Below, piece after piece: positions 1 to 64,000 of a stretch of 64,000 nucleotides of DNA. Both the position numbers and the translations under genes were made by a program. The notes beneath the pieces are model-generated. The model did no database searches. It saw nothing but the letters and a program-made list of their open reading frames with translations, and was not told the DNA's origin. The DNA is from Bryobacterales bacterium (GTDB lineage: Bacteria > Acidobacteriota > Terriglobia > Bryobacterales > Bryobacteraceae), in NCBI GenBank assembly GCA_003166865.1, contig PMUP01000097.1, positions 62,001 through 126,000 on the forward strand, given 5' to 3'. Within the stretch, counting starts at the first letter, position 1. Every line of letters begins with the position of its first letter.

Positions 1-611
1 TCGCCATTCGTGTGAGCGGCGGAGACCTGGGCTTCCAGGCGCGCGCAAAGCATCTTGGCGCGGGCGAGCAGCGGTTCGCAGGAATCAATGTTCCCATTTA
101 AAGGCTTGGAGCAAAGTAGCAGTTGATTGTCGAGAATACCGACAATCGTGTGAAGCTGCTCAGCCAGATTTGATCCTCTCAGTTCTGTAGCGACCGGCAT
201 GGCGAGTGGTGGCTCGTCGACTTCCGATGTGTGTACAGGACCTGTTTTCAGGGCCCTAGCAACAGCGGGGCTCGCCCGAACCGGCATCTCGGACGATTGG
301 CTTGTCTCCTCCAACCGGACCCGCTGGAACACCGCGTGCGCTGGTTCGATCGCTTGTATGAACCCTTCCTTTACCGCACGAATCCGCCAGGCCGTCAGGA
401 TCTGCCCCATGCGCTGCCGTCCCAAGCCATAACGCCTGGCGAGGTCATCCATCGTCCAGCCGCGTACGAAGTACAGGAGCACAAGTCTCTGTTGAAGATC
501 GGGCCGGGATTGTTTCCCGAAGACCGGAACTTGAGATGGAAAGCTGACCAGATTCTCCTGCACCGCTTGCCTCAGAACCTTGTTTTCCAGATCAATATGG
601 ACTCTGTTCAT
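1..611 (-). CDS. Sigma-like helix-turn-helix protein (3' end outside window)
   Basis: The minus strand reads open from an ATG at 611 to the left edge of the window, giving about 203 residues without a stop. It begins MNRVHIDLENKV, and residues 35-75 contain LVLLYFVRGWTMDDLARRYG followed by LGRQRMGQILTAWRIRAV. This resembles a sigma-70 region-4 style helix-turn-helix in which the LARRYGLGRQRMGQIL stretch would contact DNA. The rest (residues 90-200) has no motif I recognise. A transcription-related role is inferred from the HTH alone. The protein is truncated by the window edge, so its full length and domain content are unknown. Small plus-strand frames over 199-665 are shadows of it. Confidence 0.7.
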   Translation of the reverse strand, partial: MNRVHIDLENKVLRQAVQENLVSFPSQVPVFGKQSRPDLQQRLVLLYFVRGWTMDDLARRYGLGRQRMGQILTAWRIRAVKEGFIQAIEPAHAVFQRVRLEETSQSSEMPVRASPAVARALKTGPVHTSEVDEPPLAMPVATELRGSNLAEQLHTIVGILDNQLLLCSKPLNGNIDSCEPLLARAKMLCARLEAQVSAAHTNG

Positions 612-717
612 ACATTCAATCGATCCACTCGGAAGTATGGCGCTCAAACGCTGAGGAAAGCATAAAGCCGTTATTAGTTTTTCATCATGATTCGGTGCTT
701 GGTGAAGAACGGGCATG

Positions 718-1551
718 TTAGTCTCGTGAGTTAGTGCGCTCAGCGGATGGCCGTCTGGCTGTTAAGCCGCTTTCCCGGAAACGATAACCGATTTGGATAT
801 CAGTTAGTAGATACCTCGGGTTCGCGGGGTCATCCTCGATCTTCTTGCGTAACTGGCGTATGAACGTGCGGAGATACTCGACCTCGTCACCGTATTCCGG
901 TCCCCACACTGCATTCAGCAGACGCCCATGGGTAATGGGCAGCCCGGCGTGGGCCATCAGATAATGAAGCAGATCGAATTCCTTGGGCGTCAGACGGATG
1001 AAGTTTCCCGCTTTATGAACCTCCCGGCGCGCCGGATCCAGCTCGATGTCGCCCATGCGAATGCTGGCTTTCGTGTTGTCTTCCAGAGCTTGCGCCCGGC
1101 GAACCGCGGCCCGAATGCGCGCCGTCAATTCACGAATGTGGAAGGGCTTGGTGACGTAATCATCCGCGCCGGCCTCCAACGCTTGCACTTTGTCGTCTTC
1201 GCTATCTCGAACCGTGAGCATGAGAATCGCGATGCGAGGGAGTAGCCGGCGAAGCTGGCGGCAGGTCTCAAGGCCGTCCAGGCCGGGCAGATTGATGTCC
1301 AGCAGCACAACGTCATAAGGAGCTGTACGGACAAGCATCAAGGCTTCCTCTCCGCCGGACGCCTCGGAAGTGCTGAACCCGAGTGTCTGCAATGTGATGT
1401 GAAGCGCGCGGCGAACGGAGGCATCATCATCCACGATCAGGATGCTGCCTGACGAAGGGGCAGCCGAAGAGTACGAGGAAGAGTGCGGCCCCGTCTTATT
1501 GCTGGACGATGACGTTTCGCCACCTGGCCGGGACTGCCCCGCTGTAACCAT
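718..1551 (-). CDS. OmpR/KdpE-family response regulator
   Basis: A two-component response regulator. Residues 36-155 form a receiver domain with the acidic pair after ILIVDDD, the phosphoacceptor Asp85 in VVLLDINLPG and the conserved Lys135 in DDYVTKPF. Residues 175-265 form an OmpR-type winged helix (LTPKEFDLLHYLM, then EYLRTFIRQLRKKIED). About 35 Ser-rich residues precede the receiver, so a later start is possible. It is a close paralog of the regulator at 2971-3675. No kinase adjoins it, so it may be phosphorylated by the kinase at 3672-5144, with the dehydrogenase at 1924 as a possible target. KdpE-like describes sequence similarity only, since no kdpFABC is present. Confidence 0.9.
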   Translation of the reverse strand: MVTAGQSRPGGETSSSSNKTGPHSSSYSSAAPSSGSILIVDDDASVRRALHITLQTLGFSTSEASGGEEALMLVRTAPYDVVLLDINLPGLDGLETCRQLRRLLPRIAILMLTVRDSEDDKVQALEAGADDYVTKPFHIRELTARIRAAVRRAQALEDNTKASIRMGDIELDPARREVHKAGNFIRLTPKEFDLLHYLMAHAGLPITHGRLLNAVWGPEYGDEVEYLRTFIRQLRKKIEDDPANPRYLLTDIQIGYRFRESGLTARRPSAERTNSRD

Positions 1552-1740
1552 TTAGAAGCGAGTATAGGGTTGCCTGCATAAGGAATGCATAAGGAGAGGA
1601 TCGGAAAACTTTGGCAACCCATTCATACGTCCTTTAATTGCATCAGGGGCTGATGACTACCGCACAAGAATGACGTAAAGATGGCGAGACCGCCGGGAAC
1701 TGAATCCAGGCGGAGGATTATCGCGAGACGATGGTGCGAA

Positions 1741-1808
1741 CCCTCTCGGGTCCCGAGTAGGGTATGATGAATCCCTCATGGCCAGCAGGACGATGCCGCA
1801 CGCGGCAT
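1741..1808. promoter_or_regulatory. Two inverted repeats in the leader of the alcohol dehydrogenase
   Basis: The 372-bp gap between the divergent regulator (start 1551) and the dehydrogenase (start 1924) has no gene. It holds a near-perfect palindrome at 1741-1762 (CTCGGG-T-CCCGAG nested in CCCT/AGGG, one-base bulge) and a second at 1793-1808 (ATGCCGC-AC-GCGGCAT, 7-bp arms). They lie 116-183 bp upstream of the dehydrogenase ATG and could be operators or leader-RNA hairpins. Neither is followed by a T-tract, so they are not simple terminators. Confidence 0.4.
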
Positions 1809-1923
1809 TACCAAGGGTGCCGTATGCGTTCCCGATCCGCGGCAGGGCCGCACTCCGTTCAGATTAAACCCTCGTGCCGGGTGGAGACACAAGCGGAGGC
1901 TGGACGAGACAAGGAGAACACGC

Positions 1924-2925
1924 ATGAAAGCAGTCCTCATGACTGCAGTCAAAGAGCCTTTCACGACGCGGGAGATTCCAGTCCCGCAGCCCGGTCCAGG
2001 CCAAGTTCGAATCAAATTGCATGCGACGGGCGTCTGCGGAACAGACGTTCACGTGTGGAATGGAGAGCTGCCTGTCCCGCTACCGATTGTTCCGGGGCAT
2101 GAGCCGGTCGGAGTTATCGATAGCGTAGGCCAGGGAGTCAGGTCGGTAACAAGCGGGGATCGCGTGGGCGTGTCTTGGTTTCAGGCTGGCTGCGGCAGAT
2201 GTCAATACTGCCAGAAGAGACAAATCAGGTTTTGCCCAGAGCCAAGAACCTGGGTCACAAACGGCGGCGGGTACGCGGATTACATGATTGCCGAAGCAGA
2301 GGGCTGCACATTGTTGCCCGCTGGGTTGGCGTGGGAACCGGCGGCTCCGATGTTCTGTGGCGGCTTTTCGGCCATGAGCGCGTACCGCATCGCCAGACCA
2401 CGCGGAGGCGAGCGCATCGCCGTGATCGGGATAGGCGGTTTGGGGCACTTGGCCCTCCAGGTTGCCAAGGCGATGGGTCATGAGGTTGTGGCCATCACCA
2501 ACTCGGCCAACAAAGTGAAGGATGCGCGTGACCTGGGCGCCGATGAGGTTCTGGTGGTAAAGAATCACGTCGGGCAGGAACTCCAGGACATGGGTGGGGC
2601 TGACATTGTCCTGTCCTTTTCCCCCTCCATGAAACAAAACAGCCAGGTGTTGCAGGGGCTCCGTCCCGATGGCAGGCTCGTCACAACGGCGGTCAGCGCG
2701 GAACCCATTCAAGCCGATCCCGTTCCAATGCTGTTCAAGCAAACGTCGATCATCGGTTCCGCGCAAAATGACCCTGCGGATCTGATTGATATCTTGCAGC
2801 TCGCCGCAGCGGGTAAAGTGAAACCCGTATTGGAGCTGTATCGGATGGATGAGATCAACAGCGTCATCGCGCGGCTCGTGGAAGGCAAGGTGCGGCACCG
2901 GGCTGTCATTTTGCAGGACACATGA
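1924..2925 (+). CDS. Zinc-dependent alcohol dehydrogenase (MDR superfamily)
   Basis: A medium-chain, zinc-dependent NAD(P) alcohol dehydrogenase of 333 residues, close to the bacterial AdhA/AdhP type. Catalytic zinc ligands are visible as Cys38 (GVCGTD), His59-Glu60 (PGHEP) and Cys145. Four structural-zinc cysteines lie at 90, 93, 96 and 104 (CGRCQYC...FC). The Rossmann motif GIGGLGHLA sits near residue 170. The start is supported by AAGGAG about 8 bases upstream. Substrates are typically short-chain alcohols or aldehydes, but the exact one cannot be read from sequence. It stands alone between two KdpE-like regulators, which suggests stress-responsive or two-component control (inference). Confidence 0.92.
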   Translation: MKAVLMTAVKEPFTTREIPVPQPGPGQVRIKLHATGVCGTDVHVWNGELPVPLPIVPGHEPVGVIDSVGQGVRSVTSGDRVGVSWFQAGCGRCQYCQKRQIRFCPEPRTWVTNGGGYADYMIAEAEGCTLLPAGLAWEPAAPMFCGGFSAMSAYRIARPRGGERIAVIGIGGLGHLALQVAKAMGHEVVAITNSANKVKDARDLGADEVLVVKNHVGQELQDMGGADIVLSFSPSMKQNSQVLQGLRPDGRLVTTAVSAEPIQADPVPMLFKQTSIIGSAQNDPADLIDILQLAAAGKVKPVLELYRMDEINSVIARLVEGKVRHRAVILQDT

Positions 2926-2970
2926 CGCATCGGTGGTTAATGCATCGCCGCCACGGAACGCGCAACTGAA

Positions 2971-3675
2971 CTACGGTGCTTCCCGGAAACGATATCCGAT
3001 ATGCGAATCCGTCAGCAGATACTTGGGGTGGGACGCATCATCCTCCAGCTTCTTGCGCAACTGGCGAACGAAAGTCCGAAGATACTCCAGTTCACCGCCA
3101 TACTCCGGCCCCCAGACGGCGCTGAGCAGGCGGGCATGCATCATGGGCAAGCCGGCGTGCTTCATTAGATAGTGCAGGAGATCGAATTCCTTGGGCGTCA
3201 AGTGAACGGTCTGGCCGCTCTTCTGGACCAGGCGACGAGCTGGATCGAGCGCGATATCGCCAATCGTAATGACCGCATCTCCGTTTCCCGTGGGAGGAGT
3301 ATGCGAACGGCGAACCGCGGAGCGAACGCGCGCCACCAACTCGCGGATCGGAAATGGCTTGGTGACGTAATCATCGGCGCCTGCCTCCAGGGCCTCCACT
3401 TTGTCGTCTTCGTCATCGCGGACAGTAAGCATGAGTACGGCCACGCGAGGGAATTGACGCCGGATTTCCCGGCAGGCTTGGATGCCTCCCATGCCCGGCA
3501 TATTGATGTCCAGCAGCACCGCGTCGAAGTTGGACGCGCGCAGGAGCGGCAACGCCTGTTCACCCGTCACGGCCTCTGCAATGTCGTAGCCGAGTGTGCC
3601 GAAGGTAGTGTGAAGCGCGCGGCGGATAGACGGCTCGTCGTCCACAATCAGAACTTTAGCTTGGGGTGTGTTCAT
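2971..3675 (-). CDS. OmpR/KdpE-family response regulator, partner of the kinase upstream
   Basis: A 234-residue response regulator. The receiver domain (residues 6-120) has VDDE, phosphoacceptor Asp56 (AVLLDINMPG) and Lys106 (DDYVTKPF). The winged helix (about 140-230) has LTPKEFDLLHYLMKHAG and EYLRTFVRQLRKKLED. Its ATG overlaps the TGA of the kinase at 3672-5144 by the ATGA arrangement, so the two form a translationally coupled two-component pair. Most of its DNA-binding domain matches the regulator at 718-1551, so both may see similar sites. It lacks the Ser-rich N-terminal extension of that paralog. Confidence 0.93.
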   Translation of the reverse strand: MNTPQAKVLIVDDEPSIRRALHTTFGTLGYDIAEAVTGEQALPLLRASNFDAVLLDINMPGMGGIQACREIRRQFPRVAVLMLTVRDDEDDKVEALEAGADDYVTKPFPIRELVARVRSAVRRSHTPPTGNGDAVITIGDIALDPARRLVQKSGQTVHLTPKEFDLLHYLMKHAGLPMMHARLLSAVWGPEYGGELEYLRTFVRQLRKKLEDDASHPKYLLTDSHIGYRFREAP

Positions 3676-5144
3676 GTCACCCTCCTTTCGGTGCGCGGAA
3701 GCGACAGAAAGAACGTAGTGCCTCTTCCTTCCTCACTGTTCACCCAGGCCCGTCCGCGATGTACTTCCGCTGCCTCTTTGGTAATCGACAAACCTAATCC
3801 TGTCCCGGGCGCCCGATGATTCGATCCTGGACTCCGGTAAAAGCGCTCGAAAATCCGCTCACGGTCTTCCGGCCGGACCTCGGAGCCTTCATTGTGAACC
3901 GAGATGAGGATTTCACCATCGCGATCGTCCACCGCGATGGCTATCGGAGAGCCGGGCGTGGAATACTTGGCCGCGTTGTCGATGAACTGCATGATGGCCG
4001 TGCCCAGTAACTCGCGATCTCCGTAGGTTGCGCAGCGTTGATTTGCGATCGAAACTTGTGTCGGACGTCCGCCCAGTTGATCCGAATGCCGGGTGAGGAT
4101 CTCGTCGATGAGCTGCGGAATCAAGACCGTCTCCTTGCGAAGGTTGGTCTCCGAAGCTTCCAGCCTGGCAGTCTGTAGCAAGCGTGTGCTGAGAACATTC
4201 AGCTTGTCGGACTCTTCGTCGATGAGAGTTACTAAGTCCTCCTGCGCCGCATCCAGGCGACCTGCTTCCAGCAGGCCCGAACTCGCGGTCCGAATCGCGG
4301 TCAGAGGAGTTTTGAAAGCATGCGCCAGGGCATCCAACACCGCCGTGCGCAGTTTTTCGCTCTGCCGCGCCGCCTCCGCGTGGCTCTGCTTCTCGAAGGC
4401 CCGCGCACGTTCCAAAGCGATCGCGGTGAGCGATGCGATCGAGTCGGCTAGGAGCGGACTTAAGTTAATCCCACGCAGGACCATGGCGCCGATGGAGCTG
4501 GTTCCCGGCCGGAGCACCCGCTGCCACGTCACCAGATCGGCGTGATCTTCGTTGCGGTCTTGCAGGTACGTATCGCGAGCGAGCACTTCCAATTCAGGGT
4601 TGTCGTCTCCGGCTGTGTCCACGCGCGCCCGCGCGGCATCGAAGAGCGCTACCGCCTCGACCTGGACGACGTCGCGAATTTGAGCCACAATCTGCGATCC
4701 GGGCGATTGTTGCGGATTCATCAGAAGAGTACGGCGGCTGAGTTCGTAGAGCTTCTCCATGCGGCGGCGCTCTTGAATCGCCGTGCGCGCCTGCTTCTCC
4801 CTCTGAATGGACAGCCGGCTCACCAGCAGTGCGGTGGATTCGAAGGTGATCAATGCGACCCAATTCTGAGGGTCGGCGACATAGAGCGTGTACACGGGGG
4901 GAACAAAGAAGTAGTTCAAACAGGTAAGAGCCACCAAGGAGGTAACGGTGGCTTCCCAGAAACCGGACATCATTGCTACAAGTACAACAATCAACAAGTG
5001 TACAAACCCAGTGGTGGAGAAATTGACGTGCAGACGGATTCCTACGTACGCGACCGCCAACACTGCCGCCGAGCCGGCCAGGGCGTGCCCCGCGAATCGC
5101 ATAGCGCTTTGTCGCCCGGTCTTCGCGTCGATCTCCGTCATCAT
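3672..5144 (-). CDS. KdpD-like membrane sensor histidine kinase without the N-terminal KdpD/USP region
   Basis: A sensor kinase of about 490 residues. Four hydrophobic segments near the N-terminus (AGSAAVLAVAYVGI through NYFFVPPVYT) match the DUF4118 membrane domain of KdpD. A GAF-like region follows, then the dimerisation H-box ALAHAFKTPLTAI (His275 from this start) and an ATPase domain with the N box (DNAAKYS) and G boxes (GTGLGLSI). It lacks the approximately 370-residue KdpD nucleotide-binding and USP region, so it is not a classical K+ sensor. The ATG at 5144 is chosen. The frame stays open to a TTG at 5216. Its TGA overlaps the regulator start. Confidence 0.9.
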   Translation of the reverse strand: MMTEIDAKTGRQSAMRFAGHALAGSAAVLAVAYVGIRLHVNFSTTGFVHLLIVVLVAMMSGFWEATVTSLVALTCLNYFFVPPVYTLYVADPQNWVALITFESTALLVSRLSIQREKQARTAIQERRRMEKLYELSRRTLLMNPQQSPGSQIVAQIRDVVQVEAVALFDAARARVDTAGDDNPELEVLARDTYLQDRNEDHADLVTWQRVLRPGTSSIGAMVLRGINLSPLLADSIASLTAIALERARAFEKQSHAEAARQSEKLRTAVLDALAHAFKTPLTAIRTASSGLLEAGRLDAAQEDLVTLIDEESDKLNVLSTRLLQTARLEASETNLRKETVLIPQLIDEILTRHSDQLGGRPTQVSIANQRCATYGDRELLGTAIMQFIDNAAKYSTPGSPIAIAVDDRDGEILISVHNEGSEVRPEDRERIFERFYRSPGSNHRAPGTGLGLSITKEAAEVHRGRAWVNSEEGRGTTFFLSLPRTERRVT

Positions 5145-5423
5145 GTTGGCGAGCTTATGTGAATCGATAAAGCTGACATAAAGATACACCAAGGTGCATG
5201 AAGAAGTCGTTAACAATGCCTAAAGATAGAAGAAAGATCGAAGCGGAGCGGGAGCCGCTCGGGAAACGCACCTCTTCGCAATCGTTCCTGACTGGCTGGC
5301 TGCAAGATCTTGCAGCTTCAAGAGTTAGCTATTGCAGCCGGGTGCCATCGGATTGCGTGTCATCTCAATGAATTTCCATTGCAGTTGCACCGCGTGGCCG
5401 ATGTCGAACATGCCCGGCACACA

Positions 5424-5458
5424 CAAAAAAGGCTCAGAGGTCTTACCCTTTGAGCCTT
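5424..5458 (-). terminator. Rho-independent terminator of the TonB receptor gene
   Basis: On the minus strand AAGGCTCA, a 14-base loop and TGAGCCTT are followed by a run of T (six A on the plus strand at 5425-5430). This is an 8-bp stem plus U-tract placed 21-55 bp downstream of the receptor stop at 5479. The remainder of the gap 5145-5478 shows nothing I recognise. Confidence 0.8.
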
Positions 5459-5478
5459 CCGATTTAACTGAAAACCGA

Positions 5479-8400
5479 TCAGAACATTAGCTTCAGACTG
5501 AACTGCGTCTGACGGGCCACATCGGGGAGGCCGCCGCTTCCGACCAGCGAAGTGATCGCGGCGCCCGAGGGGGCGAAGCAGGCTTGCGCGGCGGCTGTGC
5601 TGTTGTTGTTGTAGAAAACTGAGGGGCCGCAGTTCGTGCCCGGATTGATGATTGTCCCGCCCGGGACCGAGAAGTTGGGATGGTTGAAGATGTTAAAGAT
5701 CTCGGCTCTGAACTGGAGGTTCACCCGTTCCGTGATCCTGGTGGTCTTGGTTAAGCCGATATCGGTCTCCGCATAACCGGGCCCCCTCAGCACGTTCCTT
5801 CCCAGATCGCCGGCGCTGCCGTAGGTTGAGGCCGTGAAGCAGTTTAGATTGACCCACTGATTTACGCTCTGGTTCGCGTAAGGATTGTTATTACATCCGG
5901 GTGCGTTGGGTGCGTAGTTCGGGCGCTCATTGTCGAAGGTGTTCTGTGTATCCATCTGATCACCCTCTCCGAGGGAGAAATCCACGCCGGTGTGCCATGA
6001 TGTAACTCCGCTCAACTGCCAGCCTTCCTTCCATCGATTGCCCTTGAACGGGAATTGGTAAACGGCGTTGAACGAGACATTTTGGCGAAGATCGAAGCTG
6101 CAGTTGCCTTTGTCCGCATTCCAGTCATAGGGATTCGTGATGGCGGACGAAGTGTTATTGAAGCCCAGACCGCCATACGTGTACGCGCTATCGATGCAGT
6201 GCGAATAGGTGTAAGCGAACTGGTAGACCAGATTCGCGGACGCCCGATGCGTAAGGCCGACCTGCAGCGCGTTGTAAGAGGAGTAGCTGGAAGGGGCGGT
6301 CAAATCCTGGGAGCCCAAGGCGGGAACGGGCCGCGGATTCTGGGTGCAGGGCCCGTTGAGGGCGCACGGGGCACCATTGTCGGTCGCCGCGTAGTCCACG
6401 CCGTTGATGACCGTGGGGATCGGCGAGTTGAAATCGTGGAAGGCCAGCAGGTGAACGCCGCGCGTGCCTTGATAGCCGACCGTGAACAGGTTATGCCAGG
6501 GAAGTTCACGCTGGACGCTGGCAGTGTATTCCAACGTGTACGGAGTGGTGTTGGTCCCGTAATACGTGCCCGTCGTCTGACTGTAGGACGGTATCCCGCC
6601 GCCCACAAAGGGGTATGGCCAGCCGCTGGGAAAGATTTGGATCTGGGTGTCATACGGCGGGCTCGACACATAGGCGGACGAGAAAGTGTACGTCGTGTAA
6701 GGATCGTGGAAAATCCCGAAGCCGGCGCGCACAGCAGTCTTGTGGTCGCCGAAGACATCCCACGCCACGCCGATCCGCGGGTCGAAGTTCCGGTTGGAGG
6801 GATTGTTGGCGTAAGCGTGCGGGACACTCACGAAATTGGGCTGGAAGGGCGGCCCCACCACGTTGGTGAAAAGGTTGTGGATCTCGATGGGGTTGGTTTC
6901 CCAGTCATAGCGCAGACCGAAATTAATCGTCAGGTTCTTGGCAACTTTCCAGTCATCCTGGAAGTAGGGCTGGACGACGTCGTAACGCTCAGCCCGATAG
7001 CTGTTGGTTCCGCCGTTCGGCGCGCCTTCAAACAGGAACGGTTGGCCTGCCAGGAAACTTGCATCGCCGCCGGTGAATATGTAAAACCCGTTCCAGAAAA
7101 CCAGGACATAAGGATCTAGCTGCTGCCGCTGGAACATGCCGCCAATCTTTAGTGTGTGGGAACCCTTCACCCAGGTCAGGTCATCCTTTTCGGTGAACTT
7201 GTTCTGAAGATAGCGGAAGGGGTTCACGAAACCCGCGCCCAGCGGGGTGAGGTTGGGAACGGCTACATAGGCATCCTCTCGCGCGGGAGTAAAAATTTGC
7301 AGCGCCGGGTGTTCAGCCGGCTGAGATTCCGAGGTCCAGGGCCGCGAGAAAGACGCGGTGAACTGGTTGATCAACGTAGGCGAAAAGACATGACGTTCCC
7401 CCATCGTAAAGAACTGGTTATGGGTTACGTCGTCAAGAGGCCAAAGACCGAGGCCGGCATTCGTGGTGCGAGTGCCGAAATCGGCCTCGTAGCGTGCGAA
7501 CATCGCGTCTTTGTCGGAAATATTCCAATCGATACGGGCCACACCGAAATCCTCGGGTGTGGTTTGCGGACCTACAAAGTTATAGATGCCGACGCCTTCT
7601 TGGGCATTAAACACTCCTCCGTTGGGAGCCGGGTACAGGGCCAGCATCGCGGCGGAAGCCGGGTTTTCCACGCACTTCGGAGCTACGCAGTTGAGGGCGA
7701 CAAAGTTAGGTTCCGGCACGTAATTCACGTTGGTGGTTGCTAGATACTGCCGAATTCCCTCATAGTTGGCGAAGAAAAATATCTTGTTCTTCTTGATGGG
7801 GCCGCCGATGGTGCCGCCGTATTGGTTTCTGCGGAACGGGGGCGCGGAAGTGCCGGGGTCGAAAAACCCCCGGGCATCGAGGTCGCTGTTGCGGAAGAAC
7901 TCATAGACCGAGCCGTGAAATTCGTTGGTGCCTGATTTGGTCACTCCGACGATGGCGCCGCCGTTGCCCGAATACTCCGCACTGTAAGTGCCGGTCAGCG
8001 TCTGAAACTCGGCGATGGCGTCGATACCGAGCGTAGTGCCGGTTACGTCGCCTCCGGCGTTCCGCTGCCACCAGTTCAGCACGTCTTCGCCATCCAGCAA
8101 GTTGGCGTATCCCTCAGGGCGTGTACCCGAGATGGAGTAAGCATTGGCGACTGAAGTCAGCGCGCTCGATCCGCCCTGCGGATAACTCAGAACGCCGGGC
8201 GCGAGCAGAATCAGCTGTTCCCAATCACGGCCGTTCAGCGGCAGTTCGCGCATCTGGGTCTGATTGACCAGCGAAGAGACCGCGGCGGTGGTGGTCTCCA
8301 CCTGCGAGACCTCGGCCGAAACGCTCACCGTTTCGCTGGATTGGCCCACCGTCAACTGGAAGTCCAGCACCGGCGACGCGCCGACCGTCACGGCAAACCC

Positions 8401-8697
8401 GGTGCGCGCCGCGTTCTGAAAGCCGCTCTTCGACACGGTGATGTCGTAGGGACCGATGGGCAGGTCCGGCAAAGCATAACGGCCCTGGTCGTCGGTATTC
8501 GTCGTTTGCGTCGCCGACGTCTCTCTATTCTTGACCGAGACGGTCGCGCCGGGCACTGCGGCGCTGGAGGCGTCTGTCACGCGGCCCGAGACATTTGCGG
8601 TAGCCGCCTGTCCGAATAAAAACGTGGGAGTTACGGCAGCGTAGAAGCAAAACAAACCGCTTAAGAGAAGAACTGCCTGGTTCCGAAAGCCCTTCAT
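5479..8697 (-). CDS. Oar-like TonB-dependent receptor
   Basis: An outer-membrane receptor of about 1,072 residues. The start is the ATG at 8697 (AAGGGG upstream), giving MKGFRNQAVLLLSGLFCFYA as signal peptide. The frame remains open further upstream but would overlap the next gene. A carboxypeptidase-regulatory-like Ig domain (about 35-120, VSGRVTDASSAAVPGATV) precedes the plug (LPLNGRDWEQLILLAPGV) and a long beta-barrel ending in an aromatic (QFSLKLMF). Acidobacteriota carry many such receptors, presumed to import oligosaccharides or aromatics, with ligand unknown. It sits in the ligM island, and a TGCATGCA site lies 142 bp upstream. A strong terminator follows. Confidence 0.92.
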   Translation of the reverse strand: MKGFRNQAVLLLSGLFCFYAAVTPTFLFGQAATANVSGRVTDASSAAVPGATVSVKNRETSATQTTNTDDQGRYALPDLPIGPYDITVSKSGFQNAARTGFAVTVGASPVLDFQLTVGQSSETVSVSAEVSQVETTTAAVSSLVNQTQMRELPLNGRDWEQLILLAPGVLSYPQGGSSALTSVANAYSISGTRPEGYANLLDGEDVLNWWQRNAGGDVTGTTLGIDAIAEFQTLTGTYSAEYSGNGGAIVGVTKSGTNEFHGSVYEFFRNSDLDARGFFDPGTSAPPFRRNQYGGTIGGPIKKNKIFFFANYEGIRQYLATTNVNYVPEPNFVALNCVAPKCVENPASAAMLALYPAPNGGVFNAQEGVGIYNFVGPQTTPEDFGVARIDWNISDKDAMFARYEADFGTRTTNAGLGLWPLDDVTHNQFFTMGERHVFSPTLINQFTASFSRPWTSESQPAEHPALQIFTPAREDAYVAVPNLTPLGAGFVNPFRYLQNKFTEKDDLTWVKGSHTLKIGGMFQRQQLDPYVLVFWNGFYIFTGGDASFLAGQPFLFEGAPNGGTNSYRAERYDVVQPYFQDDWKVAKNLTINFGLRYDWETNPIEIHNLFTNVVGPPFQPNFVSVPHAYANNPSNRNFDPRIGVAWDVFGDHKTAVRAGFGIFHDPYTTYTFSSAYVSSPPYDTQIQIFPSGWPYPFVGGGIPSYSQTTGTYYGTNTTPYTLEYTASVQRELPWHNLFTVGYQGTRGVHLLAFHDFNSPIPTVINGVDYAATDNGAPCALNGPCTQNPRPVPALGSQDLTAPSSYSSYNALQVGLTHRASANLVYQFAYTYSHCIDSAYTYGGLGFNNTSSAITNPYDWNADKGNCSFDLRQNVSFNAVYQFPFKGNRWKEGWQLSGVTSWHTGVDFSLGEGDQMDTQNTFDNERPNYAPNAPGCNNNPYANQSVNQWVNLNCFTASTYGSAGDLGRNVLRGPGYAETDIGLTKTTRITERVNLQFRAEIFNIFNHPNFSVPGGTIINPGTNCGPSVFYNNNSTAAAQACFAPSGAAITSLVGSGGLPDVARQTQFSLKLMF

Positions 8698-8838
8698 TAC
8701 GTGGTTCCCCTTTTGTACAGACTTTGTACTAACCCTTGGAAGCGATGAAGACAGCGCTAATGAAACATACACCAATTTTTCATCAATGACCAGATTGCTA
8801 CATTGATACACGCGATCAGCACAACTGATATTGCGCCC

Positions 8839-8846
8839 TGCATGCA
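8839..8846. promoter_or_regulatory. TGCATGCA palindrome upstream of the first TonB receptor
   Basis: One of six exact copies of TGCATGCA in the window, all intergenic and all between 8.8 and 21.1 kb. It lies 142 bp upstream of the receptor start (8697) and just past the stop of the methyltransferase gene. It is a candidate binding site for a dimeric regulator, most likely the GntR-family protein at 20248-21048 (inference). Confidence 0.45.
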
Positions 8847-8873
8847 GGCCGTTCGAAGAATTTGCTGAATTTT

Positions 8874-10049
8874 CTAGGCCGCGGAGCTGACCTTGCCCCA
8901 CAGCTTCTGTGATGCCAGTTCGGCCCCATCGGAAAGCGCGCGAAGCTTCAGCCAGCAGAACTCGGGGTACACCGGACCGAAACCAGCGAAGGTCCCAAAG
9001 CCGCAATCGGTGCCCGCGATTACGCGCTCGCGTCCCACCAGGCCGGCATAGCGGATGATCCGTTGCGACACCAATTCCGCATGTTCGACAAAGTTGGAAC
9101 TTGACGCGATTACTCCAGGCACCAGGATCTTATCATCGGGAAGCTTTTGAGAAGACCATACCTCCCATTCATGATCATGGCGAGGATTCGCTCCTTCCAG
9201 CAGCAGCGCCTGTGGCTTAGCCTTGAGCACAATGGGAAGAATCTTCGCGAGGGGTAAATCGTGCGTATGGGGGCCCTGATAGTTGCCCCAGCAGACGTGC
9301 ATGCGCACCCGGTCCGAGGGAACATTTGCCAACGCGTGATTCAGCGCTTCCACCTGAACAGCCGCCGCTCGTAAAAACTCATCATCGGTCATGTCGCGAA
9401 ATCTGCTGTGCCGGCCCATGGCCAAATCCGGGCAATCCACCTGCAACAGCAATCCCGAATTGACGATCGTTTCATACTCCGATCGCATGGCGTCCGCCAA
9501 TGCCTGCATATATGCGGCGTGCGTCGGGTAGTATTCATTCGGTTGGAAGACGGCAATGGTTCCTGGCGAAACCGCGTTCATAAAACCTTCGGTGGCTTTT
9601 ACCTGGGCTTTTACAAGTGCTAAGCCATCTTTCATTCGAGCAATGTCGTTCTTCAGCGGTTCCAAATCCTTCACCGCGATCGGACCCTTGCAGACAGGCC
9701 GCTGATATTTGGCGGATGCCCCGGCAGAAACCAACTGATCGCGGTAGCCCGGAAAATCCTCGAGATCCTGCGGCGTTGGGCGCGCTGAATCACCCTCGAA
9801 TCCGGTCAGCCGATGGCGGATGTACGTGGCATAGCTGATCTTGCCCATTTCTCCGTCGCTCACTACGTCAACTCCAGCCTCTACCTGCTTCCGCAGCGCG
9901 TCCAGGACCCCCGCCCGGATCGCCTGATCGAATTTCACCGGATCGTAATTCTCCCCTCGATCCTGCGCAAAAAGGTAATCGACAACCTCTTGCGGGCGTG
10001 GCAAGCTGCCGACATGGGTAGTCAGGATGCGTTCAGTACTTAGCTTCAT
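8874..10049 (-). CDS. MetE-like cobalamin-independent methyltransferase (C-terminal domain type)
   Basis: A stand-alone protein of 391 residues corresponding to the C-terminal zinc barrel of cobalamin-independent methionine synthase. The opening ILTTHVGSLPRP is the usual family signature. Zinc ligands match MetE: His and Cys in RMHVCWGNY, Glu in LLEGANPRHDHEW and Cys in AGTDCGFGTF. The start is the ATG at 10049, preceded by GGGGAG. MetE needs an N-terminal half for polyglutamyl folate, and short homologs like this use other methyl donors or acceptors. With ligM nearby, a role in disposing of methyl groups from methoxy-aromatics is plausible but inferred. A paralog lies at 12593-13738. Confidence 0.88.
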   Translation of the reverse strand: MKLSTERILTTHVGSLPRPQEVVDYLFAQDRGENYDPVKFDQAIRAGVLDALRKQVEAGVDVVSDGEMGKISYATYIRHRLTGFEGDSARPTPQDLEDFPGYRDQLVSAGASAKYQRPVCKGPIAVKDLEPLKNDIARMKDGLALVKAQVKATEGFMNAVSPGTIAVFQPNEYYPTHAAYMQALADAMRSEYETIVNSGLLLQVDCPDLAMGRHSRFRDMTDDEFLRAAAVQVEALNHALANVPSDRVRMHVCWGNYQGPHTHDLPLAKILPIVLKAKPQALLLEGANPRHDHEWEVWSSQKLPDDKILVPGVIASSSNFVEHAELVSQRIIRYAGLVGRERVIAGTDCGFGTFAGFGPVYPEFCWLKLRALSDGAELASQKLWGKVSSAA

Positions 10050-10214
10050 GTTTGAGTTCTCCCCACAGCATATTTGAGTTTGCCGCATTTTCCGCGGGGA
10101 TGGCATGGCACGCGCGAAATCAGATGTCCGAGATCACTTGCTGTGATAATGCCAAGAATTTGCATGAACCGCGCGACAATGTTACCTGGAGGGGTGTCCC
10201 TCCGGAGAATCGCA

Positions 10215-10622
10215 GTGAACACCAAAATTTTTGGCGGCCTACCCATTGCCCTGGGACTTGTCGCCGCCGCCCTTCCTGTTGTCGCCCACCACTCGTTTGC
10301 GGCTGAATTTGACGGGAACAAAAAGATCACGCTCACCGGCGTCGTAACCAAAATGGATTGGGTGAATCCACACGCCTACATATATGTGGATGTCAAAGGC
10401 GACGACGGTGTCGTGGCCAATTGGGCTATCGAAACCGGGGCGCCTAACGCGCTTTACCGTCAAGGCTGGCGGAAGGATGACCTCCAAGCCGGGGACACCG
10501 TCACCGTGGAAGCCTTCTTGGCAAAGGACGGATCGCGCACCGCGGCCGCGCGGACCGTAAAGTTGCCAGACGGACGAAGCGTCTTCGCCGGCACGCCAAA
10601 TAGCACCCCGGATCAGAAGTAA
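10215..10622 (+). CDS. DUF6152-like secreted protein
   Basis: A small exported protein of 135 residues starting at GTG 10215, with GGAG seven bases upstream. After a signal peptide it has the family hallmark VVAHHSFAAEFDGNKKITL followed by GVVTKMDWVNPHAYIYVDV, and ends with a PDGRSVFAGTP-like segment. The first mature residues are the HH pair, which could bind a metal at the processed N-terminus (inference). The function of the family is not known to me. Paralogs are at 26500-26928 and 34621-35040. Each lies within about 1.2 kb of a PDLxGxW secreted protein gene. Confidence 0.85.
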   Translation: MNTKIFGGLPIALGLVAAALPVVAHHSFAAEFDGNKKITLTGVVTKMDWVNPHAYIYVDVKGDDGVVANWAIETGAPNALYRQGWRKDDLQAGDTVTVEAFLAKDGSRTAAARTVKLPDGRSVFAGTPNSTPDQK

Positions 10623-10768
10623 GGACGTGGGGCTGGCGCGAACTGGCAAAACTGGCCGTCTCGCCGAATCACTCGAATTGATGGCCACTATCAGGCAGGT
10701 ACTATCGACTTTCCCCCGGGGCACCGGTCATGCTTCTGGGTGTAATTTAGGACTACTGGAGACGAACG

Positions 10769-11743
10769 ATGAAGTATAACGTAACAGGCATCCACCACAT
10801 CACCGCGTGTGCAGGCGGAGCCCAGCAGGACATCGATTTTTTCACGCAGATAGTCGGTCTGCGGATGGTCAAGCAGACCGTTCTGATGGACGGCACCATT
10901 CCGGTCTACCATCTGTACTACGCCAATGCGAACGCCGAGCCAGGCTCGGTGATGACTACGTTCCCCTACGGCCAGAAGACTGGACGTCAAGGCTCGGGCC
11001 AGATCTCGGCCACTGCGTATTCGGCGCCCAAAGGCTCGCTGCCGTTCTGGAAAGACCATTTCGATAAGCACAAGATTCAGCACGCCGGCATTCAAGAGCG
11101 CTTCGGTCAAAAGTACATCCGATTCCAACACCCGGCTGGACTGGCGTTCGAAATCCTCGAAGACGCGAATGACAACCGGCAGGGCTGGACAACGGAAGAG
11201 ATCGGCGCCGGTGAGTCCGTGCGCGGCTTTTATGGAACGGTCCTCTCGATGCGAGAGGTGGCCGAAAGCGAGCGCTTTTTCACGGAAGCTCTGGGCTTCC
11301 GCAAGACCGGCCATGAAGGCAAGTTTCACCGCTTCGAGGTGAGCGCCGGCGGTCCAGGAAAGACGTTGATCTTTGAACACGATCCCGATCGCTCCGCCGG
11401 GAGCTGGGGCTTCGGCGCAGGGACGGTGCACCACGTTGCGTTAGCAGTGAACAGCCACGAAGAGCTGGAAGAGCAGAAGGCCATCTATGAGGAACTGGGC
11501 TTCACGGACGCGTCAGATATAAAGGATCGCTATTACTTTTATTCGATGTACACCCGGTCTCCCGGCGGCATTCTCGTCGAATGTTCTTGCAGCCAGGCCG
11601 GCGGCTTCCTCCGCGACGAGGACGAGGCCCATTTAGGATCGAAGCTCCATCTGCCGCCCTGGTGGGAACATCGGACCGAGGAAATGCTAGCGCAGTTGGA
11701 ACCGATTCACGCTCCCGAGACGACGGGGACCGTGCGGGCATAG
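10769..11743 (+). CDS. VOC-family ring-cleaving dioxygenase-like protein
   Basis: A 324-residue protein with two vicinal-oxygen-chelate modules (about 4-130 and 155-290). It begins KYNVTGIHHITACAGGAQ, as in the MhqO/MhqA hydroquinone-type ring-cleaving dioxygenase-like group. Candidate metal ligands are the His of GIHHIT, the His of GTVHHVALAV and the Glu of GGILVECSCS, a 2-His-1-Glu set. GGAG lies 9 bases before the ATG. The location beside ligM suggests action on a demethylated catechol or hydroquinone. Other VOC enzymes such as glyoxalase-type lyases cannot be excluded. The next gene starts 8 bases after its stop. Confidence 0.8.
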   Translation: MKYNVTGIHHITACAGGAQQDIDFFTQIVGLRMVKQTVLMDGTIPVYHLYYANANAEPGSVMTTFPYGQKTGRQGSGQISATAYSAPKGSLPFWKDHFDKHKIQHAGIQERFGQKYIRFQHPAGLAFEILEDANDNRQGWTTEEIGAGESVRGFYGTVLSMREVAESERFFTEALGFRKTGHEGKFHRFEVSAGGPGKTLIFEHDPDRSAGSWGFGAGTVHHVALAVNSHEELEEQKAIYEELGFTDASDIKDRYYFYSMYTRSPGGILVECSCSQAGGFLRDEDEAHLGSKLHLPPWWEHRTEEMLAQLEPIHAPETTGTVRA

Positions 11744-11751
11744 AGGTTTCA

Positions 11752-12558
11752 TTGAGAACGTTTGCAATCGCGCGAGTATTGTGTCTGGGCGCAGGGTTGT
11801 GTTCGACGGCCCAATGGGCGACGGCGCAATTCGGTCAGCCGCACGATCCGAAAGACGACAAACCCGGGCCCTTTAAACGGACGGCGGACGGCAAGCCGGA
11901 CCTCAACGGCCTGTGGCTCGCTGACACGCTCGCGCCGTTTGACGTGGAGGACCACGAGGCCGTCTACGGCATCCCAGCCGGAAAAGGCGTTGTCGTGGAT
12001 CCGTCCGATCGCAAAATTCCCTACCAGCCCTGGGCTCTGGCGAAAAGAACCGAGCTATTCAATGACGCTTCCAACGACCCTCAGGCACATTGTCATTTGC
12101 CCGGAGTACCGCGCGCGGTCTACACTCCGTTTCCCTGGCAGGTGATCCAAAAGCCTGGCTTGGTGGTCTTCTTGTATGAGTACCCGCATGGCATTCGCAT
12201 CATTCACACGGACGGATCCCACAAGCACCCCGAAGGACGCGATGTTCTGAACACCTGGATGGGCGATTCGGTTGGCCATTGGGAGGGCGACACCCTGGTA
12301 GTGGACGTCAACGGCTTCAACGACCAGACCTGGCTCGACATGGCCGCCAATTTCCATAGCGACCGGCTCCACGTTGTCGAACGCTACACCCTGATCAACC
12401 CGAAGACCATCCAGTACGAAGGCACTCTCGACGACCCCAAGGTTTACACCCGGCCTTGGACCATGAAATTCTTCATTCGCGCACAACAAGCGGGAGCGGA
12501 CATCATGGAGTTCGAGTGCAATGAAGGCGAGCGGGACCTCCAGCATTACGTGAAGTGA
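11752..12558 (+). CDS. Secreted PDLxGxW-family protein
   Basis: A 268-residue exported protein with a likely TTG start at 11752 (GAGG of the preceding stop region as ribosome site). It has a signal peptide ending near STAQWATAQ, then DGKPDLNGLW. A cysteine-containing CHLPGVPRAVYTPFPWQVIQ and the strongly conserved WMGDSVGHWEGDTLVVDVN follow. The C-terminus has YEGTLDDPKVYTRPW and a conserved Cys (FECNEGERD). Six members are present in the window. The biochemical role is unknown to me. Coupling to the VOC gene upstream and to the MetE-like gene downstream suggests a shared operon. Confidence 0.75.
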   Translation: MRTFAIARVLCLGAGLCSTAQWATAQFGQPHDPKDDKPGPFKRTADGKPDLNGLWLADTLAPFDVEDHEAVYGIPAGKGVVVDPSDRKIPYQPWALAKRTELFNDASNDPQAHCHLPGVPRAVYTPFPWQVIQKPGLVVFLYEYPHGIRIIHTDGSHKHPEGRDVLNTWMGDSVGHWEGDTLVVDVNGFNDQTWLDMAANFHSDRLHVVERYTLINPKTIQYEGTLDDPKVYTRPWTMKFFIRAQQAGADIMEFECNEGERDLQHYVK

Positions 12559-12592
12559 GGAATTCATCCATTGAGGGCATAGATCCTATCTC

Positions 12593-13738
12593 ATGAAACA
12601 CAGCGAACATCGTATACTCACCACGCACGTAGGAAGTCTTGTGCGGCCCAAAGAACTCCGTGATCTGGCCCCGCCCGGAGAAGAGCCGAAGGACTTGACG
12701 CAGTACAACACTGTACTGTCTCAGCAGACCTTGGACGTCGTCCGCAGGCAGGCCGAGCTCGGAATCGACATCGTGAGCGACGGCGAATACGGGAAGCAAA
12801 GCTGGTCGAACTATATTCTGAAGCGCATCAGCGGATTCGAAATTCGCCCTGACCAATTGCGTCCGGTGATTTGGCTGGGTCGCGACCGGGAGCGGTTCGC
12901 CGAATCCATCTTTCAGGAGTTTCCCCGGCTTGCGGCCGGGACCATTACCGAGGCCTGCGTCGGGCCGATCCGCTATCTGGATCACTCACCCCTGGATCGC
13001 GCGCTCACGAATTTCAAAGCAGCCTTGAAGCAGGTCAAGGTTGAAGAAGCTTTCTTCACGGCCGTGGCCCCGGCCAGTACCGCGTATGACGGCGTCAACG
13101 AATACTACCCGAACGAACACGATTACGTCTACGCCATTGCCGACGCGCTCCGCGAAGAGTATCGCGCCATTTACGAAGCGGGCTTGCTTCTCCAGGTGGA
13201 CGATGCAGTGCTAGCCAACATGTACGACCATTTGGTTCAGCAGAGCCCCGAGAAATATCGCGAGTGGGCCAATTTGCGCGTTGAGGCGCTGAACCACGCG
13301 CTCACCGGAATCCCGGAGGACCGCATTCGATATCACGTGTGCTTCGGAAGCTGGCACGTGCCGCATGTCGCCGATGCGCCGCTGGAAGAAATTGTCGATT
13401 TGATTCTCAAGGTGCGAGCCGGAGCCTATTCCATCGAAGCAGCCAATGTTCGGCACGAACATGAATGGCGCATCTGGGAGAACAAGAAACTGCCCGCGGG
13501 CAAGATTCTAATTCCAGGCGTAATCACCCACCACACAGTCACGGTGGAACATCCTCAGTTAGTAGCCGACCGCATCGTGCGCTATGCGGGCTTAGTGGGC
13601 CGCGAAAACGTGATCGCCGGCAGCGACTGCGGATTTGCACAATCCGAAGTGATTCAGCGCGTCCACCCGACGGTGATGTGGGCAAAGTTCGAGAGCCTGG
13701 TGGAAGGCGCGCGCCTGGCTACCCAGAAGTTGTGGTGA
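12593..13738 (+). CDS. MetE-like cobalamin-independent methyltransferase, second copy
   Basis: A 381-residue paralog of the protein at 8874-10049, with the same signature start RILTTHVGSLVRP. Zinc ligands are conserved: His and Cys in YHVCFGSWH, Glu in YSIEAANVRHEHEW and Cys in AGSDCGFAQS. Like its paralog it contains only the C-terminal catalytic barrel. It follows the PDLxGxW gene by 34 bp and precedes the lysR-ligM pair. Both copies flank the VOC/secreted cassette, which supports a function tied to methoxy-aromatic demethylation rather than housekeeping methionine synthesis (inference). Confidence 0.87.
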   Translation: MKHSEHRILTTHVGSLVRPKELRDLAPPGEEPKDLTQYNTVLSQQTLDVVRRQAELGIDIVSDGEYGKQSWSNYILKRISGFEIRPDQLRPVIWLGRDRERFAESIFQEFPRLAAGTITEACVGPIRYLDHSPLDRALTNFKAALKQVKVEEAFFTAVAPASTAYDGVNEYYPNEHDYVYAIADALREEYRAIYEAGLLLQVDDAVLANMYDHLVQQSPEKYREWANLRVEALNHALTGIPEDRIRYHVCFGSWHVPHVADAPLEEIVDLILKVRAGAYSIEAANVRHEHEWRIWENKKLPAGKILIPGVITHHTVTVEHPQLVADRIVRYAGLVGRENVIAGSDCGFAQSEVIQRVHPTVMWAKFESLVEGARLATQKLW

Positions 13739-13944
13739 TTGGATGGGTTACGGCCTGTTGTCCGGCATTCATCCGTACTGATTAGCCCTATCACTAGCCC
13801 TTGATCTCAATGCATGCGCTGCAGCGTCAAGCGGGCATGTTCGGCTCGGCCTTTGCGGTTCGGCCAATGCCTTCGTTTGACGCCGATACATAGCGATTGA
13901 CGCTATTTGACACCGCCGATACCCAAGCGATAGACTTGATCGCG

Positions 13945-13974
13945 TGCATGCACTGTATCGTTACAATGCATGCA
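13945..13974. promoter_or_regulatory. Pair of TGCATGCA palindromes, 22 bp apart, before the lysR gene
   Basis: Exact copies at 13945-13952 and 13967-13974, start-to-start distance 22 bp, or about two DNA turns. The 249-bp gap 13739-13987 otherwise holds only one weaker TGCATGCG at 13811. The same spacing recurs at 21084/21106. This geometry suits cooperative binding of two dimers on one DNA face. The second site ends 14 bp before the chosen lysR start, so binding there would be expected to block expression (inference). Confidence 0.55.
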
Positions 13975-13987
13975 TAGTGATGGCCCG

Positions 13988-14974
13988 ATGAAGCGGCGGA
14001 ACATGACGAATATCGATCTTAGACTCCTCACCATAGTCAACGAACTCAATAAGACACGCAGTGTCTCGCAGGCAGCCGAAAACCTGGAGCTGAGCCAGTC
14101 GGCCGTCAGTATGAGTCTTGCCCGGCTACGGAAGCACTTCAAGGATCCGCTCTTCGTCAGGACCCCGGACGGCATGGAGCCGACCCCACAGATGAGCGAA
14201 CTGATCGAGCTGTTGGAGAAGGCGGAGGGCTTGCTCGAGACGGCGCTCGTGCATCGCATTGCCTTTAACCCGTCCACGTCGGACCGCTCGCTCCGTCTCG
14301 GGACTACCGATATCACCAGAGTCACTATACTGCCGGCGCTCATGAAGCGCTTGCACGCGACAGCTCAAGGCGTCGGCGTTGAGCTACAGGACATATCGGA
14401 AGAGACTCCTCGGCTCTTGCACGCCGGACGCCTCGATCTAGCCGTGGGATACATGCCCTCTACGGCTTCAGGATTCTGCCAGCAGAGGCTATTTAGGGAC
14501 AGGTTCGTTTGTGCCGTGCGGGCGAATCATTCACGAATCGAGCACACCGTTACTTTAGAGCAATTCGAGAGCGAACCGCAGGTGGTGCTTACCATGCCTG
14601 GCAGCGGCATCGAGGTCGTCGAGAAGGCGCTGGAAACCAATCGCATCAATCGCAAGGTGCGATTGCGCCTTCCGGGTTGCTTCGGAATATCAAGCATGAT
14701 CACCGGCGCCGATTGCTTAGCCATTGTTCCCGAACAACTCGGGAAACTGATCGCTTCCGCCGGGCGGATCAAGCTTCTGCCCCTGCCGTTCGCCCTCCCG
14801 CCCTACTATGTGATGCAACATTGGCACGAGCGTTATACGCACGACCCGGCAAGTAAGTGGCTTCGCTCCGTCATTGCGGATCTGTTCCGGGAAAAAGGCC
14901 TGTCGTCCGGCGATACGGACCCAGGCGTTACTTCGCGCGAGGAACGGACAAAATCAACAGGAGTGATACGTTGA
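13988..14974 (+). CDS. LysR-family transcriptional regulator
   Basis: A LysR-type regulator of about 328 residues. The N-terminal winged helix is clear (LRLLTIVNELNKTRSVSQAA, then LELSQSAVSMSLARLRKHF and DPLFVRTPDGMEPTP). A periplasmic-binding-like effector domain follows. The wording resembles the NodD/NahR branch, which often senses aromatic compounds. Possible ATGs are 13970, 13988 and 14003. I chose 13988 because 13970 lies inside a TGCATGCA site. It is transcribed in the same direction as ligM, 158 bp upstream of it, so it is the best candidate activator of ligM. Confidence 0.85.
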   Translation: MKRRNMTNIDLRLLTIVNELNKTRSVSQAAENLELSQSAVSMSLARLRKHFKDPLFVRTPDGMEPTPQMSELIELLEKAEGLLETALVHRIAFNPSTSDRSLRLGTTDITRVTILPALMKRLHATAQGVGVELQDISEETPRLLHAGRLDLAVGYMPSTASGFCQQRLFRDRFVCAVRANHSRIEHTVTLEQFESEPQVVLTMPGSGIEVVEKALETNRINRKVRLRLPGCFGISSMITGADCLAIVPEQLGKLIASAGRIKLLPLPFALPPYYVMQHWHERYTHDPASKWLRSVIADLFREKGLSSGDTDPGVTSREERTKSTGVIR

Positions 14975-15132
14975 GTCAACCGGACATTATCGACTTAAGC
15001 CGTCCGAAGGGGTATTCTGGCACTTCAGTCCCCCTGGACGCGCAGCGCGAGGGGACTCTGCTGCACGAACCGCGGGCTATGGCGTTCATGAATCAAAACT
15101 CGGCTACTGGAACTCTTTTAGGAGAGGTTAGC

Positions 15133-16533
15133 GTGCGTCACGAATCTTTGCAGGACTTGCTGCAGGCCGCGGGAAATCCGGTGGACATGCTCCGCAATTC
15201 GAAAATCGGAGCCTACATCTATCCAGTGGTTCCCCCTGAGTTCACGAACTGGCGCGATGAGCAAAGAGCCTGGCGGGAGACCTGCGTTCTTTTCGATCAG
15301 TCTCACCATATGGTGGAGCAATACGTGGAGGGGCCCGACGCGCTCAAGCTGCTGTCGCATCTCGCGTTCAACAGTTTTGCCAGCTTCCCCACCAGCAGAG
15401 CCAAGCAGTTCGCTCCATGCGGCTACGACGGCCATCTGATTGGCGACGGCATTCTGTTTCGCCTCGAGGAGAATAAGTTCACTTTTGTCGGACGGGCTCC
15501 AACCGCGAATTGGATTCAATTTCACGCCGAAACCGGCGGGTACAATGTCACCACACAGAAAGACGATCGATCGCCCTCTCGCACCGGCGGGAAACCGGTG
15601 ATTCGGAAGCACTACCGCTATCAAATTCAAGGGCCGAATGCGCGGCAGGTGATCGACAGATTAAACGGCGGACCGGCTCCGGACATCAAGTTCTTCAACG
15701 TCGGAGTCATCAACGTCGCGGGACGCAAGGTGGCGGCGTTGCGACACGGCATGGCGGGCGCACCCGGATTGGAGATCTGGGGACCGTATGCGGAAGGCGA
15801 GGAGATTCGAGCCGCGATTCTCGAGGCCGGCAAGGACTTTGGCCTGGCGCAGGTTGGATCGAGAGCTTACTCAACCAATGCGCTCGAATCCGGATGGATT
15901 CCGTCTCCTCTTCCGGCTGTGTACACCGGCGAGAAGATGCAGCCTTACAGGCAGTGGCTGCCTGCCACCAGCTATGAAGGCAAGGGCGGTTCCCTGGGGG
16001 GAAGCTTCTATTCCAACAACGTTGAAGACTACTACGTGACACCGTACGAACTGGGCTACGGCTCATTTGTAAAATTCGACCACGACTTCATCGGGAGTGA
16101 GGCTCTGAAGGAGATCGCCGGCAAACCGCACCGCAGGAAGGTGACGTTCGCCTGGAATGAGGCCGATTTCGGCCAAGCGTTAGCTTCAATGCTGAGTCGC
16201 GACAATTGCAAATATATCGATTTACCGAATCCGAACTATACGTCGGCGACCTATGACAAGGTGATGCACGGTGGAAAGATCGTCGGCCTGTCGATGTTCA
16301 GCGGCTACAGTTTCAATGAGCGGATCATGTTGTCGCTCGGCATAGCCGACCCCGATATCGAGATCGGGCACGAGGTCACGCTGGTCTGGGGCGAAGAGAG
16401 TGGAGGGTCCGGGAAGACCACGGTGGAACGCCACAAGCAAACGAGAATCCGGGCGGTTGTCAGTCCCGCTCCTTACTCGGAAGTGGTTCGCACCACCTAC
16501 GCCGAGGGTTGGCGAACCGCTCAGAAAGTATAG
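15133..16533 (+). CDS. ligM: Vanillate/3-O-methylgallate O-demethylase, tetrahydrofolate-dependent
   Basis: A 466-residue GcvT-fold enzyme that moves the O-methyl group of vanillate or 3-O-methylgallate to tetrahydrofolate, giving protocatechuate or gallate and 5-methyl-THF in the cytoplasm. It follows the Sphingobium LigM/DesA pattern throughout: NPVDMLRNSKIGAYIYPVVP, VLFDQSHHM, FTFVGRAPTANWIQFHAETG, GMAGAPGLEIWGPY, SNALESGWIPSPLPAVYTGE-like text and a C-terminal VVSPAPYS. The GTG start at 15133 has AGGAGAGG ideally placed and aligns with the LigM N-terminus. The frame is open further upstream but unrelated to LigM. Sphingomonad LigM works with folate genes, which are absent here. Confidence 0.93.
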   Translation: MRHESLQDLLQAAGNPVDMLRNSKIGAYIYPVVPPEFTNWRDEQRAWRETCVLFDQSHHMVEQYVEGPDALKLLSHLAFNSFASFPTSRAKQFAPCGYDGHLIGDGILFRLEENKFTFVGRAPTANWIQFHAETGGYNVTTQKDDRSPSRTGGKPVIRKHYRYQIQGPNARQVIDRLNGGPAPDIKFFNVGVINVAGRKVAALRHGMAGAPGLEIWGPYAEGEEIRAAILEAGKDFGLAQVGSRAYSTNALESGWIPSPLPAVYTGEKMQPYRQWLPATSYEGKGGSLGGSFYSNNVEDYYVTPYELGYGSFVKFDHDFIGSEALKEIAGKPHRRKVTFAWNEADFGQALASMLSRDNCKYIDLPNPNYTSATYDKVMHGGKIVGLSMFSGYSFNERIMLSLGIADPDIEIGHEVTLVWGEESGGSGKTTVERHKQTRIRAVVSPAPYSEVVRTTYAEGWRTAQKV

Positions 16534-16565
16534 TCGAAGTCTCCAAGGAAGTGAGGAGCCGTCAG

Positions 16566-16868
16566 ATGAGGGCGTCGAGAATGTCCGAGGAGCGTTGGAA
16601 CAGGCTCCAACGCGTATACCGGCGAGCCGTCTCGGCCGAATACCCGAATCCAGGGCGAAAAGATTGCCCCGGCCCGGAGGCTCTACGCGACCTTGCAGAG
16701 CGCGTTGTGCTGCGTGAGGATCTGCGAGAGGACCCCCGGTGGAAGCACGCCATCCAATGTGGGCCGTGTTACGAGGAGTACGTCGCCTTGAGAGACACCT
16801 GCCTTGTACGTTCGGCGGGGCTCGACGTAACCACGCCGAGTCTCCCTAGAATCAAAAGATCAGCTTAA
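16566..16868 (+). CDS. Small Cys-containing protein, anti-sigma-like zinc-finger type
   Basis: A 100-residue protein starting at ATG 16566, with GAGGAG seven bases upstream. The middle contains CPGPEALRDLAERVV, and the end has KHAIQCGPCYEEYVALRD. This CxxC-plus-preceding-His arrangement recalls the zinc-binding anti-sigma (zf-HC2-like) modules common in Acidobacteriota. There is no membrane segment. It begins 32 bases after ligM and its last 17 bases overlap, on the opposite strand, the vestigial receptor tail at 16852-16902. Its role is unknown. Coding status rests on the ribosome site and the recognisable motif. Confidence 0.55.
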   Translation: MRASRMSEERWNRLQRVYRRAVSAEYPNPGRKDCPGPEALRDLAERVVLREDLREDPRWKHAIQCGPCYEEYVALRDTCLVRSAGLDVTTPSLPRIKRSA

Positions 16869-16902
16869 GTGCGAACTGGATCTGGCGCATGTTCGATGGG
16901 TC
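16852..16902 (-). pseudogene. Vestigial 3' end of a second TonB receptor gene
   Basis: Immediately after the TAA of the receptor at 16903-20067, in the same frame, the minus strand reads D-P-S-N-M then RQIQFALKLIF and a TGA. The intact receptor itself ends RQIQFALKLLF. The 51-bp piece is therefore a second, diverged copy of a receptor C-terminus left directly behind the stop, as expected if two tandem receptor genes recombined or one was deleted. It is too short to be a gene. Confidence 0.75.
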
Positions 16903-19900
16903 TTAGAACAACAGCTTTAGGGCAAACTGGATCTGCCGCGAAGAAGTTGTGGTGTATGTGATCTGCCCGAACGTCGAGTTGGGGATGCCGGTACCGTCCG
17001 GACCCTGCGAGAAGGCGGTGGGGTTAGGCAACCCGAAATTCGGATGGTTGACAATGTTGAAGAACTCGGCGCGGAACTGAAGGCGGTAGTTTTCGTGAAT
17101 CCGAGTGTCCTTCAACAGCGCCATGTCCAGATCTACCAGACCGGGGCCCGACAGATAGTCTCTCTGGAGATTGCCGAGCGTACCTACCGCCGGCACTGTG
17201 AAGGCCGCCGGGTTGGCGTAACCGTTGACGCTGCCGGTAATGGGGTTGCTGCCCGAAACGATGTCGGGCCGCTCTTCGCCGCTATTTCCGTTTCCGGCTT
17301 GATCAAATCCAAGCAGTACGTTCCACGGCGCACCGCTCGAGTACGTAAAGTTGCCGCTCAGTTGCCACCCGCTTACCAGCACGTTGCCTTTAAAGGGAAA
17401 TGAGTAGACGCTGCTGAACTTCACAAATTGCGACCGGTCAAACTGGCAGCGGCCTTCGTCGTAGTTGCCGGCCAGCGGATCGGTCCAGGGCGCACCGCCC
17501 TCGAGGCCGGAGGTGCCGGAGGTGTTGTCTATGCATTTGGACCAGGTGTAGGAAAGCTGGCCTTGTATGTTGTGCGAGAAGCGCCGGTTCAGACCCACCT
17601 GCAGAGAGTTATAGTGCGAATCCCCCACCGGAGCCTCGCTGCTGAGAGAGCCGAGAGCGGGATTCTCACGCGGGTTACTAACGATTGCACCAGTGGGCGA
17701 TAAATGGCCGAAATATGGGACGCCGTCCACGACGTCAGGCACCACGGGATTGATGTCGCGGCCTTCATACAAGTGCAGGCCCCGCGAGCCAACGTAGCCC
17801 ACCGTCAAAGTGGTGTTTTCAAACAATTCGCGCTGGATGTTGATGTTCCACTGGTACATATGCGGCGAATCGTGGATGTTGTAATCGATACCGACGATCT
17901 CGGATGGAATCGAGTAGCCGGTCGAGAAGGCGTTCGGGAACGGAGGAAATATCTCGAAGGCCAGCTCGTACGGCTTATTGAAGTAATAACCGGAAGCGTA
18001 GGTGCGGGCGCGAATGGGATCGTAGAAAATTCCGGCGCCTACGCGAATCGAGGTTTTGTGATCTTTGAACGGGTCAAACGCCAAGCCGAGTCGCGGATCC
18101 CAGTTGTGGGTGGAGGGGTTTGACGCGAAAACGTGCGTAACGGGAACGAAGGTTCCAAACGGAGGATCGATTATGTTATTGAGTGGTTGCTCGTGGGTAG
18201 TAGGATTGGTGATGAACTCATACCGGACACCGATGTTGACCGTCAACCTGGAAGTCGCCTTCCACTCATCCTGAGCGTATCCATCGACCTCAATTTCGCG
18301 GAAGTCGCGAGAGGAGTCCGTATAGGGGGGGATGGGTCCGATAAAGAGGAACGGGTTCCCTTCGAGAAAGTTAGGGATGCTGGTAAAGGTATAAGAGCCG
18401 CCCCACCATCCGTCTTGCGTGAAGTTGCTCTGCACCCGGCTGAATACTCCGCCAAACTTGAAGCTGTGAGACCCCTTGTTCCAGATCAAGTCGTCGGCCA
18501 CCGGGAATTTGTTTTGCACCTGGCTCAGCGGAGCGAAAATGCTGGTGCCGAGCAAGGAAAAGCCCGTGACGCTGACTCCGCCGTTTTGGTGCCCCGTGTA
18601 GAAATTGAGCGCGGGCGTTGGATCTAGATTAACTTGATTGTCGGCCTCTTTGGTTCGCGTGAAGCTGAAGCGCGCCAGGTTCACCACGTTGGGGGAAATT
18701 ATATGGCGCCACTCCACGGTTGCGAAGTGGTTGCCCGTTATGCCCTGTTCCGGCCAGCGGGGCGGTAGTGGTGAACCAAGGAAAGGCAAAACGGTGCTGG
18801 CGCCGTCGTGCACGTAGCGCACAAAGAACGAATTCTTCTCGTCCATCGTGTAATCGATACGAGTCAAAAGGTAATTTTCGTCGCCGGTCTGGCTGGCAAC
18901 CTCCGGCACCTCCAGGATGCCAGTCGGTGATACTGCCGTTGTAGCCGGATAGAGAGCCAAGATCGGCGCCGCCGCTGCACTGACTCCGACGTTCGCCAAT
19001 CCGCCCGCGCATGCAAGATTTGGAGCCAGGCTGCACGGCACCAGCCCCTTAAGCGTATTGGCGTCGGGGATAAACGAGGGGACGGTTGAGCCCTCCGATT
19101 TCCTCAACTCCTCGTCGTTGAAGAAGAAAAACAACTTGTCCTTTTTGATGGGCCCGCCGATGCTGCCGCCAAACTGATTTTGGCGGAAGGCAGGTATGGT
19201 CGAAGGGTCGAAGAAGTTGCGCGCGTCCAGGGCGCTGTTGCGAAAGAATTCGTACGCGGAGCCGTGAAAACTGTTGGTGCCGGATTTGCTGGCTGTATTC
19301 ACCACCGCGCCATTGCCGCCGAATTGAGCGCTGTACGTGTTGGTGAGTACCTCGAATTCGGCGATGGCCTCAATACCGAGGGTAGTGCCCAACACCCCCG
19401 AACCCGACCCGTGGGCCCAAAAACCCTGAATGTCGACGTCGTCCAGAAGATACGCCTGGCCTTCCGCCCTTGCGCCGGAAACGCTGAAGTTAGCCTCCAG
19501 GCCGTACAGCAAGTTCGCGCCCCCGGCTGGGGCTCCCACCCCGTTTCCCGTTGTGATTCCTGGCGCCAGCGCAATGAGATCCGTAAAATTGCGCCCGTTC
19601 AACGGCAGGTCCGCAATTTGTTTCTGTTCGACCACCGAGGACAGCGTAGACGAAACGACGTCCACCTGGGAGGCCTGTGCTTCGACGGTGACCGTTTGCT
19701 GCTGCTGTCCGGGCGAAAGCGCAATGTCGACGACCAACTGGCTGCCGACGATGGTCGTTATGCCCTTACGGATTACGGTCTGAAATCCCGGAGCCGAGGC
19801 CTGCACTTCGTAGCTGCCCACGATCAAATCCACCACCGTGTAGCGGCCCTGCGAATCGGTTGTCACCGTCTGCCTGACGCCAGTGTCGACATTTGTAACT

Positions 19901-20067
19901 TGCACCGACGCGTTGGGCACAACTGCCCCCGATGCATCCGTTACGGTGCCTAACAGCGTCGCGTTTGCTCCCTGTCCATTTACCAGGTTCGGCAGCGCGA
20001 GCAACATGACCGCAAAAAACGCGAAGACGAGGCGAACTCGCCCGCGAAAGCACAACTGCGTCAGCAT
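16903..20067 (-). CDS. Oar-like TonB-dependent receptor
   Basis: An outer-membrane receptor of 1,054 residues starting at ATG 20067 (GGAGG 10 bases before). A signal peptide (LVFAFFAVMLLALPNLVNG) is followed by a carboxypeptidase-regulatory-like domain (about 35-120, LLGTVTDASGAVVPNASVQV). Then come a plug with LPLNGRNFTDLIALAPGI and a barrel ending in the terminal aromatic LKLLF. It is a distant paralog of the receptor at 5479-8697. It points away from the GntR gene, and a TGCATGCA site lies 75 bp upstream, suggesting shared control. The ligand is not determined. An aromatic or lignin fragment is a guess from context. Confidence 0.93.
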   Translation of the reverse strand: MLTQLCFRGRVRLVFAFFAVMLLALPNLVNGQGANATLLGTVTDASGAVVPNASVQVTNVDTGVRQTVTTDSQGRYTVVDLIVGSYEVQASAPGFQTVIRKGITTIVGSQLVVDIALSPGQQQQTVTVEAQASQVDVVSSTLSSVVEQKQIADLPLNGRNFTDLIALAPGITTGNGVGAPAGGANLLYGLEANFSVSGARAEGQAYLLDDVDIQGFWAHGSGSGVLGTTLGIEAIAEFEVLTNTYSAQFGGNGAVVNTASKSGTNSFHGSAYEFFRNSALDARNFFDPSTIPAFRQNQFGGSIGGPIKKDKLFFFFNDEELRKSEGSTVPSFIPDANTLKGLVPCSLAPNLACAGGLANVGVSAAAAPILALYPATTAVSPTGILEVPEVASQTGDENYLLTRIDYTMDEKNSFFVRYVHDGASTVLPFLGSPLPPRWPEQGITGNHFATVEWRHIISPNVVNLARFSFTRTKEADNQVNLDPTPALNFYTGHQNGGVSVTGFSLLGTSIFAPLSQVQNKFPVADDLIWNKGSHSFKFGGVFSRVQSNFTQDGWWGGSYTFTSIPNFLEGNPFLFIGPIPPYTDSSRDFREIEVDGYAQDEWKATSRLTVNIGVRYEFITNPTTHEQPLNNIIDPPFGTFVPVTHVFASNPSTHNWDPRLGLAFDPFKDHKTSIRVGAGIFYDPIRARTYASGYYFNKPYELAFEIFPPFPNAFSTGYSIPSEIVGIDYNIHDSPHMYQWNINIQRELFENTTLTVGYVGSRGLHLYEGRDINPVVPDVVDGVPYFGHLSPTGAIVSNPRENPALGSLSSEAPVGDSHYNSLQVGLNRRFSHNIQGQLSYTWSKCIDNTSGTSGLEGGAPWTDPLAGNYDEGRCQFDRSQFVKFSSVYSFPFKGNVLVSGWQLSGNFTYSSGAPWNVLLGFDQAGNGNSGEERPDIVSGSNPITGSVNGYANPAAFTVPAVGTLGNLQRDYLSGPGLVDLDMALLKDTRIHENYRLQFRAEFFNIVNHPNFGLPNPTAFSQGPDGTGIPNSTFGQITYTTTSSRQIQFALKLLF

Positions 20068-20141
20068 ACTGGGCTAACCTCCGGCTGTTAAAGCGTCACT
20101 TGGTGCAAGAGCGGACCGCGACCCCAACCCATGCGACCGTT

Positions 20142-20149
20142 TGCATGCA
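20142..20149. promoter_or_regulatory. TGCATGCA palindrome upstream of the second TonB receptor
   Basis: A single exact copy in the 180-bp gap between the receptor start (20067) and the GntR gene end (20248). It is the only recognisable element in that gap. Position and sequence match the other five copies in the island. Confidence 0.45.
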
Positions 20150-20247
20150 TACCGAAGGAGTATATCTGTGACAACTGCGTTAGTCGAGGGGTTGAAGCTG
20201 ATATTGCGCATCAGCGTCGCTGATAGCCACCGCTCCGCGAAGCAGCC

Positions 20248-21048
20248 TCAACGCGCCGTGGATGGGCGAACCGACGATGACAACTCGATCAACTTAGCGC
20301 CGGCCATGTCGGGCGGAAGTTCCGAGTTCCGGAGGGCGTCCTCCAGATTCCGCCGCGCCACGCGCGCATGTTCTCGCGTGAGGAGTTCGGCGCGCATCCC
20401 GTCACGATTCGCGATAGCGTCTACGATCTCGCAATGCTGGTCCGCGCAAATCAGGAAAAGCTCCCACAGATCGCTTGAAACGTACTGCCGCTTCAAGAAC
20501 GCGCTAGGAGAGGCAAACGGGAGCGAGCAGGCTTGTTGGATAGCGCGGCGCAACATCCGGCTGCGCGACAAATCGATCAAACCTGAGTGAAAACGCGCAT
20601 TGAGATCGATGTAAAGATTGAACGTCTCCATCGTCAGCTTCTTGTGGCCCCGCACTAGACTCAGGATTTCGTAGCTGGTCGCCTGCAGGGGACTTAGCTC
20701 ACTTATGTGCTTAAATCGCTGAGCCGCGAGTTTCGCCGCTGCGCCTTCCAGCAAGCCACGCAGTTCGATGGCGTCATAGATGTCCTCAGTCGAAAATCTT
20801 TGAACCACGAATCCCCGTGTGGGACGGATCTCGAGAAACCCCTCGTGAGCCAAACGCTCTAGGGCCAGGTGCAGCGGAATACGGGAAACCTTGAGCTCGG
20901 CGGCCAGCGGAACTTCCCGAATGCGCTCGCCAGGCCGGAAGCGGCCTTGTACCAACATTTCGCGAAGCGAGAGGACGGCTCGAGCCGTTTGCGACGACGC
21001 TTTCGACTTAACCCCAGGTGTTTTCGAAGTCTGCTTTATTCGTTGCAT
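20248..21048 (-). CDS. GntR-family regulator, FadR/FCD subfamily
   Basis: A 266-residue regulator starting at ATG 21048 with AGGAG seven bases upstream. The N-terminal winged helix reads LREMLVQGRFRPGERIREV, LAAELKVSRIPLHLALERL, EGFLEIRPTRGFVV. From about 95 an all-helical FCD effector domain follows, with DLNARFHSGLIDLSRSRML and a later CADQHCEIVDAI containing the usual acidic/His metal-binding positions. FCD regulators generally sense organic acids and repress catabolic genes. It is divergent from the secreted protein at 21109, with two TGCATGCA sites between them, which makes autoregulation likely. It is a candidate master regulator of the island (inference). Confidence 0.9.
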   Translation of the reverse strand: MQRIKQTSKTPGVKSKASSQTARAVLSLREMLVQGRFRPGERIREVPLAAELKVSRIPLHLALERLAHEGFLEIRPTRGFVVQRFSTEDIYDAIELRGLLEGAAAKLAAQRFKHISELSPLQATSYEILSLVRGHKKLTMETFNLYIDLNARFHSGLIDLSRSRMLRRAIQQACSLPFASPSAFLKRQYVSSDLWELFLICADQHCEIVDAIANRDGMRAELLTREHARVARRNLEDALRNSELPPDMAGAKLIELSSSVRPSTAR

Positions 21049-21083
21049 TCGGCTGCTCCTTACATTATATTCGTTCGTAGTGA

Positions 21084-21113
21084 TGCATGCATTCAACTCA
21101 CTGATTGCATGCA
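21084..21113. promoter_or_regulatory. Pair of TGCATGCA palindromes, 22 bp apart, in the divergent gntR promoter
   Basis: Exact copies at 21084-21091 and 21106-21113, separated start-to-start by 22 bp exactly as at 13945/13967. They occupy the 60-bp space between the gntR ATG (21048) and the divergent gene. The second copy overlaps the first possible ATG (21109) of that gene. This is the expected position for an autoregulatory operator. Confidence 0.6.
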
Positions 21114-21891
21114 AAAGACCGTTGTGAAACGCATGCATTCTCTCGATGGTAAGACCACTGGCCCGATCGCCTGCCTCATCGCACTCGCTCTCTCGGCTTC
21201 GATCTGGGCCCAGACGCCAAACCCGAATGCAAAGCCCGCGTGGCCGCCTTCCGGCCCCACGCCCCGCACTGCGGACGGCAAGCCGGACCTTTCCGGCGCT
21301 TGGGCGCCGAATGCTATCCGTCAAAATGTCGACTTAATGGCCACCGGAGTCCAAGTCCCTTTTCAGCCCTGGGCCGAGAAAGTATACCAGCAACATAAGG
21401 ACAACATTTCCAAAGACGATCCAGAGGCCCGCTGTCTACCTCCTGGAGTCCCGCGCATGACTACGACTCCCTATCCATTCCGGATCGTGCAGACACCAGG
21501 TCTCACCATCATCGTGTATGAAGGAGGAGCGCATGTGTGGCGGCAGGTCTTCACCGATGGACGCCCACATTCGGAAGATCCGAATCCCTCCTGGCTCGGA
21601 GAATCCATTGGCCATTGGGAAGGCGACACTTTTGTCATCGACACCATTGGACTGAATGGCAAAACCTGGCTCGACGAGGCGGGCTTGCCCACCACCGAAT
21701 CCTTGCACGTCATCGAGCGGTTCCGCCGCCTTGATTTCGGTCACTTGGAGACCGAAAACACAATCGACGACCCTAAGGCATACACCAAGCCGTGGTCGTT
21801 CACCACTCATCCAGTCATGCTGAAGGGTGAATTGATGGAGTACATTTGTCAGGAAAACAACCGCGATGTGGAGCACCTGGTCGGGAAGTAA
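21109..21891 (+). CDS. Secreted PDLxGxW-family protein
   Basis: An exported protein of 252-260 residues. Starts at 21109 or 21133 are both in frame. The second would free the operator that covers the first. A signal peptide ends near SASIWAQ. Family signatures follow: DGKPDLSGAW, CLPPGVPRMTTTPYPFRIVQ, WLGESIGHWEGDTFVIDT, NTIDDPKAYTKPW and the late cysteine in YICQENNRD. It diverges from the GntR gene and so is a likely target of it. Its stop abuts, with no gap, the stop of the convergent gene at 21892. The molecular role is unknown. Confidence 0.8.
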   Translation: MQKTVVKRMHSLDGKTTGPIACLIALALSASIWAQTPNPNAKPAWPPSGPTPRTADGKPDLSGAWAPNAIRQNVDLMATGVQVPFQPWAEKVYQQHKDNISKDDPEARCLPPGVPRMTTTPYPFRIVQTPGLTIIVYEGGAHVWRQVFTDGRPHSEDPNPSWLGESIGHWEGDTFVIDTIGLNGKTWLDEAGLPTTESLHVIERFRRLDFGHLETENTIDDPKAYTKPWSFTTHPVMLKGELMEYICQENNRDVEHLVGK

Positions 21892-22770
21892 CTATTTCCG
21901 AAGCGCAGCCAGCTCTTTCATCTTCCTCTGAAACTCCGGGTACATGGTCTCGGCGCCGCCTAACGTTGCGGCCAGCGGGATTCCGTATTTTGCGGCAAAT
22001 TCCGCGATGAATGGATTTTCATCGGGAAGGTAATTAGGTACCGCGCCGCGCGGCTGGTTCGCAATTTCAACCACGGATTCGCATGGATACAGCCAATTCT
22101 GTCCCTCTTCGCTGATGCGGCGAAAAATTTGCGTTCGCACAAACGGCTCGGTCAAAGTCGCCGGATCGGTTACTTCGCTTACGTGCAACAGATAATCTCC
22201 GTGCCGCATGAAATGCTCTGTCAAGGTTGCCTGATCGCTCTCGGGAAGACCGTTGCGTCTCAAGTAGCCGGCCTTGAGGTGAGTCGTATAGACCGTCAGC
22301 GTGTTGCCTTCCCACTTGCCGGTGGAGAAGCCCATCCAGGTATGCGCGGCGGCCTCGGGAGGATGCGGCCGATCATCCATCCAGATCGTACGATTCTGTT
22401 CGTAGGTGCTGATATACATCCGGATGTCCTCTAGCTTTTGCGACTGACTCTGGCGCTCTTCCCAGATTCGCAGGTTGAGAGGCCCGCCCATTATGTACGG
22501 AGCAACGTGAACCTGGCACTGATGTTCCGGGACAGTAACGCGAGAGGGGCTCCAGGCCAGCCCCAGAGCACGCGCGCCTTTATTGATCGGAACCCCAAGG
22601 AAGTCCGCGATTGCGGGGTTTCCGATACTCTCCTCATGCGGCGCGGGCGACCAGGCGCCGCTGAGGTCGATGCCCGGCTGCGCGTTGAACGAACCGGAAA
22701 ATTGGGCCATCGCACCCGGCGATTGAACCAAGCCCGCAAATATCAAAATCAATAGTGAAGTATGCCTCAT
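21892..22770 (-). CDS. Secreted protein related to the PDLxGxW family
   Basis: A 292-residue exported protein with a clear signal peptide (LLILIFAGLVQSPGAMA). It is a diverged member of the family: GIDLSGAWSPAPHEE replaces the usual opening, and HTWMGFSTGKWEGNTLTVYT matches the core GHWEGDTLVV segment. It has extra C-terminal sequence beyond the usual end (YLPDENPFIAEFAAKYG). It is the last gene of the six-gene minus-strand operon that begins with the PQQ dehydrogenase. The gap to the upstream gene is 10 bp. Function unknown. Confidence 0.75.
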   Translation of the reverse strand: MRHTSLLILIFAGLVQSPGAMAQFSGSFNAQPGIDLSGAWSPAPHEESIGNPAIADFLGVPINKGARALGLAWSPSRVTVPEHQCQVHVAPYIMGGPLNLRIWEERQSQSQKLEDIRMYISTYEQNRTIWMDDRPHPPEAAAHTWMGFSTGKWEGNTLTVYTTHLKAGYLRRNGLPESDQATLTEHFMRHGDYLLHVSEVTDPATLTEPFVRTQIFRRISEEGQNWLYPCESVVEIANQPRGAVPNYLPDENPFIAEFAAKYGIPLAATLGGAETMYPEFQRKMKELAALRK

Positions 22771-22780
22771 GCTGCCGCCC

Positions 22781-23782
22781 TCATCTGCTCGGCGAAGCTT
22801 TCAGGCTTCGATAAATGGCAGCAACAAAATTGTCGGCGGTCCCCGGGCCCTCCTTGGCGCTCCAGCGGGCGTCGTAGTCCTTGGTAAAACCGGCGGTCTT
22901 GATCTGCTCGAGCGTCATACCTTTCTTGATGGCGTTCCGAACGCGATCGCGCACGATGGTTACCATATCGCGGTATTCGACGACATCGAACTCATCGCAG
23001 ATGCGCCCGTGACCTGGAATAATATACGTTCCGCCTTCCTCTTCGTGCTTGGGAATAGCGATATCAATGATGTTATTCAGCGCATCGATCTCGCCTTGAA
23101 TACCGCCGCCGCGTTCCACGTCGATGAACGGATAGCTGACGGTGCTGAAGATATCGCCGGTTGCTACCACGTCGGAGCGGCGAAAGATCACCAGGCTATC
23201 GCCATCGGTATGGGCCGCGGGCTGCCAACGAACTTCCACCGGCTCCTCGTTAAAGAAGACTTCCTTCTGACCGGATACATAGGTGTCCGTGGGCCAAGCT
23301 CCGGCCGGCGCCGCCGCCTTTTGGCCTGTGGGAGCGCTCAGGCGGTCCAGAACATTTTCGTGCGCAATGATCTGTGCTCCCTGCCCGGCATCGGCTATAT
23401 CGCCGGTGACATTTGCGCCGGTGATGGTCACTCCGATTTTGCGCAAAGCTTCGTTCCCGCCCGTCTGATCGGGATGCGCACACGTGTTGATGATGTATTG
23501 CAGGGGCTTGTCCGACAACTTACGAATCGCGGCGATTAGTTTACTGGAGTTTTGCTCCAACCCGGTATTTACCACTAGAACGCCCGTGTCGCCGATCTGG
23601 ACTGCGACGTTCCCTCCCAGTCCGTGAATCATGTAGACGTTGCCCTGAACGTGTATGGTTGTGAGGTCGCCTTCGACACGATAATCGTCCCACGGGAACT
23701 GGTTCTTCTGTGCGAAGACAAGCCCGGCAATCGCGAAGATTCCAATTGTGGCAGCCGCGCTTGCGAATATTAGCTTAGCCAT
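22781..23782 (-). CDS. Metallo-beta-lactamase-fold protein with altered zinc motif
   Basis: A 333-residue protein with an N-terminal signal or anchor (IFASAAATIGIFAIAGLVFA) and an MBL fold. The canonical HxHxDH is replaced by C-A-H-P-D-Q in INTCAHPDQTGGN, so the first His is Cys and the last is Gln. The other ligands look present: His of AAHTDGDS, Asp of VVATGDIFS and His of IIPGHGRICD. It could bind one metal or be a non-hydrolytic relative. It lies between the esterase and the last secreted gene in the operon. A canonical paralog is at 30287-31231. Confidence 0.8.
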   Translation of the reverse strand: MAKLIFASAAATIGIFAIAGLVFAQKNQFPWDDYRVEGDLTTIHVQGNVYMIHGLGGNVAVQIGDTGVLVVNTGLEQNSSKLIAAIRKLSDKPLQYIINTCAHPDQTGGNEALRKIGVTITGANVTGDIADAGQGAQIIAHENVLDRLSAPTGQKAAAPAGAWPTDTYVSGQKEVFFNEEPVEVRWQPAAHTDGDSLVIFRRSDVVATGDIFSTVSYPFIDVERGGGIQGEIDALNNIIDIAIPKHEEEGGTYIIPGHGRICDEFDVVEYRDMVTIVRDRVRNAIKKGMTLEQIKTAGFTKDYDARWSAKEGPGTADNFVAAIYRSLKASPSR

Positions 23783-23809
23783 GGTGAAATTCCGTACCCG
23801 AAGTAGTCC

Positions 23810-25333
23810 CTACTTCTGCGCTGACGTTGAAGTCAGAGTCGTCAGGATTGTCTTGTACTGCTCGTCATACGGGTTCAAGACATCGGGGCCCGGAGAATCG
23901 TTGATCTCACCGAGGATGTGCGGCATGTCGGAAGCCTTGAACGGAGCCCACGCCGGGAGATCCTTACCGTTCGGGTCGCCCGTCTTGGCGAAATTCACCC
24001 AATACGAGGAGACCATTTCCGCCATAGCGCGATCCTTCTCCGACGCTGCGGCCAGCTTGGGCGAACTGGTATCCGGGATGGTGCGGGGCGCGCTGAGAGT
24101 TTCGAATACATAGGGAATCTCAGCGGCATGCGTGGCTTTCAGATTACGGGCGCCAGGATCCACCGGCGGCTCGTGCGTGAAGAAGTACCAATAGGCATGT
24201 TTCCCGATGGCGGTCTGGCGCTCGGCGAACAGCCGCATGGACCACATCAGCGTGTCCCGAAATGCAACCTTACCGCCCATGGCCAAATGCTCGTCCTTGT
24301 TGGAGCCGACGATCATATCCACAGCGTTCTGCCTGCCTTGCGCAAAAGTGATCGATAAATCTTCCGGCACGATCCAGCCGTCGATGATCATGCCCGAGCC
24401 ACGCAGCGTCTTCGCTACGTCCTCGGTGGATCGGGCGCGCAGTTCGGCCAACGGCGGATAGCTTGCTGGAGGAGCGTCGGAGGCGGGAGGAGCAGCGCCG
24501 GGAGGGCCGCCACGGAACGGCCGCGGGGGCTGTTCGGCGCGCGCAAGCGGAACCATGGGAGCCATGCCGAGACCCATCCACGTTCCACTCTCAGAGACGG
24601 CGCGATGGAACAGGCCCTTGGCCACGGGAGATCCAACTAGCGCGGCAACCATGCAAGCGCCGGCCGACTCGCCAAAAATCGTGACGTTATTTGGATCGCC
24701 GCCGAACGCGCGGATGTTGGTCTGTATCCACCGCAGCGTGGCGATGGTATCTCCGAGCGCCTGGTTTCCGGATGCGTTCTTGTCAGATTCCTTGGTCAGC
24801 TCGGGATGCGAGAAAAATCCGAAAGGTCCGAGCCGGTAATTAAACGTGACCAGGACCACGCCCTTGCGCGCCAGCGCTTCTCCATCGTTGTGCGGGCTGG
24901 ATCCCGCGCCTTCTGTGTATGCGCCGCCGTAGATCCACAACATCACCGGCAGCTTCGCGTTCGCGCCCTTTGCCGACGTCCAGACATTCAGGTAGAGGCA
25001 GTCCTCGCTCATCTTGGGTGAATCCGGCAGATCGGTGGCCACGTTGTTCGGGACGCGCTTAGGCGCCGGATTCTGCACACAAACATTTCCGAACGCGTCT
25101 GCTTTACGAACGCCTTTCCAGGGCTCGGCCGGCCGCGGCTGTTTCCAGCGCAGATTGCCCGTCGGTGGCGCGGCAAACGGAATGCCTTTGAAGGCTCGGA
25201 CGCCGGAACCGAGCGTGACACCGGATATCTTGCCGTCGTTGGTCTTGACCGGATCCGAGATCGCGGCTAGCGTTGTCAACGGAGAAAGGGCGGCTAGCGC
25301 CAGCGAGAGTTGGACCGCGATCCGGATTTTCAT
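23810..25333 (-). CDS. Secreted type-B carboxylesterase (para-nitrobenzyl esterase type)
   Basis: A 507-residue carboxylesterase of the alpha/beta-hydrolase fold, exported (signal peptide to about residue 24). The start is ATG 25333 with GGAG upstream. The oxyanion region IYGGAYTEGAG, the nucleophile elbow GESAG (Ser223) and the histidine region ATHAAEIPYVFE are present, as is EDCLYLNVW. A Pro/Ala-rich insertion occurs near residues 250-285. It would hydrolyse carboxylic esters in the periplasm. It lies in the PQQ dehydrogenase operon, so one possibility is that it frees an alcohol for that enzyme (inference). Confidence 0.9.
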   Translation of the reverse strand: MKIRIAVQLSLALAALSPLTTLAAISDPVKTNDGKISGVTLGSGVRAFKGIPFAAPPTGNLRWKQPRPAEPWKGVRKADAFGNVCVQNPAPKRVPNNVATDLPDSPKMSEDCLYLNVWTSAKGANAKLPVMLWIYGGAYTEGAGSSPHNDGEALARKGVVLVTFNYRLGPFGFFSHPELTKESDKNASGNQALGDTIATLRWIQTNIRAFGGDPNNVTIFGESAGACMVAALVGSPVAKGLFHRAVSESGTWMGLGMAPMVPLARAEQPPRPFRGGPPGAAPPASDAPPASYPPLAELRARSTEDVAKTLRGSGMIIDGWIVPEDLSITFAQGRQNAVDMIVGSNKDEHLAMGGKVAFRDTLMWSMRLFAERQTAIGKHAYWYFFTHEPPVDPGARNLKATHAAEIPYVFETLSAPRTIPDTSSPKLAAASEKDRAMAEMVSSYWVNFAKTGDPNGKDLPAWAPFKASDMPHILGEINDSPGPDVLNPYDEQYKTILTTLTSTSAQK

Positions 25334-25344
25334 CAATGTGGCTC

Positions 25345-26484
25345 CTACTGGTGTTGCGCGGCGGCCGGCTTGGCAGCCTCCTGGGCACGCTCGGCGCGCG
25401 AAGTGCTGATCCAATGAGGAATCATGTTGTTATCCTCGGTGCACGCGTACTCCAAAATCTGGAAACCGTTGTCGAGCTTGAGCGGGAACCGCGCCGTCCA
25501 GGAATGCGTGAGCACTACCGGATCGTCCACCGTGATTTCGTATATCAGAAAGTCTTTGTTCAGACGCGTGAAACGCTCCGTCATTTTCATCTGCTCGCTG
25601 ATCGGAAAACGATTTCCGGGAGGCGATCCCCCTACGCCGGTGTTGGTGGCGGAGGCGCCAGACTTGAAGTTCGTCGTTTCGACCACGAGAGTGGTTCCAT
25701 CCCAGTGCCCGCGGGAAACGCCGAGCCACTCCTTAATCGCGGGAGATACCGGGGGCGCGTTGAGCGCGACAATGCGAGACTCGTGGATCATTTCCATGCG
25801 GAGAGCCACGTAGCCTGGCGCCTGGATGATCTGCAGCCCGTTGTTATAGCGGAACGGGAACATGGATGCGGGCAACCCGCGCGTGATGCAGCGGTCCCAA
25901 CTGTCGAAGTCGGTGTAAGTATCGAAGGCCAATTTCTCACCAGGAAGCGGCCAGCTACTCTTCATCAAGCTGGAGAGCCGCTTGCCTTCGGCGGTCATCT
26001 CTGGCAGCTTGCCGTCCGGCGGATCCATGATTAACGACGTCTGGCGCTGAGGGGTGAAGGTGTCCATGATGCCGCTCAGAAAAGCGCGGCCGGCTTCGCC
26101 ATCCTTGACCACCTGCTTATAACGGTCGGGCTGCTTGGCGGCCCGTTCCTGGACAGCGTCAAATTCCGTCGCCGTCAGAAAAGCTTTGTGAGGATCGCAG
26201 GGAGGGCTACCGGCCGGCGGTCGAGCGCCGAAAGCAGGGACGCATCGCTGCAGGGACACGGTGCCGACGTAGGAGATCGGCCAGATTCCCTGCAGATCCG
26301 GATCGCCCCAAGGCGTCTTCGGCTGCGTCCAGGCCGGGGGAGTGGCGATGAAGAAGTTCGACTCGGTGGGCGTTGGCCCAAGCTTCACCGCCGGCAACTG
26401 TGCGTTCAGGACAGAGCCGAACACGAACAAAGCGAGATTGGCGCCGATCAGGATTCGAGGTGCTGTGTGTTGGATTGCGCGCAT
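25345..26484 (-). CDS. Secreted PDLxGxW-family protein, long form
   Basis: A 379-residue exported protein (signal peptide ending near FGSVLNA). The start is ATG 26484 with GGAG upstream. Signatures are PWGDPDLQGIWP, WDRCITRGLPASMFPFRYNN, VSRGHWDGTTLVVETTNF and YEITVDDPVVLTHSW, and the late cysteine lies in ILEYACTEDNN. It is closest to the protein at 31263-32228, sharing the DRCITRG motif. It lies 15 bp behind a DUF6152-like gene and 11 bp ahead of the esterase. The role is unknown to me. Confidence 0.8.
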   Translation of the reverse strand: MRAIQHTAPRILIGANLALFVFGSVLNAQLPAVKLGPTPTESNFFIATPPAWTQPKTPWGDPDLQGIWPISYVGTVSLQRCVPAFGARPPAGSPPCDPHKAFLTATEFDAVQERAAKQPDRYKQVVKDGEAGRAFLSGIMDTFTPQRQTSLIMDPPDGKLPEMTAEGKRLSSLMKSSWPLPGEKLAFDTYTDFDSWDRCITRGLPASMFPFRYNNGLQIIQAPGYVALRMEMIHESRIVALNAPPVSPAIKEWLGVSRGHWDGTTLVVETTNFKSGASATNTGVGGSPPGNRFPISEQMKMTERFTRLNKDFLIYEITVDDPVVLTHSWTARFPLKLDNGFQILEYACTEDNNMIPHWISTSRAERAQEAAKPAAAQHQ

Positions 26485-26499
26485 GGGATCACTCCTTTG

Positions 26500-26928
26500 C
26501 TACTTCGCGTCAGGCGGCGGAGCTTCAGGCGGCGGGCCCTCTTGGCCCGATGAGCCCAGGAAAATCTTCTTGCCGTCCGGGAATGTGATGTCGCGGCCGT
26601 TGGCGCGGTGCGATGCATCTTTGGCCTGGAAGCCTTCAAAGACGACCTCCGTTCCAATGGGAATGGAGCTCTTGGTAAAGCCGTGCCGGATTAGCGCGTT
26701 GGGTGAGCCTCCTTCGATCATCCATTCGGTCGTGGTCCCGTCATCGTTCTTCACGGCGACATGAAACCAGGCGTGTGGATTGACCATCTCAATTTTCACA
26801 ACGGTGCCTCGCAATTTAACGGGCTTGTTGGTGTCGAATTCGGCTGCGAAGGCGTGATGAGCGAACAGTGGGAATGCCGAAAACAGCACTCCAATAGCGG
26901 CCAACGTGAGACTGATTGTCTTTTTCAT
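26500..26928 (-). CDS. DUF6152-like secreted protein
   Basis: A 142-residue exported protein starting at ATG 26928 (AGGTG upstream). The signal peptide MKKTISLTLAAIGVLFSAF ends just before AHHAFAAEFDTNKPV. Then come GTVVKIEMVNPHAWFHVAV and a PDGKKIFLG-type segment, with a Pro-rich tail. It is co-transcribed with the PQQ dehydrogenase (66 bp upstream) and a PDLxGxW protein (15 bp downstream). The pairing with PDLxGxW genes, repeated elsewhere in the window, suggests the two families work together. Function unknown. Confidence 0.85.
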   Translation of the reverse strand: MKKTISLTLAAIGVLFSAFPLFAHHAFAAEFDTNKPVKLRGTVVKIEMVNPHAWFHVAVKNDDGTTTEWMIEGGSPNALIRHGFTKSSIPIGTEVVFEGFQAKDASHRANGRDITFPDGKKIFLGSSGQEGPPPEAPPPDAK

Positions 26929-26994
26929 GGCACCTCTGATTATATTGCGTCCGCGCGGCAAATGTAGTCCCGGGCCGTTGGGCAACCTCGCACG

Positions 26995-28713
26995 TTATGG
27001 CAGCGCGAAGGCATAAATTGCGTTGTTGCCGGAGGTAGCTCTCAATTCGGGAACCTCCTTGGACAACTCGGGCACCTTCAAATTGTCGCCGGTCATCACG
27101 CAGATATATTGTTTGCCTTTCGCCGAGTAGGTGATCGTACTCACCGAGACGTTGCCGCCGACGATGGTTTCCCAAAGCTGCTTTCCATCGCGGGCGTCGA
27201 AGGCGCGGAACCGGCGGCTCATGTCGCCATGAAAGATCAAACCGCCCGCGATGGCAAGCATAGCGCCATTGCCCGGAGCGCGTCCGACGTCGAAGCGCAA
27301 TATTTCGCCGGTAGCCAGATTGATCTTCGCCAAACCGGTCAGCGCGTTGGGATCGGAACCTGGGCGCGGAATCACGCTCCAGCTTCCCCGCCCCGCCGGT
27401 CCATCCAATGTGAGATCGCGGCAATTATCGATATAGGAAACATACAGTGAATTGGTATCCGGATCGTAAGCGGTGGGCCAATAGCTGCGCGTGTTCCAAT
27501 AACAGACTATGTGGCGCTCACCAGGTTTCTGAAAGACCAGGTTCCAGTTAATGGTGGTCTTGCCGGTCTTGACGTCGATGTCGGAAATCACAAACTTGGG
27601 ATCGTCATAGGGAAACGGCGTGGCCCAGATAAATTGGCCCGTTCCCCGGTCCAGTTCAAACACGCCGCCGGCCTCACCCACAGTCACTGCCACATCGCGC
27701 TCTTCGCCGCGGGGGACGTTGGGGTTAATCCACTTCACGTACTTAGGATCGGGATTAATCTTGGTTCGCAACAAAGTGCGTTCGTGCGTGTAATCCGAAT
27801 CCCAATCATCGCCGGGTAAATGCTGGTAATACCAGGCGAGCTTTCCAGTCTGGGGATCCAGCGCCACCGTCGAGTTGCTATATAGATCGGACGGAGCGGT
27901 ACGCGAAACTGCGTCCGGATTGCCATCGTGACGCGACATCCGCTGGTCGGGCATCGGATTTGCAATGCCCCAATAGGTCAGCTTGCGCACCGGATCATAA
28001 GTTCCCGGCAGCCCCCAAGTGGATGCTTGCCGCTTGTCGATTGCCGCGCCGCCCCAGGTTTCATCTCCCGGCTCGCCAGGGGCTGGAGTGGTATAGAAGC
28101 GCCAGAGCTCTTTCCCCGTCAGGGCGTCGTGAGCCGCGATGTAGCAGTTTTCTCGCTTTCCGGCGCAGGCGCCGCCAGAGATCACTTTCCCCTCCACGAC
28201 AATCGGACCTGAGGTGTGCCCGCGCCCGTCGGTCTTCGACTCCCAACGCAGTTCGCCGGTGCGTGCATCCAAGCCAACCACGTAGCTATCCGGCGCCGTG
28301 TAAAATATGAGGTCCTGAAAGATCGCCAGATTCTTGGTGCGCGCGACTGCCGCGACGCCCGCCGGCACCTTCCGCTTGTACTCCCAGAGCAAGTCTCCCG
28401 AAGCCGCGTCGAGCGCCTGCACGATCGCGCCGGGCGCCACGACGTACATCACGCCGTCATGAATCAAAGGAATGGTTTCGGTTTGTCCGGATGGAAGCCC
28501 CCGGCTCCACGCCATCCGAAGCTGGCCGACATTGTCGCGCGTGATTTGCTTGAGCGGGCTGAAGCGCTGTGCATCGTAAGTCCGGCTGTACATCAACCAA
28601 TCGTCAGCACTAGGGTTCTCTAGCTGCTGTTGCGTCACGGGTTTGAAGTTTTGCACCTGCGCGAACAACGGGGCAACCAAGAAACCGGCGAGACAAACGA
28701 TAAGAAATCTCAT
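26995..28713 (-). CDS. PQQ-dependent alcohol dehydrogenase, lanthanide-type signature
   Basis: A 572-residue periplasmic quinoprotein with a signal peptide (FLIVCLAGFLVAPLFA) and an eight-bladed propeller bearing tryptophan-docking repeats (ALDAASGDLLWEYK, GLDARTGELRWESK, AFDARDGKQLWE). It matches the methanol/ethanol dehydrogenase family. The catalytic-Asp region reads GDDWDSD (Asp305, Asp307). An Asp two residues after the catalytic Asp is the mark of lanthanide-using enzymes (XoxF, PedH), whereas Ca enzymes have Ala or Ser there. There is no cytochrome domain and no adjacent-cysteine disulfide. It is first in a six-gene operon. The alcohol substrate is unknown, and PQQ synthesis genes are not in the window. 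Confidence 0.9.
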   Translation of the reverse strand: MRFLIVCLAGFLVAPLFAQVQNFKPVTQQQLENPSADDWLMYSRTYDAQRFSPLKQITRDNVGQLRMAWSRGLPSGQTETIPLIHDGVMYVVAPGAIVQALDAASGDLLWEYKRKVPAGVAAVARTKNLAIFQDLIFYTAPDSYVVGLDARTGELRWESKTDGRGHTSGPIVVEGKVISGGACAGKRENCYIAAHDALTGKELWRFYTTPAPGEPGDETWGGAAIDKRQASTWGLPGTYDPVRKLTYWGIANPMPDQRMSRHDGNPDAVSRTAPSDLYSNSTVALDPQTGKLAWYYQHLPGDDWDSDYTHERTLLRTKINPDPKYVKWINPNVPRGEERDVAVTVGEAGGVFELDRGTGQFIWATPFPYDDPKFVISDIDVKTGKTTINWNLVFQKPGERHIVCYWNTRSYWPTAYDPDTNSLYVSYIDNCRDLTLDGPAGRGSWSVIPRPGSDPNALTGLAKINLATGEILRFDVGRAPGNGAMLAIAGGLIFHGDMSRRFRAFDARDGKQLWETIVGGNVSVSTITYSAKGKQYICVMTGDNLKVPELSKEVPELRATSGNNAIYAFALP

Positions 28714-29158
28714 CGCGTTCCTCTCAGGATACGTCCCTTTCGAGCACGCGGGGGTGGGAGCGTGTGTCTGCGCTGCGGCGATTTCTTTTTATAAAAACGA
28801 ACCCATGCTCGGAGCGCGCTATCGGGGATGGCTGCGGTCGACCAATTTCAGATGGTTTTTTCGGGAGGCGAAGTTAGTGGCCACTTACGGCGCAAGTGGC
28901 CTACTTTTGTGTTTGGCGGCGGATTTTTTCAGGTTGGCGGCGAGGGGCCGCGGCTGGTGATTGGTGGCAGGTGGCTGGCGGGCGGTGAGTGAACATGCTG
29001 ATGGAAGGATAACCTGTGAGAAAGCTGCCGGTTTGGCGTGGGGCGTGTAAGCCGATGAAGTGGAAGGGATGAAGTCGGAAGTTGCGATGTCATTGGCGGA
29101 TTGACGGGGGGACGAGAAATGTGGCACAACTCCAAACCGGAACAGTAGACTTATCTCA
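28714..29158. other. Gene-free 445-bp divergent intergenic region
   Basis: Separates the PQQ operon (start 28713) from the flavoenzyme (start 29159). No convincing coding sequence. It contains AGTGGCCACT at 28876-28885 and a related AAGTGGCCTACTT at 28894-28906, which could be operator half-sites. A purine/G-rich stretch follows at about 28915-28990. Nothing else recognised. Confidence 0.5.
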
Positions 29159-30181
29159 ATGAAGAAAATCGGCTTCCTCTCATTCGGCCATTGGACACCT
29201 TCACCGCAGTCGCGAACGGGGTCTGCTGCTGACGCGCTCCTGCAGTCCATTGACCTCGCCGTGGAGGCCGAGCGCCTCGGAATGGACGGAGCCTACTTCC
29301 GTGTTCATCACTTCGCGCGGCAACTGGCATCACCGTTCCCGCTGCTGGCGGCAGTCGGTGCAAAGACGCGAAGGATTGAAATTGGCACCGCAGTGATCGA
29401 CATGCGGTATGAGAACCCTCACTATATGGCGGAAGACGCTGGCGCTGCGGATCTCATCGCTGGCGGGCGCCTGCAGCTAGGAATCAGCCGCGGCTCCCCC
29501 GAACAGGTGATCGAAGGTTGGCGCTATTTTGGCCACCTCCCGATTGAAGGCGAGAACGATGCGGACATGGGCCGTCGGCACGCGGAAGAATTTCTCGAAC
29601 TGCTGCGTGGTAAGGGCTTCGCTCAGCCAAACCCACGTCCCATGTTTCCCAATCCGCCAGGGCTGCTGCGTCTTGAGCCGTACTCCGGAGGATTGCGTGA
29701 TCGTATCTGGTGGGGGTCGGCTTCCAATGCGACAGCCGCCTGGGCCGCCAAGCTCGGAATGAACCTGCAAACCTCAACCCTCAAATTCGACGAGACCGGT
29801 GAGCCGCTCCACATCCAGCAAGCCGCCCAGATTCGCGCGTTTCGCGCAGCCTGGAAGGAGGCTGGCCACGCTCGCACTCCGCGCATTTCGGTCAGCCGGA
29901 GTATCTTCGCGTTGATTGACGACCGTGATCGCGCCTATTTCGGACCAGGAGGTCGGGAAGAGGACAAGATCGGCTTCCTGGACGAAAACACGCGGGCGAT
30001 CTTCGGCCGCAGCTACGCTGCCGAGCCGGATGTCCTGATCGAACAGCTTAAGAAAGACGAGGCGATCGCGGAGGCCGACACGCTATTGCTAACCGTCCCA
30101 AACCAACTAGGCGTTGCCTACAATGCGCATGTCATGGAGGCAATTCTGACTAATGTCGCCCCAATTCTCGGTTGGCGCTAA
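29159..30181 (+). CDS. LLM-class flavin-dependent oxidoreductase
   Basis: A 340-residue luciferase-like monooxygenase family protein, a TIM barrel using reduced FMN or F420. The N-terminal strand KIGFLSFGHW, then AVEAERLGMDGAYFRVHHFA, GAKTRRIEIGTAVIDMRYEN and GGRLQLGISRGSPEQVIEGW, are family-typical. It stands alone with no clear strong ribosome site. The neighbours are catabolic, so oxidation of an organic substrate is likely, but neither cofactor nor substrate can be assigned from sequence. Confidence 0.88.
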   Translation: MKKIGFLSFGHWTPSPQSRTGSAADALLQSIDLAVEAERLGMDGAYFRVHHFARQLASPFPLLAAVGAKTRRIEIGTAVIDMRYENPHYMAEDAGAADLIAGGRLQLGISRGSPEQVIEGWRYFGHLPIEGENDADMGRRHAEEFLELLRGKGFAQPNPRPMFPNPPGLLRLEPYSGGLRDRIWWGSASNATAAWAAKLGMNLQTSTLKFDETGEPLHIQQAAQIRAFRAAWKEAGHARTPRISVSRSIFALIDDRDRAYFGPGGREEDKIGFLDENTRAIFGRSYAAEPDVLIEQLKKDEAIAEADTLLLTVPNQLGVAYNAHVMEAILTNVAPILGWR

Positions 30182-30286
30182 AGAATATTCGGGTCGGTTC
30201 TGACTGCAATCGAAGTGGCAGCTATTGCTGAGGGTTGAGATTTGCCATGCCAACGACAGTGCCAGAGCCATCGCATCCAACGTCCT

Positions 30287-31231
30287 TCAGTTCGCCGCCC
30301 CTACGCGAGCCGTGGCGCATTCCTCGGCGACCTTGAGAAAGTTCAGGACCTTTGCATTCCCCACGATGTATGGATTCGGACTGCCGGGCGCGCGTTTGGC
30401 CAGCATCGGCAGGTTAATCTTGGATCGGTCCCAATCGGTGTGATTGGTAAGGATGATATCCGCTTCCGCCTGCTTCACAATGCCGCTGAATCGCTGCGCC
30501 GAGCGGATGTAGAGCTGAACGCGTTCGCGGTCTGGATTGAGCCCCACCCCGCCCCAGAGAGCCGCCAGGTGCGGCGTCCCATTGTCCTTTACCGGAAACA
30601 CAGTTGAGATGGTGCCCGGTGTGTGACCGGGCGTGATGTAGAGCGTCAGTGTGGTGTCGCCGAGCGTGAGCTTCTGGCCGTCGGTGGCCTCGATGTCGCG
30701 CTTGGGCTTCGTGCCGATGGTTCTCTTATCGAGCACATCCCAGTCCGCCGGCGACATGATGACACGCGTGCCGTAATGCTCCTGAAGGAACCGCGCACCG
30801 CCGTCGTGATCGGGGTGAGCATGACTGACGATGGCATATTTGATATTGGCTGGATCCAAACCCAGTTTCGTCATCCCGCCGGCGACTTCGTCTTCCACTG
30901 AATAATCAAAGATGGTGTCGAGAACGATGATGCCTTGCGAGGTCGTGATCGCCCACACGGCGTACTCGGACTGGCCGAAAAAGTACAGGTTGTCGAAAAC
31001 CTTCACCGGTTCGGCGTACCACGTGGATCGGTCCGGCGGACCCGGCGGTCTCTGAGGGAGGGCGCCCGCCGGCGGTCGCTGACCTCCAGGGCCAGGCCCG
31101 TAGCATTGAAACTGGAATAGATTCTGAAAATCTTCACCGGCCGCGGCTTTCGCGGCAGCGATGTGGGCGTCGTCCTGAGCCGATAAAGTTGAGACCGCCA
31201 GCAGCAAGCCACATGTCGTGAGAACTCTCAT
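30287..31231 (-). CDS. Secreted metallo-beta-lactamase-fold hydrolase
   Basis: A 314-residue exported protein (signal ending LAVSTLSAQ) with an intact zinc motif: SHAHPDHDGG (HxHxDH), a later His in YITPGHTPGTIS and the final His in LTNHTDWDRSK. A Pro/Gly-rich linker (residues 45-70) precedes the domain. The layout resembles subclass B3 beta-lactamase-like hydrolases, but many relatives act on other substrates, so resistance should not be assumed. It is divergent from the PDLxGxW gene at 31263, with only 31 bp between starts, implying overlapping promoters. Confidence 0.85.
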   Translation of the reverse strand: MRVLTTCGLLLAVSTLSAQDDAHIAAAKAAAGEDFQNLFQFQCYGPGPGGQRPPAGALPQRPPGPPDRSTWYAEPVKVFDNLYFFGQSEYAVWAITTSQGIIVLDTIFDYSVEDEVAGGMTKLGLDPANIKYAIVSHAHPDHDGGARFLQEHYGTRVIMSPADWDVLDKRTIGTKPKRDIEATDGQKLTLGDTTLTLYITPGHTPGTISTVFPVKDNGTPHLAALWGGVGLNPDRERVQLYIRSAQRFSGIVKQAEADIILTNHTDWDRSKINLPMLAKRAPGSPNPYIVGNAKVLNFLKVAEECATARVGAAN

Positions 31232-31262
31232 CAGATGTCAGATTACATGATATGTTCAGACG

Positions 31263-32228
31263 ATGAAGCGAATCCTGGCATTGGGTGGGATCGGCATCGG
31301 CCTGATGCTGTGCCCGGCTGCCGCGCAACAGTCGACTTGGACGGCGCCCAAAACTCCCTGGGGAGAGCCGGACCTGCAAGGTATCTGGCCGCTCAACCAT
31401 CTGATCGCCACGCCATTCCAGCGGCCGGAGAAGTACGGTGACCGCCGGTTCATGACCGACGAGGAATTCGCCGCCGCGCAGCAGGCCGCGCAGGCCCGCA
31501 ACAAACGTTTCGAGTCCGGTGCGATACCTCAAGCCGACTCGGGCACCGAGGTGCTGCGGCTGACGTCTTTGCTGACTGACCCGCCGAATGGGCGCTTCCC
31601 AGCGCTTACGCCCCAGGGCAAGGAGCGATACGACAAGAACCACGGTAGCTACAAGCCGGGCCAAACCGTATTCGATAGCCCCGACGACTTCGATAGCTGG
31701 GACCGCTGCATCACACGCGGCATGCCGGTTTCCATGTTGCCGCGCAACTACAACAACGGCATCCGGATCATGCAGTCGCCGGGCTATGTTCTGATTGTGA
31801 TCGAGATGGCTCACGAGGTCCGCATCATTCCCACCGACGGACGTCCGGCGCTGGATCCATCCATCAAAGAGTGGTTAGGTGAGTCGCGCGGTCACTGGAA
31901 AGGCAATACGTTGGCGGTGGAGACGACCAACTTCAACGGCAAAACGGACATGACCAATGCGGGCGTTCCCGGTTCTCCGCCGATCAACCCAACCACGGAG
32001 AACATGCGGATTACCGAACACTTCACGCGAACCGCCGACGATACGATCGATTATGAAATCAAGGTGGAGGACCCGGAGGTGATCGTCAGTTCGTGGACCG
32101 CCGCGTTTCCATTGAAGCTGGATAACAAGTATCAGATGTACGAATATGCCTGCCACGAGGGGAACACGGCGATTCGTGGTTACATCGAGACGTCGCGTTT
32201 CGAGCGGGCGCATAAGACGGCGAAGTAA
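31263..32228 (+). CDS. Secreted PDLxGxW-family protein
   Basis: A 321-residue exported protein with a short signal peptide (ALGGIGIGLMLCPAAAQ). Motifs are PWGEPDLQGIWPL, WDRCITRGMPVSMLPRNYNN, WLGESRGHWKGNTLAVETTN and YEIKVEDPEVIVSSW, with the late cysteine in MYEYACHEGNT. It is the closest relative in the window of the protein at 25345-26484. It lies directly upstream of the left copy of a 27-bp direct repeat. The biochemical role is unknown. Confidence 0.8.
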   Translation: MKRILALGGIGIGLMLCPAAAQQSTWTAPKTPWGEPDLQGIWPLNHLIATPFQRPEKYGDRRFMTDEEFAAAQQAAQARNKRFESGAIPQADSGTEVLRLTSLLTDPPNGRFPALTPQGKERYDKNHGSYKPGQTVFDSPDDFDSWDRCITRGMPVSMLPRNYNNGIRIMQSPGYVLIVIEMAHEVRIIPTDGRPALDPSIKEWLGESRGHWKGNTLAVETTNFNGKTDMTNAGVPGSPPINPTTENMRITEHFTRTADDTIDYEIKVEDPEVIVSSWTAAFPLKLDNKYQMYEYACHEGNTAIRGYIETSRFERAHKTAK

Positions 32229-32240
32229 GCAGGCGTTGAA

Positions 32241-32267
32241 GGGACGACCGGCGATTACTTGTCCGGC
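32241..32267 (+). repeat. 27-bp direct repeat, left copy, flanking the DUF2157 pair
   Basis: GGGACGACCGGCGATTACTT plus GTCCGGC matches 34607-34633 at 26 of 27 positions. On the minus strand the left copy spells the last codons of a DUF6152 gene (S-P-D-K-stop), while the right copy is the genuine 3' end of such a gene (ending ..PDK). The left copy is therefore a duplicated gene end, 12 bp downstream of the PDLxGxW stop. Confidence 0.75.
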
Positions 32268-32289
32268 GATAGCCCAACCGCTGGCGGCT

Positions 32290-33501
32290 TCAGAAATCCG
32301 ATGTAGCGCCTGCGCCTCCCGAATCTCCGCCACCGAAGTGGAAGTCGGGATTGCTGGCTTGTGGGCTTGGCGTTGTTATGTTCGGCGATACGAGTCCCAA
32401 TGCGACGGCCCCGGCGTTCATCCAGGCTTTGTCCTTACCCGAGAGGCGCCGGGAGGTAAAGCCGTGGCGAATTTCGCCCGGTCCATCGGCGAGCCAGCGT
32501 CGGATGAAGAGCGCAACACCGATCAGCAGCGCGCCCAAGAGCATCGGGTCCCAGGTATGCCGCTGCCAGCCGAGATAAGGCTTATTGGTGACCAGCGTTA
32601 GTATCGCGACGAGAGCGCCCACTGCGATGACGAAGCGGTCTTTCAGGCGCAGGCCGCGCGCCAGCACTACGGGCGTCAAGCACCAGGTCAACACCCAGGT
32701 GGCCCAGTAGAAAGGCTTTGAGAATTCGGTGCTGGCCCGAGGGGTGCCCCACCACTGCCCGAGCAGGTTCACTGACGAAAGCTGGAGGTTGATCGCCAGG
32801 TAGATGCCGAGCCAGAGGAGTGCTTCGGCAATCGAATACTGGAGGTTGAGATACGTGAATCGATAGCGGGAGCGTACCGCAACCACGACTACCAGGCCGG
32901 CTGCATAGATCGCCGCGACGATCGTATGCTGCGCCGAATGTGACGAGGTCCAGTAGCTGGGCAGCCAGACGACGAAGATCATCGCGCCCGCAGATGCATA
33001 GGGGAGCCCGAAACGATGCCATATCCAGAGCGAAACGATGGCGCCGGCAGCGGGAACCACGAATTCGGGCTTCGCGGAGTAAGGTTGACCGCTAAACAAG
33101 GCGGCCTGCAATCCCGCGCAGAGAAAGGCGACCGAGGAGAGGGCGAGGGCTTCTTCAATCCCGAAACGATAGAGCCGGGCATGGGAAACGGCGAGTTCAG
33201 CGGCCACATATGAGATGGCAGCGACGACCAGCAGGATTACACCGGTGGCTTGCGCCTCCAGTTGCAAGCGAAAAATCGCAAAGAACAGCCCAACCGCGGC
33301 GCCCACGATGATCAGGGTAAAGAGGAACAGGACGAGCCGCAGGAAGATGTTGGTGCGGCGGAGCTCGCAGACGGTTTCTTGTTCCATGCGCTGGTACTGT
33401 GCCTCGTCAAGAAATCCTTCTCCGGCCCAGTCCTTCAGCAGAACGCGGGCGCGCAGGGCTTCTTCGCTCGATGCACTGTAGGCTCTAGTGCTTAGTTGCA
33501 T
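32290..33501 (-). CDS. DUF2157-like polytopic membrane protein with Gly-rich tail
   Basis: A 403-residue inner-membrane protein. A soluble N-terminal stretch (residues 1-50, LKDWAGEGFLDEAQYQRMEQ) is followed by about ten hydrophobic segments. It ends in a cytosolic or periplasmic tail, DFHFGGGDSGGAGATSDF, resembling the Gly-rich termini of TPM/YgcG-type proteins. It is paired with the related membrane gene at 33634-34578, and the two together are bracketed by a 27-bp direct repeat. Role unknown; no catalytic motif seen. Confidence 0.7.
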   Translation of the reverse strand: MQLSTRAYSASSEEALRARVLLKDWAGEGFLDEAQYQRMEQETVCELRRTNIFLRLVLFLFTLIIVGAAVGLFFAIFRLQLEAQATGVILLVVAAISYVAAELAVSHARLYRFGIEEALALSSVAFLCAGLQAALFSGQPYSAKPEFVVPAAGAIVSLWIWHRFGLPYASAGAMIFVVWLPSYWTSSHSAQHTIVAAIYAAGLVVVVAVRSRYRFTYLNLQYSIAEALLWLGIYLAINLQLSSVNLLGQWWGTPRASTEFSKPFYWATWVLTWCLTPVVLARGLRLKDRFVIAVGALVAILTLVTNKPYLGWQRHTWDPMLLGALLIGVALFIRRWLADGPGEIRHGFTSRRLSGKDKAWMNAGAVALGLVSPNITTPSPQASNPDFHFGGGDSGGAGATSDF

Positions 33502-33633
33502 GAATTGGCGTAGTTGATTTTTTGGGAGACCGCTTGCTAACGCGCGCGGCTCTGAAAGGGTTTCCGAGCCGTGACCGTGAGGGAGCGGTGTAGGGTAATT
33601 TTCGCAGCCAAGTACGAGGCGCGCTGTAGGCTC

Positions 33634-34578
33634 TCACGCTTCCCTCCCGAAGCGGCGCGCAATGAGGATCAGCAGGACGAGCATGGCGATGCCGGTGACG
33701 ACGAAGTAGCTCAGGACAGCGGTATCGCCTCTTATGTCGCGGATGAGGATCGAACTGACGCCCACGTAACCGTACACGGCGGCATAAGCGACGAAGGAGA
33801 ACTCCCGGCGTGCAATACCCCAGGCGAGAGATGCGCCGCAGGCGGCGAGGAGAGCCAGAAACCACACGATGTAGCCCTGCCGATTGAAGACCCCGGAAAG
33901 CAGCGCCAAAAAGAGAACGTTGGCCGCGATATTCAGATAGGTGCTGAAGAAATGCGGTTTCAGCCCCCGGCGCTGAAGCGCGGCTCCGGCGCCGGCGACC
34001 GTCAGGCTGTAGAGAATCGCATATTGCCGGTACTCTGCGTCCTGACTCGATGGCCAGCGCGAGATGGTGAGTCCGAACCACCCAGCGAGCGAGGACAACG
34101 CCAGCGACAGCACGAAGCGGTTGTCGAAACGATACGCGAGGAAGAAGAAGAGGGCGGCGGTCGCCAACAGGTAGAGGTCCCACTGTCCGGAGAGTATGTG
34201 AAACCGCTCCTCAAGGTAAGCGAGTTCCACGGACCAAATGAGGCTGCCGAGATAAAGCACGTAATCGAATATCAGGCTGGGTGAAGAAGTTTCGCCACGA
34301 GACCAAGAGGGCGCGCGGGAGAAACAGTACCAAAAACTGGCGGCGAGCATCATGGAGAGGATGCTCAGCACGAGGACGTCACCCAGTTGGTGCGACCAGG
34401 TGGTGACCGTCCAGCCGAGGCCCGCGACGAACGACAAAATGCCAGCGTAGAGGAGAATGTTCAGCTCAAGAAAAAGGGAAAAGGGTTCTCCACGCGAGAG
34501 GCCGGCGAGGCGCGTGTGTTGTTCCGGCGATATAACGCCGCGCTCCTTCCATTGGTCCAATCGGGTGAGTATGGTCAC
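33634..34578 (-). CDS. DUF2157 membrane protein
   Basis: A 314-residue polytopic membrane protein. Residues 1-35 (RLDQWKERGVISPEQHTRLA) match the soluble N-terminal helix pair of DUF2157. About nine hydrophobic segments follow (NILLYAGILSFVAGLGWTVT onwards), and the end is basic (LIARRFGREA). The start is GTG 34578 with only a weak ribosome site. It precedes its relative at 32290-33501 by 132 bp and follows the DUF6152-like gene by 42 bp. Function unknown. Confidence 0.75.
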   Translation of the reverse strand: MTILTRLDQWKERGVISPEQHTRLAGLSRGEPFSLFLELNILLYAGILSFVAGLGWTVTTWSHQLGDVLVLSILSMMLAASFWYCFSRAPSWSRGETSSPSLIFDYVLYLGSLIWSVELAYLEERFHILSGQWDLYLLATAALFFFLAYRFDNRFVLSLALSSLAGWFGLTISRWPSSQDAEYRQYAILYSLTVAGAGAALQRRGLKPHFFSTYLNIAANVLFLALLSGVFNRQGYIVWFLALLAACGASLAWGIARREFSFVAYAAVYGYVGVSSILIRDIRGDTAVLSYFVVTGIAMLVLLILIARRFGREA

Positions 34579-34606
34579 GAAGTCTTCACGACCGGCGCTG
34601 CCGCGC

Positions 34607-34633
34607 GGGACGACCGACGATTACTTGTCCGGC
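34607..34633 (+). repeat. 27-bp direct repeat, right copy
   Basis: Matches 32241-32267 with a single mismatch at the eleventh base. It overlaps the last five codons and stop of the DUF6152-like gene at 34621-35040. The two copies enclose the DUF2157 gene pair (about 2.37 kb from one copy to the other). Confidence 0.75.
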
Positions 34634-35040
34634 TTATCCTGCCCGTCCTTGCTTGCCGAGCCGCCCATATCCATCTTCCTGCCGTCCGGAAACTCGATGT
34701 CTCGCGTACTCCCGCGCAGCGCGCCATCCTTGGCCTGGAAGGCCGTCACTTTGATCCGGGTGCCGGCGGGAAGCGAATTCCTGTTCCAGCCCAGGCGGAG
34801 CAATACCGACGGCGATCCGCCCTCCAGGCGCCACCGCTCCACCGTGCCATCTTCCTTCGTCACGTCGATCGTCAGCCAGGAATGCGGATTCACCCATTCC
34901 ATCTGGACGACTTTCCCTTCGAGCTTGACCGGCTTGGTGGAGTCGAACTCCGCGGAAAAAGAATGATGCGCCGCCACGGGCAATCCCGCCGCCAACAGTA
35001 TGCCGGCGCCGACTACAACTTTCAGCAATTTCCTGTGCAT
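34621..35040 (-). CDS. DUF6152-like secreted protein
   Basis: A 139-residue exported protein starting at ATG 35040 with AGGAG eight bases upstream. A signal peptide (VVVGAGILLAAGLPVA) leads to AHHSFSAEFDSTKPVKLEG, then VVQMEWVNPHSWLTIDVT and FPDGRKMDMGG. It follows a PDLxGxW gene by 25 bp, as with the other family copies. The last codons lie in the right-hand 27-bp repeat. Function unknown. The invariant HH-x-F-x-A-E-F-D suggests a metal or ligand site. Confidence 0.86.
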   Translation of the reverse strand: MHRKLLKVVVGAGILLAAGLPVAAHHSFSAEFDSTKPVKLEGKVVQMEWVNPHSWLTIDVTKEDGTVERWRLEGGSPSVLLRLGWNRNSLPAGTRIKVTAFQAKDGALRGSTRDIEFPDGRKMDMGGSASKDGQDKPDK

Positions 35041-35065
35041 TATTCTGACTCCTTGTTTTACTCGA

Positions 35066-35872
35066 TCACTGTTTCGGCTGCAGCAAGTCATGATAGAGCA
35101 GCATATCGGTGAACGGTACGCACTTATGCTCCAGCAGTTGCGCATGGTTGTCGATCAGACGGTATAGCGGCATCTCGATCGTCCAGGCCCTAGCGAACGT
35201 CTGCGGATCTTCCAGCGTGGCCTCATACCAGATGTGGTTGACGTCCAGAAGCTTGAAGCGCTCGGTGACTTTCAACTGGTTGGTGGCGAAGTTCCCGGCG
35301 CGATCGAGCCACGACTGGCCGTTTTGCGAAGTGGTTGTCACAACCAGAACGTCGCCTTCCCAAGCTCCGTTGGACTTACCCATCCACGAATCCACCGGCA
35401 GATCGGAATGATCCTTCATATAAATGATTCTGTTCGTGGCGGCGAACGGGTAGACCATGAGAAGATCGCCGTCGGCTTGGAAGATCTGGAACGGCAAATT
35501 CTGGTACGTGGCGCGCGGAACCCCCAGCATATAGCACCTCGCTTCGGGGTCGGCCGCCGGCCAGTGGGACCGGTTTTCATCGCGCTTCTTGAGCGCTTCT
35601 GGCAGGTACGGAATGGTACCTCCTCCGCGCAGAACGCTCTGCCCCGCCGGAATGACGCCGATCGCGCCGAGCTGCCAGAAGTCTTTACTCAATCCTTCCA
35701 CCGGATGACTTTCCAGATTCCAATAGGCCGTGTTCAGAGCCTGCCAGATTCCGTTGAGGTTCGGATGCCCCGAAATAGTTGCCGGACGATCCAGTTGCTG
35801 CGCTTGAGCGGCGCTCGCGGCGAACAGTATCGTTGCCGCCGTCACGATCGTGAGGATGGATCGATGGTGCAA
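35066..35872 (-). CDS. Secreted PDLxGxW-family protein
   Basis: A 268-residue exported protein (signal ending ASAAQAQ). The opening motif is variant (GHPNLNGIW). It keeps CYMLGVPRATYQNLPFQIFQ, SWMGKSNGAWEGDVLVVTTT, YEATLEDPQTFARAW and a late Cys (LLEHKCVPFTD). It lies 13 bp behind the alpha/beta hydrolase and 25 bp ahead of the DUF6152-like gene, so the three appear co-transcribed. Role unknown. Confidence 0.78.
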   Translation of the reverse strand: MHHRSILTIVTAATILFAASAAQAQQLDRPATISGHPNLNGIWQALNTAYWNLESHPVEGLSKDFWQLGAIGVIPAGQSVLRGGGTIPYLPEALKKRDENRSHWPAADPEARCYMLGVPRATYQNLPFQIFQADGDLLMVYPFAATNRIIYMKDHSDLPVDSWMGKSNGAWEGDVLVVTTTSQNGQSWLDRAGNFATNQLKVTERFKLLDVNHIWYEATLEDPQTFARAWTIEMPLYRLIDNHAQLLEHKCVPFTDMLLYHDLLQPKQ

Positions 35873-35885
35873 TCTTTAAGTATAT

Positions 35886-36671
35886 TCACGTGGGGAGGAC
35901 CCGTAAGAACTGGCTGATGGCGGAAAGAGTGGCCTCCGAGCGGTCCCGATGTGGGGCGTGCTTGCAGTTTTCAAGGATGACGGCGGACGCCGAAGGAATT
36001 CTACGCTGAATGGCGTCGATTTGTTTGGTCGTGCCATATTCGTCCTGAGCTCCTTGGAGCACCAGGACAGGGCAACGGATGGAATCCAGGAACGTTTCGA
36101 TGTTCCAGTCCCGAAAACGTGGATCGAGCCAAATGTTGTTCCACCCCCAGAACAGCGAATCTACATTCGCGTGATACCGGCCTAACCGTTGCGGCAGGTC
36201 GGTTTCGTTGTACAGCACTCGAGCTTGCGCGATACTCGACACCGTGATGTCTTCGATGAAGACATGAGGCGCTTCCAAAATAAGTCCGGCGGGCGATTCT
36301 GGGAACGTGCCCGCATAGAGCATGGCAATTGAAGCGCCGTCGCTTTGTCCAAGAAGCAAAGGCCGCTCAATCCCCGCCTTCTGGAGAATCTCCGGAAGCA
36401 CGACCTGCGCCTCGTGGTGCATGTAGGAAGGTGACCGGGGCTCGTCTAAGCCATCCGAGCTGCCGTGACCATATCGCGAGTAAAGGAACACGCCGGCGCC
36501 GGTTGCTTCGGCGAGAACGCGCGGAAAGTCCTTCCAGTGAGAAACCGAGCCGAGCCCTTCGTGAAGCATCACGATCGTCGGAACAGTTGAGTGACGCGCC
36601 TCGATTCTGGCCGCTTCGAGCCAGTGGCCGTCGATCAGATAACGGCATGGGATCGGCAACCTGCTACTCAA
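35886..36671 (-). CDS. Alpha/beta hydrolase of box (benzoyl-CoA) gene clusters
   Basis: A 261-residue alpha/beta hydrolase with oxyanion MLHEGLGSVSHWKD, nucleophile elbow LLGQSDGAS (G-Q-S-D-G), an acid in LQGAQDEYG and His in ENCKHAPHRD. There is no signal peptide, so it is cytoplasmic. It overlaps by ATGA the surviving 3' end of boxR. Hydrolases of this kind commonly sit beside boxR in aerobic benzoate clusters, possibly as a thioesterase that relieves CoA trapping. That role is inferred from context, not shown. Confidence 0.82.
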   Translation of the reverse strand: MSSRLPIPCRYLIDGHWLEAARIEARHSTVPTIVMLHEGLGSVSHWKDFPRVLAEATGAGVFLYSRYGHGSSDGLDEPRSPSYMHHEAQVVLPEILQKAGIERPLLLGQSDGASIAMLYAGTFPESPAGLILEAPHVFIEDITVSSIAQARVLYNETDLPQRLGRYHANVDSLFWGWNNIWLDPRFRDWNIETFLDSIRCPVLVLQGAQDEYGTTKQIDAIQRRIPSASAVILENCKHAPHRDRSEATLSAISQFLRVLPT

Positions 36672-36880
36672 CGGGAGATGACCGCCGGCGTCAGTGATTC
36701 GCGAACCGAGGTGTCCCTTAAAGCTTGAATCAGAATCTCCAGGCTCTCTTCGAAAGTATGTCCCGAAGCCTCGACCTGAATATCAGCCTTCGAGTAAAGC
36801 GCCTTACGTTCAGCGAGGATTCGCTTCAGGTCCGACATGGCGTCACGATTGTTCGCCATTGGACGCATGTCTCCGGCGCG
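36668..36880 (-). pseudogene. boxR: 3' remnant of boxR (HTH plus shikimate-kinase-like regulator)
   Basis: The last 70 residues of this frame read AGDMRPMANNRDAMSDLKR, ILAERKALYSKADIQVEASG, and LEILIQAL. This is the C-terminal part of the shikimate-kinase-like domain of BoxR, the benzoyl-CoA-responsive regulator of box genes. BoxR also needs an N-terminal XRE helix-turn-helix and the P-loop, about 220 residues, which are missing. Upstream of 36880 (36881-37065) none of the three frames resembles them. The 5' end has evidently been lost or replaced. Stand-alone shikimate kinase is less likely given the box genes next door. Confidence 0.65.
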
Positions 36881-37065
36881 CTTGCGTGGCGCGCTGGGCT
36901 CCCGTTTCGGCGGGCCGGCGTTCCTCATGGTTTCTAACAGCATACGATACGGCCGAACCTCGGCGATTTTTATGGGTACAGTGCCGCAAATGGTCAATAT
37001 AGAGCAGTTCCTCTTTTGGCTTGGCCTCAATATGGAAGCGAGGCGCCTGCCTATCTAAGCAGATC

Positions 37066-37119
37066 GGCCAGCCACCGCCGCCCTGCGGGCTCGGCCAACT
37101 ACCGCCGCCCTGCGGGCTC
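37066..37119 (+). repeat. Tandem 27-bp repeat before the ice-binding protein gene
   Basis: Two adjacent copies, 37066-37092 and 37093-37119, each GGCCA followed by variable bases and ACCGCCGCCCTGCGGGCTC. They differ at two positions. Each contains the small hairpin GCCC-TGC-GGGC. The repeat lies 12 bp before the ice-binding protein ATG, at the junction with the degraded boxR side. Confidence 0.75.
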
Positions 37120-37130
37120 AATCAGAGGGG

Positions 37131-38318
37131 ATGAAAATGACCAGATTCGAAAACTCCTATAAACTACCGATATTTATGGCGTTATTATTCGCCACTTTAC
37201 TTGCAGGCGGCGGAACCGGAAGGGTCTTTGCCGCCGTTGCTCCCGGTGTTACCGTTGCCCCCGGCACTCTTGTCGGGGCAGCTACGGAACCCACGGTGAT
37301 TTCGTCAAGCCCAGGTGACAGGGCCACGAACGTACCGATCAGCACAAATACCAGCGATAACGTTGTAACTGGCGCCGCAGTGACCGCAACCTTCAGCCAG
37401 CCGATGGACCCGGAAACGGTTAGCTCGTCCTCGCCGGGAATTTCGCTCACGTTTACGGTCGCGGAGACAAACGGAAACGACGTACCAGGCACCGTCGTCA
37501 TGAATGACGCAAACACCGTGGCAACCTTTACCCCCACCTGGTCCGCTCTCAACCCGAATACCAGCTATACCGCCACAGTTACGATGGCGGCGAAGAACGC
37601 AGCCGGAGTTGCAATGGGCAATCCCGTTGCATGGACATTTACAACCGGCGCCATCGAGTTTACCGGACAGGCACCGGTATCGCTTGGAGCAGCAGGCCGG
37701 TTCGCGATCCTGACTAAATCGGGAATTACAGACGTTCACCCATCTGCTATTAACGGGGATGCTGGAGCGAGTCCAATCACCGGGGCTGCTATCCATCTGA
37801 CGTGTGCAGAAATGGTGACCGGGATCATTTACTCCCCGAATGCGGCGGGGCCTCTTCCATGCAGGGTGACTGACCCCACCTTACTCACCACGGCTGTCGG
37901 CGACTTGCAAGCCGCTTACACCGATGCCGCCGGACGGACCTTGCCAAATTTTACTAATCGGGGAGCCGGAGACATTGGCGGGTTAACCCTCGCGCCCGGC
38001 CTCTACAAATGGACCACCGGTGTTTTAATATCCAAGGATGTCACGCTCTCGGGTGGCGCAGACGCTGTCTGGATATTCCAGATAGAGGGAACTCTTACCG
38101 AGGCCGACGCTACGAGGGTGATCCTGAAAGGCGGCGCTCAGCCCAAAAACATCTTCTGGCAGGCTTCCGGTGATGTGGCCATTGGAACGACTGCCCACTT
38201 TGAGGGAGTAATATTGGCTAAAAAACTCATCGCCATGAAGACGGGCGCCTCGGCAAACGGCAGACTGTTAGCACAGACTGCGGTCACTCTTGAAAAGAAT
38301 GCGGTTTCACAGCCCTAA
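37131..38318 (+). CDS. Secreted ice-binding protein (DUF3494) with an Ig-like domain
   Basis: A 395-residue exported protein with a signal peptide to about residue 35. Residues 50-175 form a bacterial Ig-like (Big_5/SbsA-type) domain: VISSSPGDRATNVPISTN, ATFSQPMDPETV, NTSYTATVTMAAKNAAG. Residues 180-395 are the DUF3494 ice-binding fold: VSLGAAGRFAILTKSGIT, GDIGGLTLAPGLYKWTTGV, DAVWIFQIEGTL, NIFWQASGDVAIGTTAHFEG, LLAQTAVTLEKNAV. Such proteins bind ice outside the cell and spread by lateral transfer. It is wedged between the boxR remnant and boxC, seems less G+C-rich than its neighbours, and is preceded by a tandem repeat. A cold-soil origin is suggested. Confidence 0.92.
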   Translation: MKMTRFENSYKLPIFMALLFATLLAGGGTGRVFAAVAPGVTVAPGTLVGAATEPTVISSSPGDRATNVPISTNTSDNVVTGAAVTATFSQPMDPETVSSSSPGISLTFTVAETNGNDVPGTVVMNDANTVATFTPTWSALNPNTSYTATVTMAAKNAAGVAMGNPVAWTFTTGAIEFTGQAPVSLGAAGRFAILTKSGITDVHPSAINGDAGASPITGAAIHLTCAEMVTGIIYSPNAAGPLPCRVTDPTLLTTAVGDLQAAYTDAAGRTLPNFTNRGAGDIGGLTLAPGLYKWTTGVLISKDVTLSGGADAVWIFQIEGTLTEADATRVILKGGAQPKNIFWQASGDVAIGTTAHFEGVILAKKLIAMKTGASANGRLLAQTAVTLEKNAVSQP

Positions 38319-38392
38319 GCGGCAGCCTCAGGCATTAAAATGCATGCGACGCATTGACTTCAAACACTAAAGCGCACTATCTTGTAGCAGGT

Positions 38393-40060
38393 ATGGACGC
38401 GGTCTTAGCCGAACCGAATTCCGTTTCAGACTTCGTAGACTTTCAGACCGCGCCTTCCCGCTATCGACATTGGAAGCTCTCTATTGAGGATCGGGTGGCG
38501 ACCCTTGCGATGGACGTCCAGGAAGACGCGGGCATCCGTCCAGGCTACAAGCTCAAGTTGAATTCGTATGACCTCGGCGTCGACATCGAATTGCACGACG
38601 CCCTTCAGCGAATACGATTTGAGCATCCGGAAGTCGCAAGCGTCGTTCTCACCAGCGCCAAGCCGCGGGTTTTTTGCTCGGGCGCCAACATTTATATGCT
38701 GGGGCTTTCCAGCCACGCCTGGAAGGTGAACTTCTGCAAGTTCACCAATGAGACTCGCAATGGAATGGAGGACTCCAGCGCCGATTCGGGGCTGAAATTT
38801 ATCGCCGCTTTGAACGGGTCCACGGCCGGCGGCGGCTATGAACTGGCGCTGGCCTGCGACGAAATCGCATTGGTCGACGATCGGTCATCTGCGGTCAGTC
38901 TCCCGGAGGTCCCGCTACTTGGAGTGCTTCCGGGCACTGGCGGACTGACCCGTCTTACAGATAAGCGGCATGTGCGCCGAGATTTGGCGGATGTGTTTTG
39001 TACCACGCCCGAAGGTGTGCAAGGTCAGCGCGCCAAGGATTGGGGACTGGTCGACGCCGTGGTCAAGCCGCAAGAGTTCGAGGCATATGTGAAGAGCCGC
39101 GCGCTTGCACTTGCTGCATTGAGCGACCGGCCCAACGATGCTCGGGGAGTCGAACTTACGCCGCTCAAGCGAGCTATCGACGAGCACGGGTATCACTACC
39201 GATACGTAGACGTGGCGCTAGATCCGCAGCGCCGGACGGCGACACTGACCATCCGGGCGCCCGAGTCCGCCGGGCCGGCATCGATCGACGAGATCCTGGC
39301 GGCTGGAGCCGAGTGGTGGCCGTTCGAGATGTCGCGAGAGCTCGACGACGCCATTCTGTCGCTGCGCATCAACCAAGTCGAGCTTGGCGTTTGGATCTTC
39401 AGCGCCGAGGGCGATCGGAAGAACGTACTCGATATTGATTCTGTGTTGTTCTCGAATCGCGACCACTGGTTCGTGCGGGAGGTCATCGGGATGATGCGCC
39501 GGACCTTCGCGCGCATTGACGTTACCTCTCGATCACTTTATGCGTTGGTTGAGCCGGCTACATGCTTTGCCGGTAGCTTACTGGAATTGGCATTGGCCGC
39601 AGACCGCGTCTACATGCTCGACGACCCGCAATGTTCGATAGCGCTCTCGGAGATGAATTTCGGCGGCTTGGAAATGCCCAACGGCCTTGCACGCCTGGAA
39701 GCGAGATTCCATGGTGATCAATCCCGAATCTCTGAGCTACGGGAGCATATCGGGCACGCACTTGGACCTCGCGAAGCAGCCCAACTTGGCTTGGTCACGT
39801 TCACGCCCGACGAACTGGATTGGAATGACGAGATCAGGCTTGCGATCGAAAGCCGTCTCGCTCTTTCACCCGATGCGATGACCGGCCTGGAAGCGAATCT
39901 CCGGTTTGGAGAGCACGAGAGCATGGAGTCGCGCATCTTCGGACGGCTTTCGGCGTGGCAAAACTGGATCTTCGTTCGCCCCAACGCAGTGGGACCGCTC
40001 GGGGCGCTTAAGGTTTACGGCACCGGAAACCGCGCCAAGTTCGATTGGGAGCGAGTTTAA
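38393..40060 (+). CDS. boxC: 2,3-epoxybenzoyl-CoA dihydrolase
   Basis: A 555-residue protein of two fused crotonase-like halves. It opens the ring of 2,3-epoxybenzoyl-CoA to 3,4-dehydroadipyl-CoA semialdehyde and formate, in the cytoplasm. Family-specific text is extensive: GIRPGYKLKLNSYDLGVDIE, IYMLGLSSHAWKVNFCKFTN, GLKFIAALNGSTAGGGYELA, SLPEVPLLGVLPGTGGLTRL. ATG 38393 gives the usual length; the frame is also open to TTG 38354. It is followed after 5 bp by boxB. A TGCATGCG element lies at 38341. The usual neighbour boxA is absent. Confidence 0.96.
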   Translation: MDAVLAEPNSVSDFVDFQTAPSRYRHWKLSIEDRVATLAMDVQEDAGIRPGYKLKLNSYDLGVDIELHDALQRIRFEHPEVASVVLTSAKPRVFCSGANIYMLGLSSHAWKVNFCKFTNETRNGMEDSSADSGLKFIAALNGSTAGGGYELALACDEIALVDDRSSAVSLPEVPLLGVLPGTGGLTRLTDKRHVRRDLADVFCTTPEGVQGQRAKDWGLVDAVVKPQEFEAYVKSRALALAALSDRPNDARGVELTPLKRAIDEHGYHYRYVDVALDPQRRTATLTIRAPESAGPASIDEILAAGAEWWPFEMSRELDDAILSLRINQVELGVWIFSAEGDRKNVLDIDSVLFSNRDHWFVREVIGMMRRTFARIDVTSRSLYALVEPATCFAGSLLELALAADRVYMLDDPQCSIALSEMNFGGLEMPNGLARLEARFHGDQSRISELREHIGHALGPREAAQLGLVTFTPDELDWNDEIRLAIESRLALSPDAMTGLEANLRFGEHESMESRIFGRLSAWQNWIFVRPNAVGPLGALKVYGTGNRAKFDWERV

Positions 40061-40065
40061 CCGAT

Positions 40066-41517
40066 ATGGCGGACCTACCAGCAGGAACACAGCAAGCAAT
40101 TGACTATTCGCAGCATATTCCTAACAACGTCGATCTCTCCAACGACCGAGCCTTACAACGCGCGCTCGAACGCTGGCAGCCGGCGTTCTTGAACTGGTGG
40201 GATGAGACCGGGCCGGCAAATACGGCGAATTTGGAGGTGTATCTGAGAACAGCTATCAGCGTAGACCGCGACGGCTGGGCGAATTTCGGATATGTCCGGA
40301 TGCCGGAGTACCGATGGGGCATCTTTCTCACGCCACGGGACGAGCACCGGAAGATCCACTTCGGAGATCGTAAGGACGAGCCGGCCTGGCAGGACGTTCC
40401 CGGAGAATACCGGTCCACGCTACGGCGCATCATTGTGACCCAAGGAGACACAGAGCCCGCTTCGGTGGAGCAGCAGAGACTGCTGGGCGCAACCTGCCCT
40501 TCCCTTTACGACCTGCGCAATCTGTTCCAGGTGAACGTCGAGGAGGGACGTCATCTGTGGGCGATGGTCTACCTCCTTCACAAACATTTCGGCCGCGACG
40601 GCCGGGAAGAAGCCGAAGCGTTGTTACAGAGGCGGTCGGGAGACCCGAACAATCCGCGCATCCTCACCGCGTTTAACGAAAAAACGAGTAACTGGCTCGC
40701 GTATTACATGTTCACGTTCTTCACCGACCGTGACGGCAAGTTCCAATTGGCCGCTTTGGCCGAGTCGGCTTTCGATCCTCTGGCGCGCACCACCAAATTC
40801 ATGCTTACCGAGGAAGCGCACCACATGTTCGTGGGCGAATCCGGCGTGGCGCGCGTACTGCAACGCAGCTGCGAAATCATGCGCGAGCACAACTTGACCG
40901 ATCCTTCGCAGGTCCGCGCCCAGGGAGTGATCGATCTTGAAACGCTGCAGAGGTTCGTGAATTTTCACTACAGCGTCACGCTTGACTTGTTTGGGTCCGA
41001 GGTCTCCTCGAACGCGGCAAGCTACTACACAGGCGGCCTGAAGGGTCGATACGGTGAAACTAACATCACCGACAATCACTCGCTCGGGACCGATTTCTAC
41101 ACGATTCAAGAAATCGAAAACGGCGCGGTGGCGAACCGCCAGGTGCCCGCCCTCACGGCCCTGAATGCGCGGTTGCGCGACGACTACACACGCGAAATTC
41201 AGGCCGGCGTGGACCGCTGGAACAGGATTCCAGAACGATTCGGGATCCCATTCCAGATGATGCTTCCTCACGTGGGATTTCACCGCAAGATTGGAAGCTT
41301 TGCCGGCCAATACGTCAGCCCGGAGGGACGCCTTCTTTCCAAGGAAGATTGGGAACGCCAGTCGGCCAGTTGGCTTCCGTCGGACAATGACCACGAGTTT
41401 GTCGGTTCGCTGATGGGACGGGTAATCGAACCGGGAAAATTTGCGAACTGGATCGCTCCGCCCGTACGCGGCATCAACAACCAGCCCATTGAATTCGAAT
41501 ACGTGCGTTTCAATTAG
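40066..41517 (+). CDS. boxB: Benzoyl-CoA 2,3-epoxidase, oxygenase subunit
   Basis: A 483-residue di-iron epoxidase subunit that, with the reductase BoxA, converts benzoyl-CoA to 2,3-epoxybenzoyl-CoA. Recognisable BoxB text includes YSQHIPNNVDLSNDRALQRA, VIVTQGDTEPASVEQQRLLG-like sequence, LYDLRNLFQVNVEEGRHLWA and FMLTEEAHHMFVGESGV. The Glu and His residues in EEGRH and EEAHH supply iron ligands. ATG 40066 lies just after the boxC stop, so the two are coupled. BoxA was not found in the window, so a reductase must come from elsewhere. Confidence 0.96.
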   Translation: MADLPAGTQQAIDYSQHIPNNVDLSNDRALQRALERWQPAFLNWWDETGPANTANLEVYLRTAISVDRDGWANFGYVRMPEYRWGIFLTPRDEHRKIHFGDRKDEPAWQDVPGEYRSTLRRIIVTQGDTEPASVEQQRLLGATCPSLYDLRNLFQVNVEEGRHLWAMVYLLHKHFGRDGREEAEALLQRRSGDPNNPRILTAFNEKTSNWLAYYMFTFFTDRDGKFQLAALAESAFDPLARTTKFMLTEEAHHMFVGESGVARVLQRSCEIMREHNLTDPSQVRAQGVIDLETLQRFVNFHYSVTLDLFGSEVSSNAASYYTGGLKGRYGETNITDNHSLGTDFYTIQEIENGAVANRQVPALTALNARLRDDYTREIQAGVDRWNRIPERFGIPFQMMLPHVGFHRKIGSFAGQYVSPEGRLLSKEDWERQSASWLPSDNDHEFVGSLMGRVIEPGKFANWIAPPVRGINNQPIEFEYVRFN

Positions 41518-41531
41518 AAGATTCGTTTGCC

Positions 41532-41822
41532 GTGGAGAATCCTGCTTCGTTCATCTCTGACCGGCTGCTAAGGGTCTCCATCCCTGCGCGCAAGCTTTTC
41601 GATGTGATCGTGCGTGAGGCTTATCATGGCCCCCTCCGCCCCAAGCCTGAGGGCACGGCAACACCGCCCGAGATCCTGGAAGCGTGTGGTCTGGATGTAG
41701 GAGAGTTTTACACTCTGCTAGACATGTTGACGCAAGCCGGTCTGATAGGCTTATCAAGTTCTTACCCGTTCGAAGAAATCCGGCTCACTCCCGAGGCAAA
41801 GGACGCCCTTCGTGACGCTTGA
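41532..41822 (+). CDS. Small winged-helix-like protein in the box operon
   Basis: A 96-residue protein starting GTG 41532, 14 bp after boxB, overlapping the MaoC gene by 11 bp. Residues 40-90 (TPPEILEACGLDVGEFYTLL, DMLTQAGLIGL, RLTPEAKDAL) look like a winged-helix module. No other feature. With boxR truncated, it might be a local regulator, but that is speculative. The translational overlap supports it being a real gene. Confidence 0.6.
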   Translation: MENPASFISDRLLRVSIPARKLFDVIVREAYHGPLRPKPEGTATPPEILEACGLDVGEFYTLLDMLTQAGLIGLSSSYPFEEIRLTPEAKDALRDA

Positions 41823-42300
41823 TAGCTTCGCTTCACCGCCCGACGATCGATACTTCGAAGACTATACGCCAGGGGACGTGTACGAGTTCGGGACAATCAC
41901 CGTCACTGAGCCGGAGATCATCGAGTTCGCGCGGCAATTCGACCCGCAGTATTTTCATGTCCACCCTGAGAAGGCAGTCGAGAGCAGGTTTGGTGGAATC
42001 ATCGCCTCCGGTTGGCACACTGCCGGTCTCACGATGCGGCTGTACGTCGACCATTTCCTTTCGCACGTCGCGAGCCTGGCTTCACCGGGCGTGGACGAGG
42101 TTAGGTGGCCAAGTCCGGTGCGGCCGGGGGACAGCCTGAGGGTGCGCGTCACGATTTTGGAAGCACGGCTTTCCCGCTCCAAGACGGATCGAGGCGTTGT
42201 TCGCGCCAAGATCGAAGCCATCAATCAGAAAGATGAACTGGTGTGCAGCATGGTGGGCATCAGCATTATTGGCCGCCGTCCCCAGTCATCCGCGCGTTAG
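41812..42300 (+). CDS. MaoC-like hydratase/dehydratase
   Basis: A 162-residue hot-dog-fold protein of the MaoC (R-specific enoyl-CoA hydratase) family. It has YFEDYTPGDVYEFGTITVTE at the start, then FDPQYFHVHPEKAV with the Asp and His expected for the active site. GGIIASGWHTAGLTMRLYVD and RPGDSLRVRVTILEAR follow. GTG start. As the last gene of the box operon it could hydrate an unsaturated acyl-CoA formed further down the benzoate pathway (inference). Confidence 0.88.
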   Translation: MTLDSFASPPDDRYFEDYTPGDVYEFGTITVTEPEIIEFARQFDPQYFHVHPEKAVESRFGGIIASGWHTAGLTMRLYVDHFLSHVASLASPGVDEVRWPSPVRPGDSLRVRVTILEARLSRSKTDRGVVRAKIEAINQKDELVCSMVGISIIGRRPQSSAR

Positions 42301-42400
42301 CGTTCGCGGGAATCCCGGGATGGAGCCGAACGCACACGGCCAAATCGACTTGACGCGCAAACGTACTCTGTAGTAGCATTACCGAGACGAGTAGGAGAAC

Positions 42401-42802
42401 ATGAATCGAGCGCGTTTTTCTAGAGCCGAGACCCGAATCCTGGAGCAATACTGGAAATTGGGGACCTGCGCTGTCCGGGAAATTCTCGACAGCTTGCCCG
42501 TGGAGGAACGCGTTGCTTACACCACCGTTCAGACGCTCGTCTATAGGCTCGAGCAGAAAGGCGCTCTTCGCAAGGTTAAGAAGATCGGCAATGCGCAACT
42601 ATTCGAGCCTGCGATTGATCGGAGTGAGTTCCGGCGTGGCCTAGTCAGAGATTTCCTGGCTTTGTTTGGCGATTCCCCACGTGTGCTCGTTTCCAGCCTC
42701 ATCGAAACTGGCACACTGACGCTAAAGGATCTGAAGGCCCTTCAAAATGCCGCGGCCAGCGGCAAGAGCAGCCGTAGCGGCGGAGCGAAGCGACATGCCT
42801 GA
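42401..42802 (+). CDS. BlaI/MecI/CopY-family repressor
   Basis: A 133-residue winged-helix repressor. RAETRILEQYWKLGTCAVRE, ILDSLPVEERVAYTTVQTLV and YRLEQKGALRKVKKIGNAQL are the usual BlaI signature, including the conserved AYTTVQTLVYRL recognition helix. GGAG precedes the ATG at good spacing. It overlaps the M56 peptidase by 8 bp. In characterised systems the peptidase cleaves or inactivates the repressor upon a signal. Its targets here are probably its own operon, including the two hydrolase-fold genes downstream. Confidence 0.92.
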   Translation: MNRARFSRAETRILEQYWKLGTCAVREILDSLPVEERVAYTTVQTLVYRLEQKGALRKVKKIGNAQLFEPAIDRSEFRRGLVRDFLALFGDSPRVLVSSLIETGTLTLKDLKALQNAAASGKSSRSGGAKRHA

Positions 42803-43709
42803 GTACATCGTGCGCGCGTTCTATTACGCCGCAATCCATCTAATGTTCGCGTCGATTGTCTCGCTCGCGGCTTTGGCTCTCACATCGGTCCCGCGGGGCA
42901 GCGCCACCACGAAATATTGGATTTGGACGGCCACATCGGTCAATTTCTTTTTGCCGGTGGGCGCGATTCTCGACCGATTGTGGGCAACGCATCTCTCCTG
43001 GGCGCGACCGCTCGGGATCATCGGCGGAGAGATCCATGACATCCTTCAAAACGCCGCGGTCGCCGCGCTGCTGGGCGTAGTGTGGTTGCTGGGGGCGACC
43101 CTCATGCTAGTGCGGCTCTGTTGGCGGATACGCGCCGAACGCCGCGGCACTCGTGAGGAGCGGCCGGGGTTCCTCGCGCATGGCGTACCGGTACAGTTTG
43201 CCGCCGACGGGCAGGGTCCGGAGATGGCCGGGGTTCTGCGTCCCCGGATCTCGCTTCCCGACGGAATTGACAGGTTGTTGAGCGAACCTGAGATCAACGC
43301 CGTCCTCATCCACGAACTGACCCACGCTAGAAGGCGCGACAACCTGACACGCCTTATTTACGAAGCAGGCCTTTGTGTGCTGTGGTTTCATCCGCTCGTC
43401 TGGCTGGCCGGATCTCGTCTTGCCTTGTATCGGGAGCTCTCCTGCGACGAACCCGTGATTCAGAGCGGCCATGGAGGAGACCTGGTTTCCGCACTCACGA
43501 AACTGGCCAATCCGGAAGGGACTCTCTTGCAACAGACCACCGCGTCGTCGTTTCTAAGCCATCGTCTGGCCCGGTTGGCTGCCTCTCAGCCTCAACAAAC
43601 GTGCCGGGCTCAGAGCACACTAATGACCGCGGTGTTCGCAGCCGTGTTCCTGGCGGGCGCTTTTGAAACGGTAGCGCATACCGCTTGTTGTTTTTTCGGA
43701 AAGGGGTAA
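42795..43709 (+). CDS. BlaR1-like M56 membrane metallopeptidase, short form
   Basis: A 304-residue membrane protein with several membrane segments and the M56 zinc motif HELTHARRRDN (HExxH), followed by LWFHPLVWLAGSRLALYREL and SCDEPVI. It ends about residue 300 with a last hydrophobic segment and has no C-terminal sensor domain such as a penicillin-binding domain. It thus lacks an obvious ligand-binding part. It is partnered with the BlaI repressor it overlaps. Confidence 0.88.
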   Translation: MPEYIVRAFYYAAIHLMFASIVSLAALALTSVPRGSATTKYWIWTATSVNFFLPVGAILDRLWATHLSWARPLGIIGGEIHDILQNAAVAALLGVVWLLGATLMLVRLCWRIRAERRGTREERPGFLAHGVPVQFAADGQGPEMAGVLRPRISLPDGIDRLLSEPEINAVLIHELTHARRRDNLTRLIYEAGLCVLWFHPLVWLAGSRLALYRELSCDEPVIQSGHGGDLVSALTKLANPEGTLLQQTTASSFLSHRLARLAASQPQQTCRAQSTLMTAVFAAVFLAGAFETVAHTACCFFGKG

Positions 43710-43716
43710 TACTCGT

Positions 43717-44910
43717 TTGAAATTCCTGCTGCTTACGCTCGCTTTTAGTTTTGTCGCATTCGCCCAGAGCCCGCCGGCGTCACGTTCAGTGGATCTAAAA
43801 GCGGCCGACGGCACGCCGCTGAAGGCCACCTACTTTGCCGCGCCAAAGCCTGGCCCCGGGGTGTTGCTTTTACACCAGAGCAACCGGGACCGCAAGTCAT
43901 GGTACGGGGAAGCAGCGCAGCTTGCGGCGGCTGGCTTCAACACCGTCACGTTGGACATGCGTGGATCCGGCGAGAGCGGCGGCAAGCGTGGAGATTTTAA
44001 ACGCATGCCTGAAGATGTTGACACGGCGCTGGAGTTTTTGATGTCGCAGCCTGGGGTAGATCGCCAGGTAATTGGCCTCGGTGGAGCAGGCTGGCTCGGC
44101 GTTACCTATTCTGTGGAGGCGGCCCGCCGGCATCCTAAGGACATAAAGTCGCTGGTCTTGATGTCGGGTGAGACTGGTCGCGATGGTCTTCAATTTTTGC
44201 ATCAGGCAGCCCAATTGCCCGAGCTGTTCGTGTTTTCCGACGAAGACGAATATCCACCAACGCAAGACGCCATGAAACTGCTTTACCTCTCGGCATCCAG
44301 TCCCAGCAAGAAACTGGTGCACTACTCGGCTGCCGAGGATGCGCCGTGGCGGTGGTACGAGACGTCCGATGCAGCCAGGGTTCCCGCTCACGGCGGCCAT
44401 GGGACGGATGTGTTCCAGGTGCACCCTGAGCTGCCCGGGATCATCGTGCAATGGTTTGTCACTACATTGATCAAGACGCCCGGTCACGCACCAGCCGACA
44501 GTCTGGCAGCGGCGGCGCTCCTGAACCAGCTTCAGAATCCCGGCGGAGCGGTCGAGGTAAAGCAGCAACTGGTCGAAGCTCGAAAAACAGATCCGCAGGC
44601 GCAGTTGTGGCCGGAGGTTGCCGTGGACATCATCGGCGAGGACTACCAGCGCGTCGGAGACATCAAGGCGGCAATCGAAATCTTCAAGCTCAATCTGCTG
44701 GCCTATCCGGATTCGGCCGACGCACATTCCAACCTTGCCGATGCATATTTGGCGGACGGGCAGAAGGACCTGGCGCGGCAGTGTGCCGAAAAAGCTTTGG
44801 CGATGCTCGATTCTCATCGGGCGCCCTTATCTTCGTGGTCCGATACCGAGGAGCGTCGCGGCGAGATTCGCCACAGCGCGGAGCAGACGCTGGCACAAGC
44901 GACCAAATAA
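43717..44910 (+). CDS. Exported dienelactone-hydrolase-like protein with TPR tail, nucleophile missing
   Basis: A 397-residue protein with TTG start (AAGGGG upstream) and a signal peptide (LLLTLAFSFVAFAQ). Residues 25-250 have the alpha/beta-hydrolase order: PGVLLLHQSNRDRKSWYG, TLDMRGSGES, elbow IGLGGAGWLGV, His near PAHGGHGTD. Relatives read G-A-S-x-G-G at the elbow. Here the serine is glycine (G-A-G-W-L-G), so hydrolysis by this mechanism is unlikely. Residues 300-390 contain one or two TPR repeats (AIEIFKLNLLAYPDSADAHS, NLADAYLADGQKDLARQCAE). It follows the M56 gene by 7 bp. Confidence 0.8.
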   Translation: MKFLLLTLAFSFVAFAQSPPASRSVDLKAADGTPLKATYFAAPKPGPGVLLLHQSNRDRKSWYGEAAQLAAAGFNTVTLDMRGSGESGGKRGDFKRMPEDVDTALEFLMSQPGVDRQVIGLGGAGWLGVTYSVEAARRHPKDIKSLVLMSGETGRDGLQFLHQAAQLPELFVFSDEDEYPPTQDAMKLLYLSASSPSKKLVHYSAAEDAPWRWYETSDAARVPAHGGHGTDVFQVHPELPGIIVQWFVTTLIKTPGHAPADSLAAAALLNQLQNPGGAVEVKQQLVEARKTDPQAQLWPEVAVDIIGEDYQRVGDIKAAIEIFKLNLLAYPDSADAHSNLADAYLADGQKDLARQCAEKALAMLDSHRAPLSSWSDTEERRGEIRHSAEQTLAQATK

Positions 44911-45929
44911 TGAAGCATTCACGAAGCGGTTTGCTATCAGCGATGCTCATCTCCGCAATCGCCGCCTCCGGCCGGCAAGTAGCGAGCGCCGCTTCTCCCG
45001 CGGACATAGTTTTCGCGCAGCCCGGCCAGCTCGTTTCCGTCAACGGATTTCGGCTGAATCTCTATTGCACGGGGAGCGGCTCGCCCACGGTCGTCTTCGA
45101 TTCCGGATGGGGAGACTGGGCGCCCGCGTGGTCGAAGGTGCAGCCAGAGATCGCCAAATGGACGCGCGCCTGCAGCTATGACCGTGCCGGCACGGGATTC
45201 AGTGATCCCGGTCCCATGCCGCGTACCAGCGTGCACATCGCCCGCGAGCTACGCACTGCGCTTCACCATGCCGGCATCGGCGGGCCCTACATTCTGGTCG
45301 GATCCGCCTTCGGCGGCGACAACGTGCGCACGTTTGCGGACCTGTACATGGGCGAAGTTGCGGGGCTGGTATTGGTTGACGCCGATCCCACCGACGTCGA
45401 ACCGGAGTCAATGCGAGAAGAGGAACATCGAGCACATGCTGGGATTCCTTCCGACTTGCGCGATTGTCGTAACGGGATTGCCGAACACAGGCCACAACAG
45501 ACCTGTGCTCAGCAGTTTTTCTTTCGCGGTTTGCCGGAAGCAGCGTGGTCTCCGGAATTGAACGCCAAAGTATTGGAGATCGCGCAGACCAAGGTTGCCA
45601 TGTATGACGCTTATTCTTCAGAAATGGAACAAACAGCGTCGGACGAAACCTATCTGCAACAGCACCGCCGCTCGTTCGGCTCGCGCCCCATCCGCGTGCT
45701 CACCTCGGGAAACCACGGCGTCGGCCACCTGGAGACTAAGCCTCCGGACACTCCGAAGCACCTCAAATATGAGCAGGAGACCACGCTGGCCGAGACGCGC
45801 TGGCTCGAGCTATCTTCCAATGCTAAACAGATCTTCGCTCACAATAGCTCGGAATACATCCAGTTTGACGAGCCGGAGACGGTGATTAACGCCATCCGTG
45901 AAGTGTATGACCAGACAAGAAGACCGTAG
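44910..45929 (+). CDS. Exported alpha/beta-hydrolase-fold protein, nucleophile missing
   Basis: A 339-residue protein starting ATG 44910, overlapping the previous stop by one base, with signal peptide (LLSAMLISAIAASGR). It follows the hydrolase pattern: LNLYCTGSGSPTVVFDSGWG, ACSYDRAGTGFSDPG and elbow ILVGSAFGGDNVR. Relatives have G-H-S-F-G-G. Here the nucleophile is alanine (G-S-A-F-G-G, codons GGA TCC GCC TTC). The final His region reads TSGNHGVGHLE. It is the second consecutive hydrolase-fold protein lacking its serine. A binding or sensing role is possible. Confidence 0.82.
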   Translation: MKHSRSGLLSAMLISAIAASGRQVASAASPADIVFAQPGQLVSVNGFRLNLYCTGSGSPTVVFDSGWGDWAPAWSKVQPEIAKWTRACSYDRAGTGFSDPGPMPRTSVHIARELRTALHHAGIGGPYILVGSAFGGDNVRTFADLYMGEVAGLVLVDADPTDVEPESMREEEHRAHAGIPSDLRDCRNGIAEHRPQQTCAQQFFFRGLPEAAWSPELNAKVLEIAQTKVAMYDAYSSEMEQTASDETYLQQHRRSFGSRPIRVLTSGNHGVGHLETKPPDTPKHLKYEQETTLAETRWLELSSNAKQIFAHNSSEYIQFDEPETVINAIREVYDQTRRP

Positions 45930-46050
45930 CTGCTTACTGCTACTGAAGAACCCGCGCAAACCAATTTCTTGCGCAATCGAGATGCCAGCGTCGCTACGCT
46001 CCGACGGTGTTCGGGATCATCCTGGAATGCCGTTCGCAATCATCCCGGGT

Positions 46051-47628
46051 TCAGCGTTCGGCTTCGCCATCACGCAGCTTGTATCGCAGAACCTTTCCCG
46101 CAGCCGTCTTGGGCAATTCCGTCAGGAATTCGATGCGGCGTGGATACTTATATGGCGTGATTCGCTGTTTCACGAAGGCCTGGAGTTCACTGGCCAATTC
46201 CGCTCCCCCGGCATAGCCCTCCCGCAGGACTACGAATGCTTTCGGCGTGTGAAGTCCTGTTTCTTCCTCGAACGCAACCACGGCGGCTTCCAAAACACAG
46301 TGGTGTTCAACCAGCGTGCACTCGACTTCAATCGGCGAGACCCACTGACCCGATACCCGAAACATGTCGTCCGATCTACCGGCGTACCAATAGTAGCCAT
46401 CCTCGTCGACAATGTACTTGTCTCCGGTGAAGAACCAGCGCCCGCGCATGCGCTCCCGGGTCAAAGCGTGGCGATTCCAGTAGCATTGTGCGGTGCTGGG
46501 GCCGGCCACCAGCAAATCTCCGATAGCGCCGGGTGGCACGGGTTGGTCCGCATGGTCGAGAAGCGCAAGTTCATAGCCCGGCACCGCCTGTCCCGTACTT
46601 CCTGCGCGAACTTGTCCTGCCCGCGCCGAAAGATAGATGTGCAACATCTCCGTCGATCCGATGCCATCCAGAATCTCGACGCCGAAGCACTCTTTCCAAC
46701 GGCGAAAGATTTCCGCGGGCAGCGGCTCGGCGGCCGAAGCCGCTAAACGAACGGACCGTAAATCATAGGCCGCTCTTTGCTCGGCCTCCTGTAGCATCGC
46801 TGCGTAGAGCGTCGGCACCGAGAAGAAGAGCGTCGGACGATTCTCCTGCGCGGTATCTAGAATCGCTTTTGCGTATGGCTTGCCTGGATATAAGATCGTC
46901 GTCGCGCCCACGTGAAATGGGAACATCAGTCCGTTGCCCAGACCATAAGCATGAAAGAGCTTGGAGGAGGAGAACGTTACATCGTCTGCTTGAATATCCA
47001 GCACGCCGCGAGCGTAGCACTCGCAACAATTGACCCAGCCGTGATGCATGTGCACGGCAGCTTTCGGCCGGCCCGTGCTGCCGGACGTCCAAAGCCAGAA
47101 GGCAGCATCGTCCTTCCTCGTGGGCGCCGCCTCCAGCTTCGGCGACCCGTCCTTCAACAATTGATTCCACGGGATGTAGCCGTCCGCGGGCTCTCCGCAT
47201 ACGATCACGTTCGAGCAATAACGCTGCCCCGCGAGCGCCGGCCCAAATTCAGCGAGAAGTGTCGAGTGGACGATCGCAAGCCGGGCTCGACTCTCCTCGA
47301 GGAAATATGCGTAATCGCTGGACCGCAACGCGGTGCTTGTCGGCACCGCCACGGCGCCAATTTTCATCGTGCCGAAGTACGCAACCGCGAACTCCGGGAT
47401 GTCAGGCAGTACCAAAAGGACTCGTTGCTCTTCTTGTAGTCCCAGATTGAGCAACCCGTTGCCGACACGATTAACCTGCTCGGCAATTTCGCCATACGTA
47501 AGCCGCCGATCGCTGCACATGATCGCGGTCTTTTCACCACGGCCCTCGCGGAAGTGCCGGTCTACGAAATGGTCGACGAGATTATATCGATCCGGAAGGT
47601 CGAATCCTGGTAAAGAGCTTGTAAGCAT
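46051..47628 (-). CDS. Benzoate-CoA ligase family protein
   Basis: A 525-residue AMP-forming acyl-CoA ligase: benzoate + ATP + CoA gives benzoyl-CoA, the substrate of BoxAB. Family text: NLVDHFVDRHFREGRGEKTA, FWLWTSGSTGRPKAAVHMHH (P-loop), SSKLFHAYGLGNGLMFPFHV, DGIGSTEMLHIYLS, WFFTGDKY and YAGRSDDMFRVSGQWVSPIE. The catalytic Lys lies in LPKTAAGKVLRYKLR. ATG 47628 follows the peptidase stop by 37 bp; the frame is open upstream but overlaps that gene. The box genes lie 5-9 kb away on the other strand. Close relatives use 2-aminobenzoate or hydroxybenzoates, so the substrate is probable rather than certain. Confidence 0.88.
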   Translation of the reverse strand: MLTSSLPGFDLPDRYNLVDHFVDRHFREGRGEKTAIMCSDRRLTYGEIAEQVNRVGNGLLNLGLQEEQRVLLVLPDIPEFAVAYFGTMKIGAVAVPTSTALRSSDYAYFLEESRARLAIVHSTLLAEFGPALAGQRYCSNVIVCGEPADGYIPWNQLLKDGSPKLEAAPTRKDDAAFWLWTSGSTGRPKAAVHMHHGWVNCCECYARGVLDIQADDVTFSSSKLFHAYGLGNGLMFPFHVGATTILYPGKPYAKAILDTAQENRPTLFFSVPTLYAAMLQEAEQRAAYDLRSVRLAASAAEPLPAEIFRRWKECFGVEILDGIGSTEMLHIYLSARAGQVRAGSTGQAVPGYELALLDHADQPVPPGAIGDLLVAGPSTAQCYWNRHALTRERMRGRWFFTGDKYIVDEDGYYWYAGRSDDMFRVSGQWVSPIEVECTLVEHHCVLEAAVVAFEEETGLHTPKAFVVLREGYAGGAELASELQAFVKQRITPYKYPRRIEFLTELPKTAAGKVLRYKLRDGEAER

Positions 47629-47665
47629 CCCGTCCAATCTGCCCGCTATTCGAAAGTAAGTCGGA

Positions 47666-48289
47666 TCATTGCTTGACGGCGCTGCCGAACTTCGGTCCAC
47701 TTCCGCCGCAATGGACGTACCCGAGCTGCAGAGCCGGCAGACGCAGAGCCCAACTCGGCTGGGCGCCCGCATGACCGGAAGGTGGATACTTCGAAACTGC
47801 GGTGAGAGCCTCCGTCAGATCGTTTAAACTCAGATCGCTCCTGGCTAGGGCGCAGCCGGCCCAGGCATCCGCGCGCAGCTCCGGCGTCCAGCCGCTCTTC
47901 ATCCAGCTAGCTGGGTAAACTTCGTCCAGAGCATGGCCGTATTCGTGGGCGATGATCGCGATGATGGCGCCATCACCATACTTGTCATAGACCGCCGTGA
48001 AGAACTGTGGCGCGTACACAAACTTCGCCTGATCGGCCGTTACCACCAGCATGGCATTGGGCGCGGTGGCGTTGCGGAATATCGCGATCTGAGGGCACTT
48101 CGGCGAGCAAGTTGGCGACAGCGCAGCGTTCATGCGTCCGGCCAGTTGCATAGCGTCGCCGGTGGGGCGCTCATCGGCTTTAGCATCGTAGGAAGAAGCG
48201 CCGGACCCTAGCGCGCACAAAACTTCCGCGCTTGCGCTGAAGGAGAAAAGGAACGCGCAGAGGAGTCCCACGCTAAACGTTGTCCCCAT
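47666..48289 (-). CDS. Secreted zinc metallopeptidase-like protein (HExxH)
   Basis: A 207-residue exported protein (signal LLCAFLFSFSASAEV). The core reads AIIAHEYGHALDEVYPASWM, then WTPELRADAWAGCALARSDL. The HEYGH zinc-binding motif and ELRADAW downstream, where a third acidic ligand is expected, suggest a gluzincin-like peptidase. Relatives assigned to a specific family are not clear to me. Four other cysteines may form disulfides. Its ATG shares a base with the stop of the MFS-spermidine synthase gene upstream, so it is in that operon. Confidence 0.7.
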   Translation of the reverse strand: MGTTFSVGLLCAFLFSFSASAEVLCALGSGASSYDAKADERPTGDAMQLAGRMNAALSPTCSPKCPQIAIFRNATAPNAMLVVTADQAKFVYAPQFFTAVYDKYGDGAIIAIIAHEYGHALDEVYPASWMKSGWTPELRADAWAGCALARSDLSLNDLTEALTAVSKYPPSGHAGAQPSWALRLPALQLGYVHCGGSGPKFGSAVKQ

Positions 48290-50829
48290 CAGAACGTGCG
48301 GTGTGGCCGCCCAATCAATTCATGCAACGCGTTCACGCCCGCGCCACTTCCCACCAGCAAGTCGTCGGGAAACTTGCGGTACGACAAAACCTCGCGATAA
48401 ACCTGCGGAGCGGACACCGAGTTCAGCGCCAGTCCCGCCATGTACTGCAAGCGCATATTCAGATCGTCATTGATCTGAGCGTTGGCTAACATCGGCGCAA
48501 GGTCTGAGGCGCGGCCCGCGTAGGTTGCGAGCAAATCAACGGCAGAATGGAACTCGACGCCGGCCAGCGACGCCGACACCGCGGAGTAGCTGGGCTGGTC
48601 CAGACGCCGCTGCAGCGCATCCATATTGATGCTTGCCCCGGGATTAATGGTCGCCCCGTCCGCACTTCCCAGTAGCACCAGGTCGTACCCGTCGCCGTTC
48701 AAGTAGTTGCTCCAGACCGTCGCGTTGGGAAAGACGCTGAAGAAAGTCGCCAGCTCGGTTTTGACGGTTTCCTCGTCGCTCTCGTAAATCGGCAGCCATT
48801 GCGCGGCTACTCCACCCGGATTCAAATGCCGCTTGACCAACTCATAATATTCCCGGGAGTACAGCGTCGACGTGCCCTTCACCCACGGATGGATCGGATC
48901 GGTGGTGATGACGTCAAACTTCTCCGGTGTGATCAGGATATAGTGCCGGGCGTCGTCGTAGACCACGCGGGCGCGCGGGTCGCGCAGCACGTGGTTATTC
49001 TCTTTACCGAAAAACTCATCGGAGGCGGGCGGAATCAAAGGCTCCAATTCGCAAATCACGATACTCTGGACCTCGGGGTAGGGAACGAAAGCTCCGGATG
49101 TGACTCCCGCGCCGAACCCGACCACCAATACCGAACGGGGCGCAGCATTCATCAGCGCCGGCAAGTGTCCCATCATGCGTTGCAGGCGCATGTCGAGCAG
49201 GGCCGACGAGGCCTCCGATTTTCCGCTCACGTAGAAAAATCTCTGATCGCCTCGCTCCGTGATCACCACCGATGAATTGAGTCCCTCGCCCACGAACACG
49301 GGAGTGGTCTGGGCATCGGTGGCACGATATAGGCCTCGCAAAATAGGCGCGACGCGGCGGCCATACGCGATGGCCTGCCATGGAACGGCGCCCACGGTTG
49401 CGCCCAAGCCCCACGCCAGCACGGCTGCGCAAACCAGCGCGCCTGCAAACGCCATGCGGTTACCCGATGTGGCTTTCCTCGAAACCACCGGCACAACCGC
49501 AACCACCGCGGCCGCTGCCGCCAACCAGATCAATACCTGTTGAGAGCCTTGCGTTCCGATAGCGGGAATCAGCAGCAGACTGAAAGCCAGCGCGCCCACA
49601 ATGGACCCGGCGGTATTGGCCGCGTACACCTCGCCGGTCAATCGTCCGGGATCCTCCCGGTTCGCCGCCGCAGCGGCTAGCGCCAATGGAAAGCTCGCGC
49701 CCCACAGCAGCGTTGCCGGGAAAATGGCGCGTATGCAGCGCGTCAGGTCCAGATCGAAATTGAGCCAGGGATTAATCGCGAGCCACGGATCGACCGGCCA
49801 CCAGGGCAGCACATACGCCAGCGTAAAGGCGGTCCAGGCGATCGCGAGGGCCAGCAGGATCTGGCAGCCGGCCAGCGCTAATTTTGGATCGGGCACGCGA
49901 CGGGCTAAGAAAGAACCGGCGCCGCTGCCAGCCCACAGGCCGGTGAGAAACACGGCCAGAATAATCGAGAAGGTGTAAACCGTCGCGCCCAGCAGCAGCG
50001 AGAGCAGGCGCGTCCACACCACTTCGGCGCCCAGGGCGGTCAGTCCGGAAAACGCAATCGCCGCGTAAACGAACATCACGCCCGGCGCGCGCGTCACCCG
50101 TGTGCCGCGTTCCTCGCCCGGCCAGCGCCCGGTCTGGCTCGCCAGCGCCAGTGCGAGCAATGCCACTCCAACATTGATTGCCGCGGCGGTATACGTCGCG
50201 AAAGCCATGTCGTGCACGCGCAAGAGATAGAACCCGGCAAGAACGCAGCCAGCTACCGCGCCAGCGACGTTGGCGCTATAAAGCAGGCCCAGCCAGGAGA
50301 CGCCTCTGGGCGTGGTTTCCACCCAGCGGGCGATGGCGGGAAGCGAGGCGCCCATCAGAAAAGCAGGAGGAAGCAGGCATGCCGCGCAAACCACGCCGCG
50401 CAGCACCAGTCCCGTTAACCCGGTGCTTGCACCCGCAACGTAAATGCGTGCGATCAAGGGGACGCCGAACAGCGCGATGATCCCGAACGCCGCGACCCCC
50501 AACTCCAGAAGCGCGTAGACGCGCATGGGATGATGCCGCATTGAAACCAGCCTCGGCAAAGCGGCGCTGCCCAGACACAGTCCGCCCATGTAGGCCGCGA
50601 GAAGTAATCCCAGCGATACGGCCGAGGAGCCGATCACCAGTTGCAACAACTGAAACCAGACGATCTCGTAAATCAGCGCGGCGCAACCACTGCCGGCAAA
50701 CAACAGGAGCCAGGGAACCAGATAGCGGTAGCCGCGCTCAACTGCTGGGGTTTCGGCCTGGACCGGTTTGGTTTCGCCCGCCTTGGCTTCCGAAGCTTCC
50801 CGCCGCATCACTGACGAGCGTCTGGACAT
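48289..50829 (-). CDS. Fused MFS-like membrane protein/spermidine synthase-like protein
   Basis: An 846-residue fusion. Residues 35-490 have about 12-14 membrane segments, beginning LVPWLLLFAGSGCAALIYEI. Residues 540-760 form a spermidine-synthase-like Rossmann fold: MGHLPALMNAAPRSVLVVGF, GAGVTSGAFV, ICELEPLIPPA, ARVVYDDARHYILITPEKFD, VITTDPIHPWVKGTSTLYSR. GFGAG and the acidic CELE are the methylthioadenosine/SAM-type site. The DxxH-like DPIHP replaces the usual DSTDP. The true activity of this fusion family is uncertain. It follows the DUF3179 selenoprotein by 48 bp. Confidence 0.88.
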   Translation of the reverse strand: MSRRSSVMRREASEAKAGETKPVQAETPAVERGYRYLVPWLLLFAGSGCAALIYEIVWFQLLQLVIGSSAVSLGLLLAAYMGGLCLGSAALPRLVSMRHHPMRVYALLELGVAAFGIIALFGVPLIARIYVAGASTGLTGLVLRGVVCAACLLPPAFLMGASLPAIARWVETTPRGVSWLGLLYSANVAGAVAGCVLAGFYLLRVHDMAFATYTAAAINVGVALLALALASQTGRWPGEERGTRVTRAPGVMFVYAAIAFSGLTALGAEVVWTRLLSLLLGATVYTFSIILAVFLTGLWAGSGAGSFLARRVPDPKLALAGCQILLALAIAWTAFTLAYVLPWWPVDPWLAINPWLNFDLDLTRCIRAIFPATLLWGASFPLALAAAAANREDPGRLTGEVYAANTAGSIVGALAFSLLLIPAIGTQGSQQVLIWLAAAAAVVAVVPVVSRKATSGNRMAFAGALVCAAVLAWGLGATVGAVPWQAIAYGRRVAPILRGLYRATDAQTTPVFVGEGLNSSVVITERGDQRFFYVSGKSEASSALLDMRLQRMMGHLPALMNAAPRSVLVVGFGAGVTSGAFVPYPEVQSIVICELEPLIPPASDEFFGKENNHVLRDPRARVVYDDARHYILITPEKFDVITTDPIHPWVKGTSTLYSREYYELVKRHLNPGGVAAQWLPIYESDEETVKTELATFFSVFPNATVWSNYLNGDGYDLVLLGSADGATINPGASINMDALQRRLDQPSYSAVSASLAGVEFHSAVDLLATYAGRASDLAPMLANAQINDDLNMRLQYMAGLALNSVSAPQVYREVLSYRKFPDDLLVGSGAGVNALHELIGRPHRTF

Positions 50830-50877
50830 TCCCTCATCAGTTTAGCTCGCAAGGACGGGTGATGCCGGTCATCGAAG

Positions 50878-52131
50878 TCATCTTGTACTGTTCCCCCAAA
50901 TCGTCGTCTTGGGATTGTAATTCCTCCAGTCGAACCAATAGTCTTTGAGCATGGGAATGCGCTCGAGGCACGCGCCTTTTGCTTTCCCAGAGGTGGCGCA
51001 GCCCTGGAAGTTCCATTCGCTGCCGGTTGCCGCATCCATCATTAGAGCGCTCGGCGGCAGCCCGCCAGGTTTGTTCGCGGTCATGCGATAGAAATCGGGC
51101 ACGCCATCCTCGCCGGGGATTCGGTCGCGGAACGCCCGGACGGATTGCCCATCCGGACCCGCTACAATCAGCACCGGCTCGGCTCCCACGTAACTCTTGA
51201 CCAGCTTCTCCTTGATGACCCGGTCATAGAGAAACGCCCGGCTGGCGCCAGAGTCCTGAATTCCCAGGATTAAATCGCGCGACTGCATTCCATGCTCGGG
51301 AAACTGGATGACGGCCGCCCGATGCGCCATGCGCACATCCCAATCCTTGGCCTCGTATTCGGAGGCGTACTTCGATACTTCCTTGAGCACCGTGCCCCCA
51401 GGCTCTTCCGCTTTCCAAGTCGCGAAAGTAAGCTCATCGGAGAGTACCAGGGTGAGCTGCCGGCCCTTCAGCGGACCAGAGATGGCAAGGCCGCTGATCT
51501 GCTGCCAATAGCTCCCTGTCTCCTCGTCGCGCATGAGGAAGTTCTGATTGTTGATGCCGGCCAGATGAAACGTCAGCCGCCGGCCATCCACATCTCTCAT
51601 CCACACCAGACCGGTGTGACAGAGCGTTCAATACGTCGCAGCCAGCGCCGTCCCTCCGACCACGTCGTTGACGATATGGTGGTAACCCATTTCGCGGATC
51701 GGGTAGGCGCGCGCGCTGCCGCCGATCTTTACCACGATCAGCTTGTCATCGTTATCGAGCTTTACGTCAGTAGCCGCGGCGAATGTGGGATGTTCAACCT
51801 GGTGGAACATCAGGTCTTCGTATACATTCACGCGCGCCAGCACCGCCAGGACGCACACCAACATGGCGCCCGCTGCCGCCAACATGCGCCGCCACATTTG
51901 AGCTTGTGCGCGCCAGTACGCAATCGCAGCCGCCACAGCCGCCAGCGCTGACACCACGGTGAGTGCGGGCCGAAAGCGGGAAACCGCGAGCGCCGCCGTC
52001 AGCTCCCGCGCTCCCTGGGCGCGGAACGGCCGGATGACGTACAAGGGGTACGCGACCGCGACCAAGGACACAGCCAGGCAGGCCAGCAATACGAGAATCC
52101 ACCGTCGGTCCGAACGTTTCATGTCGCTCAT
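50878..52131 (-). CDS. Membrane-anchored DUF3179 selenoprotein (UxxC), read through UGA
   Basis: Read as one gene of 417 residues with an in-frame UGA (51630-51628) as selenocysteine 168. Three membrane segments (about 12-32, 55-72, 83-100) precede a periplasmic DUF3179 domain: YHHIVNDVVGGTALAATY, then U-T-L-C-HTGLVW. Relatives have CxxC here, as in TYCPLC. After the UGA the frame continues for 249 residues with family text (GCATSGKAKGACLERI, YWFDWRNYNPKTTIWG). A 6-bp hairpin with loop GGUCU lies 15 nt past the UGA. It is 15 bp behind the AhpD-like selenoprotein. Without readthrough one gets two fragments (51628-52131 and 50878-51606). Function of DUF3179 is unknown. Confidence 0.88.
51602..51618 (-). 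promoter_or_regulatory. Bacterial SECIS hairpin of the DUF3179 gene
   Basis: CACACC-GGTCT-GGTGTG on the minus strand: six perfect pairs plus a flanking T-G wobble, five-base loop. The loop begins 15 nt after the UGA. GGUCU is the apical-loop sequence of the E. coli fdhF SECIS recognised by SelB. Distance, stem length and the guanines at the loop start fit the bacterial consensus. Confidence 0.88.
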
Positions 52132-52146
52132 TTTCTCACACTCGGC

Positions 52147-52794
52147 CTATTTCCTGACATACCCAACAGTGGCGGACCGCTTAGCGTTCTGGCGGTGCGC
52201 CTCGTCTGACAACGCGTGAACTCCGCTGGCATCGATCCAGCGATTGTAGAAGTTGAAGAGCGCGCACACGGTTATGGCGTAGTAGATTGCATCATCTTCC
52301 CAACCCGCCGCGTGCAAGGTTTCCATGTTACTCGGTGTGATGCTAATTGAGTGACCATTCACTCGGTCGACGAAGCGGAAAAGCGCCTTCTCCTTTTCGG
52401 TCAGCCCGGACGTTTCCAAATCGCGAATCACGCCGGAGACGAACGCTTCAGCGTCCATGTCCGCGTCAGATGCCTGCTTCAACAGAACCGCCGCGACCGC
52501 GGCGTGGGCCTTCAGTCAAAATGGACATTCATTGCGGGCCGAGGTGAAGGCAGCTATCAACTCTCGAATCCACGGACTGAGCGGAGCCGGCTCGCGCATG
52601 ATCTCCTGCGTAAAGCGCGCAAGATGATCGGTCGCATGCGGCTTAAAGGCGAACATGTGCCAGATTTGCGGGTACTCGCCGGCGGCTTGCATCATGCGCA
52701 GCGCATCGGCGTATGGTCCGGGCTGCGGATTCTTCTCCACGCCGGGAAGAAACATTGGCTCCATTTTGGCGGCTGTTTTATCGTTATCGCTCAT
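52147..52794 (-). CDS. AhpD-like/peroxidase-related selenoprotein (CxxU), read through UGA
   Basis: Read as one gene of 215 residues starting at ATG 52794 (GGAG six bases before) with an in-frame UGA at 52518-52516 as selenocysteine 93. The context ARNE-C-P-F-U-LKAHAAVA is the AhpD/peroxidase-related active site R-N-x-C-x-x-C-x-x-x-H, with the second cysteine replaced. The frame continues over the UGA for 122 residues with no stop, including DASGVHALSDEAH near the end. A GC hairpin with loop GGUC follows 17 nt after. AhpD-like selenoproteins are known. Read conventionally it is two ORFs (52516-52794, 52147-52482). A redox or peroxide-reducing role is likely. Confidence 0.9.
52489..52504 (-). 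promoter_or_regulatory. Bacterial SECIS hairpin of the AhpD-like gene
   Basis: CGCCGC-GGTC-GCGGCG on the minus strand: six perfect G-C pairs closing a GGUC tetraloop that starts 17 nt after the UGA. E. coli fdhF has its GGUCU loop 18 nt after the UGA, so position and loop sequence agree closely. Confidence 0.88.
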
Positions 52795-52860
52795 GTTGCA
52801 CTCCATGTGAATTGTACTCCATCAAAGACCGGCGGCTGGTGTACACTGATAGGGATCTAG

Positions 52861-55560
52861 ATGCGCCGCCTAGCAGCATGGGGACTGATTCTGTTGGCCG
52901 TGAACGGTGCTTATTTGGCCGCTTTCGCGCACGCCACCATTTTCTATGAAGCCAATGTCATGCTTCATCTCGCGCTGGGCTTGGCGCTGGCGTTGGTTGC
53001 AGCGCGCTATGTGCGCCGCTATCCGATGGAATGCGGGATCTTCCTGGCCGCCGCTCTCGTCGCCATATATCTTGTCTTCCGAGGCAACACGTATGATCAG
53101 CGCGGGGTATTGTGGCTGCATATCTTGCTCGCTGAAATCGCGCTGGCAATCATCGGCTGGCGCTTCATTCGCGCTCGTGCAGGCGTTGCTGCCATTGCCG
53201 CCCTCGGCGTTCTCGTGCTTCTTCCGATCGTCCCGTGGCCGCGGGCTGTCGAGCGGATCACGAATCCAAAGAGCGCGCCGCTCTCCATGGACTTGGAAGG
53301 CGCCGGCGCACGCTCTCCCTTCGCGCCCTCTTCGGCGCAGACCAATACCGGCAAGATTATTCCCTCGAACTTTTTCATGGACTCGGCGGGCTGCGGCCGC
53401 TGCCACAAGGACATTTACGAACAGTGGAAAAGCTCAACGCATCATTTTGCTTCGTTCAATAATCAGTTCTACCGGAAGTCCATCGAATACATGCAGGACG
53501 TCGCCGGTACCCGCCCCAGCAAGTGGTGCGCCGGTTGCCACGACCACGCCGTGTTCTTCAATGGCCGCTTCGACCGGCCCATCAAGGAGCAGATCGACAC
53601 TCCGGAAGCCCAAGCCGGGCTCGGCTGCATGTCCTGTCACGCCATCGTGCACGTGGGCGGCTCCATGGGCAACGCCGATTTCACCGTTGAATATCCTCCG
53701 CTGCATGAGCTGGCATCGAGTGAGAACCCTTTCATTCAAGCGATGGACCGCTTTCTGATCTATCTCAACCCGAAGCCTCACCGGGCGACATTTCTCAAGC
53801 CGTTCATGCGCGAACAGGCGGCGGAATTTTGCGCGTCTTGTCACAAGGTGCATTTGGACGTGCCGGTGAACAGTTATCGGTGGGTGCGGGGGTTTGACGA
53901 TTACGACAACTGGCAGGCTAGCGGAGTCTCAGGGCAAGGCGCGCGCTCGTTTTACTATCCGACCAAATCGCAATCCTGCGCGGATTGTCACATGCCCCTT
54001 GTGGCGTCGCACGACCCCGGCAATCGCGAAGGCCAGGTGCACTCGCATCGTTTTCCCGGCGCAAATACAGCCGTGGCGTTCGCGAATCACGATGACTCTC
54101 AATTGAAGGCTGAGGAAGACTTCCTGAAATCCGGTTTTATCACAGTGGACATTTTCGCGGCGTCGCCAGCCTCGGATCACACCGGAACTACGGCCATGCA
54201 TCGACGCAACGACTCTCCCCAAACCAACACCACCTTTGCAGTTGGCGAAGAGGCCGAGCAGCAAGGCGATGTGACAATTCGCGAGGTCGGCAACATCGCG
54301 GCCCCGCTCGATTCTTCCGGCGCGAAGCTGGAGCCCGGTAGTACCGTGCGTGTGGATGTCGTGGTGAGAACTAGAAAGATCGGACATTTTTTCCCGGGCG
54401 GCACCGTGGATGCCTTCGACGCGTGGTTGGAATTACAGGCGCGGGATGGCGATGGGCGCATGATTTTCTGGAGCGGGAATGTCACGGATGGCGGGCGAGG
54501 GCCGGTGGAACCTGGCGCGCATTTCTATCGCTCCTTTCAGCTCGACGGCGACGGCAATCCCATCGACAAGCGAAACGCCTGGCAGACGCGGAGCCTGCTG
54601 TATGTAAGACTCATCCCGCCCGGCGCGGCCGACGTGGCCCATTATCTGGTTCGCGTCCCCAAGGACGCGCACGGGCCCTTGCAGTTCACCGCGCGGCTGA
54701 ACTATCGGAAGTTTGCCTGGTATTACACGCAATTCGCGTACGGCGCGCGCGCGAAAGCGGGGCAAGATCCGCACCTGCTGACGATCGACCACAACGGTTT
54801 GGACTATGAATTTGGCCCGCAATTCATTCCAGCCAACGTCTCGGGAGCAATTCGCGATCGAATTCCCGATCTTCCGATCGTGACGCTCGCGGAAGCGAAT
54901 GCCACGGTTCCTCTCGGCGAGCCATCTTGGTCGCCCGCCGTTCGCCAAAAAGATCGCGAGCGCTGGAACGACTGGGGCATCGGTCTATTGCTGCAAGGCG
55001 ATCTCAAGGGCGCCGAATATGCGTTCCGCAAAGTCACCGAGGCCGAGCCGGGCTATGCCGACGGCTGGCTGAACCTTGCTCGAGCGTTGATCCAGGAAGG
55101 TGAGACCGATGCCGCGAAGCCCGACATCGCCAAGGCGCTTCAAATCGCTCCCCAATTTGGGCGCTCGTGGTTCTTCAAGGCCGCGATCCAGAAGGCGGAT
55201 GGCGACTACGACGGCGCGCTGCAATCGCTCGACCGCGTTCGCTCCCAATATCCGCGCGATCGCGTGGTGTTGAACCAGATCGCCCGGCTTTTATTTCTGA
55301 AGCGTCAGTACACGCAGGCCATCGAAGCGCTGCGAGCCGTGAATGCCGTGGATCCGGAAGATGTTCAGATGCACTACACCTGGATGCTGGCGGCTCGCGG
55401 TCTTGGAGACACGGCCTCCGCGCAGCGCGAGGAACAGCTCTTCCGCCGGTTCAAAGCCGAAGAAGCTTCGCAGGCGCTGACTGCGCGCCGGCGCGCCGCT
55501 AGCCCCGAAGACAACAATGAGCGGCAGCCGATCCACGATCACGAGAGCGCAATCAAATGA
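52861..55560 (+). CDS. Membrane-anchored five-haem cytochrome c with TPR domain
   Basis: An 899-residue fusion. About five N-terminal membrane segments (residues 5-125) lead to a cytochrome region with five CxxCH sites: C178GRCH, C223AGCH, C256MSCH, C324ASCH and C373ADCH. This resembles cytochrome c554-like multihaem domains. A beta-rich region follows (450-660), then TPR repeats (700-870: AEYAFRKVTEAEPGYADGWL, ALQSLDRVRSQYPRDRVVLN). It probably transfers electrons at the outer face of the inner membrane, with the TPRs binding partners encoded downstream. It is divergent from the selenoprotein operon (66 bp between starts) and overlaps the next gene by ATGA. Confidence 0.9.
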   Translation: MRRLAAWGLILLAVNGAYLAAFAHATIFYEANVMLHLALGLALALVAARYVRRYPMECGIFLAAALVAIYLVFRGNTYDQRGVLWLHILLAEIALAIIGWRFIRARAGVAAIAALGVLVLLPIVPWPRAVERITNPKSAPLSMDLEGAGARSPFAPSSAQTNTGKIIPSNFFMDSAGCGRCHKDIYEQWKSSTHHFASFNNQFYRKSIEYMQDVAGTRPSKWCAGCHDHAVFFNGRFDRPIKEQIDTPEAQAGLGCMSCHAIVHVGGSMGNADFTVEYPPLHELASSENPFIQAMDRFLIYLNPKPHRATFLKPFMREQAAEFCASCHKVHLDVPVNSYRWVRGFDDYDNWQASGVSGQGARSFYYPTKSQSCADCHMPLVASHDPGNREGQVHSHRFPGANTAVAFANHDDSQLKAEEDFLKSGFITVDIFAASPASDHTGTTAMHRRNDSPQTNTTFAVGEEAEQQGDVTIREVGNIAAPLDSSGAKLEPGSTVRVDVVVRTRKIGHFFPGGTVDAFDAWLELQARDGDGRMIFWSGNVTDGGRGPVEPGAHFYRSFQLDGDGNPIDKRNAWQTRSLLYVRLIPPGAADVAHYLVRVPKDAHGPLQFTARLNYRKFAWYYTQFAYGARAKAGQDPHLLTIDHNGLDYEFGPQFIPANVSGAIRDRIPDLPIVTLAEANATVPLGEPSWSPAVRQKDRERWNDWGIGLLLQGDLKGAEYAFRKVTEAEPGYADGWLNLARALIQEGETDAAKPDIAKALQIAPQFGRSWFFKAAIQKADGDYDGALQSLDRVRSQYPRDRVVLNQIARLLFLKRQYTQAIEALRAVNAVDPEDVQMHYTWMLAARGLGDTASAQREEQLFRRFKAEEASQALTARRRAASPEDNNERQPIHDHESAIK

Positions 55561-57233
55561 GGGGTTGGGGATTGGGGATTGGCGTCCTGGCGGGCGCTCT
55601 TTTTGTGGGAGGTGCTAAAGCCCCCGAGAGTGGAATCACCTTCACCGATGTGACCGCTCAGGCCGGCATCCATTTCACGCATAACAGCGGCCGGGCAGGC
55701 AAGAAGTACTTGCCCGAAACGCTCGGCTCCGGCTGCGCTTTCTTCGATGCCGATGGCGACGGCTGGCCCGACATCCTGCTGATCAACGGCAAGGACTGGA
55801 CACCCGGCGGCCGGAAGTCTCTGCCGGCTCTCTATCACAACAATCACAACGGGACCTTCACCGACATCACGCGCGGCAGCGGCCTCGACATCGAAATGTA
55901 CGGAATGGGCGTGGCCATCGGCGACTACGACAATGATGGACGCGACGACGTGTACATCACGGCGCTCGACGGCGATCATCTTTTTCACAACGAGGGTAAT
56001 GGGAAATTTCGCGATGTGACCAAGGCCGCGGGCATTCAAAACGCGAGCTTCGGCACCAGCGCGGCATGGGTCGATTTCGATCGCGACGGCAAACTGGACC
56101 TCTTCGTTGCGAACTATGTGCAGTGGAGCCCCAAGCAGGATCTTTGGTGCTCGCTCGATGGCGCGACCAAATCCTACTGCACTCCCGAATCGTACAAGGG
56201 CACGCGTTGCAGGCTATTTCACAATCTCGGCGGCGGCCGTTTCGAAGATGTCGCCGAAAAGGCGGGCGTGGCCGATCCCACCAGCAAGTCTTTGGGCGTA
56301 GCGGTCCTGGACTACAACGGCGACGGCTGGCCGGACATCTTCGTCGCCAACGACACGCAGCCCAACAAGCTGTATCGGAACAACCGGAATGGAACTTTCA
56401 GCGAAGAAGGCATGTCGGCCGGAGTGGCGTACGGCGAAGAGGGAGTGGCTCGCGGCGCGATGGGCGCCGATTCCGCCGATTACGACCGCAGTGGACGAGC
56501 GCATTTGCTGGTCGGCAACTTTTCCAACCAGATGCTGGGCTTGTATCACAACGAAGGCAACGGGCTGTTCGTAGACGAGGCGCCTTCTTCCACCGTGGGA
56601 CGATCCAGCCTGCTTTCCTTAACGTTCGGTGTATTCTTCTTCGACTATGATCTCGACGGCTATCCCGATATCTTTACCGCCAACGGCCACATCGATGAAC
56701 AAATCGGCCGCGTGCAGCCCAAGGTAAGTTACCGGGAAGCCCCGTTGCTGTTTCGCAATCTGGGCGATCATCATTTCGCGAATGTGACAGCCGCGATGGG
56801 CGCCGCTTTCAATCGACCAATTGTCGGGCGTGGAGCCGCCTACGCGGATTTCGATCGCGATGGCGACCTGGACCTTCTCATTTCCACCAACGATGGACCC
56901 GCCTACCTATACCGCAATGACGGCGGCAATCGCAATCACTGGCTCACCATTCGGCTGTCGGGCACCAAGAGCAATCGAGATGGCATTGGCGCCGTGATTC
57001 GGCTACAAAGCGCTTCCGGCAAACAGTCGAACATGGTGCACAGTGGGTCCAGCTATTGTTCGCAGAGCGATCTAGCGGCGACGTTTGGTCTGGGGAAGGA
57101 CACATCGGCATCCATCGAGATCGAGTGGCCCAGCGGAACCAAACAGTCGATCGGCAATGTGGCCGCCAATCAGTTTTTGACGATTGATGAAAGCCGCGGC
57201 ATGATCGCACGAGAGCCTCCAGCCGCGCGCTAG
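55557..57233 (+). CDS. CRTAC1-like FG-GAP/ASPIC-UnbV protein
   Basis: A 558-residue exported protein (signal LGIGVLAGALFVGGAKA). It has repeated FG-GAP/VCBS calcium-binding blades, with DADGDGWPDILLIN, DYDNDGRDDVYITALDGD, DFDRDGKLDLFVAN, DYNGDGWPDIFVAN and DFDRDGDLDLLIST. A C-terminal ASPIC/UnbV domain follows (NHWLTIRLSGTKSNRDGIGA, SIEIEWPSGTKQSIGNV). Such proteins form a surface beta-propeller with unknown ligand. Coupled by ATGA overlap to the multihaem cytochrome and by 2 bp to the next gene. Confidence 0.92.
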   Translation: MRGWGLGIGVLAGALFVGGAKAPESGITFTDVTAQAGIHFTHNSGRAGKKYLPETLGSGCAFFDADGDGWPDILLINGKDWTPGGRKSLPALYHNNHNGTFTDITRGSGLDIEMYGMGVAIGDYDNDGRDDVYITALDGDHLFHNEGNGKFRDVTKAAGIQNASFGTSAAWVDFDRDGKLDLFVANYVQWSPKQDLWCSLDGATKSYCTPESYKGTRCRLFHNLGGGRFEDVAEKAGVADPTSKSLGVAVLDYNGDGWPDIFVANDTQPNKLYRNNRNGTFSEEGMSAGVAYGEEGVARGAMGADSADYDRSGRAHLLVGNFSNQMLGLYHNEGNGLFVDEAPSSTVGRSSLLSLTFGVFFFDYDLDGYPDIFTANGHIDEQIGRVQPKVSYREAPLLFRNLGDHHFANVTAAMGAAFNRPIVGRGAAYADFDRDGDLDLLISTNDGPAYLYRNDGGNRNHWLTIRLSGTKSNRDGIGAVIRLQSASGKQSNMVHSGSSYCSQSDLAATFGLGKDTSASIEIEWPSGTKQSIGNVAANQFLTIDESRGMIAREPPAAR

Positions 57234-57235
57234 CC

Positions 57236-60193
57236 ATGCAGCAAATCTTGCGTAAAAAGTTGCGCTCCGAGCGCCTCTTGTTGATAATATTCCTCCTGGC
57301 GGGGGCGTGTTCCAAACCGCGTAATCAGAACCTGCTAGAGCAGCACCGCAATCTCGGCAAAGCGTTCTATGAGAATCCCACCACCCAACAACAAGCGGTC
57401 CAGGAGTTTCAGCAGGCACTCGCAATCGCACCCGATTCCGCACGCGACAAGCTGAACTATGCGCTCGCGTTGCTCAAGGTACCAGGGCACGAAGAGGAAG
57501 CCACAAAGCTTTTGCAAGAGGTGCAGCGCCAGGATCCCTCGCTGCCGCACACTTGGTTCAACCTCGGGATCTACTATAAGCGTCAGGGCGACGCGACGAA
57601 AGCGATCGCGCAATTCTTGGGGCTGCTCGCGCGAACGCCGGACGAGGCGATCGCGCACTATCAACTGGGCACCCTGTACAAGCAAATGAACCGGCGCAAT
57701 GAAGCGCAGGCTCAATTCGAAAAAGCTGCCGAGCTGGATCCGTTGCTGGCGGCCGCGCGGTTCCAACTCTACAACCTGAACCGGCTGGAGGGAAACACCG
57801 AGCAAGGGAATCGCTACCTCGCCGATTTCGAGCACCTCCAAAAATTGCAGAAAAGCTGGGTGATCCCGGAGAACGTGGAGTGGTGCAACTACGCGGAAAT
57901 CTACGACCCGCCGGAGGCTCGCGTGGAAGCAGCAGCTCCGCCGGAACCGAAGTTCGCAGACACGCGCCTCGAGGGAACGGTGGATCCAGCAACCGCGGGC
58001 CTGACCTTAATCGACTCCACTGGCAGCGGCCAAACCGATCTTCTGGTGTGGTCTTCGCAAGGAATCCGTTTGTTCCTCAAGGGGCAGCGCCCCGCCAACG
58101 ACACGGGCCTGGAAGGACTGACCGGCGTGATCGACGTGGCTCCGGGCGACTTTGATAATGACGGCCTGATGGATCTCTGCGTGCTGACGACGGCCGGTCC
58201 GGTTCTGTATCGCAATACAGGCGGCAAATTCGTCCGGTACCCGGCGAAGCTTCTCACCGGGCGCTTCGATGCCGCCGTGTGGATGGACGTCGATCACGAT
58301 TACGACCTCGATCTCATCCTGCTAGGACCGCAGCCGGCGCTAATGCGGAATCAGGGAGCGGCGGGATGGGCGGATCGGACCGAGGATTTCCCGTTTGTGA
58401 AAGGCACGGTCACCTCAGCCCGAAAGCTGCGCGTCATTCCCGACAGCAAGGCTTTCGATCTGGCCGTGTTCTACCGTGATCGCGCACCGGTGCTGTATCG
58501 CGATCAACTGGGCGGCAGATATACAGTGGAAGCTTTCAACGGACGTCCCGCTGCGAATGGGATGCAAGTGGATGCCGACTTCGACGCAACCGGGCGGCTG
58601 GACCGTGCCCGCATCGATGCCGACGGCAGCATTCATTTCTTGCGCAGTCAAAGCGAGCAAGGCCACTGGATCCGTGTTCAGCTCAAGGGCGTGCGAAGTC
58701 TCAAGCTGGCGCAGGGTGCGTTGGTCGAGATGAAGGTTGGAACTCTATACCGCCGCCAGTTCTACAACGGCGTGCCGCTGACCTTCGATGCGGGAGACCA
58801 TACTTCCGTCGATGTCATTCGCATCACTTGGCCGAACGGGCTGATCCAGAACGAAGTCCAGCAAGCGACGAATCAGACGCATATTTATCAGGAAGCGCAA
58901 CGATTGTCCGGCTCCTGCCCGATGATCTGGACCTGGAACGGGCGCGAGTTCGAGTTCATTACCGATGTTCTGGGAGTGGCTCCGCTGGGCGCTCGCGATG
59001 GCGATGGAAGTTACTTCCCGGTGGATCATGAGGAGTACGTGCAGATTCCCGGCGCGGCGCTTCAGCCCATAAACAACCAGTATGAAGTTCGCGTCACCGA
59101 AGAATTGAGCGAAGTGTCGTATCTCGATCAGATCCAGTTGTACGCCGTCGATCATCGTACCGGCACTGAGATCTTCACCAACGAAAAGTTCAAGGGTCCT
59201 CCCTACCCCGAGTTCCGCCTGTTCAGTGTCGAGCGAAGGATCTATCCCAAAACCGCGCTCGACGACCACGGCGCGGATGTGTTGCCGCAATTGATCGCCA
59301 AGGATCAGCGTTATCCGGATCATTTCCGCCGTTCCGAAACGGGCGTGGCGGATCTGCATTCACTCGATCTGGATTTCGGCGACCCTGCCGGTAGGGTGGC
59401 CCCGTCCGGCAAGGCGATCCTGTTGCTGAACGGATGGGTGGATTGGCCCGATGGCAGCACCTTCCGCAGGGCCTCACAGGAGTCGGAGCCTGGCTTGGTG
59501 ATGCCGTATCTCCAGGTGCAGGACGCCGCCGGCGCCTGGAAAACCGTGAATCCAGATATGGGCATGCCGGCCGGAAAGCCCAAGACGATCGTGGTCCCAG
59601 TCGAGTTTCTTTCGGCGAGCCGCAAGGTCCGAATCGTCACCAATCTATGCGTCTATTGGGATGAGATCTTCTTGAGTGAGGGTGCTTCGGATGCTCAAGT
59701 GAAGCCCACTCTCATCCCCTTTGACTCCGCCAATCTGCATTTTCGCGGATTCTCGGAGACGCGCATTCACCCGCAGCGCAAACAGCCCGATACATTCTTC
59801 TACGATCATGTTTCCGCGGCTTCCTTCTGGAATCCCACTCCGGGCCTCTATACAAGATTCGGCCGGGTGGACAACCTGCTGCGCGACGTCGACGACCAAC
59901 TCGTGATCATGGGCTCGGGCGACGAGGTGCGCTTGCAGTTCCCCGTGGCCGCTCTTCAAGCACTACCTGCTGGATGGACCCGCGACTTCCTGCTCAAGGT
60001 GGACGGCTGGGCCAAGGATCGCGATCCGAACACCGCCTTCTCTTCCACTGTTCAACCGCTCCCGTTCCATGGGATGTCCCGGTATCCGTATCCGGCGAGC
60101 GAACACTTCCCTCGGGACGCCGTGCACGATTCCTACCAACGCACCTACAACACCCGGCCCGCGCTGGTGTTGCTCCAGCCACTGCAGCCATGA
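57236..60193 (+). CDS. Lipoprotein with TPR, FG-GAP and ASPIC/UnbV domains
   Basis: A 985-residue protein. The N-terminus has a lipobox (LLLIIFLLAGAC, Cys near 28). TPR repeats span about 45-190 (AVQEFQQALAIAPDSARDKL, AIAQFLGLLARTPDEAIAHY). FG-GAP-like repeats lie at 235-420 (DFDNDGLMDLCVL, DVDHDYDLDLILLG). An ASPIC/UnbV segment follows (470-560, VDVIRITWPNGLIQNEV). The last 400 residues (FITDVLGVAPLGARDGDGSY onward) have no motif I know. It shares repeat types with both upstream partners, suggesting a single envelope complex. It overlaps the amidase start by ATGA. Confidence 0.88.
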   Translation: MQQILRKKLRSERLLLIIFLLAGACSKPRNQNLLEQHRNLGKAFYENPTTQQQAVQEFQQALAIAPDSARDKLNYALALLKVPGHEEEATKLLQEVQRQDPSLPHTWFNLGIYYKRQGDATKAIAQFLGLLARTPDEAIAHYQLGTLYKQMNRRNEAQAQFEKAAELDPLLAAARFQLYNLNRLEGNTEQGNRYLADFEHLQKLQKSWVIPENVEWCNYAEIYDPPEARVEAAAPPEPKFADTRLEGTVDPATAGLTLIDSTGSGQTDLLVWSSQGIRLFLKGQRPANDTGLEGLTGVIDVAPGDFDNDGLMDLCVLTTAGPVLYRNTGGKFVRYPAKLLTGRFDAAVWMDVDHDYDLDLILLGPQPALMRNQGAAGWADRTEDFPFVKGTVTSARKLRVIPDSKAFDLAVFYRDRAPVLYRDQLGGRYTVEAFNGRPAANGMQVDADFDATGRLDRARIDADGSIHFLRSQSEQGHWIRVQLKGVRSLKLAQGALVEMKVGTLYRRQFYNGVPLTFDAGDHTSVDVIRITWPNGLIQNEVQQATNQTHIYQEAQRLSGSCPMIWTWNGREFEFITDVLGVAPLGARDGDGSYFPVDHEEYVQIPGAALQPINNQYEVRVTEELSEVSYLDQIQLYAVDHRTGTEIFTNEKFKGPPYPEFRLFSVERRIYPKTALDDHGADVLPQLIAKDQRYPDHFRRSETGVADLHSLDLDFGDPAGRVAPSGKAILLLNGWVDWPDGSTFRRASQESEPGLVMPYLQVQDAAGAWKTVNPDMGMPAGKPKTIVVPVEFLSASRKVRIVTNLCVYWDEIFLSEGASDAQVKPTLIPFDSANLHFRGFSETRIHPQRKQPDTFFYDHVSAASFWNPTPGLYTRFGRVDNLLRDVDDQLVIMGSGDEVRLQFPVAALQALPAGWTRDFLLKVDGWAKDRDPNTAFSSTVQPLPFHGMSRYPYPASEHFPRDAVHDSYQRTYNTRPALVLLQPLQP

Positions 60194-61590
60194 CGGATGT
60201 GTGCTCACTCTCCGGAACCGCGCAAGCGCGGTTGATTCGTAGCGGAGAGGTGTCGGCCACGGAATTAGTCGAAGCCCATCTTCGGCGCATTGACACGGTG
60301 AATCCGTGCCTGAATGCGGTCGCGGAGGTGCTGGAGGAAACAGCGCTCCAATCGGCCGCGCGTGTGGATCGCGAGCGTGCCCAAGGCAATCCGCTGCCTG
60401 CTCTAGCGGGCGTTCCGTTTTCCATCAAAGATTCGATTGAGGTGGAAGGTACCGTTTGTACGGCCGGCACAATCGGCCGGAAATCGGCCGCGCCTTCGAT
60501 CCGGGATGCGACGGTAGTGGCGCGCCTGCGCGCAGCCGGAGCGATTCCGATCGCCCGAACGAACTTACCGGATCTTTTGTTCGCGTTTGAAAGCGACAAC
60601 CTCATCCGCGGCCGCACCAACAATCCCTACGATTTCTCGCGGACATCCGGCGGCTCCAGCGGAGGCGAGTCCGCGCTGATCGCGGCTTGCGGATCTCCCT
60701 TCGGCCTCGGCAGCGACGCGGCGGGAAGCGTACGACTGCCGGCGCATTTCTGCGGCATTGCAAGTATCAAGCCAACGTCGGGACGCCTGCCTCGCACCGG
60801 CCACGTTCCCCCGGCGGGCGGGTGGATCGAAACGCTGTGGCAAATCGGTCCCATGGCTCGCCGCGTGGAGGATCTGAGTGCCATGATGGCGCTGCTGGCG
60901 GTGCCGGATGGATGCGATCACACCGTCATCGGCATGCGGTTCGGCGATCCCGATGAGGTGCGGATGAAGGATCTACGGATCGCGTTCTTCACCGACAACG
61001 GAATCGTCCCCGCGGAACCGGAAACAGTCGCCGTAGTTCAACAGGCGGCCGCTGCGCTCGAGAATGAGGTTAACCGGATCGAGGAGCGTCGCCCACCGGG
61101 CGTGGAGGAAAGTTACGAGCTCGAAATGCGGATGATTGGCCCGGATGGCGGCGACGGTTTGCGGGCATACTTGGCCGCCGTTGGGAGCACGCGCACGCAT
61201 CCGCTTCTCGACGGATGGTTGATGAAACTCGAACGATACCGCACCACCATAGACGGGTTCGCGGAATATTGGGCCGCTCTCGACCGCTTTCGAGCGCGGA
61301 TGTTCGCGTTCCTCGAAGACTACGACGCCATCATTTCCCCAGCCTGCCCGCAAGCGGCGCTACCCCACGGCAGCTCGATCGAAGAGCAGACGTTCCGCGG
61401 ATTCAGTTACACAATGACCCACAATCTCACCGGCTGGCCGGCTGCCGTGGTGCGCTGCGGCCAGACAACCGCGGGCCTGCCGATCGGTGTGCAAATCGCC
61501 GCCCACCCGTGGCGCGAAGATGTGGCGCTCCGGATTGCAGCGCAACTCGAGTCCGCGTACGGCGGCTGGCAGCCTAGCCCGTGTCTTTAA
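60190..61590 (+). CDS. Amidase-signature family hydrolase
   Basis: A 466-residue amidase. The catalytic Lys is in LAGVPFSIKDSIE, and the Gly/Ser-rich signature FSRTSGGSSGGESALIAACG holds the cis-Ser and nucleophile Ser. LGSDAAGSVRLPAHFCGIAS and IKPTSGRLPRTGHVPP are typical. The start is ATG 60190 overlapping the previous stop; the frame is open further upstream. It hydrolyses a carboxamide of unknown identity in the cytoplasm. Family members also serve as GatA, but no gatB/gatC is nearby and the sequence lies in a catabolic-looking operon. Confidence 0.9.
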   Translation: MTDVCSLSGTAQARLIRSGEVSATELVEAHLRRIDTVNPCLNAVAEVLEETALQSAARVDRERAQGNPLPALAGVPFSIKDSIEVEGTVCTAGTIGRKSAAPSIRDATVVARLRAAGAIPIARTNLPDLLFAFESDNLIRGRTNNPYDFSRTSGGSSGGESALIAACGSPFGLGSDAAGSVRLPAHFCGIASIKPTSGRLPRTGHVPPAGGWIETLWQIGPMARRVEDLSAMMALLAVPDGCDHTVIGMRFGDPDEVRMKDLRIAFFTDNGIVPAEPETVAVVQQAAAALENEVNRIEERRPPGVEESYELEMRMIGPDGGDGLRAYLAAVGSTRTHPLLDGWLMKLERYRTTIDGFAEYWAALDRFRARMFAFLEDYDAIISPACPQAALPHGSSIEEQTFRGFSYTMTHNLTGWPAAVVRCGQTTAGLPIGVQIAAHPWREDVALRIAAQLESAYGGWQPSPCL

Positions 61591-62351
61591 TGTTAGATCC
61601 CCTGATGTTAGACCCAGTCGCCGCGTACGATCGCATCGGGCCCGTGTTCGCGCGCATCGCCGAAAAGCGCAGATCGTATCTGGACAGCATCGATCAGCTT
61701 GTGATCTCCGAGATACCACCTGGAAGCCGCTCCTTGCTCGATGTCGGAGCAGGCGATGGCGGGCGAGCGCGCCGGATCGCACAGGCCCGGGACATTGCGG
61801 AGCTGGTTCTGGTAGAGCCCAGTGTGGCGATGCAGGGCGACACCTCAGACACCAAACTGCGGACCATGCGCGCTGAAGAGCTTCGCTTGGTCCAAGGCGA
61901 GTTTGACGTCATCACCTGTCTCTGGAATGTCCTGGGGCACATCTTTCCCTCCGCCAGCCGCTTGGAGGTTCTCCGCCAGTTTGCGCGTCTGGTCTCTCCA
62001 CAAGGCCGCATCTTCGTCGATGTGCAGCATCGCTACAATGCGCGCCACTACGGCGCGATTCCAACCGCGCTTCGCTTTCTGCACGATCATCTGAGCTGGA
62101 AAGAGACCAATGGCGATGTCGTGGTCGCCTGGGCTATCCAGGAAGACATCGAGGAAGTGCGATGCACAACGCGAGGACACGTCTTTACTCATAGGGAGTT
62201 TCGTTCTCTCGCCCAGGCAGCCGGCCTTAACATCGAGAACCGGTTTGTCGTCGACTACGCGACCGGAGAATGCCGGCGATGGAGCATCGAAGGACATCTC
62301 CTTTACGTTTTGGGACCAACCGCCCGCCGCAGCGTGCAGCAGACTTCGTGA
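61581..62351 (+). CDS. Class I SAM-dependent methyltransferase
   Basis: A 256-residue protein with SAM motif I LLDVGAGDGGRARR (residues 53-62), acidic residue at the end of strand 2 (LVLVEPS) and motif IV-like DVITCLWNVLGHIFPSASRL. The GTG start at 61581 overlaps the amidase by 10 bp; an ATG follows three codons later. Substrate not identifiable. Its last 49 bases overlap, on the other strand, the end of the aminotransferase gene at 62303. Confidence 0.85.
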   Translation: MSLMLDPLMLDPVAAYDRIGPVFARIAEKRRSYLDSIDQLVISEIPPGSRSLLDVGAGDGGRARRIAQARDIAELVLVEPSVAMQGDTSDTKLRTMRAEELRLVQGEFDVITCLWNVLGHIFPSASRLEVLRQFARLVSPQGRIFVDVQHRYNARHYGAIPTALRFLHDHLSWKETNGDVVVAWAIQEDIEEVRCTTRGHVFTHREFRSLAQAAGLNIENRFVVDYATGECRRWSIEGHLLYVLGPTARRSVQQTS

Positions 62352-63406
62352 ATCTGTTCCCTGGTCAGACGATTGAAAAACGGCAGCGCCAAGGTTTGAC
62401 CCGCGGCTTGCTCGGTGATTTGCAGATCGTCCCGCGGATTCCCATAGGGCGCAAACAGCGGTTGCCGATGCAGCGGAGCAAAATACCGCGCGCAACCGAT
62501 TCCCTGCTCTGTTAATCTTCCCAGGATCGCGTCGCGATTTTCCAGACGAACCACGTACACGAACCAACACAAGCGTCCATCTTTAGTCGTTAGCGGCGGC
62601 GTGGTCACTTCGGGGATCGCCTGAAGTTCCTCGGAATACTGAATAGCAAGCGCCTCGCGACAATCCAGAATGTCGTCGATGCGTTTGATCTGCTCCAGAC
62701 CGAGCGCGCAGTTCAATTCAGAAAGCCGATAGTTGTATCCGAGGAGGCGATGGTCCAGCCAACCGTCAGACTCCATCCTCCCTTGATTGCGAAGCGCCCG
62801 GATTGTATCCGCCATTTGAGAATCCCGAGTCACCACCATGCCGCCCTCGCCGGTCGTGATCGGTTTGTTGGGATAGAAACCAAACACCCCGAGATCTCCG
62901 ATCCCGCCGACGGGCCGCCCCCGATAGCGGGCTCCGATCGCCTCGCAGGCGTCCTCAATCACGGGCAAACCGTGTCTCCGAGCGATGTCCATCATCGGAT
63001 CCATATCGGCAGGATGCCCGAACGTGTGGACAACGATGATGGCGCGCGTTTTCGGAGTGATGCTCCGCTCCAGTTTTTCGGGATCGATATTAAGCGTGAG
63101 TGGCTCGATATCCACAAATACGGGCCTGGCGCGCTCATAGAGAACCGCGTTTCCGGCGGCAATAAATGTAAAAGACGGCAAGATGACTTCGTCGCCTTCG
63201 CCTACGCCCAGCGCGCGCAGGCAAAGATGCAGACCCGCCGTTCCCGAACTGACGGCGATTCCGTGCGGGACGCCCACCAGATCCGCGATCGATCTCTCAA
63301 ATTCCTCCATCTTGGGGCCAATGCTAAGCCGCAGTGTTCGCAACACGCTCACCACGGCATCGATGTCGGCCTCCGTAATGTCGGGAGCCGAGAGCGGGAT
63401 CCTCAT
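62303..63406 (-). CDS. DegT/DnrJ/EryC1/StrS-type sugar aminotransferase
   Basis: A 367-residue PLP-dependent aminotransferase acting on nucleotide keto-sugars. It starts at ATG 63406 (MRIPLSAPDITEADIDAVVS). SGTAGLHLCLRALGVGEGDE, PSFTFIAAGNAVLYERARPV, IEDACEAIGARYRGRPVGG and the PLP lysine in GFYPNKPITTGEGGMVVT are diagnostic. It overlaps the NeuC-like epimerase upstream by ATGA. The pair resembles part of a nonulosonic acid (legionaminic or related) pathway used in surface glycans. This assignment is provisional because other genes lie outside the window. Confidence 0.9.
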   Translation of the reverse strand: MRIPLSAPDITEADIDAVVSVLRTLRLSIGPKMEEFERSIADLVGVPHGIAVSSGTAGLHLCLRALGVGEGDEVILPSFTFIAAGNAVLYERARPVFVDIEPLTLNIDPEKLERSITPKTRAIIVVHTFGHPADMDPMMDIARRHGLPVIEDACEAIGARYRGRPVGGIGDLGVFGFYPNKPITTGEGGMVVTRDSQMADTIRALRNQGRMESDGWLDHRLLGYNYRLSELNCALGLEQIKRIDDILDCREALAIQYSEELQAIPEVTTPPLTTKDGRLCWFVYVVRLENRDAILGRLTEQGIGCARYFAPLHRQPLFAPYGNPRDDLQITEQAAGQTLALPFFNRLTREQIHEVCCTLRRAVGPKT

Positions 63407-64000
63407 TCGATTGCCCGCGCGCGCTTCATCAAAAGTTCCTCGCCTAACGGCAGAGACGTCAGTGCCGCGACGATTCTTTGAGAAGCGCATCCATCCCCGT
63501 ATGGGTTCGCCATCCCTTTGAGCGATTGCCGGAATGCTTCGCTTCTCGCGGTTTGGATGCGATCCCGAATGGAAGCGGCGTCCGGTTCCGCATCGAGCAC
63601 GTTGCGGCCACGCTCGCGACCCTGCTGGCGGATTCCCACGTTGACCGCGGGCAAAGCGAAGGACGCAGCCTCAATGATCCCGCTGCTGGAATTTCCGAGC
63701 AAGAATTCGACGTGCGGGAGTAAACTCCAATATACAAGGGGCTCCAGGTTGACGAATACTCTGCCCTGACTGCGGTCGCAGAGGAACGACTCAATTCGCT
63801 CGATCAGTGCGCGGCTGCCCGCATCGGCGTTTGGATAGCAGAACAGAAGCTGCACCGGTACGGCCTGGAGCGCCGTGAACAGGGCATCCGCTTCGCGGGT
63901 GGTGTCCCGAGCGATGGTCGCCGGATGGTAGGTGACTAGCGCTGTAGGCACGCTGAGGTCGATGGCCAGACGCTGCTCGAGTTGTTCACGGCTCAATAGC
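63403..64000 (-). CDS. UDP-GlcNAc 2-epimerase (NeuC-like), C-terminal part
   Basis: The frame runs off the right edge, so only the C-terminal 198 or so residues are seen. YHPATIAR, FCYPNADAGSRALIERI and FLLGNSSSGIIEAASFALPA followed by NVGIRQQGRERGRNVLDAEP are characteristic of hydrolysing UDP-N-acetylglucosamine 2-epimerases of the NeuC/LegG type. These make N-acetylmannosamine-type sugars for sialic or legionaminic acid synthesis. Translationally coupled to the aminotransferase. Confidence 0.88.
   Translation of the reverse strand, partial: LLSREQLEQRLAIDLSVPTALVTYHPATIARDTTREADALFTALQAVPVQLLFCYPNADAGSRALIERIESFLCDRSQGRVFVNLEPLVYWSLLPHVEFLLGNSSSGIIEAASFALPAVNVGIRQQGRERGRNVLDAEPDAASIRDRIQTARSEAFRQSLKGMANPYGDGCASQRIVAALTSLPLGEELLMKRARAIE

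Follow-up and report, generated by a model that had tools for sequence, protein, structure and literature searches.

Selenocysteine in a DUF3179 membrane protein of a Bryobacterales bacterium and a predicted Rieske-like double domain

The window analysed here is a stretch of 64,000 nucleotides from a draft genome of a Bryobacterales bacterium (contig PMUP01000097.1). On its minus strand lies a DUF3179 gene (50878..52131) that raises a simple question: does the TGA in the middle of the frame end the protein, or is it read, and as what? The frame runs from an ATG at 52131 to a terminal TGA ending at 50878 and gives 417 residues when TGA is translated as U. The single internal TGA is codon 168 (51628..51630), in the context AATY-U-TLC-HTGLVW, and it is the U of a UxxC motif. 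The initial annotation had put this codon at the first Cys of the CxxC found in DUF3179 proteins, and both the translation and the Pfam match bear this out. That match (PF11376) spans the TGA, covering residues 112-409 with E 4.8e-62 and 210.5 bits against a cut-off of 27; a search of the protein against NCBIfam 20.0 returned no DUF3179 model. Between the window gene and 8 relatives, dN/dS on the 3' side of the UGA is 0.11-0.20, and the segment beyond the UGA is therefore maintained as protein. The gene is the one DUF3179 gene found in the host genome (6.67 Mb, 107 contigs).

The family as such is not new to selenocysteine (Sec). The initial annotation had raised that possibility, which falls because a "DUF3179 domain-containing protein, UxxC/T" is already listed in the prokaryotic selenoprotein family tables of reviews of 2022 and 2026 (PMC9312934, PMC13188914), where Zhang and Gladyshev 2007 (gutless-worm symbiont) is cited for it. 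The window protein has the Pfam domain and the UxxC motif in common with the tabulated family. In the tables the residue three places after Sec is Cys or Thr, while the Acidobacteriota set assembled here also has Ala, Val, Ser and Asp; two hairpin positions and a predicted duplicated Rieske-like fold are further points described below.

The UGA among relatives and the Sec machinery

TGA stands at the aligned codon in 30 of 30 genomes, the window included, in a test that took one locus per genome from the 30 best-scoring of the 52 matching genomes among 150 of the same family. The same match list also contains weaker matches free of stops, and a Cys paralogue. The latter is in a genome (G014) that carries both forms, a Sec gene with the hairpin (L048) and a Cys gene without it (L051). 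When GTDB genome contigs were scanned, 109 loci were confirmed, and in the best 80 of these the Sec column is TGA in 79 and TGC in 1. The titles of all 80 name groups of Acidobacteriota (Bryobacterales, Acidobacteriaceae, Terriglobia, Candidatus Sulfotelmatobacter and others); several come from genomes already searched, and many are shared with the 30-genome test. A wider Acidobacteriota set of 136 placed sequences has 89 TGA, 39 TGC, 7 TGT and 1 AGT at this column, counts that are not to be read as frequencies because 42 regions were chosen for their TGA and 10 as Cys members of the subfamily. The 47 placed homologues that lack TGA thus have Cys in 46 cases, Ser in 1 and Trp in none. On a tree of 82 sequences (81 of 115 non-redundant sequences plus the window; a further subset comprises 79 of the 82), the distribution of Sec and Cys needs 7 changes, at least 5 of which are forced by starred branches; this is a quick tree in which 35 of 79 inner branches are open.

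The host has what is needed to insert Sec. Its genome contains selA (505 bits), selB (375 bits) and selD (366 bits), and a tRNA-Sec with a UCA anticodon at 68.2 bits, on which ARAGORN agrees. Across 40 genomes with a TGA DUF3179 gene, selA is above the cut-off in 36, and the remaining 4 (G030, G059, G112 and G195) have selB above the cut-off and a tRNA-Sec of at least 70.9 bits. The Cys-only genomes, chosen from the match lists as having one listed match each with no stop in it, have selA above the cut-off in 26 of 40, and most of those 26 carry other DUF3179 subfamilies. Within the subfamily of the window gene, recognised by the peptide TLCHTGLVW, none of 10 Cys genomes has selA or selB over the curated cut-offs. 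One of the ten (G279) has a tRNA-Sec match of 51.3 bits at a gathering score of 47, which slightly weakens the contrast, and a TGA-bearing relative of the ten (G233) has selA, selB and tRNA-Sec. As far as genome sequences can tell, Sec use in DUF3179 follows the Sec machinery.

That the gene is a pseudogene or carries a sequencing error, its TGA being an ordinary stop or a misread TGC or TGT, has a negligible probability: a single base separates these codons and the window rests on a single draft assembly, but the same TGA recurs in those 79 loci from many assemblies, the downstream segment is under the constraint given above, the hairpin codons are frozen and the Sec machinery co-occurs. The other way to do without Sec is to have the UGA read through as Trp or Cys, both ordinary residues, or under a changed code. 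The frame would indeed be open whichever residue was inserted. Against this stand a DUF3179 frame that itself terminates with TGA, a column that holds Cys, one Ser and no Trp when it is not TGA, the whole Sec set in the genome, and the 10 subfamily members that use Cys in genomes lacking selA and selB over the cut-offs. We consider such a reading very improbable. The window gene is almost certainly a genuine selenoprotein gene in which the UGA is decoded as Sec. The initial annotation had called it a likely selenoprotein, and the comparison strongly supports Sec insertion through the conservation of the TGA, the selection on the hairpin and the presence of the machinery. It had also named three grounds for giving the idea up, namely no homologue with Cys at this column, no conserved hairpin in relatives and no Sec machinery in the host; all three were examined and none held.

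Hairpins downstream of the Sec codon

A SECIS-like hairpin (51602..51618, minus strand) follows the UGA in the arrangement UGA-ACGCUCUGU-CACACC-GGUCU-GGUGUG. Its perfect 6-bp stem begins 9 nt after the UGA; the stem length, the loop letters and the loop start at 15 nt agree with the initial annotation. The loop GGUCU is that of the Escherichia coli fdhF SECIS, which likewise lies just downstream of a Sec UGA; the protein family and the stem are different, and the window gene has its loop at 15 nt. Taken by itself, the 41-nt segment beginning with the UGA has a minimum free energy of -14.2 kcal/mol (z -1.97), which 12 of 200 dinucleotide shuffles equal or better. In loop, stem and energy this fits the bSECIS consensus as given in PMC13188914, which has an apical loop of 3-9 nt with G in the first two places, an upper stem of 4-16 bp and a minimum free energy of -7.5 kcal/mol or lower. 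The spacing from UGA to loop in that consensus is 16-37 nt (PMC13188914); the 15 nt of the window hairpin with its 5-nt loop is one below the range, and 16 nt is reached by counting a closing G-U pair, which leaves a loop of 3 nt. At gathering thresholds, Rfam gave no match in the window or in L002. Against synonymous-codon shuffles the window hairpin has p ~0.14, which is not significant by itself, and the case therefore rests on comparative evidence. What goes beyond chance is the TGA conserved in relatives, the frozen synonymous sites and the covariation in a sister clade.

The freezing of synonymous sites is seen where Sec and Cys genes encode the same peptide, xxCHTG[LIV]V. The Sec genes (n = 58, including 4 with the other type of hairpin) use CAC in 56/58, ACC in 51/58, GGT in 51/58, CTG in 51/51 and GTG in 54/58; the Cys genes (n = 11) use the same codons in 6/11, 4/11, 1/11, 7/10 and 6/11. 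Of the 90 conserved columns where more than one codon is possible, for which the median modal-codon fraction is 0.61, those of the hairpin codons rank 1, 2, 4, 8 and 9. The helices tell the same story on a larger sample, from which L052, containing Ns, was excluded, as it was from the residue counts. The best downstream helix of 88 TGA genes scores 18.3 on average against 12.9 for synonymous shuffles, with 21 of the 88 at p<0.05, and that of 47 non-TGA genes scores 10.9 against 11.4, with 0/47 at p<0.05. Genes with the hairpin of the window type, called proximal here, score at least 17.6 in 53 of 55 cases, although only 2/55 are individually at p<0.05. The Cys genes with the same peptide score 7.6-13.8 in 10 of 11 cases; L148, also a Cys gene, scores 17.6, and its stem is thus as strong as those of the Sec genes.

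The exact 17-nt hairpin core is present in 71 of the 79 TGA loci of the contig scan. An inner pair is changed from C-G to G-C with compensation and the loop kept in 3 others, the outer pair is lost in 2, a G-U stands in 1, and two pairs are broken in 2. Bryobacterales bacterium F-183 (L230) has the UGA and the hairpin core as in the window gene. A TGA with a hairpin downstream, which the initial annotation had proposed to look for in DUF3179 homologues of other Acidobacteriota, is thus the usual state among the best loci. In the clade of the window gene, 54 distinct rows have 98.9% of cells paired and one pair with a two-sided change, and no covariation in the stem is significant because the stem is almost frozen. 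On this comparison of sequences, selection acts on the hairpin as RNA.

The second major Sec clade, in which UPLx is the usual motif, has its stem ~5 nt further downstream, often with the loop CGUGU. Its 32 distinct rows have 90.6% of cells paired against 75.2% when shuffled, a two-sided change in 25 cells against 5.2, and a covariation score of 0.401 against 0.139; L054 and L066, which have different hairpins of their own, are counted in. The pairing, the number of two-sided cells and the covariation score are each reached by 0 of 500 shuffles, and versions of the stem slid along the alignment score at most 0.118. Two-sided change occurs in 5 of 7 pairs, a count that 70 of 500 shuffles and one slid version also reach. 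Tested one gene at a time, 19/33 hairpins have p<0.05 and 8/33 have p>0.2, and in L083 the minimum-energy fold differs from the covarying stem. Stem covariation, another check that had been proposed, is therefore borne out in the sister clade and not in the clade of the window gene, with its frozen stem. DUF3179 appears to have two main SECIS positions, the loop lying either 15-16 or 20-21 nt after one Sec codon and both overlying the same coding stretch. With two hairpin positions in one family, the SECIS would have either arisen more than once or moved.

A few homologues stand apart from both types. L110 (G382, PLTASGVGYD) and L121 (G485, PLTGSGVGYD) have TGA at the Sec column, and a simple helix scan found no significant hairpin in them; they perhaps have another form of SECIS. 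The very distant TGA homologue L066 (G113, 1185-1226) has the hairpin GGAACUA-GUU-UAGUUCC with its loop 22 nt after the UGA, and is possibly a further Sec lineage.

Predicted fold and the place of the Sec residue

The AlphaFold2 model of the whole protein (pLDDT 95) has three N-terminal helices followed by a beta-rich domain. The helices, at residues 6-32, 41-75 and 79-98 (51838..52116, minus strand, for residues 6-98), would by inspection span the membrane. The remainder is an internal duplication, residues 112-260 aligning with 270-417 at E 1.5e-28. Repeat 1 (51352..51798, minus; modelled with pLDDT 96.4) carries the Sec; repeat 2 (50881..51324, minus) has Gly at the equivalent place, and both are predicted to have a Rieske-like fold.

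This prediction rests first on structural comparison. With the whole model, 47 of the 50 listed VIA rows are Rieske-type chains lying over both repeats (Z 7.1-8.9), and in the other 3 (9umg_F, 8xyv_B and 8yq6_B) it is the membrane part that is matched, by helices. With the model of repeat 1, all 50 listed rows are Rieske-type at Z 9.4-6.4, most over 90-104 residues; examples are 3c0d_C (Z 9.4, rmsd 3.5, 98 aligned) and 7bui_D (Z 9.1, rmsd 2.3, 89 aligned). A small number of proteins account for many of these rows, which were called Rieske-type by title or by the known identity of the entry. Neither set of 50 listed rows includes a thioredoxin-fold chain. Foldseek against the PDB gave no significant match, the best E being 0.035 for the whole model and 0.11 for repeat 1. 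As to sequence, a Rieske profile made from 30 sequences of relatives aligns with repeat 2 at E 0.0011 (probability 20.9%, a single comparison) with box II aligned, against 0.39 and 0.57 for reversed controls. With repeat 1 it gives E 0.14, which is not significant, and the reversed controls give 0.53 and 0.093. Repeat 1 thus does no better than a reversed control, and the sequence therefore supports Rieske likeness for repeat 2 only. A PDB sequence search with the DUF3179 protein found no match at E 0.1, a search with the DUF3179 profile found one, to an alpha/beta hydrolase at E 0.87, and the Pfam scan of the protein found no Rieske match.

The resemblance might then be one of strand arrangement only, the DUF3179 fold being unrelated. 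In favour of this are the Foldseek values, the profile result for repeat 1, and top Z scores of 8-9, near the level that the structure-search tool grades as middling. Against it stand the uniformity of the VIA rows, for repeat 1 alone and over both repeats of the whole model, and the gap between repeat 2 and its reversed controls. We think an unrelated fold rather unlikely and a Rieske-like fold of the DUF3179 repeats, as modelled, probable.

If the fold is Rieske-like, the position of the ligands can be read across. Box II, C-x2-H in Rieske proteins, falls on D202-x2-T205, by the profile alignment of repeat 2 carried to repeat 1 through the alignment of the repeats. Position 202 is D in 82/82 aligned sequences and position 205 is T or S in 82/82. 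Rieske proteins bind their cluster through C-x-H and C-x2-H ligands; at this place the ligands are absent and a [2Fe-2S] cluster is therefore not expected. Sec168 would lie outside the ligand places, on a hairpin turn before the next strand. A hand alignment with Sec at a Rieske ligand position was also considered and was dropped, because in both profile alignments and in the ranges of the structural matches box II falls on D202 and T205, with Sec on the hairpin turn before it. Each DUF3179 repeat is thus predicted to be like Rieske-fold proteins such as Rieske ferredoxins, NirD and the small subunit of arsenite oxidase, and to differ from them in having no cluster ligands, in being duplicated in tandem, and in having Sec or Cys on a turn that appears to be away from the ligand places. 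Nowhere in the open-access literature searched did we find DUF3179 described as Rieske-like, and the word "Rieske" occurs 0 times in PMC13188914. As far as that literature goes, the internal duplication, the predicted Rieske-like repeats without ligands and the predicted placing of Sec on a hairpin turn are apparently unpublished.

Proposed role, neighbouring genes and what the family offers

His151 is kept in 80/82, Asp156 in 77/82 and Trp209 in 81/82 aligned sequences. The residue three places on is Cys in 67/88 Sec genes, the others having Ala (14), Thr (4), Val (1), Asp (1) and Ser (1); it is Cys in 43/46 Cys genes. Since 21/88 Sec genes lack this Cys, a resolving Cys is common and is not required when Sec is present. 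On inspection of every second sequence, a number of homologues start with signal-peptide-like or lipoprotein-like stretches, so that the domain would face the outside.

We propose the following course. The GGUCU hairpin that follows codon 168 would direct SelB with Sec-tRNA to decode its UGA. The product would be anchored by its three N-terminal membrane helices, with two Rieske-like repeats devoid of iron-sulphur ligands presumably facing the outside of the cytoplasmic membrane. Sec168, on the hairpin turn of repeat 1, would be the attacking selenol and Cys171, where present, the resolving thiol; two conserved residues of repeat 1, His151 and Asp202, may help. The most likely reaction would be to reduce or isomerise disulphides, peroxides or similar oxidised substrates. 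Alternatively, the Sec/Cys site could bind a metal, haem or an iron-sulphur cluster and the protein could be an electron carrier or a metal chaperone rather than a thiol or selenol enzyme. The predicted scaffold is after all that of Rieske [2Fe-2S] proteins, a UxxC could bind metal and His151 is nearly invariant, but the box II place holds an invariant Asp and a Thr or Ser, and the Sec genes without the second Cys imply that two S/Se ligands in this motif are not required. Such a binding site seems unlikely to us. For the preferred role, an exported and membrane-anchored selenol/thiol oxidoreductase, we would put the chances at about even. The explanation as a whole, a selenoprotein of a known family with Sec directed by a hairpin, anchored cluster-less Rieske-like repeats and a likely selenol oxidoreductase function, is one that we hold with high confidence.

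The neighbours of the gene do not narrow this down. Upstream, 15 nt before the DUF3179 start, is an AhpD-like gene (52147..52806, minus) with an in-frame UGA at 52518-52516 in the motif CPFU. It scores 80.7 bits with TIGR01926, just under the cut-off of 81.8. Its CPFU is its likeness to the AhpD-like selenoproteins (TIGR01926, CxxU), a family separate from DUF3179 and of a kind already listed in PMC13188914. It is probably a second selenoprotein beside the DUF3179 selenoprotein gene, and the two are perhaps in one operon. Downstream, 48 nt after the DUF3179 stop, a gene for a fused MFS/spermidine-synthase-like protein (48289..50829, minus; NCBIfam MFS_SpdSyn and Pfam Spermine_synth) is perhaps co-transcribed. 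A divergent cluster on the plus strand (52861-60193) encodes a multihaem cytochrome c554-like/TPR protein, followed by proteins carrying FG-GAP and ASPIC/UnbV domains. Flanks of at most 3 kb contain an AhpD-like gene in 6 of the 80 best loci (109 confirmed); its motif is CPFU in 4 and CFFU in 1. In 21 regions (20 relatives and the window) with crude ORF calls, leaving aside the DUF3179 gene and its antisense ORFs, the commonest neighbour cluster occurs in 6/21 and no conserved operon was found. With these two counts no general partner was found, and the neighbourhood in the 21 regions gives no clue to the substrate.

Taken jointly, the results moderately favour DUF3179 as a family of selenoenzymes whose scaffold, a Rieske-like fold in duplicate, has lost its [2Fe-2S] cluster and instead has a selenol, or else a Cys, at the beta3-beta4 turn in repeat 1, and with two SECIS positions that arose separately or by movement while Sec was kept or regained. 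An annotation that does not read UGA as Sec would presumably truncate this gene or label it a pseudogene. The predicted cluster-less Rieske-like double domain, together with the exchange of Sec and Cys, gives a concrete place for the active site. The Cys-using clade that lacks Sec genes is a natural control for that exchange at one column, and the two hairpin positions offer a chance to study the gain, shift or loss of a SECIS over a nearly fixed peptide.
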